Of a stretch of 64,000 bases of DNA, positions 1-64,000 are shown one piece after another (the first letter of the stretch is position 1; each line of letters begins with the position of its first letter). Source of the DNA: Halorhabdus tiamatea SARL4B (GTDB taxonomy: Archaea; Halobacteriota; Halobacteria; Halobacteriales; Haloarculaceae); the NCBI RefSeq assembly GCF_000470655.1, contig NC_021913.1, positions 248,001 to 312,000 on the forward strand, given 5' to 3'. Both the position numbers and the translations under genes were made by a program. The notes under the pieces were generated by a model. That model was not told the DNA's origin and did not search any database. It saw only the letters and a list, made by a program, of their open reading frames with translations.

Positions 1-2122
1 CACAGAAGGGGCACTCGGAAAGGATGAGGAACTCGTGGTCCTGATCTTCAGGCGGGTCGTCCTTCGCTTCCTGGATCCGATCGACGCGGTCGTAGCGCCG
101 CTCGTCCATCAGCTTGTTTGGAACGTTGTCCTTGCCCACGAAGTAACCCACACTGAACGGATCGCCCTCGAGGCCGTCCTCGCGACGGACCAATTCAGCG
201 TGTCCGAGCACCTCAGCCGCGCGCTGCAGTTGTTCGAGAGACAAAAATCGTAGCGGGAACTTCGTCAGAGCCGTAGTTCCGTACTCCTTTCCCCGCAATC
301 TGTCGTGAAACGCGGTGAACGTGACTAACCCCAGATACGCTTCGGTTTTTCCACCACCAGTCGGATAGTAAATGACGTCTGCAGTGTCGAGTCGATTCGT
401 CACCTCCCGGTCTGGATCAGCTTGTGCCACTATGTCGGGAATCGACATCACGATGAACACTAGTTGAAATAGTCGCCAACCTGGGAAGTCACCCATCTCG
501 ATGAACGTCTCATTCAGGAGCGTGAACGCCTCTCGGACTCTGTCATCGTCGCGAATGAGTTTACGCCCCTGCTCGAATCGTCGACGTTCATCTCTGAATG
601 AAGATATTGCCTCCTCAAACCGCCGCTCAGCCTCGTCAGATTTGTCAGATAATACTTCATCTCCAACGTCGAGGTAGTGGCCTTCAGCTCTCTCCATTTC
701 ATTTTGAAGGATGAGGAGTAAGTCGTCTAAGTCGATCTCGTCAGTCCCGTTCACCTGCTCGGGGAGGTCCTCGAGAACGTGTGCGGGGAGATCTTCTTCG
801 GACAACGAGGCATTGTCAGCTAGCACGTCGAACTGCAGCGGAATCGGTTCTCGGGGAAGATACTTTGACTGTTCGTAGACTGGGAGAGTGACGGTCCGAA
901 CGCCGACCGGATCGGGATCAGCCAACGGATTGCGTTCTTCTGCAGGATATATCGGTTCTGCCGCACAGTTCTCACCCACCGCGTACATCCGGCCGTCGTA
1001 CTGGTACTCGTCGCGAATCTCGTCGAGTTGGAACGGCGTGATGTCCGGTCCGTCGACGCTGGCGTCAATTCCCACGTCGAAGAGGAACGCCCGCCACATC
1101 TTGTACTCGTAGTCGTCGGCGTCAGGATAGTCCGCGCCGTGAGTGTTCACCAGCGTGGCCTCGATGACGAACCGATTTTCTCCTTCGTCTCGGGACTCCT
1201 CTCTCACTTGGACGCGCAAATCCCCCTCCCAAAGGGGATCTACGACGTCACTGGAGTAGGTTTCGTCGATCCACCCGCGAAACGCTGACTCGTCTTCGAG
1301 AAGCCTCTCCGGGATCTCTCGACCTTCGCGTTCGCTCGTGTCGTTGGGTAATTCGCGAAACGTGAGGGGATCGTCACGAACTGTTTCCTCTGCGGCAGCG
1401 AACGCCGAAGACAGCGAGACCACTTTCGGACGTGATTCGTCAGCGAGAGAACGGAGGTCAGATCCAGTGAGGGCCAACTCATCTCCGCAATGTTCTACCA
1501 AGTCTAGCTCGATTCGTTCGTACACTGGAAGCAAGTCGACTACTGCTTCTTCTTCTTCGTCGGCACTTTCCTCGTCGCCACCGTCCGATCTGAGTTCACG
1601 CCCACCGTCCGTTGCCTCCTGTGGCACGTCTGGTTGATGGCGCGACGATTGAGGCCCTCCGCGTTCGTAGGTCGGCGTGCGGTGCAGGTGCCTTTCTCCC
1701 CCACGTTCACGCTGTTCGTCGACCTCTGGAAATCGACGATAGTAGACGTTGGCACTGGGCGTCAGCTCGACGGTCGCGTCGTCGTCGATGTTCGTGGGAA
1801 CGCGGAACGTCACCCCAATACGGAAGGGGGCGACATCTTCCGCAATGTCCTGAAACGCTTCGTCCTGAGCCAGAGCCTCGCGATATTTGTATTGGGAGGC
1901 GAGAACTCCTGCAAAGTATTGTCGAGACGGTTTAGATCCGTAGTGCGTTTGCTCGTTCGGACCCCGACCAGTCAACCGACGTACTAACCTTCGGGTGATG
2001 ACGTCATTTACCGCCTGATGTTGTCGAAACGTTGGATCTTCATCGAGTTCATATGCTTCGTCAGGAGGACGGACGTATCGTGGATCCGATTCAGGTGGGA
2101 TATCACGACGACCAGCGGGCAT
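1..2122 (-). CDS. drmA: DISARM helicase DrmA, N-terminal part (runs off the left edge)
   Basis: The frame is open from an ATG at 2122 to base 2, giving 707 codons with no stop, so the gene is cut by the window edge. After about 580 residues without obvious motifs comes a P-loop, YYPTGGGKTEAYLG, at about residues 585-598. A CPFC cysteine pair at the window edge suggests the start of a zinc-binding cluster. The Y-Y-P-T-G-G-G-K-T-E form of Walker A and the long N-terminal domain are typical of DrmA, the core helicase of DISARM defence (full length about 1,200-1,300 aa). DISARM uses a DrmA-DrmB DNA-translocating complex with a methylase to restrict phage DNA. The gene follows a PIN gene after 116 bp and sits three genes below a DrmE-like gene on the same strand. 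The expected drmB, methylase and drmC would lie to the left, outside the window. The assignment rests on motif and context; another SF2 helicase is possible. Confidence 0.8.
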   Translation of the reverse strand, partial: MPAGRRDIPPESDPRYVRPPDEAYELDEDPTFRQHQAVNDVITRRLVRRLTGRGPNEQTHYGSKPSRQYFAGVLASQYKYREALAQDEAFQDIAEDVAPFRIGVTFRVPTNIDDDATVELTPSANVYYRRFPEVDEQRERGGERHLHRTPTYERGGPQSSRHQPDVPQEATDGGRELRSDGGDEESADEEEEAVVDLLPVYERIELDLVEHCGDELALTGSDLRSLADESRPKVVSLSSAFAAAEETVRDDPLTFRELPNDTSEREGREIPERLLEDESAFRGWIDETYSSDVVDPLWEGDLRVQVREESRDEGENRFVIEATLVNTHGADYPDADDYEYKMWRAFLFDVGIDASVDGPDITPFQLDEIRDEYQYDGRMYAVGENCAAEPIYPAEERNPLADPDPVGVRTVTLPVYEQSKYLPREPIPLQFDVLADNASLSEEDLPAHVLEDLPEQVNGTDEIDLDDLLLILQNEMERAEGHYLDVGDEVLSDKSDEAERRFEEAISSFRDERRRFEQGRKLIRDDDRVREAFTLLNETFIEMGDFPGWRLFQLVFIVMSIPDIVAQADPDREVTNRLDTADVIYYPTGGGKTEAYLGLVTFTAFHDRLRGKEYGTTALTKFPLRFLSLEQLQRAAEVLGHAELVRREDGLEGDPFSVGYFVGKDNVPNKLMDERRYDRVDRIQEAKDDPPEDQDHEFLILSECPFC

Positions 2123-2238
2123 GAGAGTCTACTTTGATGTGAAGTAACATAATCTTAGGGTGGATTATTCCGCAGACTCAAGGATATTTGAATCATCTAC
2201 CACTTTGGTATCGTTGAGAGCTTCTGAGGTTGGCTGCC

Positions 2239-2892
2239 TCAGACCGCATCGGGAGAAACGATATTGAGCCGATGGCTGGGAGTGTAGTGGAGTTCGATCG
2301 CGTCATTGATATCCGATTCATTGTTTATCATGTCCTCATAGTCAAGAGTAACAACTGTATCGCCATTTTCGTCGTCACACCAAGCTGCGCCTTGAGCCAA
2401 AACTAAGCTATCTGGATAGTTGTTAATTCGGGAGTCGATTTCATCCACTAAATCCGATTTGTGATTACCATTGTAAACTATGATCTCCCCATCCACCGTC
2501 CGCTTCCTTGATTGCACTGACCGAATGAATTTACGAAGCTCGTAGAACTTATCCTCGTCATCAATTGAGGCAAATTCCATCTGTAAGTCTCGAAGGTGCT
2601 CTCGGTCGTTCTCGGTGACTGATACAGATGGGTACCTATTTTCGAAGTCTAACACTTCGTAATTGAATACAGGATGTACCTCAGATCCGTTTTCTTGTTC
2701 CACAAATTTCCGAAGATCGATGTAGATCTGCCTTCGCGTAGAACATCGCGTATCTAACTCCTCTTTCACCGTTGTGGAAACGAACTTATCGTGAGCGCCT
2801 TCAATGATGGCGACGCTCCCGTCGTCCCCTTCAAGCCAGACTTGCACGTAGTTCAGTAGAACACTCGTGTCAAGAAATAACTTCGACGGCAT
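2239..2892 (-). CDS. PIN-domain ribonuclease-like protein embedded in the DISARM locus
   Basis: A 217-residue protein with the PIN acidic residues in canonical places: D8 in FLDTSVLLNY, E44/E45 in VKEELDT, D161 in PDSLVLAQGAAW and D184 in VTLDYEDM. PIN domains are metal-dependent nucleases, usually RNases and often toxins of VapBC-type systems. This one is longer than a simple VapC (about 130 aa); an inserted charged segment spans residues 60-155. It starts 5 bp after the stop of the 333-residue gene upstream, so the two are almost certainly co-transcribed and may form a toxin-antitoxin-like or effector-sensor pair. Placement between drmE and drmA is not part of the standard class 2 DISARM order that I know. 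Activity is inferred from the acidic residues only. Confidence 0.75.
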   Translation of the reverse strand: MPSKLFLDTSVLLNYVQVWLEGDDGSVAIIEGAHDKFVSTTVKEELDTRCSTRRQIYIDLRKFVEQENGSEVHPVFNYEVLDFENRYPSVSVTENDREHLRDLQMEFASIDDEDKFYELRKFIRSVQSRKRTVDGEIIVYNGNHKSDLVDEIDSRINNYPDSLVLAQGAAWCDDENGDTVVTLDYEDMINNESDINDAIELHYTPSHRLNIVSPDAV

Positions 2893-2897
2893 TTGAG

Positions 2898-3899
2898 CTA
2901 TCGTGAATTGATTTCGTCGTAGGTGTCCGCCAGCTCATTAACGGAGTCCTTGAGAGGCGAGTCAGAAGTATCTGGGTAGTAGTCACCAGGTCCTGGGACA
3001 AGGCCAGCATCAGCGCACAATTCCTTCAAGTTACGTAGGAACTCGTCGTAGTTCTGATCAAGGAACTGTAACTCGTCGCTTGCGCCTTGACGGATCTCGT
3101 TCTTATCTATTCCGTGTGGAGTTTCGCGTGAGATGGTCTCTGCGACGTATTTCCACGCGTAGTCGTGGTAGAAGTTGCTCAATTCACGGATAACCGTTCG
3201 CGGATCACCGTTCAATTCATTTTGGTCACTCCGGGCCAGTTTCATGTAGACATCTTCAACGAGGTCGGTGTATGCGATGAAAGGCTCAGCAACCTCGTCA
3301 AAAATAGGCTGCTTCAACAACTCACCGTGAAGGTCGCTAATAATACGGCCCAACTCCCGACAGTAGTCTTCATCGACAAAAACCACGTTAAGGCTGTCTT
3401 CATCGTCCCACAGGAAGCGCTGAAATTCGACGTTGTGAAGGTATAGCTGTTTGAAACGTGGGGGGGCATTTTCTTCGTAGAAATCATGAAGGAAATCGTG
3501 TAGGTTTGCCTCGAGGATCTCCTCTAGGCCCTCAAACTCCCCCACCTCGACATCTAAGTAAAACTCCTCGTAGTGTTTTGGTGAGGGGTAAGTGTCGGTA
3601 ACGCCAGGCCTCACGCTGGGGGTAAACGGGTGGGGGACTTCATCCAGAGCTGTAGGTTGTACACCCTCGGTTGACGGAACGCTGTTGCCCAAGTCAGGCC
3701 CGTATGTGTGCCAACTATACTGCACAGGGATACCGGACCAATCGACCCCGAGGAAAATCGTCTTGTGGAGTTTGATTTCCCCGTGGGTTGCTTGCTTGAA
3801 CGGCTTCGAATCGATACCTAACTCGGACAATGCGCCCTCCAAGCCGTGGATGAGGTCATCCACGAGTTGCTTTTCTTCCGCGCGAGAGATGTCGTCCAT
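2898..3899 (-). CDS. Unknown protein with YGP motif, partner of the PIN gene
   Basis: A 333-residue acidic protein. Near the N-terminus (residues 42-71) it reads KLHKTIFLGVDW...YSWHTYGPDLG. This resembles the 'LxKLxY ... YGP' signature of Panacea/DUF4065-like antitoxin domains and related winged-helix sensors, though at about residue 66 it is only a weak match. The rest is helical and charged with no motif that I recognise. It is followed after 5 bp by the PIN gene. It has its own upstream region of 188 bp with two copies of a 9-bp palindromic site, as expected for an autoregulated antitoxin-like gene. An antitoxin, sensor or scaffold role is an inference; no function is established from sequence. 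Confidence 0.55.
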   Translation of the reverse strand: MDDISRAEEKQLVDDLIHGLEGALSELGIDSKPFKQATHGEIKLHKTIFLGVDWSGIPVQYSWHTYGPDLGNSVPSTEGVQPTALDEVPHPFTPSVRPGVTDTYPSPKHYEEFYLDVEVGEFEGLEEILEANLHDFLHDFYEENAPPRFKQLYLHNVEFQRFLWDDEDSLNVVFVDEDYCRELGRIISDLHGELLKQPIFDEVAEPFIAYTDLVEDVYMKLARSDQNELNGDPRTVIRELSNFYHDYAWKYVAETISRETPHGIDKNEIRQGASDELQFLDQNYDEFLRNLKELCADAGLVPGPGDYYPDTSDSPLKDSVNELADTYDEINSR

Positions 3900-3919
3900 A
3901 GTTTGTACCCCAATTTATG

Positions 3920-3958
3920 CGCTGAGCGATTCGTCCGTGAGAGACGTTTCGCTGAGCG
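3920..3958. promoter_or_regulatory. Paired palindromic operator-like sites
   Basis: CGCTGAGCG occurs at 3920-3928 and again at 3950-3958. Each copy is itself a palindrome (CGCT-G-AGCG) and the copies are exactly 30 bp apart, close to three helical turns. They lie 21-59 bp upstream of the ATG at 3899 and overlap an AT-rich TATA-like stretch (CATAAATT read on the minus strand) just before the gene. The layout fits cooperative binding by a dimeric repressor controlling the YGP/PIN gene pair. Confidence 0.5.
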
Positions 3959-4087
3959 GCCAAATACCTTGGGTGTAAACTTGAGCGGCCAGTGTTATAG
4001 TATCTATGGACTCCCTTCGCGCTATTACATGCGGAGATATGCAGAAAAAGGAAGCCTCATCAACTGCTGAGGGCGTCGGCAAAGCCG

Positions 4088-6574
4088 CTACCCTAAATCG
4101 ACGGATTCGATCCTCTTTAATCGATGGGGGGCCACCTGATCCTCGTGTACATCAACCACTGTGTGGGGTTCGACGATACGCTGTCCTTCCTCGTCAATTA
4201 CGTCGAAGTCAGCCAGACGGATGTCCCAGTCCTCCGAGAGAACGACCTGCTCAGGATCGTCGCCAGCCATGACCCGGTAAGCCTGCTTCCGCAGTTCTCT
4301 CAGTAGCTTCATGTACGTCGTCTTTATTTCCTGAGTTGCTTCCCAGATCTTCTCAGAGTTCTCCTTCACGACGGTCAGGTCGTAGGCTTCAGCGATCGTG
4401 GGCAGATCATCATACGTTCTGGGGTAGTCGATTTCGAGGTTGTACCACCGGCGGAACGTGTCGTCCCCGTGGTCGGCTCCAGCCTCTCTCATCCGCTCTT
4501 TGAACTCGCCGAAGTCGTCTCCAGTCTCGTCGAGCGCCTGCTCGAGCCGAATCTTCCAGCGTTCCGCTCGCATGATGGCCTTGTCATCGCCCCGTCGCTT
4601 GATCAGGTCGTATAGCTGTTGACGGAGCTGTTCCGTCTGACGAACGTGGACGATGGTGTCTCCAGGTTGAACCTTACTGGCGTACTTCGACACCGTTCCC
4701 CCACGATCGCCGTCGACGACGTGTACCCTAGATCCGCGCTTGATGGGCATCGATCTCCCGTCGTCGAACACGAGGCGAAGACACTTCACCGACCCAGACT
4801 GGCCGTCACCACTTTCAGATCCACTGCTGGAAGGTACGGACGGATCGCTGGAAGTGTCGAGTGAATCTATGATCTCGTCGACAGACATTGGCTCATGCTC
4901 TTCGACTACATCGTAACCTTCAGCGATAGAGCTCTCCCACTCTGAGGTGTCTTCGCCTTCCGACCGTCCCTTGGGCATAGGCACATTCACCGAGACGCCG
5001 TCAACGACGGGGGCGTCCCACTCCTCGTCCTTATTTGCCGTCTCAGCTGCCTTTCGGTATAATTCTCGGTCAGTTACGTCGCGAAGCGTGTCGTCGAGGT
5101 GGTCGTACTGGTAGCGGAGGAGTGGAAGCTGATGTTCGTAGGCGAGTACAGTTACCTCTGGTGCGTGATTTGTTCGAAGAATCCACCGATCACGCCATGC
5201 TGGCGGCCCCACGAGTATAACGCGGTCTGCCGGAGGTGCGGTCGGCAGTGCTCCCGTCGAAATGACTCCTAGTTCCTCTCCTAAAGCGTCGTACAGGGGA
5301 CCTCCACGTGCTTCGAGATCTAGTTCAACTGCCGAGCGGTCACCGTCGCTGGGAACCACGACTAACAAGCTCTCGTCGGCGTCGAGTGCCCCGTGCAACA
5401 ATCGGTAGAGGTGACCGCGCTTGGTCTCTGAGAGTTCGTAGTCCTCCCACTCGTCATGAACGTCCTCCAACGATCTGACTGCGTCGCCGTACACACCGTG
5501 AGCTGGTCCTCCTGCGTCGTCGTCCCGGATGTTCTCGTAGTTATGACCGAGTCGATCGAGCCACCCCGAAGGTGCGATCGTCTCCCACTGGTTCCCCAAT
5601 GCTCTGTCGGCGTTACCCATCGAAGCAACGACGTTGGAGATGACGTTCAACGCCATTTTCAGGTCGTTAATTCCGTCGTCGAGGACATCGCTCTGGAGAT
5701 CGTCGTTAACGTCACTGAGCTCTTCAATTGAGGACCACACGTCGGCTAAGTCGTCCGCGACCTCGCCCTCTTCGACGACGTGAACCTCTCGACTAACACC
5801 GTCGACGTGATTCTGTAGCTGTCGCGTTACGCGCGTCTGTCGATCCACCTCAGGGACGGTCTTTACTCCGCCATCTACAGCCGTCGGTTCGTCGACGACA
5901 GCGTCTAATAGCGCTGGAGGCCACGCCCACCCTGATGCGTCTTCAGATACGTGACCGAAGGTTGGACCGAGAGGATCGTGGAGGCAGTAGATCACGGAAG
6001 GGATGTCGTTCTCGTCAAGCCACTGTTGAAACCGGTCCCATCGATTTGGACGGTATGTGACGGTTTCGTCGTAAATGACGCAGCCGATCTCGGACGCTAC
6101 GTTCTCGTCGGGAAGGTGAGTCAGGTGCTTGGAGAAGAGGGCTCTTGGAGGACGTCCTTCGTCACCGCGGGAGGTCGTTTTCTGATTGACCTCGCCATTC
6201 GGTTTGATGGTAGCGAGCGGAAACCGCTCTTTGCTCCAAGGTCGTCGATGACCAGGGCGGAGTTCTTTGTAGCGCTCACGAACGTGCGCGTCCCTCGAGA
6301 ATACGAGAACGCGCTTCCGGTCCGTGTCTGTGCTCATGAGTTTGAACAGCGCGCTTAACGTGAGTATCTCTAAGTATTCGTGTCGGAGTGTAGGAGACAA
6401 TAACCACACGCCGCTCTCACGCTCGATTGCCCCCTTGAGCAACGTATCGTGGACATCTAGAGTTTCAGGCCAGTGTACTCGAGTATCCCTCAGCCGAGGG
6501 TTTTCCGGTAGCCTGGGCTTATTGGAGATGTCGTTGCTTTCACACAGCGCGTCGATGAGCGGACCGGCTGGCAC
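4088..6574 (-). CDS. drmE: DrmE-like protein of class 2 DISARM
   Basis: An 828-residue protein starting with GTG at 6574. The N-terminal part contains a helicase/NTPase-like segment (VLVFSRDAHVRERYKEL). The middle has a second alpha/beta segment (VILVGPPAWRDRWILRT, TVLAYEHQLPLLRYQYDHL). A Ser/Gly/Asp-rich linker precedes a C-terminal domain with a small beta segment (RVHVVDGDRGGTVSKY, KVQPGDTIVHVR) and helices. I see no canonical Walker A. Size and layout match DrmE, the class 2-specific DISARM protein of unknown biochemical role, and the gene lies upstream of drmA on the same strand as expected. The stop is followed by a T-rich stretch on the coding strand (about 4045-4060), so a terminator may separate it from the YGP/PIN pair. 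The call depends on context and general similarity, without a domain search. Confidence 0.6.
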   Translation of the reverse strand: MPAGPLIDALCESNDISNKPRLPENPRLRDTRVHWPETLDVHDTLLKGAIERESGVWLLSPTLRHEYLEILTLSALFKLMSTDTDRKRVLVFSRDAHVRERYKELRPGHRRPWSKERFPLATIKPNGEVNQKTTSRGDEGRPPRALFSKHLTHLPDENVASEIGCVIYDETVTYRPNRWDRFQQWLDENDIPSVIYCLHDPLGPTFGHVSEDASGWAWPPALLDAVVDEPTAVDGGVKTVPEVDRQTRVTRQLQNHVDGVSREVHVVEEGEVADDLADVWSSIEELSDVNDDLQSDVLDDGINDLKMALNVISNVVASMGNADRALGNQWETIAPSGWLDRLGHNYENIRDDDAGGPAHGVYGDAVRSLEDVHDEWEDYELSETKRGHLYRLLHGALDADESLLVVVPSDGDRSAVELDLEARGGPLYDALGEELGVISTGALPTAPPADRVILVGPPAWRDRWILRTNHAPEVTVLAYEHQLPLLRYQYDHLDDTLRDVTDRELYRKAAETANKDEEWDAPVVDGVSVNVPMPKGRSEGEDTSEWESSIAEGYDVVEEHEPMSVDEIIDSLDTSSDPSVPSSSGSESGDGQSGSVKCLRLVFDDGRSMPIKRGSRVHVVDGDRGGTVSKYASKVQPGDTIVHVRQTEQLRQQLYDLIKRRGDDKAIMRAERWKIRLEQALDETGDDFGEFKERMREAGADHGDDTFRRWYNLEIDYPRTYDDLPTIAEAYDLTVVKENSEKIWEATQEIKTTYMKLLRELRKQAYRVMAGDDPEQVVLSEDWDIRLADFDVIDEEGQRIVEPHTVVDVHEDQVAPHRLKRIESVDLG

Positions 6575-6595
6575 TCCTTGTGAATTGTTAGGGGC

Positions 6596-6605
6596 TTATT
6601 ATAAA
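6596..6605 (-). promoter_or_regulatory. TATA box for the DISARM operon
   Basis: Read on the minus strand this is TTTATAATAA, centred about 26 bp upstream of the GTG start at 6574. That spacing is typical of haloarchaeal leaderless transcripts, which supports GTG 6574 as the start. The AAGGAG directly abutting the GTG is too close to act as a ribosome binding site. Confidence 0.6.
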
Positions 6606-6653
6606 TTCAGGGGCGGCGACAGGTGAGAGTCACTACCTCTTGCTTGTACTGTC

Positions 6654-6899
6654 TTACTGAATCCCTGAATTCTCCTCCTCTAGAAATTGAATAGTACACT
6701 TGTGCTGTTGAATCCGCTCTGGAAGTCCAACTTTCCCACAGACGGGACACTCCCGCAGGGGTGTCGGTGAGAGGTCGTTCCAGGCGTCCAGCGCAGCCTC
6801 TAACTGTGCTTCCACGATTGGCGAGTCGGTCGTGCGGCGGGCTTCGCGGAGGTGAATGCGAAGCCGCTCTCGGGCCGTAAGAGTACGTTCCTCGGACAT
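6654..6899 (-). CDS. Small zinc-finger protein
   Basis: An 81-residue protein from ATG 6899. The N-terminal half is an Arg-rich helix (ARERLRIHLREARR). The C-terminal half carries ECPVCGKVGLPERIQQHKC, a CxxC...HxxxC arrangement typical of a single zinc finger. Such short proteins are common on haloarchaeal plasmids and are presumed nucleic-acid or protein-binding adaptors. It is divergent in promoter direction from nothing nearby: both neighbours are on the same strand. The longer upstream reading frame is Pro/Arg-rich and unlike haloarchaeal protein, so the internal ATG was chosen. Confidence 0.6.
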   Translation of the reverse strand: MSEERTLTARERLRIHLREARRTTDSPIVEAQLEAALDAWNDLSPTPLRECPVCGKVGLPERIQQHKCTIQFLEEENSGIQ

Positions 6900-7046
6900 T
6901 GGTGTTCGGGGACACGTTCTGGTGTGCCCTCCGCCCCTCCAGGGGCAAATAAACAGACTCCGTCGCGACAGCGGTCTTGTCTCTGGGGACACCACTCCCA
7001 AAGCTGTGACTCCGGTTGTGGCTGCCGGCCGACCGGAGGGAGGCCG

Positions 7047-7095
7047 GGAGCGGAGGGTGGGGCGGTGGGGCTTGGGGTGGTCCGGTGCTCACTAA
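7047..7095. repeat. Terminator-like 3' repeat, copy 1
   Basis: GGAGCGGAGGGTGGGGCGG, followed by a G-rich tail, GGTCCGG, then ACTAAAAC. It is about 50 bp downstream of the homing endonuclease stop. A near-identical block lies at 7903-7945 downstream of the OB-fold gene. Read on the coding strand, each copy gives a short T run and then a C-rich tract. Confidence 0.5.
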
Positions 7096-7146
7096 AACAA
7101 GAGGTGTCCCCATTTGGCCCGCTCGAGGGGCCATCGTGCGATACAG

Positions 7147-7776
7147 CTATTCGGGAGTGTGTTCCATTCCCCAGAGATCCTCGAAGTACTCGAGTGTGTA
7201 TTTCCCTCGACTGCCGCCCTTATACGAGTTGAACCGATCGACGTAGTACATCACCTCAAGAAAGCCTTCTTTCTCGTGATGGACGCCCTGGTCCATCCGG
7301 GGCAGAATCTCGTCAAGGAGGAGATCGACCTGCTCGCGCTTGACGATGAACTGATCGCGGAGCGGGGTCAGGAGCGTCCGCGTATTGCTGATACCCTGCA
7401 CGCCCCAAATGTACTGATCGCTACGGTTCTCATTGGACTCGAGACTCGACACATGGCAGTTCACGCCGTGGGCATCACAGTACGCACAAAGCGCCTCCAT
7501 CAGGTGGTCACGATACGTTTCGGTGACCTCGATCTGCGGCTGAAGTCGATGATCGACTCGATACTCACTGTTCTGGTCTACTTTTACGCCAATCCAGCCT
7601 TCTGCGTCGAGAGTTCCAGTCAGCTGTTCGTGGGTGATTCGGAGCATTGGTGCAAGTTCAAAGCCGGTGCTGTACCGCTCTCGCTCGGCAATTGAGATAC
7701 GGATACAGCCCTCGCCGTCGAAGAAGCCAGTGAACCACGCATCGAAATCGTGGGTCTCGGGTGAACTATTTGACAT
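7147..7776 (-). CDS. Free-standing LAGLIDADG homing endonuclease
   Basis: A 209-residue protein whose residues 12-25 read AWFTGFFDGEGCIRI, the LAGLIDADG dimerisation/catalytic helix with its conserved acidic residue. The following IRISIAERERY...MLRITHE matches the family's saddle strands. A single clear motif suggests a homodimer cutting a palindromic DNA site. It is not inside an intron or intein that I can see, so it is free-standing. It has its own terminator-like repeat downstream and sits in plasmid accessory DNA, which fits a selfish or plasmid-competition role. Some haloarchaeal members may instead be WhiA-like regulators lacking cleavage. Confidence 0.7.
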   Translation of the reverse strand: MSNSSPETHDFDAWFTGFFDGEGCIRISIAERERYSTGFELAPMLRITHEQLTGTLDAEGWIGVKVDQNSEYRVDHRLQPQIEVTETYRDHLMEALCAYCDAHGVNCHVSSLESNENRSDQYIWGVQGISNTRTLLTPLRDQFIVKREQVDLLLDEILPRMDQGVHHEKEGFLEVMYYVDRFNSYKGGSRGKYTLEYFEDLWGMEHTPE

Positions 7777-7902
7777 CGCGCTGCGCCCATCGGCGGCGCA
7801 GATAAACTCTCAGTACTATGCATTGGACGAGAGGAGGTACAAACTCACCTTTTCCCCTACACCACGGTCGTGGCTGCGCGCGCAGCGACGGTAGGAGCGA
7901 GC

Positions 7903-7945
7903 ACGGAGCGGAGGGTGGGGCGGCGGGGTCAGGGTCGGTCCGGCA
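7903..7945. repeat. Terminator-like 3' repeat, copy 2
   Basis: GGAGCGGAGGGTGGGGCGG, followed by a G-rich tail, GGTCCGG and an A-rich run (ACAAAAAAG on the plus strand). It is immediately downstream of the OB-fold gene stop at 7976. On the coding strand it reads T6 then a C-rich tract, compatible with an archaeal oligo-T terminator. It matches copy 1 at 7047. Confidence 0.5.
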
Positions 7946-7975
7946 CACAACAAAAAAGAAGGCTGCGTCAGCTGG

Positions 7976-8842
7976 CTACTCTTCCCACCACCGACCGCGC
8001 TCCGGGAACTCGATCCGAGACCACCCGGTCAGCGCGATTGAGCACCGGCCTTCGTACCAGTTCTTGGCTGCTGCCCGGAACCGCACTGTCTGACCTTCAC
8101 GCACCACCGTCTGCTGCGATTTCTCCCAGCAGGTGAACTTGATTTTCCCGCTATCATCCGCTATCAGCCCGACTTGCTGGATGCTTGAGGAGGAAGGCTC
8201 CCAGAGGGTCTCGATTGTTCCTTCGACCGTGACCTCACCGACCGGGACGTCCGGCACGTCCGCGATGGGCACGATCGCCCCCGGCGCCGCCTTCAACTCC
8301 TCAAGGGTCTCTAGCACCGCCTTCGTGACGTCCCGACCGCGCTGCACCTTATCGGCCAGCTGCTTCGCGACGACCGCTCTCGACCAGCCGCCCTTCACTT
8401 CGTCGCTGATTCGCATTGCTTGCTCGTTGACCTCCGCGAGTTCCTCTTGCGTCAGCTTCTCTCGGGGATCCGTGCGCTCCGCCGGCGCTGGCTCGTCACG
8501 ACCACACTGCTCGCTGACGACCTCCCGCGTGCGCTGCTCCCGACCGTCCTGCGTTCCCAGCTCGGCCTGGGCACTGATGCGCTCCAGTTCGGCTTCCCGC
8601 GCCCGAATGCGCTCCTCCTGTTCGAGGGTGACACCGTGAATCCGATCCTGGCTCGTGTCCGCGATCCCGTCCGGGTGGTTCGCATCCACCTTCGCCTGCG
8701 TCTCCTGCTCGACCGCGGCCTCGAACTCCGGCGTCTCGTCGACGACCGGGAAGCCGTCTTCATCGACCGCCTGACCGCCCGCTTTCTCGAATGCCTGTTC
8801 ATCGACCGAAACGACCTTTCCGCTAGCGTTGTTACTAGACAT
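7976..8842 (-). CDS. OB-fold single-stranded DNA-binding protein (SOSS-B/RPA-like)
   Basis: About 288 residues from ATG 8842. The first 160 residues are acidic and helical. The C-terminal ~100 residues form an OB fold: VTVEGTIETLWEPSSSSIQQVGLIADDSGKIKFTCWEKS, then VREGQTVRFRAAAKNWYEGRCSIALTG. This is the plan of haloarchaeal RPA-family/SOSS-B-like proteins that are frequent on plasmids; a role in replication or repair of the replicon is likely. The start was chosen because GGTGTGAT lies 5 bp upstream as a Shine-Dalgarno-like site; a GTG nine bases earlier is possible. Confidence 0.7.
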   Translation of the reverse strand: MSSNNASGKVVSVDEQAFEKAGGQAVDEDGFPVVDETPEFEAAVEQETQAKVDANHPDGIADTSQDRIHGVTLEQEERIRAREAELERISAQAELGTQDGREQRTREVVSEQCGRDEPAPAERTDPREKLTQEELAEVNEQAMRISDEVKGGWSRAVVAKQLADKVQRGRDVTKAVLETLEELKAAPGAIVPIADVPDVPVGEVTVEGTIETLWEPSSSSIQQVGLIADDSGKIKFTCWEKSQQTVVREGQTVRFRAAAKNWYEGRCSIALTGWSRIEFPERGRWWEE

Positions 8843-8851
8843 TGGAATCAC

Positions 8852-9426
8852 ACCAGATTCCGAAGGCGCTCACGCGCCGACTCCGCGATGCTCCTACATC
8901 GCGGTTTTCCGACGACAACGACCGACAGAACCATCTGCGCGCTCTCGCTCGCGCCTTCGCGAGCGCCCTACCGGGCGCGAGCGAGAGCGCGCCTGCATGA
9001 GGTGACCCCAACCAGCACCGCGCGCCGACCCGCCCGGAGCGAGCGGCCAGCGGAGTAAGCGTGGGGGGTGAGCAGCTACGCCGCGCAACCCCTCGCGCTT
9101 ACCCGCTGGCGCCGAGGGCACATGCACTTTAGCCCGGAACGGGCGCGGGCGGTGCGGAGAGCGCCCGCACGCCCGGAATGGTCGGTCGCGAGCGACGCGG
9201 AGGGCGGCAGCGGCGAGCGGGGCGGGCCGGTACGTACACACCTGTTCAACCGGCTACGTCGCTCGGTGAGGCATCTACAGTCCTGGCGGACTCAGAAAGG
9301 GCGAGGTCGCCTCGACCGTCCCCCGACCCCGCAAGCACCGCAGGCACGAGGCGCGCAGCGGCGGTCGCGGGACGTCGAGCGGCCGAGGGCTTTCGAGAAC
9401 ACTCCCTGTCTCCGCAACTAACGTCG
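8852..9426. other. Gene-free GC-rich segment
   Basis: 575 bp without a convincing gene. The open frames here are Arg/Ala/Pro-rich on both strands, unlike the acidic proteins around them. The segment holds a perfect 19-bp inverted repeat (8937-8992) and many GC-rich short repeats of the gcgag/cgctc type. Possible roles are regulatory or replication-related DNA. Confidence 0.5.
8937..8992. repeat. Perfect 19-bp inverted repeat (long GC hairpin)
   Basis: The arm at 8937-8955 (GCGCGCTCTCGCTCGCGCC) is exactly complementary to the arm at 8974-8992, leaving an 18-nt spacer. A 19-bp all-match stem of this GC content is very stable. It lies about 95 bp upstream of the OB-fold gene start. It could be a structured RNA leader, a protein-binding palindrome or a recombination scar. 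Confidence 0.7.
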
Positions 9427-9687
9427 TTATTCGTTGACGCACCCGGACTCATCCTCGACGATGACGTCGACACTGTCCGGTGAGACCTCGAGTGGAATCC
9501 CTTCGACAGTAAACTGGACGGCGATGTCCCCATCGGATGAGGCAAGCAACTGTTCGAGCGCATCGATGTCCACGTAATCGTGGAGTTGATAGCCGTCGTC
9601 TTCGAGCCCGCATGTCTCCAGTGTCTCGATGATCTCGACGACGAGGTCATTCGGTCCGCCCGAACTGTCCGCTGGAGGGGAATGCAT
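9427..9687 (-). CDS. HalOD1 output-domain protein
   Basis: An 86-residue protein. After a Pro/Ser-rich N-terminus come LVVEIIETLETC...YQLHDYVDIDALEQLLAS and VQFTVEGIPLEVSPDSVDVIVED, which follow the HalOD1 pattern (DYxDxDALxxLL ... VxFxVxGxxVxV). HalOD1 is a small haloarchaeal output domain found alone or fused to sensor proteins; its biochemical role is unknown. It is divergent from the winged-helix gene at 9809, sharing a ~120-bp intergenic region. Confidence 0.75.
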   Translation of the reverse strand: MHSPPADSSGGPNDLVVEIIETLETCGLEDDGYQLHDYVDIDALEQLLASSDGDIAVQFTVEGIPLEVSPDSVDVIVEDESGCVNE

Positions 9688-9808
9688 CTGAACACTCGGG
9701 GCTTTGGGTGACAGACGTTTAAAACGTTAGGAGTCAACCACAGAAGCGATACGCTTCTCTATTTGACTTAGCGCGTTCGGGATAGTGTCGGCGCAACCAG
9801 AAGCGATT

Positions 9809-10069
9809 ATGCGCTTTGACGCCGACTGGATGTCTCGCGCCGATGACCGCATTCTGGAGCATCTCTCTGAGGACGGCCCTGATACCCCCAAGGAAATGGC
9901 TGATAGCGACCGCGTCCGGTTCTCCCGGCAACACATCAACGCCCGCTGCAAGACGCTTGTCGAATATGGACTCCTCGTCCACCTCGGCAACGGTGTCTAC
10001 GACATCACACGAGAGGGCGAGCAGTATCTCGCCGGCGACCTCGACGCTCGTGACCTCGACCCCGAATAG
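9809..10069 (+). CDS. Winged-helix regulator, PhiH1-repressor-like
   Basis: 86 residues from ATG 9809 (a GTG at 9785 would add eight). The sequence WMSRADDRILEHLSEDGPDTPKEMAD...FSRQHINARCKTLVEYGLLVHLGNGVYDITREGEQYLAGDLD is a complete winged helix-turn-helix with the C-terminal wing (GVYDITREGEQYL) typical of PhiH1-repressor-like haloarchaeal proteins. It probably regulates the divergent HalOD1 gene or itself. Such proteins are common on plasmids and proviruses. The stop lies 2 bp from the end of the convergent PIN gene. Confidence 0.7.
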   Translation: MRFDADWMSRADDRILEHLSEDGPDTPKEMADSDRVRFSRQHINARCKTLVEYGLLVHLGNGVYDITREGEQYLAGDLDARDLDPE

Positions 10070-10071
10070 CG

Positions 10072-10581
10072 TCAGCTGTCGCCGGCGACCAGGTCCTCGA
10101 TGAACCGGAAGCCGTTCACGAACGTCACCGAGTCACCGTCCCCCTCGCTCGCGAGCACGGTTTCGGCTCCCTCGCCGGCCGCGATATCGGTCGTGTAAAT
10201 GTACACCTCGGCCGCCGACCCCGCACTGAGATGCTGGGCAGCGAGGGCGGCGAGGGCGGCGTCGGCACGTTCGACCTCGTCGGCAGGGCGGTCGTCGGCG
10301 TTCGCGATGTACCGCTGGACCCCGTCCATCACCCGCGAGACGACCGGTTCGGAGAACTCGAGCGGCGCCGCAACCGTCGCCCAGCCCTCGTCGATCGCGG
10401 CGTCGATAGGTGGCGCCTCCACGTCGGGATCGTCGACGGTTAGCTCCTCGTACACCCGTTCGGGCAGAACGAAGGTGACGTCGTTCCGGCGAGCGAACCG
10501 CCGAACAGCCTTGTACCGGCTGTTCGAGGGCTGTCCCATCGCGACGAACAGGCCGGTGTCAGCGATGTGGAGCCGGCTCAC
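10072..10581 (-). CDS. PIN-domain toxin-like nuclease
   Basis: A 169-residue protein with PIN acidic positions D8 (IADTGLFVAMG), E41/E45 (LPERVYEEL), D107 (ERADAALAALA) and D132 (TTDIAAGEGA). It overlaps the upstream HTH gene by 4 bp (ATGA type), a coupling typical of toxin-antitoxin operons. Predicted function: RNase toxin neutralised by the HTH partner. This is a recurrent haloarchaeal plasmid gene pair. Confidence 0.75.
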   Translation of the reverse strand: MSRLHIADTGLFVAMGQPSNSRYKAVRRFARRNDVTFVLPERVYEELTVDDPDVEAPPIDAAIDEGWATVAAPLEFSEPVVSRVMDGVQRYIANADDRPADEVERADAALAALAAQHLSAGSAAEVYIYTTDIAAGEGAETVLASEGDGDSVTFVNGFRFIEDLVAGDS

Positions 10582-11171
10582 GCGTCGCTAGTGCCGTCGC
10601 CGACGTCCAATTCGTCGAGACCAGATCCAGCTTCCTCGATGTCGTAGTGCTCGAGGACGACGGGCCGGAGTGCCTGCAGAATGATCTCGGCGGCGAGCGA
10701 CGAGATATCGAGATCCTGGGCCATCAGGCGGTGGGTGATCTCGCCCCGTTCGCGGTCGACAGCATAGGTGAGCGCCGTCGCCAACCCGGAGATTCCATGC
10801 CGGTCGATGTACGTATCGATGTCGTCGTCGGTTGCTCGTCGGCCAACGGCATCGATGAGCGCCGGCGTGATCGTGTACTCACGGTCGCTAGCGGCCGTTG
10901 TCACGGTTAAGTCGATCTCCCGCGCAACGTACCGCCGGGGCTGTTCCTCGCTGATTGCCTCGATGACGCCGGCGTCGACGAGCCGGTTGACGTAGCTGTA
11001 GGCTGTGCCCTGCGCGAGGTCGAGGGCGTCCATCAGTTCCTGGACGGTCGCCTCGCCCTCACGAGCGAGATACGCATACAGCTGGGCGAGGGCTGGTTCT
11101 TCGAGGAGGGCCGCGACCGAGAGGAAGTCGCGGATGACGTCGCCGTCGGCCCGGTTCGAGGTGCGTGACAT
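10578..11171 (-). CDS. Winged-helix HTH protein, likely antitoxin of the PIN gene
   Basis: A 197-residue protein with a clear N-terminal winged helix: LAQLYAYLAREGEATVQELMDALDLAQGTAYSYVNRLVDAGVIEAI. The C-terminal half is helical and acidic, without a recognised fold. It precedes the PIN gene with a 4-bp overlap, so it is likely both the autorepressor and the antitoxin. Such HTH proteins (DUF7437-type in my recollection) pair with PIN proteins on many haloarchaeal replicons. Confidence 0.7.
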   Translation of the reverse strand: MSRTSNRADGDVIRDFLSVAALLEEPALAQLYAYLAREGEATVQELMDALDLAQGTAYSYVNRLVDAGVIEAISEEQPRRYVAREIDLTVTTAASDREYTITPALIDAVGRRATDDDIDTYIDRHGISGLATALTYAVDRERGEITHRLMAQDLDISSLAAEIILQALRPVVLEHYDIEEAGSGLDELDVGDGTSDA

Positions 11172-11221
11172 GGCTTCGTCAGTTATTACAGATTACAGCA
11201 AATCAGTAAAGAGTGTTGGGG

Positions 11222-11569
11222 TCAGCTCACCTCCGACTCGGGCGTCGAGACGAGATGGTCGTCGAGATTCCGCGTCCAGTACGTTGCTGGTCCACCAGGA
11301 CTACAGCGGACACAGAGGTGTAGCGGCCCCTCGAGATGCCCAAGTTCCACGCGGAACCGAGTGAGCGCAGCGAGCGTGTCGACGACAAGGCCACAGCCGT
11401 CACAGGCAAAGTGATCCCGGTCCTTGGGATCGGACCGCTCCTGAACAGCACACTCGATACAGATCGGGGAGGTCACTCGTTCGTCTTTCCCCCACGTATG
11501 GGCCTCCCCTCGCTCGGCGCTTGGCGGGGCGTCACAGAACGCACAGCCGGAGAGTGTCTGCTGCATCAC
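11222..11569 (-). CDS. Zinc-binding protein, DUF7558-like
   Basis: A 115-residue protein with three cysteine pairs: CAFCDAPP, CIECAVQ and CDGCGLVVDTL, plus LHLCVRC near the C-terminus. It looks like two treble-clef or ribbon zinc sites. A known haloarchaeal family (DUF7558 in my recollection) without assigned function. It overlaps the preceding 95-residue gene by 4 bp, indicating an operon. Confidence 0.65.
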   Translation of the reverse strand: MMQQTLSGCAFCDAPPSAERGEAHTWGKDERVTSPICIECAVQERSDPKDRDHFACDGCGLVVDTLAALTRFRVELGHLEGPLHLCVRCSPGGPATYWTRNLDDHLVSTPESEVS

Positions 11570-11853
11570 GTCTCCTCGGGGGTGTCTCGAGCAGCCGTCC
11601 AGCCCCGATGGAAGACCGCGAGCTGGGTGATCGAATCGAATGCCTGGCCACTCGGCTCGTGGACGAGCACGCGCTGGTCGGGAATGGGTGTCACGACTTC
11701 CTCGTTGACGAGGTCGCCCACGAGGTGACGGGCTGTCTCTTCGTCGATGTCGGCCGTCGACCCACGGGCTGCATCCCGATCCTGGGCGAGGAGTTCGGTT
11801 TCGAGTCGTTCGTGATCAGCTGTCGTATCATCGAACGCGTCTGGATCAGACAT
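11566..11853 (-). CDS. Hypothetical acidic protein
   Basis: A 95-residue acidic protein (DDTTADHERLETELLAQD...DEETARHLVGDLVNEEVVTPIPDQRVLVHEPSGQAFDSITQLAVFHRGWTA). No recognised motif; the tail FDSITQLAVFHRGW is conserved-looking. It is the first gene of a two-gene operon with the DUF7558-like gene (4-bp overlap). A frequent small plasmid protein; function unknown. Confidence 0.6.
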   Translation of the reverse strand: MSDPDAFDDTTADHERLETELLAQDRDAARGSTADIDEETARHLVGDLVNEEVVTPIPDQRVLVHEPSGQAFDSITQLAVFHRGWTAARDTPEET

Positions 11854-12016
11854 GGAAACTCATGCGAGGCACAGTCACGAGCGCGCCTCGCGCCTCCTGG
11901 CGCCGATAAACCCCGAAGCAGAGAGCGGACTCTAGGAGGGATCCCTACGGACGCCGACTCGTCCGGGGCACCTCAATGGTGACCTCACAACGCGGTTTGC
12001 TCCACCGGTGAGGCGA

Positions 12017-12025
12017 TGATATATT
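12017..12025 (+). promoter_or_regulatory. TATA box for the metallo-beta-lactamase gene
   Basis: TGATATATT is centred about 33 bp before ATG 12054. Together with the absence of a ribosome site this suggests a very short leader, and it supports ATG 12054 over the upstream in-frame ATG at 12024. Confidence 0.5.
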
Positions 12026-12053
12026 GTGCCGGCCGCTGATAGGACAGATATCG

Positions 12054-13772
12054 ATGGAGATCCAGTTCCAGCACGCGAACCCGTATGCCGGGCGCGAATC
12101 CGTCGTTCTGCGGATTGATGGGTTGCTTGCCGACCAGACGGTCTGCGTGCTCGTCGATGCTGGACAGGACGTCTCGACCGACGCTCTCCTCGACGCCGAC
12201 GCCGACGAATATCTCGCCGCGATCTGTCTCACCCATGCCCACCTCGATCACTACCAGTCGCTCGGCGACGCCCTCGCCCACGGCGCGCCGGTGTACGCCG
12301 CCACCGAGACGGCCATCATGCTCGAGGACGTCTTCGCCGCCGGGGCAGACCACTACGACCTCTCGAACACGGATCGCGTGCTCGACCAGCTGGAACCGAT
12401 CGCGGAGTGGACGCAGATCGTGTCCGGCCTCCGCGTCCATCCCGTGCCGGCCGGCCACACGCCGGGCGCAGCGGGCTTCCTCTTCGAGGTCACGGCCGAC
12501 GACGAGCGTCGAACGATCCTCGTCACCGGTGATTTCACGACCCGACGCGCCGCCGGCTATCCCGGCTTCGATCTCGACCTCCCTGTGGACGTCGACGTCC
12601 TCGTCCTGACCGCTGCGACCAGCGAGGACTTCGAAGCGACGCTCACCGACGCCGTCGGGACGATCTGTGAACGCGTCTGGGCTGGCTCGACCGTCCTCAC
12701 GACTGCCAGCGGCCTGACCGGGCTGCACCTCGCGTACCTTCTCGGCCACCTCGCCGACCAGTGGGACGAACGACTGCCCATCACGCTTGCTGGCCACGTC
12801 GCGAAGCTCTACGACCGCCTCGAGTACACCGTCCCGAACGTCGAGACGACCGCCGAGTTCGCTGACCCAGCAGCGGTCCTGGAGGCGGATGGCGTGACGA
12901 TTGCCGGGCCGGAGGTGCCGATCGACGGGAGCGCCGAACGCCTCTTCGAGACGATCGCCGACGACCCCGGCGCGACACTCGTCCAACTCATTAACGGCGG
13001 GACTGATCCGGTGACGAGCGCGGCGTGTACGACCCACCACTTCTCGCTCAGCAACCACCCGACGCCGCAGACGATCGACGACGTCGTCGAGGCGCTCTCG
13101 CCGGTCCACGTCGTCATCACGCATCAACAGGGCGCCGCCGCGAACCAGTACAAGGACAAGTACGCCAGTTACGTCTGGGCGACCGACGACACGGCCTGCT
13201 ACACGCTCCTCGATGAGTCGGTCTGGACGCCGCCACCGTGGGTGACCGAATCGACGAAACGTCGGGTGCAGTCTGGGACGACCACGATGGGCGGGACGCT
13301 CGGCGACGCGCTCGCGGACGAAGATATTCCGCTGCCGTCGGTAACACGGCACGACGATGCCGATCTTGAGTCAGAAGGACTGGATCTGGCAGCGCTTCGG
13401 GACCGGCTCTCGGTGGAGCCCGAAGCGCAGGCGCACCAGGAGACAGCTACCACCCAGCAGGATGCCGACGGACGGAGAGATGCGACAGGCTCAGCGCTGG
13501 CTGACGGGTCGGCCGAGGACTGGGCGGCGACAGGCGACGACCCGGACATCGAGACGGCCCTCGCGAGAATGGATGCTCGTCTCGACCGGATCGAAGCGGC
13601 CGTCACCGACCGTGGTGTCGACGCTCGGGTCGTCGATGCGGGCGACGGCACGCTCCTGCTTCGCCTCGAAGACCCACCAGACGATCTCGAACACGGGCAA
13701 CGTCTACGGGTTGTTTTCCCGGGCGGACGGGCTTCTGACGCCGCTGACGACCACGCTGACCAGGATTCATAG
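12054..13772 (+). CDS. Metallo-beta-lactamase-fold hydrolase (RNase J/CPSF-like)
   Basis: About 572 residues. The zinc motif THAHLDHYQ is at residues 60-68 (HxHxDH), followed by AGHTPGAAGF and TGDFTTR (the remaining metal ligands). A beta-CASP-like middle (VLTTASGLTGLHLAYLLGHL ... LAGHVAKLYDRL) ends at VHVVITHQQGAAANQYKDKY. The last ~150 residues are acidic and low-complexity, with a short coiled coil (IETALARMDARLDRIEAAVTDRG). Nuclease activity on RNA or DNA is the family expectation. It is common on haloarchaeal plasmids, with no clear operon partner here. Confidence 0.7.
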   Translation: MEIQFQHANPYAGRESVVLRIDGLLADQTVCVLVDAGQDVSTDALLDADADEYLAAICLTHAHLDHYQSLGDALAHGAPVYAATETAIMLEDVFAAGADHYDLSNTDRVLDQLEPIAEWTQIVSGLRVHPVPAGHTPGAAGFLFEVTADDERRTILVTGDFTTRRAAGYPGFDLDLPVDVDVLVLTAATSEDFEATLTDAVGTICERVWAGSTVLTTASGLTGLHLAYLLGHLADQWDERLPITLAGHVAKLYDRLEYTVPNVETTAEFADPAAVLEADGVTIAGPEVPIDGSAERLFETIADDPGATLVQLINGGTDPVTSAACTTHHFSLSNHPTPQTIDDVVEALSPVHVVITHQQGAAANQYKDKYASYVWATDDTACYTLLDESVWTPPPWVTESTKRRVQSGTTTMGGTLGDALADEDIPLPSVTRHDDADLESEGLDLAALRDRLSVEPEAQAHQETATTQQDADGRRDATGSALADGSAEDWAATGDDPDIETALARMDARLDRIEAAVTDRGVDARVVDAGDGTLLLRLEDPPDDLEHGQRLRVVFPGGRASDAADDHADQDS

Positions 13773-13858
13773 TCGTCTCTCTGAGGGCCAGTTGAGAGAG
13801 TGATTGTCGCTCGACGCTCACCCGAATTCCTAACCCCTGGCCACCGTAGGCAGAACTA

Positions 13859-14092
13859 ATGCGGGATTCGGGAACGCCGATCAACTCCAGTGAGGAAGCC
13901 GCGCTCGAGCACCTCGAGCAGTACGTCGACACGCTGCCGGATGACGAACATCTCATACGAGCGGACGCCGTTGCGCATCTCATGGAGCAGGGAAGTGAAC
14001 GTGCTGACGCACGAGAACACATTGAGCAACTGCTCTTGAAGGGCTATCTGTACGAAGTCGACGACGAACTGCGGATTCCGCCACGACCCTGA
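13859..14092 (+). CDS. Small hypothetical protein, winged-helix-like
   Basis: 77 residues: EEAALEHLEQYVDTLPDDEHLIRADAVAHLMEQGSERADAREHIEQLLLKGYLYEVDDELRIPP. The helix-rich body and terminal 'GYLYEVDDELRIP' look like a mini winged helix as found in archaeal MCM/primase-associated or RPA-associated proteins. It lies downstream of the MBL gene by 86 bp. Function unknown. Confidence 0.55.
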   Translation: MRDSGTPINSSEEAALEHLEQYVDTLPDDEHLIRADAVAHLMEQGSERADAREHIEQLLLKGYLYEVDDELRIPPRP

Positions 14093-14282
14093 CGAGGAAG
14101 GGCAATAACTGCTCCTAGCTGCCAGCCATTACAGCCAGATTGTCGCGACGACGACAGTGAGGAACACGAGTGCAATCCACGACTCGTGGTCCAGCGCGTC
14201 GATCCCGCATCCGGGCGAACCGCTTTGCAGCTGACTGTCGTTTCGCGCCAGCCGAGACGTACGCTTCGTCGCAGTCTCGCTG

Positions 14283-15554
14283 TTACTCGGAGCTACTCCC
14301 GAACAACCCTTTTGCCCGGCCCCACACGGACGCTGTCTCGGACTCGGTACCGTCCTCACCAGAATCGACAGTGGTCGCTTCGTGGGGATTACTTGGCTCT
14401 TGGTCACGGTCTGTGGGTGCTTCGGTGAGTCGCTCGACTTCTGCTTCGAGGGTGTCGATCCGCTCGTTCTTCTCTGCCAGTGTCGCCTCGAGTTCGTCGA
14501 CGCGCTCGGTCAGCAGCCGGTTCTTCTCGACCAAATACGCCCGACTCCGCTCCGAGTCATCGGTATCAGTGGCTGCCGACGAGTCGGTAGCGGGGTCGTG
14601 GGCGTCCGCGGTGTCGTCGCCGGCATCTGGCTCGTAGAACTCCGAGGTACTCGTGATTGCTCGCTCGATGGTCTTCTCTCCGTACGTTGATCCATCCGCG
14701 TAGTGAACCTCATCCCACTTCTCGCGAAGCAACCCGGACTCACGGAACAGTTGGTCCATCTGCGTCCGGTCGCCGCCGGTCCAGAACGCCAGCAGACAAC
14801 ACAGCGCCATGTCGGCTTCCGACTGGCTATCGTACCCGACCGTGTTCCCGTCCCAGAGCCGCTCGAACTTCTCGCCGTTCGACGCGTTCCGGGCTTTCTC
14901 GAGGACCTCCTCATCCTCGAGGTCAACGTCAACGGTTACTTCACCGCTCGTTGCTGACTCCCCGTCAGTCGCGCCACGGGGCTCGGACTCGGACGCCGTA
15001 TCGCTGCCAGTGTCCTGGACGTACTCGCGGTGAATCGCCGCGAGCGCGTCCTGCCGGCGGGCGATGTGAGTCGGTGTCTCGTTAACGTGGTCGCCGGTAA
15101 CGGTGAAAAACCGCGCCGTATCGTACAGTTCGATGCTCCCCCGCCGATTTCGACCCTCCGGGAGTTCACCCCTGAGGAGAACGTGATAGCCGGTGCCGGA
15201 CGGCGACACCTCCGTGTAGGAGTCCAATCGGTCGATGATGTCTCGCGCAGCATCGTCGACGTCGCCGGTCTCCGGATCGCGACAGTCGTCCAGATCGACG
15301 CCGACGATGGGGTCGTCGTCGGTGAACACGAACCCGACGCCGTCCGCGTGCTCTGTCTCGGTGTACTCGAGTGCCGTCTCGAAATCACTCCAAGTATCGG
15401 ATTCCGTCGACGACGCGAACTCACCAGCCCCCGGCGTCACCGGAATCTTCGTCGGTTTCCCATCTCGATCCTCTTCGCGCCAGCACACCCACTGCTCGCG
15501 TTCGCGCAACGCCTCGGGGAGCACCGAGACAGCAAGCGACGACTCAGGCACCAT
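14283..15554 (-). CDS. Primase-polymerase, NrS-1 polymerase-like (plasmid replication candidate)
   Basis: A 423-residue protein. The N-terminal primase-polymerase domain shows IPVTPG, the acidic pair VGVDLDDC and the nucleotide-binding SPSGTGYHVLLRG (about residues 80-130). A middle helical segment (NGEKFERLWDG...SQSEADMALCCLLAFWTGGDRTQMDQLFRESGLLREKW) matches the helix-bundle domain of NrS-1 phage polymerase and related plasmid primases. The C-terminus is a coiled coil (VDELEATLAEKNERIDTLEAEVERL). GGGGGATC lies just upstream of ATG 15554 as a strong ribosome site. It likely primes replication of this replicon; no helicase domain is fused. Confidence 0.75.
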   Translation of the reverse strand: MVPESSLAVSVLPEALREREQWVCWREEDRDGKPTKIPVTPGAGEFASSTESDTWSDFETALEYTETEHADGVGFVFTDDDPIVGVDLDDCRDPETGDVDDAARDIIDRLDSYTEVSPSGTGYHVLLRGELPEGRNRRGSIELYDTARFFTVTGDHVNETPTHIARRQDALAAIHREYVQDTGSDTASESEPRGATDGESATSGEVTVDVDLEDEEVLEKARNASNGEKFERLWDGNTVGYDSQSEADMALCCLLAFWTGGDRTQMDQLFRESGLLREKWDEVHYADGSTYGEKTIERAITSTSEFYEPDAGDDTADAHDPATDSSAATDTDDSERSRAYLVEKNRLLTERVDELEATLAEKNERIDTLEAEVERLTEAPTDRDQEPSNPHEATTVDSGEDGTESETASVWGRAKGLFGSSSE

Positions 15555-15677
15555 CGATCCCCCTCGCGGTGAGCGTCCATCTGAACATCGTCCACCCCAC
15601 TATCACGATGTTGATAAACACCCAACCACCCGGTGGGCTGTTCGCTATCCTGTCCAACGGGGGTATCCCGTTCTATA

Positions 15678-17058
15678 CTCAGTCGATCACATCGGCGGCC
15701 GCGTAATCTTGTCTGATGGCGGTGAATCAGATCGAACTGGTCGTGAAGCGTCTTCGAAGCGCGCTCGTGAGCGTAATCTTCGGGATGAACCGTCGCTGTC
15801 GGCGGCGGACTGCCGCCGACGCGACAGTGTCGCCACTCACGACCGCTCTCCGGACCGGTGGACAGCTACCGGAAGAACCGGTCGTCGAGTGACTGGTTCG
15901 CTGGAACAGCCCTGCGCACACCGAGCGCTGTCCAGGCGGCCCGCAGCACCATCTCACAGAACTCTGTGAACGACCAGTTCCAGAGGCGGCGCCCCCCGCG
16001 GCGGGGCGCCGCCACGTACTTCCAGTGGAGATACCGCCAGCTGTTCTGGAGCAGCAGGCTTACGACAAACATCACCAGCCGTAGACCAGCGTCCTGAGAG
16101 CTGGTGAATGCGAGGCTCTGCTTGGCTAAGCGGTAACTCGACTCGATGCCGAAGCGCTTGCTGTAATGCTCTCGGGCATCCCGCGGCGTGTCGATAAACG
16201 GCGCGTCAGCGGCGTAGCCGTGACGCGCCACCCCGTGTTCGTCGTATCGTCCCTGCTGGTAGACGCAGTCGATGAACACGGGAAAGGTCACCTCGCCAGC
16301 GAGATCGTGTTCGATCTCGCGGCTCCAGCCCCTGCTGAGTTCGTTTTGAATCGTCTCACCCCATTTGACAATCGGCATGACGTAGGCGTAGTTGTGCGCG
16401 TACAGCAGTCCGAGGCAGGTACTGTTGTAGAATCCGCGATCGAGGTAGACGGCCTTGACACCGAGGTCAAGGCCGTCGAGGAGTTCGAGAAACTCAGCGA
16501 GGACATCGCTGGTGGTTTCGCCAGCGACGAGCTGGCGAACCGCTAGTGTGTACCGCTTGTTACGTACCCGCGCGTAGAGCGTCGCATACGCGTGAAACGT
16601 CGTTGTTCCGCGTTTGGCCTGCGACGAGTACAGAGCCTCGGTTTCGTCCTCATCACCGTAGTAGGGATCGAGGTGGAGGTCTGCGCAGACCTCCACCGGT
16701 CGATCTGGGAGTGTCTCAAGTGCATCTCGCTGCAAGAGCGCGTCTCCAACTACCTCAACAGTGTCAAGGTCGAACTGATCGGTGAGATGTCCCCGGACAG
16801 TGTTGGCGTGCGGTGAGTCGTCTGTCGTTTCGCAGACGTGGTTGATCGAGGTCCCGCCGGCGCTGGCGCCGGCGAGGACCTCATACAGCTTCTCCGTGGT
16901 GACTTCGACGTTTTCGCCGAGATCTATCGCAAGCTCCTCGTCAAGGCTGTTGACGACAAAATTAAGCAGGTGCTCTTCCTCTATCTCGTTGTCTGCTTCG
17001 GGTTCTTGCACATCCTCCCAAAGCAGACACTTCCTCTAACCCGATGTGATCGACTGAG
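15678..17058 (-). mobile_element. ISH3-type insertion sequence
   Basis: A 1,381-bp element bounded by an 18-bp perfect inverted repeat, CTCAGTCGATCACATCGG, at 15678-15695 and its complement at 17041-17058. It contains one intact transposase. The bases next to the ends (CTATA on the left, AATCG on the right) do not form a target duplication. This suggests rearrangement through this copy rather than simple insertion. Confidence 0.85.
15866..17011 (-). CDS. ISH3-family transposase
   Basis: A 381-residue DDE transposase with the ISH3 N-terminus (LLNFVVNSLDEELAIDLGENVEVTTEKLYEVLAGASAGGTS) and core pieces VCADLHLDPYYGD (first Asp), VYLDRGFYN (second Asp) and KRFGIESSYRLAKQSL (Glu). It appears complete. 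It faces away from the deoxyhypusine synthase gene, whose ATG is 53 bp beyond the right IS end. Confidence 0.85.
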   Translation of the reverse strand: MQEPEADNEIEEEHLLNFVVNSLDEELAIDLGENVEVTTEKLYEVLAGASAGGTSINHVCETTDDSPHANTVRGHLTDQFDLDTVEVVGDALLQRDALETLPDRPVEVCADLHLDPYYGDEDETEALYSSQAKRGTTTFHAYATLYARVRNKRYTLAVRQLVAGETTSDVLAEFLELLDGLDLGVKAVYLDRGFYNSTCLGLLYAHNYAYVMPIVKWGETIQNELSRGWSREIEHDLAGEVTFPVFIDCVYQQGRYDEHGVARHGYAADAPFIDTPRDAREHYSKRFGIESSYRLAKQSLAFTSSQDAGLRLVMFVVSLLLQNSWRYLHWKYVAAPRRGGRRLWNWSFTEFCEMVLRAAWTALGVRRAVPANQSLDDRFFR

Positions 17059-17110
17059 AATCGGCGACCAGTCTCGAACGATTCAAACCGGCATCCTGCT
17101 AATTGCCGGT

Positions 17111-18085
17111 ATGGACGAGGAGTCTCACGACCACGTTGTTCCGGGAAGTAATGAAGAGTTGACCACGCCAGACGTGCAGGGCTACGACTTCCGTGGCGAA
17201 TTCGATTTTCAGGAGATGCTGGAAGCGTATGCAACGACGGGATTTCAGGCGACGCAACTCGCAGAGGCCATCGGCATCGCCGAGCAAATGCAAGACGCCG
17301 ATGCCACGATCTATCTCACATGCACGTCGAATATCATTTCGTCGGGATTGCGTGAAGTCGTCGCCTACCTCGTTCGTGAAGGGTATGTCGACGTGCTTAT
17401 CACGACAGCGGGATCGCTGGCGGAAGATGTTATCAAAACGGCGAAGCCGTTCAAAATGGGAGAGTGGGATGCGGACGAGGCCGCGCTCCGGGAACAGGGA
17501 ATCAACCGTCTTGGGAATCTCTTTGTTCCTTCCGACCGATACGTCTGGTTGGAGGAGTACCTGTACGACTTCTTCGAGGAGTTCTTCGCCGACGAAAAGG
17601 TCCGGACGCCGACGGCGTTTGCCCGCGAGTTAGGGGAGACACTCGACGATCCCGATTCGGTCCTGAAGCAAGCCGCGGACAACGACGTTCCCGTGTACTG
17701 TCCGGCGCTGACGGACGCCGAAGTTGGGAACTTTCTCTACTATTACAGACAGGGATACGACTCGGAGGTCGGCATCGAAATCCTCGACGATTATGACTCG
17801 CTGATCGAGGACGGGATGCTTGCTGACACGACAGGTCTGATCGCAGTTGGAGGGGGCGTCCCGAAACACCACGCGATTATGACAAATCTGTTCCGTGGCG
17901 GGGCGGATTACGTCGTCTACATCTCGACTGGTATGGAAGGGGATGGCTCACTCTCTGGAGCGCCCCCGAACGAGGCAGTATCGTGGGGAAAGATCAAAGA
18001 CGATGAGCGGACGAATTACACGCAGGTTGAAGCAGAAGCAACGCTCGTCTTCCCACTGCTTGTAGCGGGTGCTTTCAGCGAGTGA
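17111..18085 (+). CDS. dys: Deoxyhypusine synthase
   Basis: A 324-residue protein. It transfers the aminobutyl (in haloarchaea possibly agmatine-derived) group to a lysine of aIF5A, the first step of hypusine formation, in the cytoplasm and NAD-dependent. Key regions: LTCTSNIISSGLREVVAYLV, DVLITTAGSLAEDVIK (NAD site), LYYYRQGYDSEVGIEILDDY, the catalytic lysine in VGGGVPKHHAIMTN, and VYISTGMEGDGSLSGAPPNEAVSWGKI. All are intact. ATG 17111 was chosen because upstream codons of the open frame lie inside ISH3. Normally an essential chromosomal gene; here it directly abuts an IS in plasmid-like surroundings. Its pathway partner pdaD is 3.8 kb downstream. Confidence 0.92.
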   Translation: MDEESHDHVVPGSNEELTTPDVQGYDFRGEFDFQEMLEAYATTGFQATQLAEAIGIAEQMQDADATIYLTCTSNIISSGLREVVAYLVREGYVDVLITTAGSLAEDVIKTAKPFKMGEWDADEAALREQGINRLGNLFVPSDRYVWLEEYLYDFFEEFFADEKVRTPTAFARELGETLDDPDSVLKQAADNDVPVYCPALTDAEVGNFLYYYRQGYDSEVGIEILDDYDSLIEDGMLADTTGLIAVGGGVPKHHAIMTNLFRGGADYVVYISTGMEGDGSLSGAPPNEAVSWGKIKDDERTNYTQVEAEATLVFPLLVAGAFSE

Positions 18086-18175
18086 GTGCGATCTGCTGAT
18101 TAAACTGGCGCTGTAGCAGACTGTAGCTAGAAAGCGTAGTAGGGTGGTTACAGTTGATGCTTGGCGGTCGACCGT

Positions 18176-20611
18176 TCAGTCCGAGTGTGCGGGAGATCCA
18201 AGTTGATCGTTGCCTTCGCTAGAGTCGGTTGCAGCCACCTGATCTCCGTTCGCCGAGAGCAGGCGGCGCTTCGAGTTGAAGACGACGATGAGACTACTGA
18301 CCGCCATCATAACGGCGGCGATCAACGGCGTGATCACGCCAGTCATTGCCAGTGGAAGCGCGATCGCGTTGTAGCCAGCCGCCCAGAGCAGGTTCTGTTT
18401 GATTCGGCCTCGTGTTTCACTCGCCAGCTTGAAGACCTCGGGAACGGCGTCGAGACGGTCGTCCAGTACTACCGCGTCGGCCGCCTCGATCGCCAGATCG
18501 GTGCCGCTCGAGACCGCGATCCCGAGGTCTGCGCTCGCGAGGGCGGGCGCGTCGTTCGTTCCATCGCCGATCATTGTCGTCGTCCCGCGCTCCCGGAGAC
18601 CCTGGACGATCGCTTCCTTGGACTCGGGGCGCACGCCTGCAAATACGTGATCGATCGCTGGATGGTTTGCAAATGTTTCGGTCATCCGTTCGTCGTCGCC
18701 GGTCAGCACGACGATTTCCCGGTCCGCATCCGTGAGATCGGTAACCACGCGTTCCCAGTTCTCACGCGGCGTATCTCGGACCGAGACGATCCCCTGGACG
18801 ACACCCTCCCAGGCAATCGCTGTCGGATGATTGCCCGATTCGTAGGCGTCCGTGACGGCTGTCTCGATCTCTGCAGGTATCGTCCACTCGTCGGCGTCAA
18901 AGGAGTCTGGATGGCCGATAACCACGCGGGTATCGTCGACGAGGGCTGACACGGTACGGTCGGCGCTCTCGAAACGCGACACAGAGCGTGTGGTCGGCGG
19001 GGCGGCATCGTCGATCGCAGCGGCGATGGGGTGGCTTGACCGGCGTTCGACGGCGGCCGCCATCGCAAGCACTTCGTCAGGATCGTCGCCAGCGACGTCC
19101 ACAAGCTCCATCTCCCCCGTGGTGAGCGTCCCAGTCTTGTCGAACACGACGACCGCGGAGTCGTCGATCCGCTCGAGCACTGTCTCGTTGAGAACGAGTA
19201 TGCGATTATCGGTGGCATCGCGGGTGGCCGCCGCGAGAGCAAGCGGGGTCGCGATCCCGAGCGAGCACGGACACGAGACCACTAACACAGAGACACCGAC
19301 CATTATAGCTGTATTCGGGTCGTTGCCGAGGACGAACCAGCCAGTGGCAGTTAGCACGGCAAGCCCGAGTACGAACGGAACGAACAGTACCGCAAAGCGG
19401 TTGACAATATGCTGGACACCCGTCGCAGAACTCTTGACGTTCCAGAGGAGTTCGACGAGGCGATCCATCGTGCTGGTGTTTTCTGGACCAACTTCGACGA
19501 CAACCGCATTGTCTGTGGGGATCGACCCGCCGAGTACAGTGTCCCCGACGGATTTCCGTTGCGGGAGAGATTCACCTGTGACGAGTGCCTCGTCGATCGC
19601 GGCAGTCCCGTCGACGATCTGGCCGTCGACTGGGACCCGTTCGCCAGGTTTGACTAACAGGTGATCGCCAGGCTCACACGCTTCAATGTCGATGGTTTCG
19701 GTGGCCTCGCTGTCGTCGTCGAGCCGGCGGGCGTCATCGACGCGTGAATCAGTGAGGTCAGCGCGATTGCCGAGTGCAGCGCGTTTGACCCGTGACTCAA
19801 GATGGTTGCCGATAGTGACGATCGCGAGCACCATCACTGCGACGTCGAAGTACGGGTCGCGCCCGCCCGTGAGGTAGGTGGCCAGCGAGTAGAGGTACGC
19901 TGCGAGCACCGCGATGGCGATCAACACGTCCATGTTCGGGCGACCGACTTTCAGGCTCACATAGGCCCCACGGAAGATCGGATATCCCAACCCGATAACG
20001 ATGAGTGTGCTCCAGACCGCGAGCGGCCCGAACACCATCGCATCAACGGTACTCCCGTAGAGAAAGCTCTCGGGATAGATGCCGAGGTATACCGGATAGA
20101 TGAACAGGACGTAGAGAATCAACACGGGCATCATCAGTACCGCCGCGAGCACTGCACGGTATTTGCCGAACTCGACGCGCGAACGCAGCGAGTCGTTTTC
20201 CTCGTCGGGACCGTGGGCCTGATAGCCCAGTCGACTGAGTGCAGCGGAGATCGCGTTACGGTCGATCTGGGCAGGATCGTACACCACCTGCGCCATTTCA
20301 GTGGCGTAGCTCGCACGCGCCTCGTGAACACCGTCCTCTTCCTCGGCAAGGAGTTCGATGAATCCTTCGCAGGTCTGACAGTGCATACCGTCGATCGAGA
20401 GGTAGGCCGTTTCGGCGCCCTCGGGGACATCGGGTTGGGAATCCTCGGCCGCGACACGGTCACGGACGGCCGTAATGGAGAGGTCGACGTCCTCACCGTT
20501 GTCAACCAGGCGTGCGACCTCTAGACAGCCCCGACAGCAGAACTCGCCGTCGATGGCCACGTCGATGATTGGGTCTTCGACAGGGAGGTCACAGAGTGTA
20601 CAGGTGGACAT
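18176..20611 (-). CDS. Copper P1B-type ATPase, CcoI/FixI-like
   Basis: About 811 residues. The N-terminal cysteine domain CTLCDLP...FCCRGCLEVARLV is the CcoI-type metal-binding leader, followed by an HMA domain with GMHCQTC. Eight membrane segments are expected. Motifs: TGESLPQRK, CPCSLG (CPC ion site; Ser in place of the usual Ala), DKTGTLTTGE phosphorylation site, SSHPIA and GDGTNDAPALASADLG. CcoI-type pumps deliver copper for haem-copper oxidase assembly, not just detoxification. It starts at ATG 20611, one base after the stop of the SafE-like gene, so the pair forms an operon supporting a cytochrome oxidase maturation role. Confidence 0.85.
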   Translation of the reverse strand: MSTCTLCDLPVEDPIIDVAIDGEFCCRGCLEVARLVDNGEDVDLSITAVRDRVAAEDSQPDVPEGAETAYLSIDGMHCQTCEGFIELLAEEEDGVHEARASYATEMAQVVYDPAQIDRNAISAALSRLGYQAHGPDEENDSLRSRVEFGKYRAVLAAVLMMPVLILYVLFIYPVYLGIYPESFLYGSTVDAMVFGPLAVWSTLIVIGLGYPIFRGAYVSLKVGRPNMDVLIAIAVLAAYLYSLATYLTGGRDPYFDVAVMVLAIVTIGNHLESRVKRAALGNRADLTDSRVDDARRLDDDSEATETIDIEACEPGDHLLVKPGERVPVDGQIVDGTAAIDEALVTGESLPQRKSVGDTVLGGSIPTDNAVVVEVGPENTSTMDRLVELLWNVKSSATGVQHIVNRFAVLFVPFVLGLAVLTATGWFVLGNDPNTAIMVGVSVLVVSCPCSLGIATPLALAAATRDATDNRILVLNETVLERIDDSAVVVFDKTGTLTTGEMELVDVAGDDPDEVLAMAAAVERRSSHPIAAAIDDAAPPTTRSVSRFESADRTVSALVDDTRVVIGHPDSFDADEWTIPAEIETAVTDAYESGNHPTAIAWEGVVQGIVSVRDTPRENWERVVTDLTDADREIVVLTGDDERMTETFANHPAIDHVFAGVRPESKEAIVQGLRERGTTTMIGDGTNDAPALASADLGIAVSSGTDLAIEAADAVVLDDRLDAVPEVFKLASETRGRIKQNLLWAAGYNAIALPLAMTGVITPLIAAVMMAVSSLIVVFNSKRRLLSANGDQVAATDSSEGNDQLGSPAHSD

Positions 20612-20612
20612 G

Positions 20613-21464
20613 TTACGCAACCGCCTCCGAGCCGGAGATTGGTTGATAGTACGGGATATCGGGCAACGGGAGCACGACGCCAAACCGCATGAGCCCCATC
20701 GCTAATAGGACGTATCCGAGCCCAATGAACAACACACCGAGTCCATAGTGGACCACCTGTCGCTGGCGGGCGCTTACTGACTGGATCACCGTTCCGTAGA
20801 GGAACACGCTAGGAATCGTCCCGAGCCCAAGCGCGGCGAGCGAGAGGAGACCATATACAGGCGAGCCCTGTGCGAACGCATACAGGAATGCGGGATAGAG
20901 AAGCATACACGGCAACAATCCATGAAGCGCGCCAAGCCCGACGATGCCGATGCCGTTGACCCAGCGGTCGATCCGTGTCGAGATCACTGTGTAGGTTCGC
21001 GCGAATACTGATCCGATACCAGTATCGGCAATCACACCTTCGACGGCTCCTTGTTGGTAGCCGGCCAATCGGGTGATCCCCATCCCGAGGATTGCCACGC
21101 CGATGCAGATGCCGACGACACCCTGGACTGGCCCGAGAATCCCGGCGAGCCCGATCGTCCCGTAGAGTAGCGCGCCAGCAGCCCCGAAGACAGCCCCGAT
21201 GAGGGCGTAGCTCATCGTCCGGCCGAGGTTGAACAGCGCGTGCTGCCGCACTTCATAGAGAGTGAGTGCGCCAGACCAGCGGTCGTCGGTTTCCATACGC
21301 TCGGCGTAGGTTGCAACGAGCGGGCCGCACATTCCAATACAGTGTGCACCGCCGAGGAGGCCAATCAGAAAAAACACCACCAGTCCATAGCCACTCGCGA
21401 TGCCGATCTCACTCAGTTGTACTAGGACTGCCGAAATCATACTCACGGCTGGCAAAGCCAGCAT
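20613..21464 (-). CDS. SafE/DsbD-like membrane protein (copper ATPase partner)
   Basis: A 283-residue protein with about six to seven membrane segments. FLIGLLGGAHCIGMCGPLVATYAERM and GLGALHGLLPCMLLYPAFLYAFAQGS carry the two conserved Gly/His/Cys motifs of the TauE/SafE (cytochrome-c-biogenesis-like, DsbD_2) family. In bacteria this family member sits next to ccoI in oxidase assembly clusters. It is first in a two-gene operon with the copper ATPase. An in-frame ATG at 21440 is an alternative start. Confidence 0.75.
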   Translation of the reverse strand: MLALPAVSMISAVLVQLSEIGIASGYGLVVFFLIGLLGGAHCIGMCGPLVATYAERMETDDRWSGALTLYEVRQHALFNLGRTMSYALIGAVFGAAGALLYGTIGLAGILGPVQGVVGICIGVAILGMGITRLAGYQQGAVEGVIADTGIGSVFARTYTVISTRIDRWVNGIGIVGLGALHGLLPCMLLYPAFLYAFAQGSPVYGLLSLAALGLGTIPSVFLYGTVIQSVSARQRQVVHYGLGVLFIGLGYVLLAMGLMRFGVVLPLPDIPYYQPISGSEAVA

Positions 21465-21545
21465 AGATTAGAGTATACCACCCGTCCTGTGTAGTTGGTT
21501 TCGGTTCGGGCCGTGACTTCGAAGGTCACTGATGAGATTATGTTA

Positions 21546-21590
21546 CCCCGCGCACGGTGGCGCGGGGAATCCTGCTCTCACGAGGGCAGG
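21546..21590. repeat. IS200/IS605-type terminal hairpins (solo remnant)
   Basis: Two adjacent stems: CCCCGCGC (21546-21553) with GCGCGGGG (21560-21567), and CCTGCTCT (21571-21578) with AGGGCAGG (21583-21590; one G-U pair). Paired hairpins of this sequence, followed by 'cttcctgttt', resemble right ends of haloarchaeal IS605/TnpB elements, which also form the 3' part of omega-RNA. No tnpA or tnpB is present, so it would be a solo end. Confidence 0.5.
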
Positions 21591-21865
21591 CTTCCTGTTT
21601 CGATCACGTGACGTGCAGACACAGACTCAAACTGAGTCGTGTCCGTAGCGGTCACAGTCTCCACCTTTGAGAATTCTGCTACCTGAACTAACCACCGTTG
21701 GCGATATAATGATTTGGGGCCGTAGCTATAGTCACCTTCTTGACTGGGTTTGTGTACCGAGAACAGCGAAAGGGTTCTTTTCTGTTCTGAGTCTGATGAT
21801 GTTAGCCTGTCGGCGTGAGGTGTTGGCTCTGGCGGCTAAGCAAGCTCCAAGTGAATCGAAACTCC

Positions 21866-21871
21866 TTATTT
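21866..21871 (+). promoter_or_regulatory. TATA box of pdaD
   Basis: TTATTT centred about 25 bp upstream of ATG 21893, consistent with a leaderless transcript. It supports the chosen start. Confidence 0.5.
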
Positions 21872-21892
21872 CGGTGTCTGATTTGAACCTAT

Positions 21893-22369
21893 ATGGGTCA
21901 AATTAGAATCGTCTGGGGAATCGGAAATGCTTCAACCGAGAAGGCATCGTATGATGCAGCGCTAGCAGCTGCGAACGTTCATAATTACAATTTAGTTAGT
22001 GTCTCTTCAGTCATTCCGAGCGATGCTGCTCTTGAGGTTATCGGAACTGCTCCCGATTTGGGAACAGTCGGCGACCGTCTGACTGTTGTTCAAAGTCGGA
22101 AAACGGTCAAATCCGGTGAGACAGCTGCTGCTGGGATCGGATGGGCACGCAGTAAATCCGGACGAGGTATTTTCTACGAGTCAACAGGCGATACAGAGAA
22201 TACTGTCCGTGAGCGCATCAAGACTGGTTTGACTGCTGGGAAGGACCATCGAGACTGGGAATTTCTTAGTGATGGGGATGAAGTCGTCGCTGAGGCTGAC
22301 CCTGATGTTGACAATTACGCTACTGCCGTCGTACTGGCGATTTATGGGCGATCTTCCCCTATTATGTAA
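21893..22369 (+). CDS. pdaD: Pyruvoyl-dependent arginine decarboxylase
   Basis: A 158-residue protein, the usual PdaD length. It converts arginine to agmatine, the entry to polyamine and hypusine chemistry. The sequence NYNLVSVSSVIPSDAALEV contains the self-cleavage site (between the two serines of VSSVIP), which generates the N-terminal pyruvoyl group of the beta chain. Also seen: AAGIGWARSKSGRGIFYESTGD and the C-terminal ATAVVLAIYG. It follows an intergenic region with a TATA box. Functionally linked to the deoxyhypusine synthase at 17.1 kb. Confidence 0.92.
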   Translation: MGQIRIVWGIGNASTEKASYDAALAAANVHNYNLVSVSSVIPSDAALEVIGTAPDLGTVGDRLTVVQSRKTVKSGETAAAGIGWARSKSGRGIFYESTGDTENTVRERIKTGLTAGKDHRDWEFLSDGDEVVAEADPDVDNYATAVVLAIYGRSSPIM

Positions 22370-22397
22370 TGCTCTAAATACGGGAGATCACCGTGAT

Positions 22398-23198
22398 CTA
22401 AAAATGCTCCTTTCGATAGGCTTCTTCGATTTTGTCTTCAAGTGACGTGACGTATTCATCCAGAATATTTGGAATTTCATTGTTGAATCGTTCATTCTGG
22501 AATCGGTATGTCGGACCAATAACTGCAATCGCACCAAGAATACTCCCATCCGGGTTTTTTACGATCCGACCGACTTCTCGTAACCCATTAACATATTCTT
22601 CGTCAGCAAACGCAACTCCCCGTTCCTTGATCGCATCCAGAGATTCAAAGAGCGAGTCTTGATCGGTAATTGTTTTCTCAGTCTGTTCTTGTAACCCCCA
22701 CTGGTCTACTATCTCCTCAACACGATCCCTCGAGTATTCAGCAAGTATCGCTTTTCCAGTTGCGACACTGTGAAGATAATAGTAGATACCAGCAGCTGTA
22801 ATCGATTTGGACGTGTGAGAATCCTTTGAGTCAAACTGGCTATCCGGATGGAATGATTCGTGAACAAGAATACCCCGACCGTCGTTTTCAACCACAAATT
22901 CTACCTCTTCATCAATCTGCTCAGAAAGATTGGATACAGTCTCTTCAGCAAGAACGTATGCCTGTTTCCGTGACCGCGCGTATTCGCCGTGGTTGAGAAA
23001 CCGCAAACCAACGTGGTACATTTCACCCTCCTTCGTCAGATAGCCATGATCGATAAGCGTGCGAAGGTGCACATGTACCGTACTTCTCGCCATTGCCAGT
23101 TCGGTTGTTAATTCATCTAACGTCGCACCATCCAATCGCTGTATGGTATCTACTATGGAAAGCGAGCGAACAGTTGTTTTGGCTGTCTGATCACCCAT
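22398..23198 (-). CDS. IclR-family transcriptional regulator
   Basis: A 266-residue protein with an N-terminal winged helix (SIVDTIQRLDGATLDELTTELAMARSTVHVHLRTLIDHGYLTKEG). The C-terminal IclR effector domain follows (FVVENDGRGILVHESF, YYYLHSVATGKAILAEYS, FADEEYVNGLREVGRIVKNPDGSILGAIAVIGPTYR). Full length. It is convergent with pdaD (28 bp between stops). The ligand and targets are unknown; haloarchaeal IclR proteins often control carbohydrate or aromatic catabolism genes, none of which are nearby. Confidence 0.88.
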   Translation of the reverse strand: MGDQTAKTTVRSLSIVDTIQRLDGATLDELTTELAMARSTVHVHLRTLIDHGYLTKEGEMYHVGLRFLNHGEYARSRKQAYVLAEETVSNLSEQIDEEVEFVVENDGRGILVHESFHPDSQFDSKDSHTSKSITAAGIYYYLHSVATGKAILAEYSRDRVEEIVDQWGLQEQTEKTITDQDSLFESLDAIKERGVAFADEEYVNGLREVGRIVKNPDGSILGAIAVIGPTYRFQNERFNNEIPNILDEYVTSLEDKIEEAYRKEHF

Positions 23199-23679
23199 AC
23201 CTAATCTTTCGAATGTCTAAATATAAAGGTTCGGGTATAGTGGACTATTATATATCCTAGCTTTGGCGCTGTCACCATTGAGTGATCAGTGTAACTGCTG
23301 AAGACCAATCAGTAGAGCACCCGTTTTCGAGGAAGACCAGCTCAAGAATCGTTCGACAGCGACAGGAGAGCAACTACAGAAAGGGTCAAGATTGATGGGA
23401 CAGAACTATCCAGACTAATCACCGTAGACAGTTGCTACTGCTGGATAAGAACAGACAAGATAACAATCCAGCAAATATCGTCTGTGTCATTAAAATGTCC
23501 GACCTGATATGAGATCGATGTTTGGCGGTGAAAGACGTATTGGAGCGAAGTCAAGATGTCGCATCACGAAGCGCCTATTGACATGGTATCCCATTCCTGG
23601 AAATCTAATTTCGCAAGCACAAAAAATTATTTTCGAATTGATAACCTATGAGTGAGGGGTGCACGTAGGAGAAGACGAG
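23199..23679. other. Intergenic stretch without recognisable content
   Basis: 481 bp between the divergent IclR and dpsA genes. I see no gene, tRNA or repeat. Near the right end an AT-rich box (AAAAAATTATTTT, 23621-23633) could be the dpsA promoter, and AGGAG at 23668-23671 is a ribosome site for dpsA. Confidence 0.5.
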
Positions 23680-24225
23680 ATGAGCACTCAGAGGAAGACC
23701 CAACAGAGCGCAGGCACTATCGAAGAGAACGCACTCCGGCTCAAAAAGGAGAAAGCAGAACAGATAATCGACGCACTGAACACCGACCTCGCGGACGCGT
23801 ACGTCCTCTATCACCAGCTCCACAAACACCACTGGAACGTCGAAGGCGCGGAATTCCGAGATATTCACGTGTTCCTCTAGGAAGTGTACGAGAACGTCGA
23901 GAACGCGGCCGACGAACTCGCAGAGCGGTTCCAGGCGCTCGGCGGCGTCCCGCACGCCAGTATGACAACACTCGCAGAGAACGCGACCGTCGTAGCCGAG
24001 GATGAGGATGTCTATGACATCCGGACGTCGCTCTCGAACGATCTGGAGATAATGGGTGACATCATCGAGAGCTACCGGGAGCACATCGAACTCGCGGAAG
24101 GACTCGGTGACCACGCGACTGCACAGATGCTTCGTGAGCAGCTGGAAACAATCGAGGAACACACCCATCACGTCGAGCACTACCTCGAAGACGACACACT
24201 CGTCCTCGAGGCGGCGACGAATTAA
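23680..24225 (+). pseudogene. dpsA: dpsA (ferritin-like DNA-protection protein) with an in-frame stop
   Basis: A 182-codon frame covering a complete haloarchaeal DpsA, interrupted only by TAG at 23878-23880 (codon 67), within IHVFL*EVYENVEN. Before it lie [31 protein letters not shown] (ferroxidase His and Asp residues); after it, ADELAERFQALGGVPHASMTTLAENATV and ESYREHIELAEGLGDHATA. DpsA stores iron and protects DNA in oxidative stress. A CAG-to-TAG change from a Gln is the simplest origin. A good ribosome site (AGGAG, 8 bp before ATG) remains. Either a recent loss of function or a sequencing error. Confidence 0.85.
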
Positions 24226-24388
24226 GGAACAGAACTCATAATACCCGATGATTTCTAGATACTAATACCGGTAGGTTCAGGACACTTCGTTAGAGATTGG
24301 TCATAACCCAAAATCGTCTCAGAAATTAGTGATGAATACTGAAACTTTGTTCGGATCTATAGCTGACGATAGTTCAACTAAGGATTCG

Positions 24389-25186
24389 ATGCGGATTACG
24401 GTAATTGGTGCTGGTGAGGTCGGGAGAGCGATTGCTGCTACTCTTTCGGACCTTCACAAAGTAGTCATCATTGAACGTGATCAGCGTATCGTAGAGGAAC
24501 TTACGTATGCACACGATGTGCTTGCTGTACACGGAGACGGACGTGAGATCAAAACACTACAGCAGGCCAGAATCGAACAGGCAGACCTGGTTATTGCGTG
24601 TACCGATGATGACGAGGTGAATACTGTTATCTGCGCCACCGCAAAGCTGGTTTCTGATGCTTTCACTATCGCTCGGGTCAGACATCGCACTCTGTATGAA
24701 ACGTGGGATGGGCATTCAGATGCTTTCGGTGTTGATCATATGATATGCACAAACCTACTGACGTCTGAAGCAATTTTCCGCATCTCTGGGCTTCCATCGG
24801 CTCGAGAGGTGGATACCTTTGCTAACGGCCTTGTACGAATGGCTGCATTTGAAATTGGACAAGATAGTCCTATTATCGAACGAGCCGTGCACGAGATAGA
24901 TAGTGATAATCCATTAACGTTTGCAGCGATCTTCCGCGACGAGGAACTGCTAATCCCAAGTGGGGAGACAGTCATTCAATCGGATGACCACATAGTAGTT
25001 ATCGGAAGTACCCAGGCTGTGGAAAATTTCGCCTCTGTGATTTCGAGGTCATTACGGAGTCAGACAGACGATATTATTATTGCTGGAGCAACTAAGGTCG
25101 GAATTCAAACGGCTAAGCTATTCGAAGAACATGGATATAACCCTCGTTTAGTCGAACAAAATAGTGAGAACGCTCTTGCGAAGTAG
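24389..25186 (+). pseudogene. trkA: trkA, 3' end lost at an insertion sequence
   Basis: TrkA is the NAD-binding subunit that gates Trk/Ktr potassium channels. The N-terminal RCK domain (MRITVIGAGEVGRAIAATLSD, VHGDGREIKTLQQARIEQADLVIACTDDDEVNTVICATAK), the RCK_C domain, and the start of the second Rossmann domain (IIIAGATKVGIQTAKLFEEHGYNPRLVEQ) are present. The sequence then ends a few codons inside the IS1595-type element at 25168. Full TrkA is about 445 residues; only about 265 remain. No trkA sequence continues beyond the IS. ATG 24389 matches the family start; an ATG at 24332 would add 19 residues. Confidence 0.85.
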
Positions 25187-26169
25187 ATTGTTGATAGCGA
25201 GAGCTGCGGCTGAAAGTCGAAGAGGGCAAGGGCACCGCGCTAGCGGTGCCCGATATGTTCCCGATAAACCGATTCGTGTCGGAATCGGCTGCAGCGGACC
25301 TGCTCCAACAGGTTCGCTGGCGTGATGGCGTCGAGTGCCCCCGCTGCCGTTCTGACCTGACGGTCAGAAACGGCAGCTATCGGGCGTATCAACGGTATCT
25401 GTGTAAGAATTGCGGTCGGACGTTCAACGACAAGACCGGCACAATTTTCGCCCACTCGAAGCTTTCACTGAAAGAGTGGTACTTCACGATCTACGTGTTC
25501 TTACGGTTTAACACGAGTATTCGGCAAATCGAGGCGGAACTCGATCTGTCGTACCGAACGGTGAGACGGCGCGTCGAGCGCTTCGCCAAGGCGCTCGACG
25601 CGCCTTCGATCACGCTGTCCGGGCCGGTCGAAATCGACGAAGTGTACGTCTCGGCCGGCCTCAAAGGCCGCGAGCGCGACCAGGCGTCGCGCTCGCGTGG
25701 CCTATCCACGCGTGGACGAGGATCGTACGACGGCGACAAACCGCCGGTGTTCACGCTGGTCGATCGTGGCTCGGACGAGCGCTACGTCGTGCCAGCGAAA
25801 TCCGCCGAGGAATCGACCGTGCGACTCCTGCTCGGCAACCGCACACAGGAGTCGCTGACCGTCTATACGGATGGATTTCGGGCGTACGAACCGCTCGAAG
25901 AAGACAGCGCATTCACCCGCAAATACGTCGTCCACGGCGACGGCGAATACGCTGACGGCGACATCCACGTCAACACCTGCGAGAGCCACGCGTCGCTGAC
26001 GCGACGGTGGCTCTCGCCCCATCGAGGAGTGTCAAAAGACAAGCTAACACCGTATCTGAGAGCCTTTCAGCTCCGCCGCGAACTCTACAGAAAACCTGGT
26101 GACGAAGCACTCAAACATGCTCTCGACGCCGCCCTCTGAAAATCAACAATGTGCTTCACAAGAGCGTTC
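25168..26169 (+). mobile_element. IS1595-family (ISH4-type) insertion sequence
   Basis: About 1,002 bp bounded by 28-bp imperfect inverted repeats beginning GAACGCTCTTG (25168) and ending with its complement at 26169. Flanks AATAGTGA and TTGGAAAT are not duplicates. The left neighbour (trkA) and the right neighbour (a partition gene on the other strand) are both truncated at the ends. The element therefore marks a deletion or fusion junction. Confidence 0.8.
25255..26139 (+). CDS. IS1595-family transposase
   Basis: About 294 residues. An N-terminal zinc ribbon (CPRCRSDLTVRNGSYRAYQRYLCKNCGRTFNDKTGTIF) precedes the ISXO2-like DDE core: GPVEIDEVYVSAG (first Asp), LTVYTDGFRAYEPL (second Asp), ADGDIHVNTCESHASLTRRWLSPHRGVSKDKLTPYL (Asn/Glu region). 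It appears complete. ATG 25255 was chosen; a GTG three codons earlier is possible. Confidence 0.85.
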   Translation: MFPINRFVSESAAADLLQQVRWRDGVECPRCRSDLTVRNGSYRAYQRYLCKNCGRTFNDKTGTIFAHSKLSLKEWYFTIYVFLRFNTSIRQIEAELDLSYRTVRRRVERFAKALDAPSITLSGPVEIDEVYVSAGLKGRERDQASRSRGLSTRGRGSYDGDKPPVFTLVDRGSDERYVVPAKSAEESTVRLLLGNRTQESLTVYTDGFRAYEPLEEDSAFTRKYVVHGDGEYADGDIHVNTCESHASLTRRWLSPHRGVSKDKLTPYLRAFQLRRELYRKPGDEALKHALDAAL

Positions 26170-26247
26170 TTGGAAATCCGCTTCTACTTCATCGTCATCG
26201 GACTCCGCATCGTCAGCGAAGGGATCGTCGGTCGAACCCTGTTTCAT
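26170..26247 (-). pseudogene. Partition-associated gene (parB-like partner), truncated by an IS
   Basis: ATG 26247 overlaps the parA stop (ATGA). The 26 codons before the IS end read MKQGSTDDPFADDAESDDDE and on, an acidic N-terminus like that of the small protein that follows parA on many haloarchaeal plasmids. The rest is gone: the IS1595-type element begins at 26169. A C-terminal fragment is not seen elsewhere in the window. Confidence 0.6.
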
Positions 26248-26800
26248 GCTTCCACCACCTTTGTCTGCCGAATGTGGTTAGCGAGTTCGTCGAGTTTCTC
26301 AAGCGTATCGAGTTCGTGTTCGCGGTCGCGGTCACGGTACTCATCGATATATCGATATGCGGTGCATTGTTCGGCCCAACAGCCTTCGAGCATTGAAGAC
26401 CGCTCCCGAAGTCGAATTGGCATATCCCAACCGTCGCTCTGTAATTCTTCGAGGAAGCGATCTTGATCGTTCATGCCCTTGTATCGATTCGGGACTACCG
26501 CCAGGACACCAACCTCGATGCCGAGTTCGCCTTCGAGGCCACCGACAAGTTGATCGAGTCCCTGAACAGATTCGTATCCTTTCCCGCTCGGCTCGAATGG
26601 GATTACCAGATGACGGGTGGCGTGGATCGCGTTGTGGAGTTTGACGTCCGCGCTTGCAGGTGGGTCGATGATCAGCGTATCGTACTGCTCGTGGACGCCG
26701 GCGTCTCGGAGGACGCGAAGCAGTTGTTTGTTCGGATTCCAGGACTCCCCGAAGTCCGCGGCCTCTTCTTCACGGCGCCGGAGATGTTTTGATGCATACT

Positions 26801-27921
26801 TGCCTTGTTTTACCGCCGATTGACGGGAGTCTCAGACGTTCTCACAGGAAGATTCCGTCAAGTTAACCGGGGAATGGACGCCGTCTGGCGATATGGCATC
26901 GCTCAGACGGCTCGCTCGAATGTGTCGTGATCTTGCCAAACAGCACGCTGACAATCCGGACGTACCCGCCGCGCCGGACGGCGCGGACGGGTACGCCGAG
27001 TGGGTGCAGATCGCGTTGATTCTGTACCGTGTCGAACTGGAGAAGAGTCTCCGTGAGACTGAAGACTACCTCAACGAGATGCCCGGTATTCTCGCCGTAT
27101 TCGACCTCGACGAGGCACCGAACTACAGCTCGTTCTGCCGGTGGGAACAGGAGTACCGGATGCGTGAACTCCGCCGCCTGCTCCGCCGAAGCGCGGAGCA
27201 GGCGGGCTGGAGTGGTGAAGCCGCGATTGATGCGAGTGGCTTCCAGCGTGATCAAACTAGCTACCACTACCGCGACCGCGCGAATTACTCATTCCAGTCG
27301 ATGAAGACGACGATCTTGATCGACGTGAACTCGCTAGCTATCAAGGACGTTCACTACACGACGCAGAAGGCTTGGGACGGCCACATCGGGATGCAGGTCT
27401 TCCGCCGGAACGCGGAAGACCTGCGTGTGTTGTCCGCTGACGCGAACTACTCGTGGGGAGAACTTCGTGAGGAGTGTCGTTCCGAGTCAACGCGACCACT
27501 GATCAAGCACAGGGAACAGACACCGTTGCAGAAGGCCCACAACGCCCGAATGAACGAGGACTACAACCAGCGCTGGATGAGTGAAACCGGCTTCTCGCAG
27601 TTGAAGGAAGACGACGGCGAGAAGCTGCGCTCCCGGAGCTGGCACGGCCAGTTCCGGGAGCTGACTCGGAAGTGCATCATCCATAACCTAACGCAGGCGG
27701 CGAGTTAAGGGCTCGCCGCCTGCTCTCCTTCTCCGGACGTATCCGGGAGAGGCATCGCCGTCGTCATCGGAACAACGGAGCAAGGTACCATAATTGTGAC
27801 CCTTCAGCAACCGCCGTGAGTGACAGCGACTGCATCTTCTGAGGTCGAAAAGCCGTCTCTAGCGCCGTGAAATTGTAGATCAGCAACCCCACCCCGACGC
27901 CTTCTTGCGTTCAACAAGGCA
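26801..27921 (+). mobile_element. ISH1-type insertion sequence (IS5 family) inside parA
   Basis: 1,121 bp. Nine-bp inverted repeats TGCCTTGTT at 26801-26809 and, complementary, at 27913-27921. The 8-bp direct repeat TGCATACT at 26793-26800 and 27922-27929 is the target duplication. Length, repeats and duplication size match ISH1 as known from Halobacterium. Confidence 0.9.
26893..27708 (+). CDS. ISH1-type (IS5 family) transposase
   Basis: A 271-residue DDE transposase: AAIDASGFQRDQTSYHY (first Asp), VLSADANYSWGELREECR (second Asp), RWMSETGFSQLKEDDGEKLRSRSWHGQFREL (Glu and the R-x-K/R motif). It appears intact, so the copy may still be active. Its strand is opposite to parA. Confidence 0.88.
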   Translation: MASLRRLARMCRDLAKQHADNPDVPAAPDGADGYAEWVQIALILYRVELEKSLRETEDYLNEMPGILAVFDLDEAPNYSSFCRWEQEYRMRELRRLLRRSAEQAGWSGEAAIDASGFQRDQTSYHYRDRANYSFQSMKTTILIDVNSLAIKDVHYTTQKAWDGHIGMQVFRRNAEDLRVLSADANYSWGELREECRSESTRPLIKHREQTPLQKAHNARMNEDYNQRWMSETGFSQLKEDDGEKLRSRSWHGQFRELTRKCIIHNLTQAAS

Positions 27922-28256
27922 TGCATACTCGAGGATGTTATGAGCCGGGATGATGTCGATCCCCTCGCTAGACTTGATAAGATCTGTAAACTCGCCGCGG
28001 GGACGTTCGACCATGTGCCGGAGGAGACTGTCTGCCTGTTCGTCGTTCCGATCGTCGTCGACGTCGAGCAAATACGATAACGATGCCTCCTGCGTGTCGA
28101 GGTCGATCACGAGGACGTCTCTGCCAGCACGGACGTCCGCCTTCGCGAGATTCGCGGCGAGCGTCGTCTTCCCCACGCCGCCAGCTTCTGAATACACTGT
28201 GTAGGCCAGCATAGTTACCCAGTTGAGCTACTCAGCCATAAAGCTCAGTCAGACGG

Positions 28257-28290
28257 TATAGCTATACAGTATAGCTAAACAATGTAGCTT
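28257..28290. promoter_or_regulatory. Repeated AGCTA boxes upstream of parA (operator/centromere candidate)
   Basis: TATAGCTATA (28257-28266, palindrome), TATAGCTAA (28270-28278) and TGTAGCTT (28283-28290) are spaced about 13 bp apart, starting 45 bp upstream of the parA ATG at 28212. Iterated boxes next to parA commonly serve as the ParA/ParB operator or centromere-like partition site. Confidence 0.5.
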
Positions 28291-28351
28291 TACCAGAGCC
28301 TGTCATAGAATAGTTCTCATGGTTTGCTGAGTCATCTCTAACGAATTGAAA

Positions 28352-28373
28352 GCGCCGTACACTTAGTGCACGC
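28352..28373. promoter_or_regulatory. Operator-like palindrome upstream of the ribbon-helix-helix gene
   Basis: GCGCCGTACACTTAGTGCACGC, an imperfect form of the 7-3-7 palindrome seen downstream at 28605-28626 (19 of 22 bases shared), ending 21 bp before the ATG at 28395. Likely bound by the small DNA-binding protein it precedes. Confidence 0.55.
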
Positions 28374-28394
28374 TGTTTTTAGCTTGTCGTAGCT

Positions 28395-28595
28395 ATGGCG
28401 AAAAAGAAGTTCGGAGTCGCTGTTGACGAGGAAACCATGCGAGAAGTGGATGAACTGGTCGCTGAATGTGACGATCTCGGAGTCAGCCGCTCCGAGATCG
28501 TCGAAGCCATTCTCACAGCATTCGTTCAATCCGAGACAAATCACGTTGAACGGGTTCGAGAAATCATAATTCGGAAACGAAAAGACACTCTCTGA
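28395..28595 (+). CDS. Ribbon-helix-helix (CopG-like) DNA-binding protein
   Basis: 66 residues. MAKKKFGVAVDEETMREVDELV is a basic beta strand followed by helix 1, and LGVSRSEIVEAILTAFVQ is the second helix, the usual MetJ/Arc-type layout of plasmid copy-control or partition repressors. It is divergent from parA and is flanked on both sides by near-identical palindromes (28352-28373 and 28605-28626). It therefore probably binds its own locus. The gene lies inside a 405-bp unit bounded by inverted repeats. Confidence 0.75.
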   Translation: MAKKKFGVAVDEETMREVDELVAECDDLGVSRSEIVEAILTAFVQSETNHVERVREIIIRKRKDTL

Positions 28596-28604
28596 CTATT
28601 TGTA

Positions 28605-28626
28605 AACGCCGTGCACCTAGTGCACG
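28605..28626. promoter_or_regulatory. Operator-like palindrome downstream of the ribbon-helix-helix gene
   Basis: Contains CGTGCAC-CTA-GTGCACG, a perfect 7-3-7 inverted repeat, 10 bp after the gene's stop. It shares 19 of 22 bases with the upstream site. Confidence 0.6.
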
Positions 28627-28724
28627 CATCTCTAAATCAGTAATACATTATAATAGTAATCAAACTGACTGTAGTATGTGAAGAGTTCTATGACAGGCTC
28701 ACAGCAAAGATAGTAACCGTAGTG

Positions 28725-29117
28725 CTACGGGCGGTCTGAGGCGGTACGGATCCATCGCAAGGCGTCGTCGCGGTTGTCTTGGTGGAAGTATCGCATGTGG
28801 TCGGGAGCAACTGGCCAGATTGGCCGAATGGCTCGCCATTGGTGATAGAGTAATTTTGCCCAGAGCGAGTCTCCAACGCACGCATAGGAACGGATGTCGA
28901 ACTCGGGTCCGTATCGAAGGTCTGGAACAATCCCGTGGAGATGGGTGAGATACGTCGTTGCTGTCCAGTCAGGGACTTCTTCATACACTCGGATTGACCC
29001 GTGTTGCTTCGTTCGCTCGATGAGTAGAGAGTAGAACTCCTCGTACCCGTCCGCAGTACCACTCCCGACACGTACCGCAACGAGATCGTCGTCTGTCGCG
29101 TCCAGTCTCTCAAACAT
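28725..29117 (-). CDS. STAS/SpoIIAA-like domain protein
   Basis: About 130 residues: MFERLDATDDDLVAVRVGSGTADGYEEFYSLLIERTKQHGSIRVYEEVPDWTATTYLTHLHGIVP...FDIRSYACVGDSLWAKLL...VRYFHQDNRDDALRWIRT. This is the plan of the SpoIIAA-like/STAS family (about 120 aa), found in many haloarchaea, with unknown ligand. The start is placed at the second ATG, matching the family N-terminus. Confidence 0.75.
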   Translation of the reverse strand: MFERLDATDDDLVAVRVGSGTADGYEEFYSLLIERTKQHGSIRVYEEVPDWTATTYLTHLHGIVPDLRYGPEFDIRSYACVGDSLWAKLLYHQWRAIRPIWPVAPDHMRYFHQDNRDDALRWIRTASDRP

Positions 29118-29156
29118 CCTTAGCAAACGCAGTCGAACAGGTTCGTCAAAGTTTCA

Positions 29157-29399
29157 TTGGTATTCGACGAATCAGTTCGCACACTCACTCGCAGTCCGGG
29201 GGCGCTATTGGTTGCTATCCTCGTTTTCTGGCATATCCTGGTGTATATCCCACCGATTGGGAGTGGACAAGGTGATTCGCCCGGATTTCTTTTCGTATTC
29301 GTGTGGGCACCGATGTACCTCCTCGGCTACGTATTGCTGGCCGTGGTAGAATACTGGCTTCGAGGTCGTAACGTCTCAGCTTCCTTCCCAACTCCGTGA
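29157..29399 (+). CDS. Small membrane protein
   Basis: 80 residues with two hydrophobic segments (about 14-33, LLVAILVFWHILVYIPPI, and 44-66, FLFVFVWAPMYLLGYVLLAVVEYWL). No recognised family. Divergent from the STAS-like gene; first of a run of small membrane proteins. Function unknown. Confidence 0.5.
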   Translation: MVFDESVRTLTRSPGALLVAILVFWHILVYIPPIGSGQGDSPGFLFVFVWAPMYLLGYVLLAVVEYWLRGRNVSASFPTP

Positions 29400-29498
29400 T
29401 TAGGTGCCATTTCTGTCGGAAACCGATAGATACGCACACCTGCTGATCGGATGATCCACTCTGACAGTTATGAAATCAACACCCAGGCGAACAGTACT

Positions 29499-30191
29499 AT
29501 GACATCCCCCACCCGAACACCAAAGACCCCACCACGCAAATCCCGAGATACGATGCCCTCCCTGCTCGAACGCCTTCTCGTCAGCGACACGCCGGACGAA
29601 CAGGTCGACCTCGAATCACGACAACAGAATGCTGATGAGACGCTCCGAACGGCCGTTGAACAACAGGGGTACGCCGTCGAGGACTGTAGCGTCACTGGCG
29701 TCGCGGTCGTCAACGAAGGCCCGGACGGTGAACCGGTCGTCGTTCCCATCGCGCGCTTCTCACTCGGCGAGGATGTCGAGACACCCGACAAAGACCTCGT
29801 CTGGGAACTCGTCGGCGAAGCCGCGAGTGCCCTCCAGGTGCCCTTCGACGACGTGTTCATCCGGCACTACGACATCCAGTTCACCTTCGACGGCGACGAA
29901 CTCTTCGAGGCCGAGACGTGCCGCCGCGTCCTCCTCACCGACGCGCTCGTCGACCAGTACGCGACGGACCCTGAGTTCTCGCTGTCGCAGCTTCGTGACG
30001 CCGTCCTCGCGGCCGACGATATCGACGACGAAATCGCACCCGTCGCCTGGGGCGAGTGCCGCGACTACAGCCAGACCGACGACGCCGCGATCGTCGTCGG
30101 TGGGGCGGCGGCCGCGGCCGGTGCGAGCGCGAGTGCCGCCAGCTGTGCCGGAGCTGGAGCTGCGGCCGGCGGCGGAGGCGGTGCGTGTTGA
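29499..30191 (+). CDS. Hypothetical protein with Ala/Gly/Cys tail
   Basis: About 230 residues. A soluble acidic body (DETLRTAVEQQGYAVEDCSVTGVAVVNEGPDGEPVVVPIARFSLGEDVETPDKDLVWELVGEAASALQV) ends in an abrupt low-complexity tail with cysteines (SCAGAGAAAGGGGGAC). The tail may be a membrane-association or modification signal. It is convergent with the GIDE-like gene, 9 bp between stops. The start is uncertain: ATG 29499 chosen, ATG 29553 also plausible. Confidence 0.55.
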   Translation: MTSPTRTPKTPPRKSRDTMPSLLERLLVSDTPDEQVDLESRQQNADETLRTAVEQQGYAVEDCSVTGVAVVNEGPDGEPVVVPIARFSLGEDVETPDKDLVWELVGEAASALQVPFDDVFIRHYDIQFTFDGDELFEAETCRRVLLTDALVDQYATDPEFSLSQLRDAVLAADDIDDEIAPVAWGECRDYSQTDDAAIVVGGAAAAAGASASAASCAGAGAAAGGGGGAC

Positions 30192-30200
30192 CCGACCCGG

Positions 30201-30962
30201 CTACGTGAGGAACAAGAGGAAGTATCCAAGCAGTAGTCCCACGACCCCGATAAGGACGCCCGCGATCGACGTTTTCGCCATTCGTCCGACCGTCGCTATC
30301 GGTGAGCCATCGGAGACGACGATCGGATCGAGTCCTGATCTGTCAGGCGTGACGCGGCCGACCACCGTGATGTCCGCGCCGACTGCAGCGCGCTGTTCAC
30401 TGTATCGCCGCGTCCCCAGTGAGAGCGTACGTGCAAGCGGTGCGAGAAATCCGGGTGGGTGCTGCCACCGCGTCGACGCCGGGATCGCCTCGTGGTCGCG
30501 TTCGAAGGTGGCAATTCGTTCGGTCGGTTCGGCAGTGGCACGCGTCGTCTCCACAACGTGAGACTCGAGTGCGACTGTCTGCACGGGCTCATCAACGGAC
30601 ACGGAATCAGTCTCCGTTCGAACGGTAAACGGAACGGCTGCTGTCGCCTCGTAAACCGTCACGTACCACGGGAACAGGTAGAGGAAGGAGAGTCGTCGTT
30701 CCTCGATTTGGTAGCGTAATGCGACGCAGTCGACGCCACTGAACGGAGCGACAAGGACATCGTCATCGCTCGCTGTGACGGTGCCGGCAACTCGAACGAG
30801 TGCATTAGGAGAGACGTCATCGAGTGTCTCACGGTCTGTCGCGCGGAGGACGGCGGTCGCTCGCCAGATGTACCGTCCACTCGCAAGGAGTACGATTCCG
30901 CCGATGAGGAGCATCGCACCGCCGAAAAACGTCGTCACAGATAGACCACCTACGAGGGCCAT
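30201..30962 (-). CDS. GIDE-domain membrane protein (MUL1/E3-ligase-like BAM region)
   Basis: 253 residues. Membrane helix at residues 8-28, central soluble region (VRVAGTVTASDDDVLVAPFSGVDCVALRYQIEERRL...VYEATAAVPFTVRTETDSVSVD...ADITVVGRVTP) and membrane helix at the C-terminus (AGVLIGVVGLLLGYFLLFL). This resembles the intermembrane GIDE/BAM domain of MUL1-type proteins, which in prokaryotes is a predicted membrane-linked ligand or effector-controlling domain; no RING domain is present. Role here unknown. Confidence 0.6.
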   Translation of the reverse strand: MALVGGLSVTTFFGGAMLLIGGIVLLASGRYIWRATAVLRATDRETLDDVSPNALVRVAGTVTASDDDVLVAPFSGVDCVALRYQIEERRLSFLYLFPWYVTVYEATAAVPFTVRTETDSVSVDEPVQTVALESHVVETTRATAEPTERIATFERDHEAIPASTRWQHPPGFLAPLARTLSLGTRRYSEQRAAVGADITVVGRVTPDRSGLDPIVVSDGSPIATVGRMAKTSIAGVLIGVVGLLLGYFLLFLT

Positions 30963-31108
30963 ACGCGTGACACGAACTGCTCAAGTCCACCGGTTTGGCT
31001 CTGTCGATTTTCTCTCTCCAAGACTTGTTCTGGCGGAACGAACCTGGTGAAGAATTTATCGCTCAGTACGAGCGCAAGAGATAATGGATAGTGAACGTAA
31101 GAGCCAAT

Positions 31109-31366
31109 ATGGGAGAGTCAGACGACCTCACTGAATCCGAAATACGGTATGCCGTAAGAGATGGGGTATTTAGGGGCGGATGGTCCATCCTTTCGGCCAT
31201 TTTCTGGACGATACTGGCTGTGTTCACGGTTCTTGTTGGCCTCCAAGCCGTCCAAATAGCAGTCCTTCCAGCTACAACCGGTTTTACTGCCATCGCCTTT
31301 GCTGCTATCGGGTTACTCATCACCGGCGCTAGCACCTATCTTCTCTATCTCCTCCACTGGGACTAG
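31109..31366 (+). CDS. Small membrane protein
   Basis: 85 residues from ATG 31109: acidic N-terminus (MGESDDLTESEIRYAVRDGVFRGG) then two membrane segments (LSAIFWTILAVFTVLVGL; FTAIAFAAIGLLITGASTYLLYLL). No recognised family; neighbours on both sides are other small membrane genes. Confidence 0.55.
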   Translation: MGESDDLTESEIRYAVRDGVFRGGWSILSAIFWTILAVFTVLVGLQAVQIAVLPATTGFTAIAFAAIGLLITGASTYLLYLLHWD

Positions 31367-31486
31367 GAATAAATCATACTCCCATCCCCCACCTAGCGAA
31401 TCTCCGCACTCGATTCAGGTATCGAGGACGGCGATGAACCCGAGCGCCCCAAGACCTCACGAGTCTCCCATTCTTGTTCAGACGTG

Positions 31487-32074
31487 CTAATCGATAGCTT
31501 CAGACTGGAGTCTCTCGACCACTACTGAGACGAACAGTGTCTGAACCCCGGCGGAGAGCGGGAATCCGATGAACACCACGACGCCTCGAAATACTACCGT
31601 CACGAGGGGGGACGATTCGATGCCAGCTACTGAGAACAGGACGGCGAGTGGGAACGACGCCATATAGAGCACCCACACCGGGAGAAATAGCAGGAAACTG
31701 AAGGGCAGAACGATTGGTTTCCAGACCGCTTCGTAGAGCGAAAGCGTATCGAGCGCTAAGAAGCCAACAAACCCGACGAACACCCCCACGAGTATGCCGC
31801 CAGCAAGGAGTGAGGGAGATCCAAGCCAGCGGACGATCCGGTGAGTGTCTCCTCGCTCATTGAATCTGAAGCGCGTTCCGAGGGCACCTGCGACCAACAT
31901 CAACACGAGGAGGCCACTCAACAACGTGGTCACGCCCACTGCTGTCGGCTCGAAGCACAACGGCTGACAGAACTGGCCGCCCTGGAAGAACAGGAACGTG
32001 AGCGGATACGCAAGCAGTAAGAAGGGGAGGACACTCTGCCGGAGCCAGCTGCGATCCATACCATATGTCATCAC
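31487..32074 (-). CDS. Polytopic membrane protein, unknown
   Basis: 195 residues with about five hydrophobic segments (LLLAYPLTFLFFQGG, VTTLLSGLLVLMLVAGALG, LLAGGILVGVFVGFVGFLAL, PFSFLLFLPVWVLYMASFPLAVLFSVAG, VVFIGFPLSAGVQTLFVSVV). No recognised family. Confidence 0.6.
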   Translation of the reverse strand: MMTYGMDRSWLRQSVLPFLLLAYPLTFLFFQGGQFCQPLCFEPTAVGVTTLLSGLLVLMLVAGALGTRFRFNERGDTHRIVRWLGSPSLLAGGILVGVFVGFVGFLALDTLSLYEAVWKPIVLPFSFLLFLPVWVLYMASFPLAVLFSVAGIESSPLVTVVFRGVVVFIGFPLSAGVQTLFVSVVVERLQSEAID

Positions 32075-32209
32075 CTCTGTATCATAAGCGTGTCTTGCAA
32101 ACGAGCAATAGTTCCAACCCCGGTGTCCTTTTCAGAGCGGCAAGTGAACCTGCCGGTACAGACGATTGAACTACCAAACGCTCATATGGAGTTAATGAGG
32201 AACTGATGT

Positions 32210-32380
32210 ATGTCAGACCGTACTGATCGCTTGCTTGCCCTCCACGTGATATTGATGTCTCTGCTCGTCGTGTCACAGACGACTGTCGTTCCTCGAAATC
32301 AACTCCTGGGTTCGATTGGTATACTATTCGGAGCTGTCGCCATCATATACGCACTTGGAGAACTCAAAAACGCGTCCTGA
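32210..32380 (+). CDS. 56-residue membrane protein
   Basis: ATG at 32210, TGA at 32378-32380. Translates as a short charged start (MSDRTDRL) and two hydrophobic stretches (LALHVILMSLLVVS; LLGSIGILFGAVAIIYALG) ending ELKNAS. The composition and clean frame suggest a real micro-protein. Divergent from the 195-residue membrane gene. Confidence 0.5.
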   Translation: MSDRTDRLLALHVILMSLLVVSQTTVVPRNQLLGSIGILFGAVAIIYALGELKNAS

Positions 32381-32554
32381 CTCCAATTGCCGAATAGTAC
32401 GTAGGATTGCCTGCCAATTCAACCAGCGAAGGTTCAAGCTCACTATTGATAGAACGATTGTGCTACTAACCTCTGGTAATTGGTGGGGCTGAGGCTGAGA
32501 TCCACGGCTAATGCTTCCAGAAGATTGATGCGAACTCCGTTTGAATGAGAACGT

Positions 32555-32992
32555 ATGTCAGAGACGAAGAGACCGGTCAGAGCGATCCTCCTCGGTGATG
32601 ATCTCGGGCTGACCAAACGATGGAGCGCGATTGCGCTCGGCCTCTTCACGCTCGTCCTCGCCATCTACGTGGCCGGCTACTACCAGTCGGTGTATTCCCT
32701 CCTGCCGGGCCAAGCGATCATCGTTGGTGGGGGAACGGTTCTCGTTTTGCTGGCGGCGTGGCAGACGTATCAGAACCGGAGTTTTGTTCTGAGCCTCTTG
32801 GTCTGTATCGCTCCTGTGAGTGCCTTGTTTATCAGAATTGTCGGCGCTGGCCAGACGAGCACGCCGACGGTTGGTGACACGCTTCTCCTCGGCGTCGGGT
32901 GGGGACTCGTGTTTGGTGTTCCGCTTGGTGTCCTTGGCTTCTTGCTCGGGTACGCGGCCCGAACCGTAACAAAGCCGGACGCAGCTGCGTAA
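32555..32992 (+). CDS. Membrane protein, four predicted helices
   Basis: 145 residues; helices around WSAIALGLFTLVLAIYVAGYY, AIIVGGGTVLVLLAAW, FVLSLLVCIAPVSALFIRIVG and LLLGVGWGLVFGVPLGVLGFLLGY. No recognised family. It ends 10 bp before a TIR-bounded unit (33003). Confidence 0.55.
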   Translation: MSETKRPVRAILLGDDLGLTKRWSAIALGLFTLVLAIYVAGYYQSVYSLLPGQAIIVGGGTVLVLLAAWQTYQNRSFVLSLLVCIAPVSALFIRIVGAGQTSTPTVGDTLLLGVGWGLVFGVPLGVLGFLLGYAARTVTKPDAAA

Positions 32993-33002
32993 CCGTCTTT
33001 CT

Positions 33003-33733
33003 GAGGTGTCATAGAATGGTTGACACACCTGTTTTGAACGGTAAGTACAGAGTGTACACTTCCTACAGCAGAAACGGTTAACTGACAGTCTGCAAATGGG
33101 GGGCGGCGAATGGGCGGTTAAGCCCGCCAAGACAGGATGCCGAATGGTTACGAATATACTCAGGCAGGGGCTGTGGTCGTCTCTTCTTCGATTACTAACG
33201 CCCGCATCTCCATCACGTCCTCCGGTGCTGAATGGGCCACCGCCACAATATCGGGCGTCTTCCGGAACGAGACTGTTGCGTCATATTCGTAATAGCGTGT
33301 ACACGACTCACACTCGTTGTCATTCAGTAGAATGACCTCGACGATGACTCGGTCGGATTCTTGATTGTAAGCGTACGTAATATCGAGCGGTCCACACGCT
33401 GTTGTCCCCGATAACACGCCTTCGAGATGGAGCTGGTCGGCGGATTCATCGTACCGGGGCGATATTTCGTTCTGTTTGTCGCCACACCCACGGTCGAGAG
33501 CATCTACGCCTCGGTCTGTCACGAATGGTGTACTCCTGCCAAGCCCGAGACACCCGCTTGTGGCGATGAGTCCGCCACACGCCCCAGCGAGGAACCTCCG
33601 ACGATTCATTGCTACAGATAGAACGTGGCCGATTGTTTAACTTACCTCTTTCAGTACGCATACCTACCTAACGTGTTTTCCACTAACTCTAGGAGAGTAA
33701 CAAATCCCTTGGAAAGAGTTCTATGACACCCTC
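33003..33733. repeat. 731-bp unit bounded by TGTCATAGAA inverted repeats
   Basis: GAGGTGTCATAGAATGG at 33003 on the left and TTCTATGACACCCTC (complement GAGGGTGTCATAGAA) at 33719-33733 on the right. Flanks GTCTTTCT and GTCTTTTC are similar but not identical, possibly a decayed target duplication. It encloses a single lipoprotein gene and no transposase. Confidence 0.55.
33160..33609 (-). CDS. Lipoprotein with Tat-type signal
   Basis: 149 residues. MNRRRFLAGACGGLIATSGCLG has the Arg run of a Tat signal and a lipobox-like SGC with predicted modification at Cys20, as usual for haloarchaeal lipoproteins. The rest is soluble with several cysteines (DRGCGDKQ, TTACGPLD, CESCTRYYEY), perhaps disulfide-stabilised outside the cell. 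The sole gene of the 731-bp inverted-repeat unit. Function unknown. Confidence 0.65.
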   Translation of the reverse strand: MNRRRFLAGACGGLIATSGCLGLGRSTPFVTDRGVDALDRGCGDKQNEISPRYDESADQLHLEGVLSGTTACGPLDITYAYNQESDRVIVEVILLNDNECESCTRYYEYDATVSFRKTPDIVAVAHSAPEDVMEMRALVIEEETTTAPA

Positions 33734-33776
33734 GTCTTTTCGTTAGAACGTTGACTCCAACGGGGCACGCTATTCA

Positions 33777-34043
33777 CTAGAAAATCGGAGTGCCACCGTG
33801 TAGGCGGTGGTAGAGTTCGTCTCCGGCAAGAACGGTTAGTGTGGCCCCGAAGAGAGCGGCGGCGTATGTAGGCGGTGTTGCGGTGTCGTTGGTGAGTGCG
33901 ATGGCAGTCAGCCAGAGCAATCCGACCCCGAACGCTCCGAGAACGGCCCACATCGCACCAGAAACGATGGACAGGACAGCATCGCGGCCCCCTCGATAGG
34001 CCGCCTCGTATTGAGCGGTAGTCTCAGGGGTGTCAGCAGTCAT
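33777..34043 (-). CDS. Small membrane protein
   Basis: 88 residues from ATG 34043; two membrane segments (LSIVSGAMWAVLGAFGVGLLWLTAIAL; TYAAALFGATLTVLAGDEL). A short acidic N-terminus. No recognised family; 43 bp from the right end of the 731-bp inverted-repeat unit. Confidence 0.5.
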   Translation of the reverse strand: MTADTPETTAQYEAAYRGGRDAVLSIVSGAMWAVLGAFGVGLLWLTAIALTNDTATPPTYAAALFGATLTVLAGDELYHRLHGGTPIF

Positions 34044-34219
34044 ACGAAGCAATTCGCTTCACGACAACAAAAAGATTGCTCGTCGCCACTCGAGTGAAGC
34101 TGTCGGGACGCGCCGTTCGTCGATCTCCTCCACAAACTCACCTAACGGCGTGCCCACCCGACTGCAATCCATTGCGGAGGGACCACAAACGTCTCATAGC
34201 GTCACTACGAAACACAGAT

Positions 34220-34627
34220 ATGGCAACTGCCGAGCGAGGAGTACGGTCGTGGGTGACAGCGACTGTCGATTTCCTGCTGGCAGTGTTCGGGTTCGTACTT
34301 GCGTTCTACCCCTTGGTCTCGCTCGGAAACGCCGTTCTCGGATCACCGGGATCGGCTGCGACGGTTAATCTGGTTGTTGGTGTGTTGGCGTTCGGCGGTG
34401 CGTATCCTGTCGTTGCCGGTGACTGGTCGCTCGGTCGGTTAGGTGATTTTGCGTTCGTCCTGATCGCGTCGGCGATCGGATGGGGTATCATCGGGATGGT
34501 GAGTGTCCTCGCACTGGACGTGACCATCTCCGGGAGTAACCGTATGCCACAAGCGATCGTTTGGGGTGCTGCCTATGTGACTGCCTATCTGGTTGTGTAC
34601 CGAACCGAGCTGTCGATCTATCGGTAA
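34220..34627 (+). CDS. Membrane protein, four predicted helices
   Basis: 135 residues from ATG 34220: FLLAVFGFVLAFYPLVSLG, VNLVVGVLAFGGAYPVVAG, FAFVLIASAIGWGIIGMVSVLAL, AIVWGAAYVTAYLVVY. No recognised family. The upstream in-frame codons to 34076 do not look protein-like. Confidence 0.55.
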   Translation: MATAERGVRSWVTATVDFLLAVFGFVLAFYPLVSLGNAVLGSPGSAATVNLVVGVLAFGGAYPVVAGDWSLGRLGDFAFVLIASAIGWGIIGMVSVLALDVTISGSNRMPQAIVWGAAYVTAYLVVYRTELSIYR

Positions 34628-34697
34628 CCACCAGTGTCTGAAACCCACAGCAAGCGGTAGATGAAGACTTATGACGACTCAGTAACGAAACTTCTGT

Positions 34698-35525
34698 ATG
34701 TCCGGAAAGTTCAGTCGGGGGCTTGACGTCGTCGACGGAAGCCTCGACGTCTTCCGGGCGAACCCCCGTCTCGCAGTCCTCCCGCTGTGCAGCCTCCTGC
34801 TCGTCGGGAGTGGCTTCGCAATCGCGGCCGGTGTCGCCCTCCACTACGGTCTGGTCGCATCGATTTTCACGAATGACCTCATCACGTACGCTGCGATATT
34901 CGTCGGCCTCGCGCTCACCTCGAGTCTCGGCGCGTTCTTCAACGTCGCCGTTGCCCACTGCGCATTCCAATATTTCGACGGCGGAACACCGACCGTCCAC
35001 GACGGGCTCCGCGCGGCGTGGCGCTCGCGCCGTGGAGTCGCGATTTGGGCGCTCACGTCCGCCACCCTCGGAACCATCCTCTACATCCTCGACGACAAGT
35101 TCGGCTTCCTTGGGAGTGCTGCGCGCCTCGTCTTCGACCTCGCGTGGGGCCTCCTGACCTTCTTCGTGGTCCCCGTCATCGTCGTTGAGGACACGGCAGA
35201 CCTGCGCACCATTCTCCGTGAGAGTGGGAGCGCATTCAAGGAGACGTGGGGCGAAAGCGTCAGCGCCTCGCTGGGCGTTTCGCTGGTCGTCCTCCCGGTT
35301 GCGCTCGTCGGTATCGTCCTCTTGGGGGGTGCCTACCTCGGCCTGCACGGGATCGTTGCATGGGTCGTCGGGGGTCTTGGCCTGCTCTGCGTCGTCGCGG
35401 CGATCATCACGGCACAGGTCCTCGGTATGGTCGCGCGCACCGCACTCTACGAGTACGCGACCGAGGATCGCCGTGTCGGCCCGTTTGCCGACCGCAACCC
35501 AGCAAGTGTCTTCCCCGAGTCGTGA
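34698..35525 (+). CDS. DUF6159-like membrane protein
   Basis: 275 residues, about six membrane segments. The start MSGKFSRGLDVVDGSLDVFRANPRLAVLPLCSLLLVGSGFA and FNVAVAHCAFQYFDGGTPTVHDGLRAAWRSR are characteristic of a prokaryotic integral membrane family (DUF6159 as I recall). Function unknown; seen alone in many haloarchaea. Confidence 0.65.
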   Translation: MSGKFSRGLDVVDGSLDVFRANPRLAVLPLCSLLLVGSGFAIAAGVALHYGLVASIFTNDLITYAAIFVGLALTSSLGAFFNVAVAHCAFQYFDGGTPTVHDGLRAAWRSRRGVAIWALTSATLGTILYILDDKFGFLGSAARLVFDLAWGLLTFFVVPVIVVEDTADLRTILRESGSAFKETWGESVSASLGVSLVVLPVALVGIVLLGGAYLGLHGIVAWVVGGLGLLCVVAAIITAQVLGMVARTALYEYATEDRRVGPFADRNPASVFPES

Positions 35526-35634
35526 CACTGACTGCGGCGGACTATCGACGGTGCTCTCGCGACCTCACCAACTATAGCCAGATGGACCAAACAATGCGAC
35601 GTATTCACTTGCGTTGCATCCTCTGGAGATAATC

Positions 35635-36050
35635 ATGTCTATCGGCACCCTCCACGTCCTCCGAAATAATCACACGTGGAAATACGCCCTACTTGGTGGC
35701 CTCATGTCGATTCCACTGGTTATTGGTGACTACTGGCTATCGGGAATGGGGCACTACTTTTCATCAACATGGTATTCTTCGGCGGGCTCATCGCTGGGTT
35801 TCTCGCAAAACGAGACGCGGCCAATGCGAGTAAGGCAGCTATCGGTGCCGGAATCCTCGGCGGATTGCCGGGATACATCTGGATATTTCCCGCGATGGTT
35901 CGGACTTGGCATAGTTTTGCGACATCGTGGTCGTCGACTATCGTAGCGACCTTGGTTATGACACTCGCCGGTGTGATGATGATCGGCACCGGTGCGCTTG
36001 GCGGCTTTCTCGGCGGTCTCGTCGGCGGGTGGCTGGCCAATCATAGCTGA
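35635..36050 (+). pseudogene. DUF5518-like membrane protein, frameshifted
   Basis: The first frame (from ATG 35635) reads TWKYALLGGLMSIPLVIGDYWLSGMGHYF. The natural continuation, NMVFFGGLIAGFLAKRDAANASKAAIGAGILGGLPGYIWIF...LGGFLGGLVGGWLANHS, is in another frame from about 35760. Joined, they give a DUF5518-like four-helix membrane protein of about 138 residues. The break lies near CACTACTTTTCATC (35752-35765). Either a pseudogene or a sequencing error in the T-run. Confidence 0.6.
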
Positions 36051-36258
36051 TTGAACTCGTTTACAGACAGGCCATAACACGAAATTCGGGATTCCTGATA
36101 GTACTGTCCCAGTTCGACCACGAGCAAGACAGAGGCCTGCCTAAGGGCTATTGCACCAAAATAACGTCTGGGGACCGTGATATCAACAGAGGCACTGGTC
36201 CCTGGCTGGCTCGAAATCCTCGGATAGGTTTTAGAAGCCACAAGCGGACGTTCTCAGT

Positions 36259-36609
36259 ATGCCCTCCCAGATCGAATCCATCTCCCCGCTCGGGGTCGGC
36301 CTCGGCATCGGCGTCGCTATCGTGGCCGTCGCACTTGTTGGACTGGACTATTATCAGCCTGCTCCAGCTGCCCTTATCGCGACTGTCCTCTTGGCCTTCG
36401 CCGTCGCCTTACACGGTGTGAAGCCCTTCGGAGAGTCGATCGCCTATCATCTCCTGCAGGCAGCCGCGTTTGCAGTCTGGGGAACGATCGTAATCATCAC
36501 AGACGACCTCACGTTCATTCCGGCGGTGTTCGTGGTCATCGGCCTCATTGGCGTACTCAACTACGGCTGGCAGGCCGTCCAGCGGGGGATTTGGACGCCG
36601 ACAACCTAG
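36259..36609 (+). CDS. Membrane protein, four predicted helices
   Basis: 116 residues: PLGVGLGIGVAIVAVALVGLDYY, ALIATVLLAFAVALHGV, LLQAAAFAVWGTIVIIT, FIPAVFVVIGLIGVLNYGW. No recognised family. Its stop codon overlaps a solo TGTCATAGAA-type end (36609). Confidence 0.55.
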   Translation: MPSQIESISPLGVGLGIGVAIVAVALVGLDYYQPAPAALIATVLLAFAVALHGVKPFGESIAYHLLQAAAFAVWGTIVIITDDLTFIPAVFVVIGLIGVLNYGWQAVQRGIWTPTT

Positions 36610-36635
36610 AGGGTCATAGAACGGTTGGCACATCC
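36609..36635 (+). repeat. Solo left-type end of the TGTCATAGAA family
   Basis: GAGGGTCATAGAACGGTTGG followed by CACATCC: matches the left ends at 33003 and 38242 over about 22 bases (two bases missing before TCATAGAA). No facing right end is found before 38.2 kb. Confidence 0.5.
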
Positions 36636-36740
36636 GTATCTCAGCCCTCCAGAACCACTCACTACAGAATAGGGATGTAACGGAGGCAGGCGAATTATCC
36701 AGATCAATGCTCTTATTGAATATCCGATGAGATTGGTGGT

Positions 36741-36929
36741 ATGCACCGGCTTGTTCGGGGTCTAGTATCTATCTTATTTGGGTTGTTCGTCGGATTTTCC
36801 GTCGCGTTCATATTCAGCCCGGACCCGACAGGTCTTTTTCCAATAGTTACAGGGTTGATTCTAACTGTCGTGTTAGCAGTGGGATTCTACGTCGGAGTTA
36901 GTAAGGTAACTTCTCCGGAATCCGAGTAG
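36741..36929 (+). CDS. 62-residue membrane protein
   Basis: Two hydrophobic stretches (LVSILFGLFVGFSVAFIFSP; IVTGLILTVVLAVGFYVGV) and a charged tail (SKVTSPESE). Clean frame from ATG 36741. No recognised family. Confidence 0.5.
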   Translation: MHRLVRGLVSILFGLFVGFSVAFIFSPDPTGLFPIVTGLILTVVLAVGFYVGVSKVTSPESE

Positions 36930-37044
36930 CCGCCATTACATTCGCAGATCCACTTGCCAGTGCGTTCAGTCTGTTCTACGCTGAAGGCAACTGCCTTCTG
37001 AATGGTTCGATAAAACTCTCCGCCAACCACCGAGTAACCACTGC

Positions 37045-38127
37045 TCAGGCGTCGCCATTGGTCTTCCGAGAACGATGCGCTCCGAACGCGATACCATATC
37101 CGAGAGGAATCACGCCGGTGAGCAGCCCAACGAAGACTGCCAGGCCGCCCAGAAGTCCCCCAATCACGCCGAGGGCGAGGACGCTCGCGCCGACAACCAA
37201 CGCCGCCACGAAGCCGGTGAATCCGAGGAGCGCGAGCCAGCGGCGTTGATGAACGAGGACACCCGCGACCACGCCGGACGCGACGACGAGCGCACTCATG
37301 GGGCCGGTGACGAACCGCGACCATGACCCGCTCTCGAACACCAGTGTTCCGATGAACGCAACGGGCACGGCCATGGCTGCGACGCTAAGCGACCGCTGGA
37401 CCGTCAGGGGGCGGTCGGTGAGCGGATTCCGATACCGGTAGGCCAGCAGGCCGAGTGCGACGGCGACGTACCCGCGTCCGACGGGCGTGAGGGCGTATCC
37501 GAGGAAACCACTGATGATTTTCCCAGCAATCGCCGTCTCACTCCGGGGCGCGACGGCATAGTACGTCTGGCCCTGCCGGTAGATCCCTCGCTCAACGTTC
37601 CAGTCGGTCACCGATCCCGACTGTATCGCAGACTTCGCCTTCGGTGGTGCCGCGTCGTAGGCGGTGGCGACTGAGTCCAAGACTGTCGTGGCAGTAACTT
37701 GTGCCATCTCGATACTGACGAATGTCGTCTCGTCGCTCACCGTCAGATTCCAGCGGTAGTACGCTCCCTCGTAGACGACGTATCTCGTTTCGAGGTCGTC
37801 GAGCGTGATGTGGAGTTCGGGTGGGACGGTTCCCGCGAACGAGCCGTTCGCAGCGGCGTGCTCGACTGGCTGACGGATCGACGCCGATTTGTCCTCGAGG
37901 CGCTCGTCGAGGTCTACGATCTGTCCAGAGGCGAACGCGACACGGCTCGGCTCCTCGCCCGGTTGGACGGCAGTCGCGGTGTACGTCACATCCATGTCGG
38001 TGACTGCCGCGTGGAACGCGAAGCTACCGACGACACCCACGACGAGGAGACCGAAGATAGCGATCGTCCGAAGGGAGGGCTTGGAGGGCTGCATCGGGTC
38101 GTCTATCTCTGTTCGGGATGATTGCAT
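37045..38127 (-). CDS. Membrane protein with an extracytoplasmic N-terminal domain
   Basis: 360 residues. One helix (LRTIAIFGLLVVGVVGSFAF), then ~170 residues outside (YTATAVQPGEEPSRVAFASGQIVDLDERL...YVVYEGAYYRWNLTVSDETTFVSIEMAQVTATTVLDSVATAYDAAPPKAKSAIQSG...YRQGQTYYAVAP), then about six helices to the C-terminus. No recognised family; an alternative start is ATG 38094. Confidence 0.6.
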   Translation of the reverse strand: MQSSRTEIDDPMQPSKPSLRTIAIFGLLVVGVVGSFAFHAAVTDMDVTYTATAVQPGEEPSRVAFASGQIVDLDERLEDKSASIRQPVEHAAANGSFAGTVPPELHITLDDLETRYVVYEGAYYRWNLTVSDETTFVSIEMAQVTATTVLDSVATAYDAAPPKAKSAIQSGSVTDWNVERGIYRQGQTYYAVAPRSETAIAGKIISGFLGYALTPVGRGYVAVALGLLAYRYRNPLTDRPLTVQRSLSVAAMAVPVAFIGTLVFESGSWSRFVTGPMSALVVASGVVAGVLVHQRRWLALLGFTGFVAALVVGASVLALGVIGGLLGGLAVFVGLLTGVIPLGYGIAFGAHRSRKTNGDA

Positions 38128-38330
38128 AAAGGCCCCGGAGAACAGTCAATCTGTCCGGAGTGGTACGCTTCGTGCTCCTCGAAGGTTAGGAAATGAGTGT
38201 TGTGAGAGTGACGTCTTCCGCGTCCAATACCGTGGTCTGAGGAGGATGTCATAGAACGGTTGGCACACCGACGTTGTGAATTGATAGATGTAGCCGAACG
38301 ATTTACTTGGTCAAACGTCTGTTAGTACGT

Positions 38331-38624
38331 GTGAACACAGTTCGCCGGATACTGTTTCGTGAGCCAGATGGACGGCGGAAGGGGCTCCTCTTCTCACTCT
38401 TCTCCGTCATTTGCCTCCTCGGCTGGGCGTATTTCGGCATTGTACTCGACGGCCCTCACAATATGCTCTTTTTGGGTATCGCGTTCGCGTTCACCGGGGT
38501 AGCCGAATCTCTTCCGCCGACCCGACAGCGTTCAGCAGGCGTACTTCGAATAGTTGGCCTCGGTGTCCTCATCGTCTTTCTCGGTCTCCTCATACTGGCT
38601 CCAGAGGTAATCTGGGCTGAGTGA
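38331..38624 (+). CDS. Membrane protein carried in the 1,037-bp unit
   Basis: About 97 residues from GTG 38331. Three hydrophobic segments (LLFSLFSVICLLGWAYFGIVL; MLFLGIAFAFTGVAESL; VLRIVGLGVLIVFLGLLILAPEVIW). No recognised family; one of two cargo genes between the TIR ends. Confidence 0.55.
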   Translation: MNTVRRILFREPDGRRKGLLFSLFSVICLLGWAYFGIVLDGPHNMLFLGIAFAFTGVAESLPPTRQRSAGVLRIVGLGVLIVFLGLLILAPEVIWAE

Positions 38625-38717
38625 GTGGAGTCTGTCTTGAGAAGTACGCACGTGATGTGTGCGGTCGGTTCAGCCACTCTTGACTGGAATCAACAGCCCT
38701 GAATCGGTCAGTACAGA

Positions 38718-39176
38718 CTATGCAAGTCTCGCTTTGATTCGAGAGCCGCCATAGATTCCAACAAGGATGACAATTCGGCTCAGCAGATATACAACCGCAT
38801 AGATTAGACTTGTTGCGGGATGGTAGAAAAAGAGACCAACGTACGTCCCAAGCGTAACTGAAGTTATGACTGCTCTGGCCGGTACTGAATTATTGAGCCG
38901 ATTAAAATACTCACGGCGCTGAACGAGATACGGAAGACCTGCCCCGAATACTACCGCTGGAACAACACCGAGTAGTATCGAGAGAATGGCTGACTCAGGA
39001 GCCGGCTCAAGAGTAACAATCCGAGTTGCGGCCACGAGGAAGAAAATCAAGCCAAATAGAATAGCAGTCAACACCGCTTGTACAGAACCAAGAAGGAACA
39101 TCCTCGTTTCGGTGAAATCAACTGAGTCAACAGAAAACATCTGGCGTGCTGTCTGGAGGGCCATACTGGAGAACAT
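38718..39176 (-). CDS. Membrane protein carried in the 1,037-bp unit
   Basis: About 152 residues from ATG 39176 (or 39164). Four membrane segments (LGSVQAVLTAILFGLIFFLVAATRIV; ILSILLGVVPAVVFGAGLPYLV; VITSVTLGTYVGLFFY; IYAVVYLLSRIVILVGIYGG). Convergent with the other cargo gene. Upstream codons to 39293 cross the unit's right end, so they were not used. Confidence 0.55.
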   Translation of the reverse strand: MFSSMALQTARQMFSVDSVDFTETRMFLLGSVQAVLTAILFGLIFFLVAATRIVTLEPAPESAILSILLGVVPAVVFGAGLPYLVQRREYFNRLNNSVPARAVITSVTLGTYVGLFFYHPATSLIYAVVYLLSRIVILVGIYGGSRIKARLA

Positions 39177-40370
39177 GGATGTCTGATGAAAAGTGTTAGG
39201 TTCGCATGAACCCTGTAACGGCTGATTCGCCGTCGAACCTGCGCAAACAACACCTGTGAAGTGTTCTACGACACCCTCTGGTCTGAGGGGCATGCGTTCT
39301 AGTTTAGCGAAGAATCCAGTCGCTGTCTGCTGATTAGATATCGTCGGAACTACCCGGTTGAGGAACCCGGTGGGAAGTGTGTACTCTCCACCGGACTCGG
39401 TAGTTGTTGACCGAATTCAAAGAGCGTTTCCATCTGATGAGTTGCGCGAGCGCGCTCGCGCAACGAATCTCGTCGAACGTGAGCGGAAGTTCGACATCGT
39501 TGCGCTGTTTTACACGCTCTCGTTTGGCTTCGCTGCTGGTTCAGACCGCTCTCTGCAAGCGTTTCTCGAACGCTACGTCGAGATGGCTGACTGCGACGAA
39601 CTCTCTTACGCCGCGTTCCACGATTGGTTCGAACCGGGGTTCGTTGCACTCCTTCGAGAGATTCTCGATGATGCCATCGAGAATCTCGATACCGGACGAG
39701 CCGACTTGAACGGACGCCTCGAACGATTTCGAGACGTCCTCATTGCCGACGCAACTATCGTTTCGCTGTACCAGGACGCCGCTGATGTCTACACAGCAAC
39801 CGGCGACGATCAAGCCGAACTGAAGCTCCACCTCACCGAATCTCTCTCAACTGGCCTCCCGACACGATTCCGCACAACCGACGGGACGACTCACGAACGG
39901 AGTCAGCTACCCACCGGAGAGTGGGTAGCTGACGCCCTCATACTCCTCGATTTGGGCTTCTACGACTTCTGGCTGTTCGACCGCATCGACAAGAACGACG
40001 GCTGGTTCGTATCGCGCGTCAAAGACGACGCGAACTTCGAGATTGTCGAAGAACTGCGGACGTGGCGGGGGAACACTATCTCACTGGAAGGAGAGTCGCT
40101 GCAGGCCGTCCTCGACGACCTGCAGCGACAGGAGATCGATGTCCGCATCACACTCTCGTTCGAGCGCAAACGAGGGTCGGGCGCCAGCGCGACCCGGACG
40201 TTCCGATTGGTCGGCCTGCGCAACGAGGTGACCGAAGAGTACCATCTCTATCTGACGAATCTCGGCAAAGACGACTATAGCGCGCCCGATATCGCGCAGC
40301 TCTATCGGGCGCGCTGGGAGGTCGAACTGCTGTTCAAGGAGTTGAAGTCGCGGTTCGGCTTGGACGAGAT

Positions 40371-41956
40371 GTACGTGTTTAGCCTCGGCTGATTTCGCCA
40401 CCGTCTCATAGATGGCGACACGCGAGTGAAACATGGTCCATCAGCAGGGATTGAGTATGCTTTCTCAGGGATGGTCTCCGAGTAGCGGAGACCATCCCGT
40501 TGGCCCTGCTGTCATCGTTCAGAGGTGGGAGCGGTGAACGAGGACGAGTTCACCAAGGACGAACTTCTCTCACGGTTTCTCCAGATGGAGGAACGGATCG
40601 ACGAACTGGAGGAGAAACTTGACCAGAAAGAGGAGCGGATCGAAGAACTCGAAACACGCCTCCGGAAGTACGAGAATCCCACACTCCACCCAGTAAGCGA
40701 CGGTCGGGGACCGACGGGTCCCCGACCTCGCAGGACGACGAAGACGACGATGTCCGAACTGATGGCGGCACTCCTGGCCGAAAGGATGGTCACGACCCAG
40801 AGTGGCGCTCTCCGCCCGATCCTGATGAAGAAATCGAGGTCACCTCTGACTGTTGTCCTGAGTGTGGCGAACACTTCGACGAGTCGGTGGGCGTCAGCCC
40901 CCGACTCGTCGAGGAGATCCCTGATCCACAGCCACCAGAAGTCACCCAGTACAACCGCCACCGCTACCAGTGCGACTCCTGTGGAACAGAGACCGTTGCG
41001 ACTCACCCCGACTGCCCCGATGAGGGGCAGTTCGGGGTGAACGTCATCGCGCAATCAGCTCTGTCACGGTACGATCACCGCCTTCCCTACCGGAAGATCG
41101 CTGACCGCTTCGAGCAACTGCATGGACTCGAACTCTCGGGCGCATCCGCGTGGCACGCGACCGAGCGCGCTGCGCGCGCCGGTCGCTGTGAATACGAGCA
41201 GATCCGTCAAGAGATCCAAGATGCTGACGTGGTTCACATCGACGAGACAGGCATCAAACGCGACGGTGAACAAGCGTGGATCTGGACGTTTCGGACCGCC
41301 CAGCACACGTTGTACGCGGTCAGAGAGAGTCGTGGGAGTGATGTTCCCGCGGAAGTCCTCGGCGAGGACTTCGCGGGAACGGTCGTCTGTGACGGGTGGA
41401 CGGCGTACCCAGCTTTCAGCAGCAACCTCCAGCGGTGTTGGGCACATATTCTTCGAGAGGCTGAAGACGCCGCCGAAAAGCAGGCAGAAGGTGAACCGAT
41501 CTACCACGCTCTCAGACAGGTGTACGTCGCTCTCCAGGTGCGGCTGGAGAGCGACTTGACCGTCCGTGAACGAGCAAACCTCCAGCGGGTAGCGCGAAGA
41601 GAGCTTGAATCGCTGATTGAGCGGTCAGTACCCGACGGACCAGTGGCAACACTGCTCGGGAAGATCGAAGGAGGTCTCGACCACTGGCTCACCTTCGTCG
41701 GTGAGCCAGCGGTCTCTCCGACGAACAATGCCGCGGAGAACGCGCTTCGTGAGCCAGTGGTTCTCCGGAAAATCATCGGAACGCTCCGTAATGACCGAGG
41801 AATGTTTGTTCACGAGACGGTCTTGTCCCTGCTGGCGACGTGGCGCCAGCAGGGACGCAATCCATACGAAGAGCTTCGTCGAGTCGTCAGCAGCAATGAG
41901 ATGATCTCACGGGCTCACGCTGTGCCGGCCGTCGAGACTCCGGAGTAAACACGTAC
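40371..41956 (+). mobile_element. IS66-family element nested in the ISH8-type element
   Basis: 1,586 bp. Left end GTACGTGTTTA; right end complement GTACGTGTTTA. Flanked by the 8-bp duplication GACGAGAT at 40363-40370 and 41957-41964, the duplication size expected of IS66. Confidence 0.9.
40534..41948 (+). pseudogene. IS66-family transposase with one frameshift
   Basis: Frame A encodes a coiled coil (ELLSRFLQMEERIDELEEKL...RIEELETRLRKYENPTLHPVSDGR). Frame B continues TSQDDEDDDVRTDGGTPGRKDGHDPEW, then the zinc ribbon CCPECGEHFDES...YQCDSCGTE and the catalytic core: DVVHIDETGIKRDGEQAWIW, VVCDGWTAYPAF, and SPTNNAAENALREPVVLRKIIG. The shift is in the G/C-rich stretch around 40695-40725. No slippery heptamer is obvious, so I regard it as a mutation. 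Confidence 0.75.
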
Positions 41957-42404
41957 GACGAGATCAACACGACCGACGCCTACATCATCGAGGCGCTGAT
42001 CATCATGGCGGCGATTTCGTTGATGATGAGTCGCGTAATCGTGGATGAGTTACGGTCGCTTGAGGCAAGACAGCGAGAGGCCGAAGCCGCCGCAGACGCC
42101 GACTCGTCGGCGTCGCGGCTCCCCCGCCGTCGCTGTTCGCTAGCCGTCGAACGCCACGCTCATCTGATCCAGCTGTACCTCATGGTCGAGCTGGGCTACG
42201 AACTGCCTGATTTGGACGAGCTGTTGCTGTGGGCGTCACGAAATCCAAATCCACACAGAGATCGGTTACGTGAGCAGGTTGAACGAGGTGAGTTCGGCTT
42301 TGACCGCCACTAAACTAGAACAGATGGTCTGAGGGGTAAACCATACTCACTCGCTCGTTCCGAAACGCATAGGCGATTGGTCTGACAAACGATATCCGTT
42401 ATCT

Positions 42405-43181
42405 ATGCCCTCCACCGACGAAGACCTCGCCATTCAGACGACTGAGCTCCGGAAGGCCTACGGCTCTGAGGTCGCCGTCGACAGTCTCTCGCTCGCCATC
42501 GAGTCGGGGACGGTCTACGGCTTTCTCGGCCCGAACGGCGCGGGCAAGACGACCACGATGCGGCTCCTGACCGGTCTCACACAACCGTCCAGCGGAAGCG
42601 TCCGCATCCGTGGCGTCGACGTCGACGACCGGCGTTCTCTCGCCCCGCACGTCGGCTACCTTCCCGAGACGCCACCGCTCTACGAGGAGTTCAGCGCCCG
42701 CGAACAGCTTGAGTACGTCGCCGATCTGCGCGATATCCCGCAGAATGTCGCCCGAGAGCGAATTGCCGAGTATCTCGACCGATTCGACCTGACCGACGAC
42801 GCCGACAAACGAATCGACGCGTACTCGAAGGGGATGCAGCAAAAAACCGCGTTCATCCAGAGTGTTTTGCACGATCCGGACGTTCTGTTCCTGGACGAAC
42901 CGACGTCGGGGCTCGATCCCCGAGCCGCACGCACTATCCGAGAGTCCATCACTGACTTCGCCGACACTGGGACGACCGTCTTCCTCTCGACACACATCCT
43001 CCCAGTCGTCGAAGCCGTCGCCGACGCGGTCGGCGTGCTGTTCGACGGCCGACTCGTCGCCGAAGGAACGCCTGCGGACGTACAAGCCCGGGCAGAGACA
43101 GGCGAGAGTGGGTCGCTCGAGGACGCCTTCCTCGCCGTCACCAGTGAGCCCGACGCAGTCGCAACCTCCGAAAGAGAATGA
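42405..43181 (+). CDS. ABC transporter ATP-binding protein
   Basis: 258 residues. Walker A FLGPNGAGKTTTMR, Q-loop region VGYLPETPPLYEE, signature YSKGMQQK, Walker B VLFLDEPTSGLDP and switch His in LSTHILPVVE. This is an ABC-2-type exporter ATPase (CcmA-like). The next gene overlaps by 4 bp (ATGA), giving a two-gene transporter operon. Its left flank now directly follows the nested IS pile at 42336. Confidence 0.88.
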   Translation: MPSTDEDLAIQTTELRKAYGSEVAVDSLSLAIESGTVYGFLGPNGAGKTTTMRLLTGLTQPSSGSVRIRGVDVDDRRSLAPHVGYLPETPPLYEEFSAREQLEYVADLRDIPQNVARERIAEYLDRFDLTDDADKRIDAYSKGMQQKTAFIQSVLHDPDVLFLDEPTSGLDPRAARTIRESITDFADTGTTVFLSTHILPVVEAVADAVGVLFDGRLVAEGTPADVQARAETGESGSLEDAFLAVTSEPDAVATSERE

Positions 43182-44788
43182 ATCTCAGACACGACATTCG
43201 CCACGGGCTCCGCATCGGCCGTGCAGAGTTCGTTCGGAGTCTCCGGGGATACCTCGGCAACACGCGTCGGCTCGCCGGGCTCGGGATCGCCGTGTTGTTC
43301 TTCGGCGGGAATCTCCTCTTTGTGCTTCCGGCAGCGTACGTACTCGGTCGAAGTGCTCGCTCAATCAGCGCGATTCCGTTCTTCGGCCCTGCTGCGACCG
43401 CCGCTCCCATCGCACTCGTCCTATTGGCGATACTCCGAACGCTGGAACGGATCGGGAGCATCGAAGCCGAAGACCTCGTCTTGACGGCAGTCCATCCCCG
43501 TGCAGTCGTCCTCGGACTCATCACCGCAGAAATCGGGCGACTCCTTTTGTGGTTCGGCCTTCCGGCAACGGCGTTCGCTGTCACGTTCGCGCTGGGATTG
43601 GGGACACCCTTACTCGTCGTCACAGGGGGGCTTGTCGCGCTGCCGCTCATCTGCTGTACTGCCGTCTGGGGCTACGCCGGTGGTCTCGGCGTGCTGCGGC
43701 TCCTGCGGCGGCTCCCCGGCGTCCATCGTCTCCTGAAAACGGGTGGAATCCTCGCGCTGATCGGGCTCGTCGTTGCCTCGCAGTTCCTCGGACAACTCAT
43801 CGTTGAAGAGGGACTCTCGATACAGCGGTTCCTCGCGGTGTTCACCTTCGAGCCTCTAGTCGAGTACGTCGCGCTCGCCTTCCTCGGAACGCCCATCGCG
43901 CAGCCGACGTCGGCGTGGTCGATCGCAGTGCTCGGTGGGTTGCTCGCGCTCATACCGGTTGGACTGGCCGTCGCGACCAAACAGGCCGCCACCCTCTGGT
44001 TCACGGACCCACCGAGTCGAGGCACGTCGAACCAGGTGCGCACGTCGACCGGCGGATTCACCGCGCCACAGCCGTTCGCGTGGACCAAAGCGGGCCGCAT
44101 CGCGTGGGCCGTCCTCGTGCGCGGCCGTCGCAACCCACAAGAGTTGAGCCACCTCCTGATGGCCGTCTTTTTCGTCGCCCCCCTTGGCACGACTGTCGTT
44201 CAGTCGTCGGATGACGCCATTGGACTCCTCATCGCGGGGATGGGCGTTGGCCTCGGGACGTACCTCGCGGGCGCGACCTTCGGCTTGAACCCACTGGGCG
44301 ACGACCGCCCCCAGCTGCCCCTGCTGTTACTCACCGAAACGAACCCCCGCACCATCATCCGAGGACGAATGCTCGCCGGTGTCGCCGTTGGCCTCCCGGT
44401 CGCCGTGCTCGTCCCACTCGGCTCGATTCTTCTCGGAACATCACTAACCTCTGTCGTCGCGTTCGCAGTCGTCGGCCTCGGAATGTGTCTCGCCGCAGCG
44501 ATGTTCGCGGTCGGGATCGGGTCGGCGTACCCTATCTACGAGGAGCGCGAGTTCTGGGGTACCGAGTCAGTCGTGCCGTCGACGCTCGTGATGCTAGGAT
44601 ATCTGTTCGTCGTGGGGGGTGGCACGATCCTCGGACTGATCGTTACCTGGTTCGCGATCAGCGGAAACCTAGTCGTGACGCCCGTATTCATCGTCGGGGT
44701 CGGTCTCTACCTGCTGGTGACCGTTGGTGTGTCGTACGGGTCGTACCGGTACGCAGTTCGTCGGTATCGGCGGTTCACCGTCGAGTAA
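43178..44788 (+). CDS. ABC-2-type exporter permease
   Basis: 536 residues with about twelve hydrophobic segments (for example LAGLGIAVLFFGGNLLFVLPAAYVL, AAPIALVLLAILRTL, LLIAGMGVGLGTYLAGATFGLNPLG, GVAVGLPVAVLVPLGSILLGTSL). The N-terminus MNLRHDIRHGLRIGRAEFVRSLRG is typical of haloarchaeal ABC-2 permeases. Translationally coupled to the ATPase gene. Substrate unknown. Confidence 0.75.
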   Translation: MNLRHDIRHGLRIGRAEFVRSLRGYLGNTRRLAGLGIAVLFFGGNLLFVLPAAYVLGRSARSISAIPFFGPAATAAPIALVLLAILRTLERIGSIEAEDLVLTAVHPRAVVLGLITAEIGRLLLWFGLPATAFAVTFALGLGTPLLVVTGGLVALPLICCTAVWGYAGGLGVLRLLRRLPGVHRLLKTGGILALIGLVVASQFLGQLIVEEGLSIQRFLAVFTFEPLVEYVALAFLGTPIAQPTSAWSIAVLGGLLALIPVGLAVATKQAATLWFTDPPSRGTSNQVRTSTGGFTAPQPFAWTKAGRIAWAVLVRGRRNPQELSHLLMAVFFVAPLGTTVVQSSDDAIGLLIAGMGVGLGTYLAGATFGLNPLGDDRPQLPLLLLTETNPRTIIRGRMLAGVAVGLPVAVLVPLGSILLGTSLTSVVAFAVVGLGMCLAAAMFAVGIGSAYPIYEEREFWGTESVVPSTLVMLGYLFVVGGGTILGLIVTWFAISGNLVVTPVFIVGVGLYLLVTVGVSYGSYRYAVRRYRRFTVE

Positions 44789-44802
44789 AACAGCTGTGAG
44801 AT

Positions 44803-44828
44803 GAAGTATGTCATAGAACTCTTCTCGT
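44803..44828 (+). repeat. Solo right-type end of the TGTCATAGAA family
   Basis: TATGTCATAGAACTCTTCTC: matches the inner sequence of the right ends at 28700 and 33733 (TGTCATAGAACTCTT). No facing left end nearby. Confidence 0.45.
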
Positions 44829-44982
44829 ACCTTTTGGGGTGATAGATATAGGGCGCTAGTCGGTCACGCGAACACTCTCCAAAGCGCAGTGGTTGAATTA
44901 TCACATACAGAGGACCCACCTATGGTTCAGTAAAGATGAACTGGTGTGTGAGCGCGGCGTGAGGCCATGTTCAAATCAGTAG

Positions 44983-45477
44983 CTACTCGCGGGCGAGGAG
45001 ATAGCCGACGAGGCCCCCGATGACGACTGTTCCCCCGTATGTAGGCAGCAATCCGAGTACACCGAGGAATAGCGGGACGAAGAGGAGCAAAGCGAAGTCA
45101 GTGAGTAACTGAACCAACGGAGACACTCCCGGCTGCGGTTCGAAAGGAATTCCGCGGGCTACGACGAGGGCGAGTTCAAGAACGTAGAACGGCACCGGAA
45201 GTGCGAAGAGACCAACGAGCGCACCGACCGCGGCTCCGTAACGCGGCGAACGTTCGGCGCCGAGGCGTTCCCAGAGAAGCCACGCAAGGAGTGCCCCGCC
45301 GAGTACCCCGCCGAAGACGAACAGCCACAGGAAGCCGGACGGGAGGGTGAAGCCACGACCCGCGAGCAAACTCTGAACAGATTCAGTGAGGATAAACAAG
45401 AGCGCGAAGACGCCGCCTGTAGCTCCGAACGTTCGCACGGGGTGACGCCGGGCAACAGCTAGTGGCTCCCAAGTCAT
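44983..45477 (-). CDS. Membrane protein, four predicted helices
   Basis: 164 residues: TFGATGGVFALLFILTESVQSLLAG, FLWLFVFGGVLGGALLAWLLWERL, YGAAVGALVGLFALPVPFYVLELALVV, LLTDFALLLFVPLFLGVLGLLPTYGGTVVIGGLVGYLLA. No recognised family. Divergent from the regulator gene at 45699 across 221 bp. Confidence 0.55.
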   Translation of the reverse strand: MTWEPLAVARRHPVRTFGATGGVFALLFILTESVQSLLAGRGFTLPSGFLWLFVFGGVLGGALLAWLLWERLGAERSPRYGAAVGALVGLFALPVPFYVLELALVVARGIPFEPQPGVSPLVQLLTDFALLLFVPLFLGVLGLLPTYGGTVVIGGLVGYLLARE

Positions 45478-45698
45478 ACCTGCCTGAAGGCGAAGAGCCC
45501 TAATAACGTACCCCTCTACTCGACTTCGCGTGGCATTCGTCTCTGATTTCTAGTGAGGATCCTACGTGAGCACGAATCTATAACTCTTACCGATACATAC
45601 GCAGCCCTATCTGACAGCTGTTTCAATCGGAAAGTGGCGAACAAATAGGAGTTCAACAGAGCCAATCATTTTAACATTAGATGGGAACGAGATAAATG

Positions 45699-46484
45699 AT
45701 GAGTCTGCTTCCCTCCACAAACGCCGTCGACACGGAGCAACACGGCGACCCGCGTGTCGTCGGTGTCGACGATGAACAACTCGACGACGTACTCGATGCA
45801 ATCTCCTCCGATACTGCCCGCACGCTCCTTTCGGAGATCTACAGTGATTCAGGGACACCGAGTGAATTGAGTGACCGAACCAACTTCTCGCTCCAGAACA
45901 TCTCCTATCACCTCGACAACCTAGAGGACAGTGGCCTCATTCGGGTCGCAGGGACGCGATACTCCGAAAAAGGCCGAGAAATGAACATCTACGCACCAGC
46001 GGAGGAACCGGTCGTCGTCTTTGTTGGCACCCAGGAGCGGAAATCCGGGTTTCTTGACCTTCTCAAACGGGTCTTTGGCGCAGTGGTTGCGCTCGTCGCC
46101 GCGACAGCGTACGTGTTCGTCGAGACGTTCGGCTATTCAGCAGGACCACCAAGCGTGTCAGAGAAAGAGTCACAGGAGAGCCAAACGGTCGGTAGTGGCA
46201 GACGCAAGTATTCTGTTGAGAGACGCTGCGGGTCTTTTATTTATCTTGCGAGCATCATCTTCGATATGCCCTCCAAAGAGAGTAAGAAATGGTTCAACAC
46301 CCTCTCTGTGCTAGCCGTAGTCAGTTCCGCGCTGTTCATGTTATATGTCAGTTTTACCGGTTCCATGCCAGCAGTGTTCGGATTCAAAAATGGGTTCGTT
46401 CTGGTGGCTGTAGTGCAACTTTTCGCGGGTATTTCCCTGTGGGTGAACGAACCGACTCTCGGCTCATCAACGGATAGCGGGTAG
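45699..46484 (+). CDS. ArsR-like winged-helix regulator, possibly run together with a small membrane gene
   Basis: A 261-codon open frame. The N-terminal 100 residues are a winged helix (LDAISSDTARTLLSEIYSDSGTPSELSDRTNFSLQNISYHLDNLEDSGLIRVAGTRYSEKGREMNIYAP) followed by one hydrophobic segment (VFGAVVALVAATAYVFVETFG). Residues about 150-190 are not protein-like (SGRRKYSVERRCGSFIYLAS). From M190 (46266) a separate-looking two-helix membrane protein begins behind its own TATA-like box. The reading frame may therefore be a decayed regulator fused by chance to a downstream gene. Confidence 0.55.
   Translation: MSLLPSTNAVDTEQHGDPRVVGVDDEQLDDVLDAISSDTARTLLSEIYSDSGTPSELSDRTNFSLQNISYHLDNLEDSGLIRVAGTRYSEKGREMNIYAPAEEPVVVFVGTQERKSGFLDLLKRVFGAVVALVAATAYVFVETFGYSAGPPSVSEKESQESQTVGSGRRKYSVERRCGSFIYLASIIFDMPSKESKKWFNTLSVLAVVSSALFMLYVSFTGSMPAVFGFKNGFVLVAVVQLFAGISLWVNEPTLGSSTDSG
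46235..46244 (+). promoter_or_regulatory. TATA-like box for an internal start at 46266
   Basis: TTTTATTTAT centred about 26 bp before ATG 46266. It would drive a leaderless 72-residue membrane protein (MPSKESKKWFNTLSVLAVV..., to stop 46484) lying inside the longer frame. Confidence 0.4.
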
Positions 46485-46512
46485 CACACTACGAGTCAAT
46501 GCTAACTACATA

Positions 46513-47575
46513 GAGCGTGTCGTAGAATCCATCTCACAGCTTCTCACAGCCCGGGTTGTTTCCTCGCTCGTAGTTGGTGATGGCAACGGCGAGCCGTAGG
46601 CAGAGTGCAAGGAACACTTCTGTTCGTGCGTGGACGCGGCCTCGGGCGCGGACGTGCCCGAGGCCGCAGTCCTTGACTGCGTCGTTGGTTCGTTCGACTC
46701 CTGTCCGTTTGTTGTACGTCTCGTCCAAGATGGATTGTTTCAGCTGAACGTCCTCGCTGTGTTCGGTAATGCGGTCTTCGACCCTGTACTCGATATCTTT
46801 CGGATCGTCAGTGTTTCGCGGATTGTACGGCGCGATTGGCACGACCCCTGCGGCCAGCAGGTGGTCGTGCCAATCGAGGATATCATAGGCGCTGTCTCCA
46901 AGCATCCAGATCGGTGTATCGACGGTGAGCGCGTCACGTATGACGCGCATCGCCGTCTCCTGATCCGCTTGTTTCGCTTGTGTGAATTCCGCTGCTATCG
47001 GGATTTTTGCGCCGGTTGAGACGATTGTACAGCCGAAGCCGTAGTAGTACTCCTCGGCTGTTGGGTCGTAGTTCCACGATGCTGCGTCGTTGTACTGGAT
47101 CGCTTCGATGTGGGTCGAATCGATGGAGTACGTGGAGTCGAGCAGGCCGCAGGCGGCGGCCTGCTTGACAAGCCTGTCAAAGATATCGTCAATAACGTGT
47201 TCGAGGTCGGTGAGAAAGCGATCAATCGTGTCTCTGGATGGCGGTTTGTCGAGTCCACAGTAGTACCAGACGAGGTTGTGCTTGAGCTCTCTCGTCACCG
47301 GGCGTGTGCCGTAGACGTTTTCGTAGTAGCAGTGGAGAAAGCCGCGGAAGAGATCTGGTGGCTGATGCACTCGTGTTCGCCCCCGCTTTGAGGGGGCGAA
47401 CACGTCGTACTCCAGAAGAAACTCGAACTCAAGGTGTTCGAACAGCGGTACTGTCTCGGTAGCCGCTGCATTCAAAAAGTCGTCTACCGAAGCTACGTCT
47501 TGCAGGGCGTTGGTACTGCTGGACACAGTTTCCAAACCCTGCGGCCTCCCTTGGGAGGCTTTCTATGACACGCTC
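46513..47575 (-). mobile_element. DDE insertion sequence with GAGCGTGTC(A/G)TAGAA ends
   Basis: 1,063 bp. Left end GAGCGTGTCGTAGAA (46513-46527), right end TTCTATGACACGCTC (47561-47575), one mismatch over 15 bp. It holds one transposase. No matching flanks (AACTACATA versus ATCCAACTA), so no visible target duplication. Its ends are near-identical to those of the passenger units at 28.3, 33.0 and 38.2 kb. Confidence 0.75.
46534..47535 (-). CDS. IS4/IS5-superfamily transposase
   Basis: 333 residues. YSIDSTHIEAIQYNDAASW (first Asp), IWMLGDSAYDILDWHDHLLAAGVVPIAPYN (second Asp) and KRTGVERTNDAVKDCGLGHVRARGR (Glu with the R-x6-K/R spacing) form the DDE triad. Complete; a candidate to mobilise the transposase-less units sharing its ends. 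Confidence 0.8.
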   Translation of the reverse strand: METVSSSTNALQDVASVDDFLNAAATETVPLFEHLEFEFLLEYDVFAPSKRGRTRVHQPPDLFRGFLHCYYENVYGTRPVTRELKHNLVWYYCGLDKPPSRDTIDRFLTDLEHVIDDIFDRLVKQAAACGLLDSTYSIDSTHIEAIQYNDAASWNYDPTAEEYYYGFGCTIVSTGAKIPIAAEFTQAKQADQETAMRVIRDALTVDTPIWMLGDSAYDILDWHDHLLAAGVVPIAPYNPRNTDDPKDIEYRVEDRITEHSEDVQLKQSILDETYNKRTGVERTNDAVKDCGLGHVRARGRVHARTEVFLALCLRLAVAITNYERGNNPGCEKL

Positions 47576-47726
47576 ATCCAACTAACTTGAATAGCTAAGC
47601 CAAGTAGTTGATCTAGATAGTTAACATAAACAAAGAGTATAACTAAACGAAATAGCTGACTGATCCAGATAGGCAATTGACTTGTGTCGGACTAAGCAAG
47701 AAGTGTCCATTTTTGTGGCCTGGGAA

Positions 47727-50321
47727 ATGAATCGGTGTGTGTCATTACAACGGGCCCGCTCTATCGATGATCTCTTCGATACCGTGGCGGATTACGATCT
47801 CGTCCTAACGGTTGACGCGCCGCTCAGTCTCGCGCTCAATCGACGGCTGGACCACCCACGACTCGGTCGGTTCGCGGCAACGCCACAAATGCTGGCAGCT
47901 GACGAATTCCGCCCACAAGATCAACGACAACTCTTTCTCGCAGTGATCGATGCTACGGCACTCCCCTGGAAGCAGGCCGCCCATCTGATCGAGTTGATCC
48001 TTAGTTGCTGGGAAGAGACAGGTGACCATCAGGCGATCCTCGAGTTCGACCGCTACGATACACCGGAAACACGGGAAGTACTCGAGGTCATCGCGTCCGT
48101 CGAGAATGCGCATCGGGATCTCGACGAGTACCAGATCGACAAGGGCCTCGACGTCGCCGTCATCGGCGAAGCCCAGTTCAGCGCGCTGGACCGGTCGATC
48201 CTGCCCGCCGAGTACGACGCGATCGACCCGCTCACGAGCGAGGCCTTCGACCTGCCGGCGTTCCACAGCTTTGCCTCCCAGACGGCGATCGTCGAGGCGA
48301 TCGTGGACAACGTGACCAGCGAGAACGCCGACGACGTGGCGGTTGTCATGGACCGGGGCGGGCCGTTCCCCGCGCTGATCGAGTCGGCACTCGAAGCGCG
48401 AGACATTCCCTTCTACGGCGGGCCAGGCTTCGCCGACGACGAGGGACTGCGAACGTTCTTCGAATTACTGAGGCTTGCACACGCAGATTCGAGAGTACGC
48501 GTCGGGGATGTCCAACCGATCGCTCGCAGTCTCGGAATCGAGCTCCCCGTAACGGACGATCAGAAACTCCTCCGTGAACTTGATGGGCGGACAATCGAAC
48601 CGATCCAATCCTTCTGCGAGGACGTCGGCGAGTGGACCTTCGGCGAGGCGCTCGGAGAGTTCGCAGATCTGTCGGACCGGTCACTGGACGCTGTTCGTGC
48701 CGAACTCGACGTGCTCGGGTTGGTGGACAAGCCGGTCACGGACCGGCGGCTCGACGACCTGGCGTTTTACCTCAGTGCGTTCGACGTGCCGATCGACCGC
48801 GAGGACAGCGGCGTCCTGCTCGCCGACGCGAAAACGTCGGTCTATGTCGACCGGCCCGCCGTCTTCTATCTCGGCCTCGACGCCGACTGGACCCATCAAG
48901 TCATCGATCGGCCGTGGATCGACACCGAACAGAAGGACCGTGAGCACCTCCGGCAGTTCCAACTGCTCCTCCAGAACGGTCGCGAACAGTACTATCTTGT
49001 CCAGGAAACCAGCGCCGGCGAGCCGGTCCGTCCGTGTCTATACTTCCACGACCTTCTGGACGACGAAATCGAGGCGTTCGACGACTTCGAGACCATCCCG
49101 CACACGTATCGGCGAGGAGATGGCTCAACCGGTTTCGAGCACGACCCCGTCAACGCAGCGCCCGAGCCGATCGAGACGATCAGCCAGTCGAGTCTCAACA
49201 CGTTCGTCAATTGCCCGCGCGATTACTTCTTCGACCAGCTCGTCGAGCAACCCGATCGGGACTACTTTCGGAAGGGCAATTGCTATCACGACTTCGCCGA
49301 GTTCTACGTCAACCATCCCGATGTGGTCGCTGATGCGGATCGGACAGAACTCGTCGACCGCTTCCTCGACGAACTCCGGCCGTTCATCGATCAGGTGGAT
49401 CGTGACGTCCTCGAAACCGAGTTTGAGGTGGGCCTCGAACTGATCGAGCGATTCGTCGACGAGCACCCACCGGTCGAGCGTGACTACGACGAGTACGAGG
49501 TGCTGCCGTTCGGGAACCTCGTTGCCGACTATTTCGATCACCCGATCGATTCACCGATCACCGAGCAGTGGTTCGAAAATCCGGCCCTCGGCGGGAAAGG
49601 CAAGGTAGATCTTATCCACTCGTCGACGCAACTACTGGATTATAAGAGCGGGTCAGCGAAATCCGCGTCACAGGTCATGGATCGCTCATCGATCGAGGAG
49701 ATCCACGACAAGCCGGACTTCCAGGCCATGCTCTATCTCGCCCACCACCGACAGGTCCGTCCCGACGAACCGATCAACTTCGTGTTCTATCACTTCCTCG
49801 ATCTGGTGGACGACGCCATTACCGGATCCGCCGATGTCGAGGACGCGCTCGTCCGCGTGACCTACTATCCCGTGGCGTTCGACGAGTGGGCCGGCACGCG
49901 GACGGCGTTCGACGCACTCTGTGAGGGCGTCGCGGAGAGCAACGATCGACGGAAAACACTCGAAAAGTTGGGATATGACGCGTATGCCCAGTTCCTCGGT
50001 TCGCACACGTTTCCCGACGTCGACGAGAAGGAGATACTCCTCGATACCGAGTTTGCGGATGCATTCGTCAGGTACGCTCGCGACCGAGTCGGCGAGTACA
50101 AGTATGTCACGTCGGGAATCGAGAGCGCGCTCAAAACTTTGCTCGACCTGCGTGGCGAGAACTACTACCGTGACGATGTCGACGCCTTCGAGGCGTTCCT
50201 CGACGAGCAGATCGATCTGATCAACGAGTATCGAGAGTCGTCGTTCCCGGTCGGCGATCCCAACATGGATCGCGTGACCCATCGCGACCTGCTGCTGACC
50301 GAGGAGGCTAGCGATGACTGA
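47727..50321 (+). CDS. AddB-like protein with PD-(D/E)XK nuclease domain
   Basis: About 864 residues. The N-terminal helicase-like region starts SIDDLFDTVADYDLVLTVDAPLSLALNRRLDHPRLGR; it lacks a Walker A, as in AddB. QSSLNTFVNCPRDYFFDQLVEQPD and LGGKGKVDLIHSSTQLLDYKSG (Asp...Asp-Tyr-Lys) form a RecB-type nuclease site at about residues 495-640. I do not see the four cysteines of the AddB iron-sulphur cluster. Its stop overlaps the AddA-like start by 8 bp, so the two act as one complex processing DNA double-strand ends. Start uncertain (GTG 47739 also possible). Confidence 0.75.
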   Translation: MNRCVSLQRARSIDDLFDTVADYDLVLTVDAPLSLALNRRLDHPRLGRFAATPQMLAADEFRPQDQRQLFLAVIDATALPWKQAAHLIELILSCWEETGDHQAILEFDRYDTPETREVLEVIASVENAHRDLDEYQIDKGLDVAVIGEAQFSALDRSILPAEYDAIDPLTSEAFDLPAFHSFASQTAIVEAIVDNVTSENADDVAVVMDRGGPFPALIESALEARDIPFYGGPGFADDEGLRTFFELLRLAHADSRVRVGDVQPIARSLGIELPVTDDQKLLRELDGRTIEPIQSFCEDVGEWTFGEALGEFADLSDRSLDAVRAELDVLGLVDKPVTDRRLDDLAFYLSAFDVPIDREDSGVLLADAKTSVYVDRPAVFYLGLDADWTHQVIDRPWIDTEQKDREHLRQFQLLLQNGREQYYLVQETSAGEPVRPCLYFHDLLDDEIEAFDDFETIPHTYRRGDGSTGFEHDPVNAAPEPIETISQSSLNTFVNCPRDYFFDQLVEQPDRDYFRKGNCYHDFAEFYVNHPDVVADADRTELVDRFLDELRPFIDQVDRDVLETEFEVGLELIERFVDEHPPVERDYDEYEVLPFGNLVADYFDHPIDSPITEQWFENPALGGKGKVDLIHSSTQLLDYKSGSAKSASQVMDRSSIEEIHDKPDFQAMLYLAHHRQVRPDEPINFVFYHFLDLVDDAITGSADVEDALVRVTYYPVAFDEWAGTRTAFDALCEGVAESNDRRKTLEKLGYDAYAQFLGSHTFPDVDEKEILLDTEFADAFVRYARDRVGEYKYVTSGIESALKTLLDLRGENYYRDDVDAFEAFLDEQIDLINEYRESSFPVGDPNMDRVTHRDLLLTEEASDD

Positions 50322-53196
50322 ACCCACGCCGAACGCCCGGCAGCGTGAGCTGATCGAGGCGACCGAGGGGATTCACGTCGTCGACGCCGGCGCCGGGACT
50401 GGCAAGACCTTCGCCATCACGCGCCGGTATGCGAATCTGCTCCGAGAGGGGTACGAGCCAGAGGACGTACTGTTGGTCACGTTCACGAACAACGCCGCCA
50501 CCGAGATGAAAGAGCGCGTCGTCGCGCGGTGTGACTACTCCATGTCTGCGCTCCGGGACGCGCCGATCAGCACGTTCCACAGCTTCTGTCATGACCTGCT
50601 CCTCGAATACGGGACCGACGCACCGTCGTATCTCGGCATCGACGACCAGATCACCGGCTCGACGCAGCTGCTCGAGAACGAGGTCATCGAAGCCGATCGC
50701 TTCCGGACCTTCCTCTCGCAGTTCGTCGACGCCCATCACGAACACGAGGCTGTGTTCCGCGTGCTCAACGACCCGATGTCCCTGCTCGAGCTGATCAGAG
50801 AGCTTGCCGCGAAGGGCGTCTTCCCGACCGTGGATGGGTGGTATCGTGACGGCGAGGTCTCTCTGGACGGGGATTTCGAGGCCTTCGAGACGCTGTTCGC
50901 CGAAGCGAACGCGCCGAACGAGGGTGCGAACGGGGCCACGCAATCGGACCTGCGGGACTCCCTGAGCGGCTTCGAACGCGAAAGCTGCTTCCTCCCGGAC
51001 GCACCCGGCGAGGACGAGTTACGAGACGGCTATCCCTCGATCGACGCGAAGTGGGCCGAAAAAGCGTTTGTGGAGGATCGCGAGGCGCTGAAGGACTTTG
51101 TCCACGACATCTACGTCGAGTACATCCAGTTCGCGCTCCGGCGGAACTACCTCAACTTCAGTTTCCTCCAGCTATTCGCGTTCGTCCTCCTCTGTGAGGA
51201 TCACGCGCTCCGCGAGTCGATCGCCTTCGAGCAGGTGATGGTCGACGAGTTTCAGGATACCAGCGAGATCCAGTTCAAGCTGGCACTCTTACTCGCCGAA
51301 ACCGACAACTTCTGTGTCGTCGGCGACTGGAAGCAGTCGATCTACGGTTTCCAGTACGCCGCCGTCGAGAACATTCGCTCGTTCGAACGACGACTCCAGG
51401 CGTACAAACGCGAACTCAACGGCGAGCACGAACGCGTCGACTTCCCCGTCCAGGAGGTGAACACGATCCCACTGCGGCGGAACTACCGCTCGACGCAGTC
51501 AATCCTTGATCTCTCGCGGCACGCGCTGACGGTGCCCGCGACGGGCAGCGAGTCGGTCGACCGAACCGTCGATGACATCGACGGGCTCGAGGCGGCGACT
51601 GATCGGGACCACTCAACGATCGCGGCGTTCACGAGTGCGAGCGAACACAAGGCGATCCTCGATCGGATCGAGACGATCGTCGGCAACGACGCCTACGCGG
51701 TCAACGACGAGAACGGCGACCTTCGCACTCCACGCTACGACGACATCGCGGTTCTCACCCGGACGCGACGCTTCGGTCGGGAGTTACAGACCACGGCCGA
51801 CGAGTTCGGCGTCCCGGTCGCCTATGAGGGCGGCGTGAAGCTCTTCGAGACCGATCAGTCGATCCTGTTGCTCGCGTGGCTCCGAATTCTCGCTGACGAG
51901 GACTCGCGACGTGGCTGGGCGGTCGTCCTCGAACAGGCTGGCTACACGCTTGCGGAGGTTGAGCGGATCTTCGAGGAGCGAGCGTATCCTGACGCAATGG
52001 TCGCGTTCCGTGATCGACTCGCGGGAATGGAGTCTATCGGGGCGATCGCCCGCCAGGTCTTCGAGCGGTACGGCTACGACGACGCGTATGCAAGTTCGCT
52101 CGTCGCCCTCCTGCAGGACGTCTCGGACGGGACGACGCGGAATCTCGGCGGGATGATCCGCTTCATCGAGCGGAGTCTGGACGCTGAGGCGACTCACGAG
52201 ATCGACGACAACCCTGGTGGGGACTCGATCACTGTCCAGACGATCCACGCGGCCAAGGGACTCGAGCACCCGATCGTGATCGTCTCGAATATCAACCGGT
52301 ACAGCTTCCCACCATCGGGTGGCGGCGACGACCGTATCCGCTACGAGGATCCGATTGGACTCCGCCAGACGAAGCTGTCTTCGACAGCCCACGGCCGGCC
52401 CCACCGCTACGACAACTGGCGGTATCGCGTGCTGTCGGCCTGTCTGGATCGTGACTACGACGAGGAGCGCCGACTGCTCTACGTCGCGATGACGCGAGCG
52501 CAGGATCACCTGCTGTTCTCGGCGGGCGCGGAGCCGAGTCCACTGTTCGAGAACCTGCCGCTGGAGGCCGAGTCCGTCGAGCCGGAGCTCAAGGGCTCTG
52601 GGATCGACCGGACCGAACAGACGCGATTGCAGGTGTCAATCCCCGAGCCCGACGTGCCGGCGGGCCAGTCACCCCACGCCCTGATGGACGACCGGGTGTT
52701 TGAGGACCGCGATGAGGGCCGTGGGATCGAGTTCGGCAATCGAGTTCACGACTTCGCCGAGCGGTATGCCGCCGGTGAGGAGATCGAGCCTGCGAGTGAT
52801 GACGAACGGCGGGTGCGAGAGTTCATTGACGAACTGGACGGAACGCTACTTGTCGAAGAGGACGCCTATCTGCCAGTCTCGGTCGGGGAACAACAGGTAA
52901 CGATCTCCGGCGTAATCGACTTGCTACACGTGACTGACGATCGTGTCGAGATTGTCGATTACAAGACCGATCGTACCCGGGACGCCGAAACCGAGTATCG
53001 CAAACAGCTAAGCGTCTACTATCATGTCGTCCGACAGCTGTATCCCGATCGAGAGATTGTTCCAAGACTCTTCTATTCTGGTGAAGGTACCGTTGTAGCC
53101 ATCTATCCACTCTCGATGGGATCTCTCTCGGATCTGGTTAAAGTCGAACGGAAATCAAATGGAAGCGATCAGGGCGAGAATCCCATCAGTCGATAG
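50314..53196 (+). CDS. AddA-like UvrD/RecB helicase-nuclease
   Basis: 960 residues. Walker A VVDAGAGTGKTFAITRRYA (about 23-38), VTFTNNAATEMKERV (motif Ia), VMVDEFQDTSEIQ (motif II), VGDWKQSIYGFQYA (motif III), LRRNYRS (motif IV), VQTIHAAKGLEHPIVIV (motif V), RRLLYVAMTRAQDHLLFS (motif VI). A C-terminal PD-(D/E)XK nuclease, SGVIDLLHVTDDRVEIVDYKTDRT, is near residue 870. Overlaps the AddB-like gene by 8 bp. Roles: recombination repair and degradation of foreign linear DNA. Convergent with the BREX helicase gene (21 bp between stops). Confidence 0.85.
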   Translation: MTEPTPNARQRELIEATEGIHVVDAGAGTGKTFAITRRYANLLREGYEPEDVLLVTFTNNAATEMKERVVARCDYSMSALRDAPISTFHSFCHDLLLEYGTDAPSYLGIDDQITGSTQLLENEVIEADRFRTFLSQFVDAHHEHEAVFRVLNDPMSLLELIRELAAKGVFPTVDGWYRDGEVSLDGDFEAFETLFAEANAPNEGANGATQSDLRDSLSGFERESCFLPDAPGEDELRDGYPSIDAKWAEKAFVEDREALKDFVHDIYVEYIQFALRRNYLNFSFLQLFAFVLLCEDHALRESIAFEQVMVDEFQDTSEIQFKLALLLAETDNFCVVGDWKQSIYGFQYAAVENIRSFERRLQAYKRELNGEHERVDFPVQEVNTIPLRRNYRSTQSILDLSRHALTVPATGSESVDRTVDDIDGLEAATDRDHSTIAAFTSASEHKAILDRIETIVGNDAYAVNDENGDLRTPRYDDIAVLTRTRRFGRELQTTADEFGVPVAYEGGVKLFETDQSILLLAWLRILADEDSRRGWAVVLEQAGYTLAEVERIFEERAYPDAMVAFRDRLAGMESIGAIARQVFERYGYDDAYASSLVALLQDVSDGTTRNLGGMIRFIERSLDAEATHEIDDNPGGDSITVQTIHAAKGLEHPIVIVSNINRYSFPPSGGGDDRIRYEDPIGLRQTKLSSTAHGRPHRYDNWRYRVLSACLDRDYDEERRLLYVAMTRAQDHLLFSAGAEPSPLFENLPLEAESVEPELKGSGIDRTEQTRLQVSIPEPDVPAGQSPHALMDDRVFEDRDEGRGIEFGNRVHDFAERYAAGEEIEPASDDERRVREFIDELDGTLLVEEDAYLPVSVGEQQVTISGVIDLLHVTDDRVEIVDYKTDRTRDAETEYRKQLSVYYHVVRQLYPDREIVPRLFYSGEGTVVAIYPLSMGSLSDLVKVERKSNGSDQGENPISR

Positions 53197-53217
53197 GTGA
53201 GTGTGCGATTTCGGTTG

Positions 53218-56136
53218 TCAGAGTGGGAGTGTCAAACAGTAGTTCTCAACTTCAGGCGCCAGTGAAATGACCTGCTCCCGACGATTCAGCTCTTGGCGAC
53301 GTGCCTCGATTCGTTCTTCGAGCTTTTCGAGGCGTTCACGCTGGCCCCGGATCGCGATGTCCATATCCGAGCCGGCCTTGGACTTGCGTTCGTACTCCTC
53401 GATAAAGGACTCGATGCGCTCGCGTTCGGACTTTGCGTACTCGTTGAGGTTCTCGAGTTCCCGGTCGGTCTCCTCGTGACGTTTTGAACTGAGGTCGGAC
53501 TTGATCTCGTTCACCCGAGCACTCACATAGCGGTCGGCAGCTTCACGAAGTTCGTCCTCGGCATCCACTACGGTCCGGATGTCATCCACCGCTGGTTTCG
53601 CAGATACCGTCTCACCCTCAACAACCCGCTCGCCGAGCGCCTGTTGGGCATCTCGCTGCTCGGCGTCGACGAAGACGGGGATTGTCTCCTCGCGGATTAC
53701 CTCTCCCGTGCCATCCTCGAACGCCACGCGATAATTGTAGGTGACTCCCGGCGTGTCGACGAACGGGAGGAGTTTGAGGCCGACCTCTCCCCGATCGGAC
53801 TCCAGCACGCGTGCCATGAGTCGCTGGAGGACGTCCGTGTCGGGCGCAACGAACGTAATGTCCTCGTGATCCATCGCGAACTCGCGGTCGAAGGTAAACG
53901 GCCCGAAGGTCGCGTCCGCGTTCGGTGGACGGATGTCGTCGGGTAATTCGGCCTGATAGAGATTGGTGCCGCGCTTCTCGAACTCGCCGTCGAAGGCCTC
54001 GACTGCCTGCTCGAAGAACTCTCGAATGTCGCCCTCGCTCCCGTAGACGTCCTCTGACTCGTCGACGACCTCCTGGATCTGCCGGCGACTCTCGGCATCA
54101 AACGTGCTCGTATCGACGAGGCTCCGCTCGTACCACTCTTCGAGCGTCCGCTGGCGCTCCTCGATCATCTCCTCGAGTTCCTCTTTGGTCGCACTCGGCG
54201 GTTCGTCGTTCTCGATGGACTCCATAATGAGCGAGTCCACGTCGATGTCGTCGAGGATGCCGAGCACGTCAGCCGTGTTTCCGAGTTGAGAACGAATCTC
54301 TTCGACCTTGGTCTGGAGCATCTCGAAGATCTCGCTTTCGCGGGTGTCGTCGAAAAGGAAGTTCCAGACTTTGACCTCCTCCTCCTGTCCGTAGCGATGA
54401 ATACGACCGATCCGCTGCTCAAGGCGGTTCGGGTTCCACGGAAGCTCGTAGTTGGCCATGATGTGGCAGCTGTGCTGGAGGTCGATCCCCTCGCTCGCTG
54501 CGTCGGTCGCGAACAGGAGCCGCGACTGGCCGTGGTTGAATTCGTCTTCGATCCGCGCCCGGTCGTCCTTGTCCACGTCGCCGTGAATCACGAGAATCTC
54601 GTCCGCCCACGGCTCGTCCTGCACGTACTTGAGGAGATAGTCGAGCGTATCGCGGTACTCCATGAATAGCAGGAGTTTCTCGTCCGGCTGCTCCTCGAGG
54701 AGTTGGGAGATGAACCGTCTGACCTTCTGTGCCTTGGAGTCGACCGGCAAATCTTCCGCCAGCGAGACGAGGTCGCGGAGCGTATCGATCTCCTCTTGGA
54801 GCTGTTCGTCGGTACTAGTGACGGTCAGGCCGGCAATCTCGTCTTCTGCATGTTGCTTGTCGTCCTCGTCCAGATCCTCACCGTCGAGATAGGCTCGCGC
54901 TTCCTCGGAAAGGCCGTCAGTATCCGCCTCTTCGTCGAGAAGGTCGTCCAGTCGTCGACGGAGTGTCGCATGAATCGCGCCGACACTGCTCACCAGCCGT
55001 TTCTGCATTAGCGCCATCGCGAACCCGACGGCAGGTTCGTTTAACTTCTCCGAGCGGTTGTAGACGTTTTTGACGTAGTCGGTGACCGCGCGGTAGAACT
55101 GCCGCTCGTCGTGCGTCATCGAGACCGATACCGAGTTGACCTTCCGGTCTGGGAAGACGCGTTCACCATCCTCGTCGTAGATATCGGTCTTCCCGCGACG
55201 GATCATCACGCGGTCGACTGTCTCCTGTGAGAGTTCCCGGTTCTCGGCGACGAGGAACGGGTCGATATACTCGACTAGTGAGCGGAACGCCTCGCCCTTC
55301 CCGTCGTGGGGCGTCGCGCTGAGAAGCAGCAGCGAGTCGGAATTCCCAGTAACGGTATCAACCATGTTTGCCGTCTTGCTCGGTGATTCCCCTCGCTTTG
55401 CGGCCTTGTGTGCCTCGTCGACCACGACGACGTCCCAGAACGCTTCCCGGAGTGCAGGCCGGAACTCTTCCTGTCGCAGGAACGCCATGCTGGTGACGAG
55501 CTGTTGCTGGTCTTGGTTCCAGATGTTGGCTTCCTCGCCAAGCCGTCGACGTTCACCTTCGACCCACGCCCGGTCTGCGACGGTTAGATCGACGTCGAAG
55601 AAGCGATCCATATCTCGTATCCACTTCTTCTGGAGGTGAGCGGGGACGACGAATAGGGCACGGTCGGCGCGATTCCGGGCGGCGAGTTCCTTCAGGATGA
55701 GTCCCGCCTCTATCGTTTTCCCGAGCCCGACATCATCGCCGATGAGCGCCCGCTGCCGAAGCTTCTGCATCACCCAGTTCACGGCGTCGAGCTGGTAGGG
55801 TTCCAGTCGAACAAGCGAGTTCGAGATGCTCAGGAGCTGCCCCTGCTCGTGGGCGAGCTTGAGTTTCGTCGCCTGCGTGTGGAGGTCGAACCACTGTGCC
55901 GAGACCGCATCGTGATTAGGATGAAGATCATCAATTCGCTGGTTGGACAGTTCCTCGATCCCGGATCGATGCGGTTGAATCTCGACATCGTCGAGACAGA
56001 CCGTCTTAGCGCCCTCCCCTTTGATGTATGCTCTCAGATACTCGATCTCTCCGACCGTTTGGGTTTTGATGACTTCAGCCGGCGCTCCGTTGAGAATCAC
56101 CCGCTGCCCCGGAGAGAACTGGGTAGAGTTTGTCAT
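53218..56136 (-). CDS. brxHII: SNF2-type helicase of BREX (BrxHII-like)
   Basis: 972 residues. Walker A LIGDDVGLGKTIEAG (about 131-145), VVVVDEAHKAAKRGE (DEAH box), LLLLSATPHDGKGE, then a helicase C domain with LLFATDAASEGIDLQHSCHIMANYELPWNPNRLEQRIGRIHRYGQ. A long C-terminal coiled-coil region (SARVNEIKSDLSSKRHEETDRELENL) follows. DrmD of DISARM is a close relative, so the family alone is ambiguous, but position in an operon with pglX and pglZ makes BrxHII the better call. Last gene of the minus-strand operon, 55 bp after the nuclease gene. Confidence 0.75.
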   Translation of the reverse strand: MTNSTQFSPGQRVILNGAPAEVIKTQTVGEIEYLRAYIKGEGAKTVCLDDVEIQPHRSGIEELSNQRIDDLHPNHDAVSAQWFDLHTQATKLKLAHEQGQLLSISNSLVRLEPYQLDAVNWVMQKLRQRALIGDDVGLGKTIEAGLILKELAARNRADRALFVVPAHLQKKWIRDMDRFFDVDLTVADRAWVEGERRRLGEEANIWNQDQQQLVTSMAFLRQEEFRPALREAFWDVVVVDEAHKAAKRGESPSKTANMVDTVTGNSDSLLLLSATPHDGKGEAFRSLVEYIDPFLVAENRELSQETVDRVMIRRGKTDIYDEDGERVFPDRKVNSVSVSMTHDERQFYRAVTDYVKNVYNRSEKLNEPAVGFAMALMQKRLVSSVGAIHATLRRRLDDLLDEEADTDGLSEEARAYLDGEDLDEDDKQHAEDEIAGLTVTSTDEQLQEEIDTLRDLVSLAEDLPVDSKAQKVRRFISQLLEEQPDEKLLLFMEYRDTLDYLLKYVQDEPWADEILVIHGDVDKDDRARIEDEFNHGQSRLLFATDAASEGIDLQHSCHIMANYELPWNPNRLEQRIGRIHRYGQEEEVKVWNFLFDDTRESEIFEMLQTKVEEIRSQLGNTADVLGILDDIDVDSLIMESIENDEPPSATKEELEEMIEERQRTLEEWYERSLVDTSTFDAESRRQIQEVVDESEDVYGSEGDIREFFEQAVEAFDGEFEKRGTNLYQAELPDDIRPPNADATFGPFTFDREFAMDHEDITFVAPDTDVLQRLMARVLESDRGEVGLKLLPFVDTPGVTYNYRVAFEDGTGEVIREETIPVFVDAEQRDAQQALGERVVEGETVSAKPAVDDIRTVVDAEDELREAADRYVSARVNEIKSDLSSKRHEETDRELENLNEYAKSERERIESFIEEYERKSKAGSDMDIAIRGQRERLEKLEERIEARRQELNRREQVISLAPEVENYCLTLPL

Positions 56137-56191
56137 CGAGTGATGTCTGTGTCAAGACCGTACGCCGTCTTCAAGATTGCCAGTCCGCGCA

Positions 56192-57469
56192 TTATCGGGC
56201 CTCCGTTCCGGCGAACGACCGTAGGGTACGTTCGATCTCCGACTCAACGTACTCGATTTCTGCACTGTAGGCATCTACGATGTCGGCGTAATACTGCGGT
56301 ATCTTCCCAGCCAGTTCCCGACTCTCAAACTCCTCGGTGTACGTCTCCAGAATGGAACCCGCGGCGGCTTCGTTGACCAACGTCCGTTCTTCGTTCTCGA
56401 TGAATTGTGTGAGGACTGGCTGCATTACCGAATCGGGGACATCAATGGCACGCTCGGCCGGGAGTATCGACTCGAATAATCCTCCGCCGAGGTACGGTAC
56501 GTCGCTGAAGCTCTCTGGAAGTTCGGCGTCGCGCTGCTGTTTTGGAGTCGAAAGCGCATCGTAGAACAACGGCTGGAGGTATTGAGAGTAGAAGCTTCCC
56601 CGGAACCGATTGAGCCCCTGATTATGCTCGCCCCACTGGGAGTGGAGAGCGACACGGTCGAGGATACCGCGATCTGCCAGCAGTTTCACGAAGGCAAGTC
56701 GGTCAACGAGTAGTGCCGCGATGGCCAGTTTCTCGGACTTTGAGGCGTCTGTCGGGTGCTCGATTGCGTCAACGAGGGCTGCATCCAGATGCTGGTATTC
56801 ACCGTTGCCCGTAGTTACCTCCAAGTAGAGGTCGTAAAACTCGGTCAGCCCCCCGATAGCTCGCCGGATACCATAGTGATTGAACGTCTGGTAGAAGTCA
56901 CCCAACACTCCTTCGACGGTGCCGTTTTCCTGCAGCTCTTCGGTGTAGCTGACCAATCCTTGATTGCGGGCAATCTGTCGTACCGCTGGTGCGATGTTCT
57001 GCTCTTCGACGACGGTGACGAGATCTGCTCGACCGCGTTCATCCGTTTTGACGGCGTACATTCCCCATCGGAATCCGTCAGTCGAAAACCCGTACTCGTA
57101 TCGGCGTGAGTCGAGGTACCCCTCGATGTCACCCTGCGCGGTTTCGAAGTTGTTGACCGATTTGTTCTCTCCGATAACCGCTTCAGAGAGATTGTCGATT
57201 CGGAAGTCCGGCTGCTCATCGCTGTCACCGACGGGATAGTACGGTCTTGGTGTATATTCGTAGCCGAGCGTCTCCAGAATCGGCCAGATGAGAGCATCTT
57301 CGACACACCGCTCGGGTGTTTGGCCGAGATTCTTGCTCTGAAGTGTGCCGTCTGCCTCGACGACCTCACTGAGCCGTGGCTCGTCCATCTGGTTGTCAAG
57401 CGTCGTCAGAAAGTCGATGATGTGACTCCGAATAGCGGTGGTCGCTTCTTCTATTTCCTGTGATGACAT
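56192..57469 (-). CDS. PD-(D/E)XK nuclease protein resembling the N-terminal half of a type IIG enzyme
   Basis: 425 residues. RPYYPVGDSDEQPDFRID...AVIGENKSVNNFETAQGDIEGYL gives a PD-(D/E)XK site (D88, E101, K103). The second half (AIAALLVDRLAFVKLLADRGILDRVALHSQ...FRGSFYSQYLQPLFYDALSTP...FSDVPYLGGGLFESI) matches the helical spacer preceding the methyltransferase in Eco57I-type enzymes. The protein ends there, with no SAM motif or NPPY. It starts 21 bp after pglZ. A cleavage effector working with the BREX methylase is a reasonable inference; it could also be a truncated type IIG gene, but the frame ends cleanly. Confidence 0.7.
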   Translation of the reverse strand: MSSQEIEEATTAIRSHIIDFLTTLDNQMDEPRLSEVVEADGTLQSKNLGQTPERCVEDALIWPILETLGYEYTPRPYYPVGDSDEQPDFRIDNLSEAVIGENKSVNNFETAQGDIEGYLDSRRYEYGFSTDGFRWGMYAVKTDERGRADLVTVVEEQNIAPAVRQIARNQGLVSYTEELQENGTVEGVLGDFYQTFNHYGIRRAIGGLTEFYDLYLEVTTGNGEYQHLDAALVDAIEHPTDASKSEKLAIAALLVDRLAFVKLLADRGILDRVALHSQWGEHNQGLNRFRGSFYSQYLQPLFYDALSTPKQQRDAELPESFSDVPYLGGGLFESILPAERAIDVPDSVMQPVLTQFIENEERTLVNEAAAGSILETYTEEFESRELAGKIPQYYADIVDAYSAEIEYVESEIERTLRSFAGTEAR

Positions 57470-57490
57470 AGATGCGAAGTTCGTGAGAGA

Positions 57491-59686
57491 TTAGCCCTGC
57501 GTGATGCTGATGAAGTCGAGCACGAACTCCTGTGGTAGAAGTCCGCCGTGGTAGAACCGCGCGTCACCGAGCCCCTGCTTTCTGAACCGCTTCAGTGGGC
57601 TCGCAAGGATGCTGACATCGGCGTCGAGGTATCCCAGTCGGGAACTGGAGTCGAGTAGCACGCCGGGCGAATCCTCGGCCACATCCTCCCCGGCGATCCA
57701 TCGGCGCCCGGAGTCGGACGCTTCCGCCGGCCGCGAGATCTTCTCCGGCGACGCGTTGTCTGGGAGCAGAACGAACCCGTGGTCGGTCAACACGTAGGCC
57801 TGATCCCACTCGCCCTGTTTGAGTTTCGTGCCAATGAACTCCGCAAGCGAGTCGACGCGTCGCGCCAGCATCGCCTCGAGATCGTTGAGTTCCTTCTCAC
57901 CGATGTCGTCGATGTCGTTCTTAAAGTAGGCGACTCGCGTCGACTGCCAGCCGTCTTCCTCCTCCTCGCGAGTGACCGTCCAGCCGTCGCCACCCAACAA
58001 CGACTCGCGGCGGTTTGTCGTCACACGACGATTGTTTCGGCGGGGCTGTAACTCACCATCGACCAGCGAGACATCGAACATCTGGATCTCTCCCGGCGTG
58101 AGTGCAGCCTTCCCGAACTCGGTCTCTGAGGGGAGCGTTCCGAGCCAGACGTCTTCATCGACGGCAAACTCGGGGGCGTCGGCCGGGAGTGTCGCCACGT
58201 AGTCACGCAATTCGTCCGCGAGCCGGCGAGCGAGGTCGAGCCGAAGGGCGTCGATGACGAACAGCGCAATAGTCTGGCCGCTTTCGAGGCCGTCTGATTC
58301 CTTCGTGAAGAACTGGTAGGAGTGATCTTCGTCGACGAACGGAGCGCCAGCTTCGACGGTATCGGTGACGAGGTCGCCGAGGTCTTCGAGGTACTCGACG
58401 TATTCCGATTGGAGTTGGGTTCGGAGGTCGTCGAGCGCGGCGGTCGCGGGATGATCATCGGGGAGGTCGGTCTCGGGCTCTCCCGCGACGACGAGGTTGA
58501 GCACCGCGTTGTCGATCTGCCATGTGCCGTCGTCCCGATCGGCGTACAGCGAGACGACGTCGTCGGTGGCGCTCTCGTCCCACGTTTCGAGCTGGTGCGC
58601 GAGGCGAGCGATCTCTGCAGCCTGCTCCCACGTCCGCGTCCACGGACTGTCCGGGCCGTAGGCTCCCTGGTAGGAGCCACGGAAATCCTCGCTCCCGAGC
58701 AGAGCGTCGTACCGCTCCTCGGCGCGCTCGAGACACGTCTCGTAGTCGCCGGCGTCGAAGGACGCGTGCCACTCCTCCCAGAGGCGACGTTCGAGCGCGG
58801 CGTCGACGATACAGTCCGCGAGTTCCCACGGGTCGTCGACGTCCGCGACGACATCGGGCCAGATTGCCTCGCCGAGGTAGCGGTCGGCGAGGAGGCTGGC
58901 CGAGGTGGTATTGTTCAACAGCGACTTGAGCTCTGGGAGGTCGTGGTCGCCGGCCGTCTCGGCGCGGAACTCCCTCGGGAAGCGTTCGGCGTCGGCGCCG
59001 GCGTGGATCAGCCACTCGGCGACTGCCCACCGACGCGTCGCCGCGACGATCCCCACGGGTTCGTCCTTGCTAGCGACCGCGTCGACGCCCTCGCTGGTCA
59101 GCAAGTCCTGCATCTGCTCGATGGTGTCGGAACTGTCGTCAATGTCGCCCCAGCCATTCTCCAGTACGAACGCGACCGGATCAGTGTAGCCGCCGGTGAC
59201 GATCTGCGTGCGGAGCTGTTCGAGCGTCGGGAGTTGTCCGCCGGTGAGTTGGTCGTGGAGGATCCGCGCGATCTCGCGGCGCTTCGTGGGGTCGTCCGCC
59301 TGCGTCGCCGTTTTTAGCTCCCACGCATCGAGTTGCCCGCGCTCGAACGCGTGGACGGTGAGGTCTTCGATGCTCATCTCCACCTCGCTCCCCGTGTGCT
59401 GGACGTCCCGGAACCAGTCGTAGTCGCCCTCCTTGTCTGCTGGCTCTTTGACGTGGGGGACGTACCAAACCTGCTTGCCATCTACTGGGTCAGCGCGTAG
59501 TTCGAGCGGTGTCTTCTCGGCAGTCTTTAGCGGGACGCCGAGTTCGTCGCAGGCCTGCTCAATGATGTCCTTGAGGTAGTTGTCGTCGTCCCACCAGAGG
59601 ACTATCGGATCTTCCGACTCTGCTCCATCGAATTTGCGGCGAATTGTATCTTTCGCGGCCTCTGGGAGAGATTTTGAAGCTTGCAT
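57491..59686 (-). CDS. pglZ: BREX alkaline-phosphatase-fold protein PglZ
   Basis: 731 residues. C-terminal PglZ domain: TIALFVIDALRLDLARRLADEL (metal-binding Asp, about residue 475), WLGTLPSETEFGKAALTPGE, and VLTDHGFVLLPDNAS (metal His/Asp, about residue 634). The N-terminal ~440 residues are the helical PglZ scaffold (DPIVLWWDDDNYLKDIIEQACDELGVPL at the start is a usual opening). PglZ is the hallmark of all BREX systems; its phosphatase-like activity is needed for defence in known cases. It starts 2 bp after the SMC-like gene, so it is translationally coupled. Confidence 0.9.
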   Translation of the reverse strand: MQASKSLPEAAKDTIRRKFDGAESEDPIVLWWDDDNYLKDIIEQACDELGVPLKTAEKTPLELRADPVDGKQVWYVPHVKEPADKEGDYDWFRDVQHTGSEVEMSIEDLTVHAFERGQLDAWELKTATQADDPTKRREIARILHDQLTGGQLPTLEQLRTQIVTGGYTDPVAFVLENGWGDIDDSSDTIEQMQDLLTSEGVDAVASKDEPVGIVAATRRWAVAEWLIHAGADAERFPREFRAETAGDHDLPELKSLLNNTTSASLLADRYLGEAIWPDVVADVDDPWELADCIVDAALERRLWEEWHASFDAGDYETCLERAEERYDALLGSEDFRGSYQGAYGPDSPWTRTWEQAAEIARLAHQLETWDESATDDVVSLYADRDDGTWQIDNAVLNLVVAGEPETDLPDDHPATAALDDLRTQLQSEYVEYLEDLGDLVTDTVEAGAPFVDEDHSYQFFTKESDGLESGQTIALFVIDALRLDLARRLADELRDYVATLPADAPEFAVDEDVWLGTLPSETEFGKAALTPGEIQMFDVSLVDGELQPRRNNRRVTTNRRESLLGGDGWTVTREEEEDGWQSTRVAYFKNDIDDIGEKELNDLEAMLARRVDSLAEFIGTKLKQGEWDQAYVLTDHGFVLLPDNASPEKISRPAEASDSGRRWIAGEDVAEDSPGVLLDSSSRLGYLDADVSILASPLKRFRKQGLGDARFYHGGLLPQEFVLDFISITQG

Positions 59687-59688
59687 GA

Positions 59689-62163
59689 TTACTTGTCTTT
59701 CTTTAGATTGATGTCCGTGTTTGAGCAGTTACATCGCATACTGACTGGTCTATCTCCCTCCTCCAGAACACGTAGACAGGAGTTGCAATCTTCGCACCAC
59801 AACATTTCATAGAAATCTCGATATGCTTCAACTGCTGGCCTCAATTCTTCCGCAGTACATCGAGCAAACTCTGATTCTGTCTCATTCCAGTGAACATTTG
59901 GATTGAGTGCGGCACCATATTCATCCATTCGAGTTGAGACATCTCTCGCTTCATCTTCCAAATCCTGTAGATGATCTATATCTCTCCCCCACGAATTTTC
60001 CGCTTCCTTAGCTTTACTTAGAAGTTCTTTATAACGTGACACAGCCCCGTTTTTGAAATCACCCAGTGTCCATTGGCTATCCGACTTGAAGGGAACTTTT
60101 GCATCTAAACGGTCACAAGCTTCACGGAGAAACCACTCTCCCATACGCCTTGTCTGGTGGGCAGCAATGGATGTATTGCCCTTTTCCAATTCAGCTTCGA
60201 TAGTTTCCCATTCCATTTCTGGTCTCTCCAAGGTCAAGGGTCCGTCCTCAATATTCCACCCTGAAAACTGAACGGCGTTTGATGAGTATACAACTCCAGA
60301 TGACCTCAGATGCCGATGCCATAGATCATCATGCGTGGCTATGATCATTTGGTACTCTTCGGTGAGTTCTGAGCCCATCAGCTTCGCTAGCGGACGTCTG
60401 TGATCCGCATCAATCGACATCACCACGTCATCAAGCATTATGATCGGCAGGTCTTCTTGCTCCTGCAGCCAATCACAGAGAGCCAAATACAGACAGATAC
60501 CCATACTATCCTGATGACCCTCGCTGTGCAGAGCGTGTGGTGGATACTGACCTTTTTGATAGAAGTCCACCTCCACGTCCAATCCAGTCTCTGTCGGATT
60601 CAGACCGATGCTAAAGTCACTTTCGTCGCCATGGATCGAAGTGTAGTACTGTTCGAACTGATTTTCTATTTCGGTGTAGATCTGGTTCAGAATCTCGTCA
60701 CGCGCATCGATAAATGTTTGATGCGCTGTTTTCATATCCTGAGCTACTTGGCGTCTCTTCGACGCACTATAGCTCACCTCAATCATTTCATTATACCGGC
60801 TTTCAGCTGCATTGAGAGTCTGCCATGTCTCCTCCAATTCGTCAAGCTCAGGGCCACTCTGGATATGAGACACGATATTCTCAAGTAGCGTTTTCAACTC
60901 GGACGGCGTCAGTAAGTCTCGACGTTCCTTGTCAGTCAAATCCTCTTTGGGAGGCGGCGATAAGAGGTCCTCGTCGTATTGATTCTCCCAATTAGAAATG
61001 GTCGTAATAAATTTCTCGACGGGTTCTTGGTCGAATCGTTCAACACCCCGCAGAATTTCAACGAGTGACTCCGCAGTTACTCGGACATCGGTCAGGTGTT
61101 GCTGCGCGGCATCGTTCTTTGATTCCAGATCGTCTAAGGCCTCTTCGAGCTGTTTTGCTTTCTCCAGTCGATCGGTTAGGTGGTCCTCAAGTTCGTCTGG
61201 TTCCCACGGATCCAAACAAAGCGGACACCGCTCATTCTCAGGCTCAATCGCATCACGACCGAGGCGAATGAGCTGTTGCTGTTCTAGAGCACGAATCCTT
61301 TCGGAATCTGCGTCTATGTCGTTCCACTTTTGCCGGAACTCACTGTCAGCTTCGAGAAATTCCTCGACGCCTTCTTCAAGCCACTCCTGAATTTCCAAGA
61401 CGCGTTGTCGTCCGTCTGACCGGAGAAGAGGAGAGGCGACTACACGTCTGGAAGGCGAATCAATGCCTGACAAAAATGACTCGTCGGTGATCCTGTTGAG
61501 TGAGTCTCCCTCCAACTCATCACGAAAACGATTAATCCCATCAACAATTCTCTCATCAGAGTCTAGATCCAACGTCTCTCGGAGGCTAGATCGATGGCTT
61601 TCTGCTTCACGTTCTAGCTCGCTGGCCTGAGTATCGAGTTTGTCATAGGCATTTTCGAGAGCAAGTCTCCGGTCTTTGACGTTCTCGATATTCAGTAGAG
61701 TTCGCAATCTCTCAGAACGAGTCCCACTCTTTGCAGTGATGAAGTCAAGAATTTCATCTCGAGACAGAAGGTGCAATCCTCTATCTGCAGCACTGGCAAC
61801 TGACTCAAACCGATCGGAACAGTCTTCATTTTCGGTTTCAATTGATGGACTGTCTCTATTATCTAAATCTCGACGAACAGTAACCGTGTTCCCATCAAGA
61901 GAAAAGCCACACTCTACCCAAGCCTCATTTGGCTCCGCATCGACGTGTGGCCCATGACGCTTTTCAGTAATTGATCGAGTTCCTTCTCCAGAAAGATCTT
62001 GGATCGTACCAGTCAAAAGGAAATCAATTGCTTCGATTACCGAGCTCTTCCCCGATCCATTCGGTCCGACGAGAACGATATTGTCCTTGCTTGGTTCGAT
62101 CTCGAACTTCCCTTTGATACCTCTGAAATTCGAAATTGTAAGCCTCTCAATCTTCATTTTCAA
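59689..62163 (-). CDS. SMC/Rad50-like ATPase inside the BREX operon
   Basis: 824 residues. Walker A NIVLVGPNGSGKSSVIEAIDFLL (about 29-50), a central Rad50-type hook CPLC at about residue 312 flanked by short coiled coils, ABC signature HSEGHQDSMGICLYL (about 543) and Walker B LPIIMLDDVVMSID (about 570). A C-terminal extension of ~200 residues ends in CEDCNSCLRVL...CNC, a second zinc site. The coiled coils are much shorter than in chromosomal SMC. It overlaps the small gene upstream by 17 bp and is 2 bp from pglZ. Not a standard BREX component; resembles ATPases of Lamassu/RecF-like defence modules. Confidence 0.8.
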   Translation of the reverse strand: MKMKIERLTISNFRGIKGKFEIEPSKDNIVLVGPNGSGKSSVIEAIDFLLTGTIQDLSGEGTRSITEKRHGPHVDAEPNEAWVECGFSLDGNTVTVRRDLDNRDSPSIETENEDCSDRFESVASAADRGLHLLSRDEILDFITAKSGTRSERLRTLLNIENVKDRRLALENAYDKLDTQASELEREAESHRSSLRETLDLDSDERIVDGINRFRDELEGDSLNRITDESFLSGIDSPSRRVVASPLLRSDGRQRVLEIQEWLEEGVEEFLEADSEFRQKWNDIDADSERIRALEQQQLIRLGRDAIEPENERCPLCLDPWEPDELEDHLTDRLEKAKQLEEALDDLESKNDAAQQHLTDVRVTAESLVEILRGVERFDQEPVEKFITTISNWENQYDEDLLSPPPKEDLTDKERRDLLTPSELKTLLENIVSHIQSGPELDELEETWQTLNAAESRYNEMIEVSYSASKRRQVAQDMKTAHQTFIDARDEILNQIYTEIENQFEQYYTSIHGDESDFSIGLNPTETGLDVEVDFYQKGQYPPHALHSEGHQDSMGICLYLALCDWLQEQEDLPIIMLDDVVMSIDADHRRPLAKLMGSELTEEYQMIIATHDDLWHRHLRSSGVVYSSNAVQFSGWNIEDGPLTLERPEMEWETIEAELEKGNTSIAAHQTRRMGEWFLREACDRLDAKVPFKSDSQWTLGDFKNGAVSRYKELLSKAKEAENSWGRDIDHLQDLEDEARDVSTRMDEYGAALNPNVHWNETESEFARCTAEELRPAVEAYRDFYEMLWCEDCNSCLRVLEEGDRPVSMRCNCSNTDINLKKDK

Positions 62164-62395
62164 GAACTTCCTCTTCGATCAATTCTGTAATTTCGTTGCC
62201 TCCTCCGAAATCATCTTTCTCGAGTTGAGCTTCCATTACTTCCGTCACATCAAAGTCCACGTCGGATTCCTGTAGTCGGCGCATGAATTCCCCAGCGATT
62301 CGCTCTTCAACATCCCCGGTTTGGAACTCGGCAGAACCCTTTTCTTCGGACATACTCTGCCCCTTTACCGCCTCCCTAATTAGAGTATCTGTCAC
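62147..62395 (-). CDS. Small acidic protein, partner of the SMC-like ATPase
   Basis: 82 residues, very acidic: EEKGSAEFQTGDVEERIAGEFMRRLQESDVDFDVTEVMEAQLEKDDFGGGNEITELIEEEVLENED. No known motif. Its 3' end overlaps the SMC-like gene by 17 bp, a sign of coupled translation. Position and size parallel the small third subunit in SMC-like defence systems, but there is no sequence evidence for homology. Confidence 0.6.
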   Translation of the reverse strand: MTDTLIREAVKGQSMSEEKGSAEFQTGDVEERIAGEFMRRLQESDVDFDVTEVMEAQLEKDDFGGGNEITELIEEEVLENED

Positions 62396-62462
62396 GTATA
62401 AAAATACTACACAAATGAACTATAGATCAGGTAGCTATCGATTTTGTCCAAATTGAGCCCAG

Positions 62463-64000
62463 TTAGAGTATCTTGTCCTCAACGATATCCGGAACGACAC
62501 TCTGCTCCGCGAGCGGTGTGATATTGATCGCGACCCCATGCTTCTGGTTGGGCTGGTAGCCGGCGGTCGTAATCTCCGACAGCGCCCGATCCGACCAATC
62601 AGAGGGAATCCGCTTATCGACGGTCTGACAGCGGTCGTCGATCTCTTCGGCCAGCGCCTTGAACTCCGCTAGCGGCGGTAGGTCGTCAACGTCATCGACA
62701 TCTTCATCGTCCGCAACCTGTTCGAGATACTCCTCGTTGATGATGGAAGCGTCGTCTACTCCCGTCGCGAGCGAGGCAAGCATTCGTTCGTCCTCGGTCA
62801 AATTGTCGAAGGGGTCCCCGTCTTCGTTCAGCAACTCGGCTCCCTCGCGCTCGAAGTAATATGTCATGAAGAGGATGCCCGTACTGGAGTAGTGATCCGA
62901 GCCCTTGAGCCGCCAGTTGAAGTAGTCGAAGAGGTCGGCGAGATGTGCCTCGACAGGTTCGTCGCTCGGCTTGGCGTACTCCTCGCAAGCGTGTTCGAGT
63001 TCGTCGAGTGCGTCCAGCCACTCCTCACGCCACTCGTCAACCTTGTTCCAGAACCCATCGGAGAAGGTATCCTGGAACCACTCCTCGTCGTTCCGTTCCC
63101 GGAGTTGTTCAAGTGTGTCGATACGCTCGGCGGTCTCATCGCGGAACGCGGCGACCTTGGGTGCGAGTTCCTCGACGAGTTCGCGGTCGTCCGCGTCGAA
63201 GTCCCGCTCGCTGGTGGAGCCGAGTTCCTGCATCACCTCTTCGAATTCGGCGATCTGTTCGAGGGCGCTCGAACAGAACTCGAACTCGTCGGTCGCATCG
63301 GCGCGGTCGCTCGTGGAGAGTGACTCATCGTTCCGGCGCTGGTTCGCTGCCGAGCGGCGGTCGCGGAGTTCGGCCTTCCGCGGTTCGAGGTACTCGTTGC
63401 TCAAGCGGTCGAACAGGCTGGCGTCGAGTTGGTGGTAGTCGACGAAGCACGCGAAGCCCTCGCCCTTCGCGTCGGCGAGGAGTCGGGCTGTGCTGAGCTT
63501 CCAGACGATGGGCGTATTCTCCATCGTATCGACGTGGTAGGCGAAGAGGTCATCCTTGATGAACGACCGGAGGTTGGGATACGCCTCGTCGCCGGCGGAT
63601 TCGGCCCCGAGGATGCCGTCGACCTCGACGAGACGGTCTTCGGCGTACTCGCCGTAGGCGTCTTCGAACCGCTCGACGATGCGGTCGAGCAAATCGGCCT
63701 GTTCGTCCGTGCCTTCGAGCGGGATGATGCCGTCCGATTCCTCGCGGACAGCCTCCATCGCGAAGTGGTGGACGAGGTCTTTGACTTGTTCATTTAGAGG
63801 AATATCGACTGGATTCTTTTTACCCTGTTTCACGGTTTCTGCCGTACGGAGTGAGATTTCTCGTTCGATATCGAATTGAGCCTCCTTTCCGATGTCCAGC
63901 GACCTATACATGTGATCGTCAACCTCTTGAGCATATTTTTCTAAGGCATTCCTGGCTTCTTGCATCTGTTCGACAGATTTCTCAGCAAGTTCCGCTAATG
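62463..64000 (-). CDS. pglX: BREX adenine methyltransferase PglX, C-terminal part (runs off the right edge)
   Basis: The frame is open from 62463 to the window edge (about 512 codons; an ATG at 63965 is internal). The segment FIKDDLFAYHVDTMENTPIVWKLSTARLLADAKGEGFACFVDYHQLDASLFDRLSNEYLEPRKAELRDR is the PglX target-recognition/C-terminal region. A long helical spacer and NWRLKGSDHYSSTGILFMTYYFEREG, and the end QHGVAINITPLAEQSVVPDIVEDKIL, follow. The catalytic SAM-binding part would be to the right. PglX methylates host DNA to mark it as self. First visible gene of the operon. Confidence 0.85.
   Translation of the reverse strand, partial: LAELAEKSVEQMQEARNALEKYAQEVDDHMYRSLDIGKEAQFDIEREISLRTAETVKQGKKNPVDIPLNEQVKDLVHHFAMEAVREESDGIIPLEGTDEQADLLDRIVERFEDAYGEYAEDRLVEVDGILGAESAGDEAYPNLRSFIKDDLFAYHVDTMENTPIVWKLSTARLLADAKGEGFACFVDYHQLDASLFDRLSNEYLEPRKAELRDRRSAANQRRNDESLSTSDRADATDEFEFCSSALEQIAEFEEVMQELGSTSERDFDADDRELVEELAPKVAAFRDETAERIDTLEQLRERNDEEWFQDTFSDGFWNKVDEWREEWLDALDELEHACEEYAKPSDEPVEAHLADLFDYFNWRLKGSDHYSSTGILFMTYYFEREGAELLNEDGDPFDNLTEDERMLASLATGVDDASIINEEYLEQVADDEDVDDVDDLPPLAEFKALAEEIDDRCQTVDKRIPSDWSDRALSEITTAGYQPNQKHGVAINITPLAEQSVVPDIVEDKIL

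Follow-up and report, generated by a model that had tools for sequence, protein, structure and literature searches.

The analysed window, a stretch of 64,000 nucleotides from Halorhabdus tiamatea SARL4B, begins within a DISARM locus that lies on a 330-kb contig (minus strand) and extends past the window start. On this strand, the gene order is drmE-X-PIN-drmA-drmB-drmC-methylase, with X and PIN designating two genes that public records label 'hypothetical protein'. Using PADLOC, we identified the class 2 gene drmE at 4088-6574 (E = 6e-142; Pfam DrmE_C, 8e-18), the 5' part of the helicase gene drmA at 2-2122 (E = 5e-157; the full gene, L002:10217-14122, encodes 1301 aa), and, beyond the window, drmB (E = 3.5e-147), drmC (E = 3e-55), and a gene for a 5-cytosine methylase, which scored better as a general type II methylase (1e-79) than as DrmMII (4.5e-45). 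With all five components present, the system represents a complete class 2 DISARM. The methylase gene follows drmC, so that the class 2 order assumed in the first-pass annotation, with the methylase between drmB and drmC, does not apply here. The same annotation had described two genes between drmE and drmA, 5 bp apart and on the same strand, and this holds: X (2898-3899, minus strand) and PIN (2239-2892, minus strand) are intact open reading frames separated by 5 bp; X lies 188 bp from drmE, and PIN lies 116 bp from drmA.

The second gene of this cassette, PIN, encodes a putative ribonuclease toxin of 217 aa. The Pfam PIN match of the window protein is sub-threshold (E = 0.029), and PF01850 was matched by 10 of 34 relatives, with a best E-value of 1.4e-5; in a protein search, relatives were detectable in 34 of 391 haloarchaeal genomes. 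For the AlphaFold2 model (mean pLDDT 87), the top Foldseek matches were solved VapC/FitB toxins with probabilities of 0.99–1.00, at E-values of just 0.007–0.05. Residues D8, E45, D161, and D184 occupy the four acidic positions expected of a PIN nuclease and are at least 90% conserved among the 34 relatives, which also applies to D96, located in an insert. The proposal of a PIN nuclease with all four acidic positions is thus borne out, the fold being confirmed by the predicted structure.

The first gene, X, encodes a putative antitoxin of 333 aa. No significant family match was obtained for it in Pfam, NCBIfam, PADLOC, or PHROGs, and neither profile nor fold searches of the PDB returned anything meaningful. 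Its AlphaFold2 model (pLDDT 89.6) is mostly helical, comprising a short hairpin that bears W63 and G67 and an all-helical C-terminal region of more than 200 residues. K46, W63, and G67 are invariant among 41 relatives of X. The YGP signature emphasized in the first-pass annotation is present in the window protein (residues 66–68), but of its three residues, G67 alone is kept throughout the family; AG, FG, or YG followed by another residue is found in most members. A protein search of whole genomes (E ≤ 0.01) identified relatives of X in 68 of the 391 haloarchaeal genomes sampled, and a profile search extended the range of X to six genomes from the same phylum that do not belong to the order. 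Scanning viral and genome collections for peptide patterns of X or PIN gave zero relatives, and no viral or phage relative was found.

A comparison of X with Panacea/DUF4065 profiles, suggested at the outset as a check, had a mixed outcome. The cut-off of the Pfam model SocA_Panacea (PF13274) was not reached: the window protein had no match, and the family was absent from the 25 families listed for 41 relatives of X. The link is provided by altA, a 311-aa protein encoded at the corresponding position of another haloarchaeal genome (G334, described below), whose sole Pfam match is SocA_Panacea at a sub-threshold E-value of 0.11. In local-mode profile comparisons, the X family matched the altA family at 96.7% (E = 5e-10), and altA matched haloarchaeal SocA_Panacea proteins at 93.9% (E = 1.5e-7) over 108 columns. 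Compared directly, X and Panacea reached 37–60% (E = 9e-5 to 3.5e-4), and this only in the K..K...(W/F).YGP stretch, corresponding to X residues 38–79. None of 23 unrelated neighbour families used as controls exceeded 0.8% against X, while one small control family matched the Panacea set at 69%, possibly owing to a winged-helix-like portion of the latter. Global mode yielded only 2.3% for X against a smaller Panacea set, and local mode was adopted. Nor did a sequence search with Panacea recover any homologue of solved structure. Judged from these profiles, X probably represents an antitoxin of the Panacea type that has diverged far, through transitivity rather than direct proof; the Panacea domain itself has been reported from archaea (PMC8832971).

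Among 51 distinct X genes with readable flanks, 41 are followed directly on the 3' side by a PIN gene on the same strand, with spacings of −125 to +13 bp, the larger overlaps (toward −125 bp) hinging on the start codon chosen; a PIN gene is absent from the other 10 loci. Three of these X genes (L071, L119, and L120) are followed by a PemK/MazF toxin gene (Pfam E = 3e-16, 1e-13, and 6e-12), and the same pairing occurs on a Haladaptatus plasmid, where the record reads 'type II toxin-antitoxin system PemK/MazF family toxin'. Four more precede genes for a small family of 149–152 aa, which had no family match in Pfam, toxin families included. By eye, these proteins and a 143-aa partner had appeared RelE-like, an identity that we dropped as it was supported neither by Pfam (both) nor by a PDB sequence search (143-aa protein). 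In a phylogenetic tree, the window X groups with L062, paired with PIN, and L063, paired with another small protein, within a larger group that holds the PemK pairs. The neighbours of X therefore vary in the manner of Panacea systems, for which partner exchange of toxins has been described (PMC8832971, PMC10440598). These pairings, together with the PIN fold and the profile chain to Panacea, lend good support to the initial toxin–antitoxin-like reading, and the idea that the pair might be found only here can be set aside. Going by gene pairing and sequence profiles, X and PIN very probably form a toxin–antitoxin pair with a long, diverged Panacea-like putative antitoxin.

The slot that the pair occupies comprises all DNA from the drmE stop codon to the drmA ATG (2123-4087, minus strand) and is exchangeable, as revealed by a blastn comparison with G334, a genome from another genus in another family of the order. 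DISARM DNA of the two genomes is 93.7% identical over drmE and 95.95% identical over drmA-drmB-drmC-methylase, but the alignment stops at about position 4092, just before the drmE stop codon, and resumes at 2122, the first base of drmA. In G334, the slot (L106:7471-9339) holds the gene for the Panacea-like altA (LPFYWYIHGPMSKAV) and that for a PIN-like protein of 231 aa (MDFWDTNIVLGY...), related by profile to the PIN family (97.7%); both proteins have relatives that co-occur in other genomes, too. The whole slot has thus been replaced in a near-identical DISARM by a sister-family cassette. Since drmE and drmA are only 62–89 bp apart in four cassette-free loci, the slot is a true insertion point. 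The GC content is 0.51 for X, 0.46 for PIN, and 0.47 and 0.46 for the G334 pair, compared to 0.53–0.57 for the DISARM genes, and a search for near-identical DNA on plasmids found none. The view that the pair was inserted into DISARM, as first proposed, is strongly supported by the different pair in the same slot and by six further loci with a pair at another slot. Within the slot, X is preceded by a 188-bp leader (3900-4087, minus strand) with operator-like repeats, namely CGCTGAGCG at 3920-3928 and 3950-3958, and TGAGCGGCCA at 3953-3962 and 3982-3991; a direct repeat as long as the latter (10 bp) occurred in 0 of 60 shuffles. The G334 leader contains an unrelated 23-bp direct repeat, longer than in any of 60 shuffles. 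Such repeats would fit, without proving, self-regulation of the cassette.

DrmE was found in 15 of the 391 genomes, with one contig being too short to judge. Of the 14 evaluable loci, eight contain a cassette, at two places and from two families. The window and G334 carry it between drmE and drmA (slot 1), whereas in six haloarchaea (G058, G264, G281, G008, G295, and G373), a distant X-PIN pair separates drmC from a DUF6339 gene (slot 2); the remaining six loci (G342, G357, G194, G096, G345, and G145) are cassette-free. Copies in named genomes agree with this, a cassette being present, for example, in Halorubrum aquaticum and HArc-gm2, and absent from Halorubrum coriense and Hrr. saccharovorum. 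All six X proteins from slot 2 fall into a single clade (100/100) apart from the window X, with both clades being well supported. The two placements therefore represent separate recruitments, and the six slot-2 loci, being closely related to one another, count as one event. Within the slot-2 clade, from which all selection values derive as the window pair has no close relative for such an estimate, dN/dS was 0.08–0.23 for X and 0.06–0.19 for PIN, compared to 0.03–0.07 for drmB. These X and PIN genes are thus constrained, yet evolve faster than the DISARM core, and since the X and PIN frames are also kept across many genomes, they are not due to chance. Conservation of the pair in haloarchaeal DISARM, another of the checks initially suggested, is therefore partial: the pair does not hold a fixed place in most loci, as a core component would, and as most X-PIN pairs lie outside DISARM and six of the 14 loci have no pair, it is neither specific to this system nor required by it.

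Beyond DISARM, about ten X-PIN pairs, forming one clade (100/99), adjoin a cluster encoding a DpdJ-like helicase, a PLD protein, an ATPase, and sometimes a DruE-like helicase, while other X-PIN pairs have mixed surroundings. The module is common in defence islands, yet not tied to DISARM. As toxin–antitoxin genes gather in defence islands in any case, the count of DISARM associations is not to be taken as a probability. The helicase cluster (L080, L082, L085-L088, L091, L094, and L098) comprises the DpdJ-like protein of ~1360 aa, the PLD protein of ~150 aa, a protein of ~240 aa, and the ATPase of ~960 aa, and in L080/L085 also the DruE-like helicase, which has an MZB domain. An earlier guess that this cluster (L080 and others) was BREX was dropped in view of these PADLOC and Pfam assignments; it looks like a defence system related to Dpd, Druantia, or DISARM. 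TFB-like genes lie within a few kb of most pairs of this clade (L082, L085-L088, L091, L092, L094, and L098), one of them being annotated as TFIIB family. In L079 and L081, X-PIN has a Cdc6 gene on one side and a type IIG restriction-modification enzyme on the other, beyond which a 749-aa protein with a Piwi domain (pAgo-like) is encoded. Regarding the surroundings of haloarchaeal DISARM, a three-gene block (DUF6339, ~345 aa, and ~632 aa) was present in L066, L075-L078, L083, L102, L123, L125, L130, and L131. Its 632-aa protein matches the PADLOC candidate PDC-M33A (E = 5e-22), and the stretch from drmC to this block is variable, containing X-PIN, GmrSD, HNH, or other genes. In L103 (G008), two drmE genes, split by a gene for an 810-aa protein, lie upstream of a single drmA.

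We read the pair as a mobile, autonomous type II-like toxin–antitoxin cassette in a swappable drmE-drmA slot, with X as Panacea-related antitoxin and PIN as RNase toxin, and assign this reading a probability of about 0.8. The slot swap in near-identical loci implies that the defence system has an exchangeable place for such pairs. X and PIN would be co-translated and held as an inert complex, with X presumably silencing PIN by direct binding. If X were lost, consumed, or inactivated, as might happen upon infection, under a viral inhibitor, or when the island is lost, the PIN RNase would be freed, cut RNA, and thereby stop growth; toxicity, neutralization, the RNA target, and any trigger are predicted on this basis. 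Located within DISARM, the pair could then add a second, growth-arresting layer or make the island costly to lose. Weighing against the cassette reading are the missing Panacea Pfam match of X, its direct profile match to Panacea of only 37–60%, which makes the link a transitive one, its unconserved YGP, the sub-threshold sequence evidence for the window PIN, the lack of a structure confirming a Panacea core in X, and the missing toxin-family match of the short proteins encoded in place of PIN at four loci.

What the cassette does for DISARM is a separate matter, on which a guarding role has precedents and the same data fit equally well a cassette that stabilizes an island or plasmid by addiction. 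In the guard or back-up role proposed in the first-pass annotation, X would sense DISARM failure, inhibition, or a viral anti-DISARM protein and release PIN to abort infection. This is favoured by the fact that DISARM acquired cassettes on at least three separate occasions (twice in slot 1, with X-PIN and with the sister pair, and once in slot 2, with X-PIN), by the position between core genes on the same strand, and by the occurrence of the pair in or beside other multi-gene defence clusters, i.e., the helicase-PLD-ATPase cluster and the two loci with type IIG and pAgo-like genes. Panacea has been put forward as a sensor (PMC10440598), CreTA, an RNA toxin–antitoxin, guards CRISPR-Cas in haloarchaea (PMC9458426), and PIN and other nucleases are embedded as back-ups among BREX core genes (PMC12839542). 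The cassette-free DrmE loci and the many X-PIN pairs outside DISARM speak against it, six of the eight cassette-bearing loci belong to one close lineage, and coupling to DISARM proteins is putative, so that we consider a guarding role tentative and on balance rather doubtful. We give close to even odds to a selfish, hitch-hiking cassette that would act through post-segregational killing to keep the island or the 330-kb replicon stable, and would have no functional link to DISARM. This is suggested by the majority of loci outside DISARM, the foreign base composition, the cassette's own leader with repeats, and the complete swap of the cassette next to an unchanged DISARM; moreover, the window contig is plasmid-sized and relatives are often found on plasmids. 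Such a cassette leaves to be explained why placement occurred repeatedly and exactly between DISARM core genes rather than elsewhere in the island, and why slot-2 pairs are kept under purifying selection across several families.

The position within the operon, and the fact that DISARM action has no firmly assigned nuclease (PMC9142583), would also suit integral subunits rather than a toxin–antitoxin pair, with X as specificity or adaptor factor and PIN as the nuclease of this variant. We regard this as quite improbable, because near-identical DISARM proteins in G334 live with a different pair, most X-PIN pairs have no DISARM nearby, and X pairs with PemK toxins elsewhere. Even less credible is a decayed or neutral, inactive insertion, given that both frames are intact, the acidic residues are retained, and relatives show the low dN/dS values mentioned above. 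Extending the cassette reading, haloarchaeal DISARM might possess effector slots dedicated to interchangeable Panacea-like/PIN cassettes, one between drmE and drmA and a second after drmC, with an antitoxin that senses DISARM failure or a viral inhibitor, and swaps might tune the back-up to local viruses; in this full form, we consider the model unlikely.

Toxin–antitoxin pairs, partner swapping by Panacea, and embedded back-up effectors are already known kinds; what is new, and most amenable to testing, is the exchange of cassettes in one slot of near-identical DISARM loci. A search of the open literature, with subscription papers and most preprints outside its scope, found no account of the X family or of toxin–antitoxin cassettes in DISARM. 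The module resembles PanAT (SocA/DUF4065, PF13274) in having X followed by exchangeable toxins (PIN, PemK/MazF) and in the X-altA-Panacea profile chain with its K..K..(W/Y)..G core in register, but differs in the size of X (~330 aa, with the long helical C-terminal region), which stays below Panacea Pfam detection and has mostly lost YGP, and in its location within DISARM. With VapBC and FitAB, it shares a PIN-fold toxin with four conserved acids and a two-gene operon; however, the toxin family described here has 217–270 aa and a helical insert, compared to ~130–140 aa for VapBC/FitAB toxins, and X was unrelated to VapB/FitA in every search made, with no DNA-binding domain identified. Like X-PIN, CreTA is a toxin–antitoxin unit associated with a haloarchaeal defence system and provides the model of guard action, but it is an RNA-based system under repression by the Cas effector itself (PMC9458426), whereas any such coupling of X-PIN to DISARM is hypothetical. 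The BREX back-ups likewise include PIN RNases among core defence genes; the BREX survey (PMC12839542) makes no mention of DISARM, and the cassettes described here add a Panacea-related partner and the same-slot swap.

Our data thus add an unnamed, widespread, probable toxin–antitoxin family of haloarchaea, linked to the Panacea domain through its putative antitoxin. Two ~95% identical DISARM loci that differ mainly in the slot cassette constitute a natural near-isogenic pair, with which the question of guard versus passenger becomes directly testable for toxin–antitoxin pairs inside defence operons. Repeated recruitment to DISARM and to large defence clusters would extend the layered immunity of CRISPR (CreTA) and BREX.

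Regarding the wider neighbourhood, the strand of drmE encodes, shortly upstream of this gene, a LAGLIDADG endonuclease-like protein (7147-7776, minus strand; PF00961, E = 7e-11), a homing endonuclease gene bordering the DISARM locus. At the other side, a TFB-like (TFIIB) gene (L002:4937-5914, minus strand) follows the DISARM methylase gene. By eye, a TnpB-like protein (L002:1742-3580, minus strand) near the far end of the locus and a transposase-like open reading frame (15866-17011, minus strand) appear as signs of a mobile neighbourhood. A further toxin–antitoxin-like pair, likewise recognized by eye, is located at 10072-11171 (minus strand), where a 197-aa helix-turn-helix-like protein is followed by a 169-aa PIN-like protein (MSRLHIADTGLFVAMG...).

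Follow-up and report, generated by a model that had tools for sequence, protein, structure and literature searches.

The window analysed here, a 64,000-nt stretch of Halorhabdus tiamatea SARL4B (NC_021913.1, positions 248,001 to 312,000, forward strand), holds a gene pair, a small acidic gene followed by an SMC-like ATPase gene, which is encoded on the minus strand and flanked by pglX and pglZ of a BREX-5 locus. On balance, we favour the view that these two genes form a defence module complete in itself, made up of a RloC/PrrC-like ABC-HEPN protein and a small dedicated partner, and lodged as a guest in the BREX-5 pglX-pglZ slot.

The gene pair and its locus

The genes of the locus and the starts considered below are as follows:

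53218..56136, minus strand: BrxHII helicase, downstream context
57491..59686, minus strand: PglZ of BREX-5 (NCBIfam BREX_PglZ_5, 1173.7 bits), downstream context
59689..62157, minus strand: ATPase gene, 822 aa from the conserved ATG (824 aa from a TTG at 62163)
62147..62353, minus strand: small acidic partner gene, probably 68 aa
62397..62404, minus strand: TATA-like box TTTTTATA, recognised by eye immediately 5' of the GTG of the small gene
62463..63998, minus strand: C-terminal part of PglX of BREX-5, upstream context; the gene continues beyond the end of the window

Both open reading frames of the first-pass annotation, a small one of 82 aa from a GTG (62147-62395, minus strand) and an ATPase of 824 aa from a TTG (59689-62163, minus strand), were found where it had placed them, along with the CPLC hook and the C-terminal cysteines. 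The 17-bp overlap that it had given for the two genes holds with these GTG and TTG starts, which are those of the open reading frame list, but not with the conserved ATG of the ATPase at 62157, which is most likely the true start and leaves an overlap of 11 bp. The same 11-bp overlap was seen in 8 of 28 loci; 27 of these loci overlap by 1-26 bp, and the range extends to a 3-base gap in one (L062). The small protein probably starts at the ATG at 62353 (68 aa) and not at the GTG at 62395, since its homologues align to that Met and the GTG follows directly on the TATA-like box.

Downstream of the ATPase the genes are in the order PglZ, a 425-aa protein and BrxHII. The 425-aa protein (56192-57469, minus strand) gave a borderline match to DUF7814 and weak matches to type IIG enzymes, and is possibly a further BREX-5 accessory. 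The BREX locus is adjoined by an AddAB-like pair (47682-53196, plus strand), consisting of a PD-(D/E)XK protein and a UvrD helicase-nuclease, whose first gene is no more than 20 kb from the ATPase in 7 of the 16 genomes with the pair, at 196 bp downstream in two, and of which a second copy, 90% identical, is present in G000. Just past it, a DDE transposase of the IS1182/IS5 kind (46534-47535, minus strand) marks the edge of a mobile/defence island. Four open reading frames were also noticed between brxC and pglX (L031:8808-13381, minus strand), one of which resembles a nucleotidyltransferase and another a winged-helix protein at its start, as judged by eye; the four perhaps make up another guest module.

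Distribution of the pair and coupling of its two genes

The pair occurs in salt-loving archaea and several bacterial groups. The ATPase had matches in 35 of 391 Halobacteria genomes, 16 of them long and 19 short, and in G363 its gene is split across two contigs. Plasmid records gave 40 matches, 19 with at least 80% query coverage, mostly from alphaproteobacteria along with haloarchaea and Bacteroidota, and 12 of the 40 matching records were taken for locus inspection. The ATPase was also found in a Nitrospirota MAG and in viral contigs. Phage records yielded no ATPase match, nor did a search of genome contigs with a single-protein query; the viral scans returned one duplicate and mostly head-only matches, and a further one returned none.

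In 28/28 loci the ATPase is preceded by an open reading frame of at least 50 codons (57-103) that ends at its start, against 4.4 expected from shuffles (first-order resampling of the 300 upstream bases, 200 per locus). This set of 28 was drawn up without L049 (5' end off the contig), L063 (head-only), L065 (no N-terminus), the weak matches L017-L030 and the duplicates, L045 and L048 being the loci of L055 and L054, and L067 and L068 contigs of L064 and L066. Furthermore, the distances among the small proteins correlate with those among the ATPases (mirror-tree r = 0.867, 0/2000 permutations; n = 26, as the small proteins of L046 and L053 are absent from A2). With a small open reading frame in every locus and agreeing protein distances, the ATPase and the small gene are an obligate two-gene module, and the coupling of the small gene to the ATPase that the first-pass annotation had proposed is thereby borne out. 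When a profile of the small protein was searched against 382 Halobacteria genomes, 16 strong matches emerged (E ≤6e-12), all of them at an ATPase start, and none with E <0.001 away from the ATPase, the next match having E = 0.001. As 14 of the 16 either had gone into the profile or were identical to a sequence in it (the exceptions being G344 and G363), the useful result is that nothing strong was found elsewhere in these genomes.

The small protein of the window found no family in Pfam, PADLOC, NCBIfam, and PHROGs searches. In none of the 28 loci is the small protein less acidic per residue than its ATPase, though in bacteria its acidity is only mild, and its strong acidity here may partly be a salt adaptation.

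The C-terminal domain and the cysteine tail

Residue numbers of the ATPase count from the conserved ATG at 62157. Behind the ATPase head lie:

59800..60240, minus strand: probable HEPN domain, residues 640-786, with R670, E674, and H756
59725..59796, minus strand: zinc tail CxxC...CxC, residues 788-811

Residues 640-822, modelled alone, gave a pLDDT of 84.3 and a pTM of 0.82. With this model Foldseek returned no match at E <0.001, a HEPN entry (1o3u) standing at rank 20, and VIA-align placed HEPN-type structures at ranks 1-13 with Z of 8.0-6.1; since helical bundles can reach Z of 8-13 by chance, we grade a HEPN fold of this domain as probable and not as proven. Among these thirteen, the titles of 4nqf, 2hsb, 3o10, 1wol, and 1o3u name HEPN, three entries are MntA-HepT toxin-antitoxin structures and one is a Csm6; 1wty, 2q00, 1ufb, and 1wwp, whose titles do not state HEPN, we take to be HEPN-type as well. 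No RloC or PrrC structure was among the VIA-align matches listed.

R670, E674, and H756 are present in 16/16 A1 members having the domain, with an E-to-H spacing of 80-87; three A1 members are without it. In a wider set of 26 rows, 24 have the domain; E and H are found in 24/24 and R-x3-E in 21/24, while the remaining three (L059, L061, and L066) show RN-x4-H at the same column. RN-x4-H is the textbook HEPN motif, and it is Bacteroidota-type relatives that carry it. The pattern Rx4-6H with a polar residue after R is thus found in these three rows, and the branch of the window has R-x3-E and NxxVH instead. It could be argued that a HEPN-fold domain of this kind is not a nuclease but a regulatory domain that binds RNA or protein and belongs to an ATPase handling DNA ends, given that the standard R of Rx4-6H is missing in most members, that the domain is dispensable in one clade and that, as described in PMC3710099, a HEPN domain which has no standard motif can be without catalytic activity. 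We regard this as rather unlikely, because the invariance of E and H and the near-constancy of R-x3-E in rows with the domain argue against it, catalytic-type residues conserved in a fast-evolving family being suggestive of activity.

The clade which dispenses with the domain (L047/L046/L055, support 97/95) lacks the tail as well, yet it keeps the small gene. The small partner therefore most likely works with the ATPase core, as judged from this comparison of sequences, and the idea that the C-terminal cysteine cluster is a docking site for the partner is not supported. Downstream of the HEPN-less L055 lies an annotated queuosine precursor transporter (L055:12143-12802), which offers a link to the tRNA wobble base and may be a coincidence.

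The conserved motif of the tail is CxxC-x11-17-CxC (788/791/809/811), with all four Cys in 16/16 A1 members having the domain; in the wider set CxxC and CxC were found in 22 of 24, the exceptions being L062 (only CxC by script) and L066. The CxxCxxC reported earlier as a possibly invariant cluster was located at residues 788-794, and alignment of relatives shows its third Cys (794) in only 7 of 16, for which reason an invariant CxxCxxC was rejected. Nor is the cluster special to this subfamily, as had been suggested; it is instead a zinc tail behind the probable HEPN domain, found across the family. In the C-terminal model the cysteine tail forms a beta hairpin, which would resemble a zinc ribbon.

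The ATPase head and zinc hook

The motifs of the head and the coil in the window are:

62044..62067, minus strand: Walker A GPNGSGKS, residues 31-38
61216..61227, minus strand: zinc hook CPLC, residues 311-314
60514..60525, minus strand: ABC signature SEGH, residues 545-548
60424..60435, minus strand: Walker B LDDV, residues 575-578, with Asp replacing the catalytic Glu

Alignments show Walker A, a SEGH-type signature, Walker B with DD and the hook family-wide, with CxxC in 28/28 members; the signature varies to SESH in four Bacteroidota-type rows and to SEGQ in L054. Walker B of L038 and L057 and Walker A of L066 escaped a motif script, but the alignments show all three. The ATPase passed the Pfam cut-offs of SMC_N, AAA_15, AAA_21, AAA_23, and AAA_29. 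In a profile search of PDB sequences, the heads of SMC3 and Rad50 were the closest among the matches listed, none of which was a full-length relative, and the full-length model, moderate in quality (pLDDT 64.8, pTM 0.44), led Foldseek to Rad50, SMC, and Lamassu LmuB structures. Taken together with the conserved hook, these searches support the earlier description of an ATPase of the Rad50/SMC type whose short coil carries a zinc hook. No NCBIfam cut-off was reached, and assignment of the ATPase as RecF, SMC, Rad50, MAD3, ASRP, or arcadin-4 was rejected, as all lie far below their curated cut-offs (for Rad50/SbcC, 24-30 bits against 454-1087).

The best PADLOC match of the ATPase is LmuB (109.5 bits, residues 1-620), a partial relative, and, with LmuB structures also among the Foldseek matches, the pair could be seen as a relative of Lamassu/ABC-3C, in which the ATPase would act as a sensor like LmuB and the small protein would be a reduced LmuC ('middle component'), while the effector would be absent or provided in trans. 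We hold this to be unlikely. Two small proteins that were searched matched no family at E <0.05 in Pfam, which contains ABC-3C families. No LmuA-type effector gene was recognised in the window or in the 12 annotated plasmid loci, and a HEPN domain built into the ATPase would make a separate effector unnecessary. The order of small gene before ATPase and the short coils are as in Lamassu, but LmuB usually has Gln in place of the Walker B Glu, both as described in PMC10586767, whereas the family of the window has Asp there, as do 9 of 13 RloC-like rows where the pattern was found.

A role in DNA repair, with the ATPase acting like SbcC/Rad50 and the small protein replacing Mre11, would suit the closeness of the head to SMC3 and Rad50 among the matches listed and the best PHROGs match, phrog_77 (SbcC-like, 90.1 bits, a partial relative). 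Such a role is quite improbable in view of the patchy distribution (16 of 391 genomes), the carriage on plasmids and viral contigs and the restriction neighbours of the pair, and the small protein would seem too short for a nuclease. Moreover, in G372 the pair adjoins separate Mre11- and Rad50-like open reading frames (L043:11494-15416), read by eye from their starts; with a Rad50-like neighbour of its own standing beside it, the ATPase of the pair is distinct from the Rad50 of that genome.

Nesting in restriction loci

The pair lies inside restriction operons in the window (BREX-5), in L039 and L041 (BREX-1-type, between PglX and PglZ and thus in the same slot as in the window), and in L066 (type III R-M, between a helicase and the type III Mod and Res). 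Near such operons it was found downstream of DndFGH (L032), after a DUF262 gene (L051), next to DUF499 and DUF1156 genes (L054), in an island containing PglZ (L036), and beside a restriction-enzyme-like gene (L034); in the other loci it stands alone, often on plasmids. Family searches back the labels of PglX and PglZ of L039 (assigned by PADLOC), PglZ of L036, DndFGH of L032, and Mod/Res of L066, while those of BrxA/BrxB/BrxC/BrxL in L036, L039, and L041, of PglX and PglZ of L041 and of Mre11/Rad50 of L043 come from the starts of open reading frames only; PglZ domains were confirmed in both L039 and L041. The window and L039/L041 fall into different supported clades of the tree, which means either that the BREX slot took up the module on more than one occasion or that the module was exchanged.

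That the pair is a fixed component of the BREX-5 machinery, as its place inside the operon with pglZ starting 2 bases past the ATPase stop and its use of the same slot in two BREX-1-type loci might suggest, is very improbable, as most pair loci lie outside BREX and PglZ is no commoner with the pair (4 of 16 pair-bearing genomes, adjacent and in the slot in three and about 13 kb apart in the fourth, against 84 of 382 overall).

Beyond the right end of the window, PglX of this BREX-5 locus is split (L031:2464-8357, on G000:C1), a 216-aa piece (profile positions 1-207 of 1412) and a 1209-aa remainder flanking an IS66-type transposase gene. Unless this is an assembly error, the ATPase-HEPN gene persists without an intact PglX, a point in favour of its product being restrained by parts of its own.

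Proposed mode of action and its significance

In the defence module that we favour, the Rad50-like head and the zinc-hooked coil would sense DNA ends or abnormal replication, and in the resting state the C-terminal HEPN domain would be kept off by the head, the hook and the small partner. A signal might then lead to an ATP-driven rearrangement which brings HEPN domains into an active arrangement, and these, by analogy with RloC and its tRNA anticodon loops, may cut RNA and halt translation, so that RNA cutting would serve as a backup, or guard, when restriction fails. As a hooked ABC-HEPN protein with its own small partner, the pair would fall between RloC and PrrC: restrained by that partner and movable between restriction systems. 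What the sequences show is the linkage of the two genes, the ABC head with its hook, the conserved R-x3-E and H and the recurrent nesting in restriction loci; the HEPN fold is predicted from a model, and RNA cutting, its trigger and target, the part played by the small protein and an antiviral function are inferred. Counted against this reading are a non-significant hhalign comparison with RloC-like domains (given below), the E-to-H spacing of 80-87, the null Foldseek result, the Z values that helical bundles can attain by chance, the three A1 members without the domain and the fact that PglZ is no commoner in pair-bearing genomes.

More tentatively, and with some doubt, we suggest that the pair represents a new two-component ABC-HEPN family, in which the obligate small subunit would keep the RNase in check as its built-in safety catch, just as PrrC is kept in check by the R-M enzyme. 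A built-in catch would let the cassette move between unrelated archaeal and bacterial restriction systems as a guard firing when restriction is disabled; if so, the catch must hold here without an intact PglX, its gene being split by the IS66-type element, while the HEPN residues remain intact. Should the guard reading be true, BREX and other restriction loci have a guard class beyond PARIS-type modules, in which a single chain joins an ABC ATPase that has a Rad50-like hook to a probable RNase and is always accompanied by a gene of 57-103 codons, and RloC/PrrC logic would extend to haloarchaea. An SMC-like gene of Halorubrum lacusprofundi that is reported to respond to virus HRTV-DL1 by induction (PMC10544981) might be a further member. 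The small gene also makes testable what silences an ABC-HEPN nuclease that has no R-M enzyme to restrain it. We found no literature on such a pair, haloarchaea included, in a search outside which lay most subscription journals and bioRxiv-only preprints; a 2020 classification of ABC ATPases may list the family.

Comparison with known systems

In RloC, the triad Arg-X3-Glu-X36-52-His was established by mutation and the zinc hook restrains the nuclease, according to PMC2610378, and both RloC and PrrC have been assigned to HEPN (PMC3710099). Purified RloC is described as activated by its ATPase with linear DNA, and in vivo by DNA breaks, even without R-M (PMC3874168). The family of the window is like RloC in having an ABC head interrupted by a short coiled coil with a CxxC hook, a C-terminal R-x3-E ... 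N-x2-[S/V]-H, Asp at the position of the Walker B Glu and, in some cases, a place in R-M loci. It is unlike RloC in its obligate small overlapping gene, none being annotated in the 7/7 RloC-like plasmid loci inspected, in its longer E-to-H spacing (RloC, 36-52), in its zinc tail and in having SEGH instead of LSEGE. All of the 13 RloC-like proteins that we collected have the hook, and 11 match R-x3-E...[NDQG]-x2-4-SH by script, L093 at a doubtful Arg. When the C-terminal domain was compared with these 13 by hhalign, the result was not significant (best P 0.0044 with the pooled profile, probability <10%, with R-x3-E in register). In Pfam AAA_13 the ATPase of the window scored 31.1 bits, a partial match below the cut-off of 36, and RloC-like archaeal proteins scored 130-765 bits. 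We call the family RloC-like and not RloC because the C-terminal comparison was not significant and the E-to-H gap is longer.

PrrC is held off by its type I R-M partner (EcoprrI) and released by an anti-restriction peptide, as described in PMC2610378 and PMC3710099. Compared by description and not by sequence, PrrC with EcoprrI resembles the pair in that an ABC-HEPN protein, as a second line of defence, is nested in a restriction operon; it differs in being restrained by the R-M partner, whereas the family of the window comes with a small partner of its own and moves among systems that are unrelated.

The likeness to Lamassu/ABC-3C lies in an SMC-like ATPase with a short coil and often a hook, preceded by a small gene; the family of the window differs in being without an LmuA effector, in its Walker B Asp instead of Gln and in a far shorter small protein without a Pfam match.

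ABC-ATPase modules (PARIS and other OLD-ABC) are described as riding in BREX loci as guests (PMC12839542, PMC11341690). Our pair is likewise an ABC-ATPase module inside BREX loci, but with a different ATPase that has a hook, and with HEPN instead of a separate nuclease. The 2026 BREX survey reports OLD-ABC, HEPN, and Schlafen backups (PMC12839542), and neither 'RloC' nor 'PrrC' occurs in its text.
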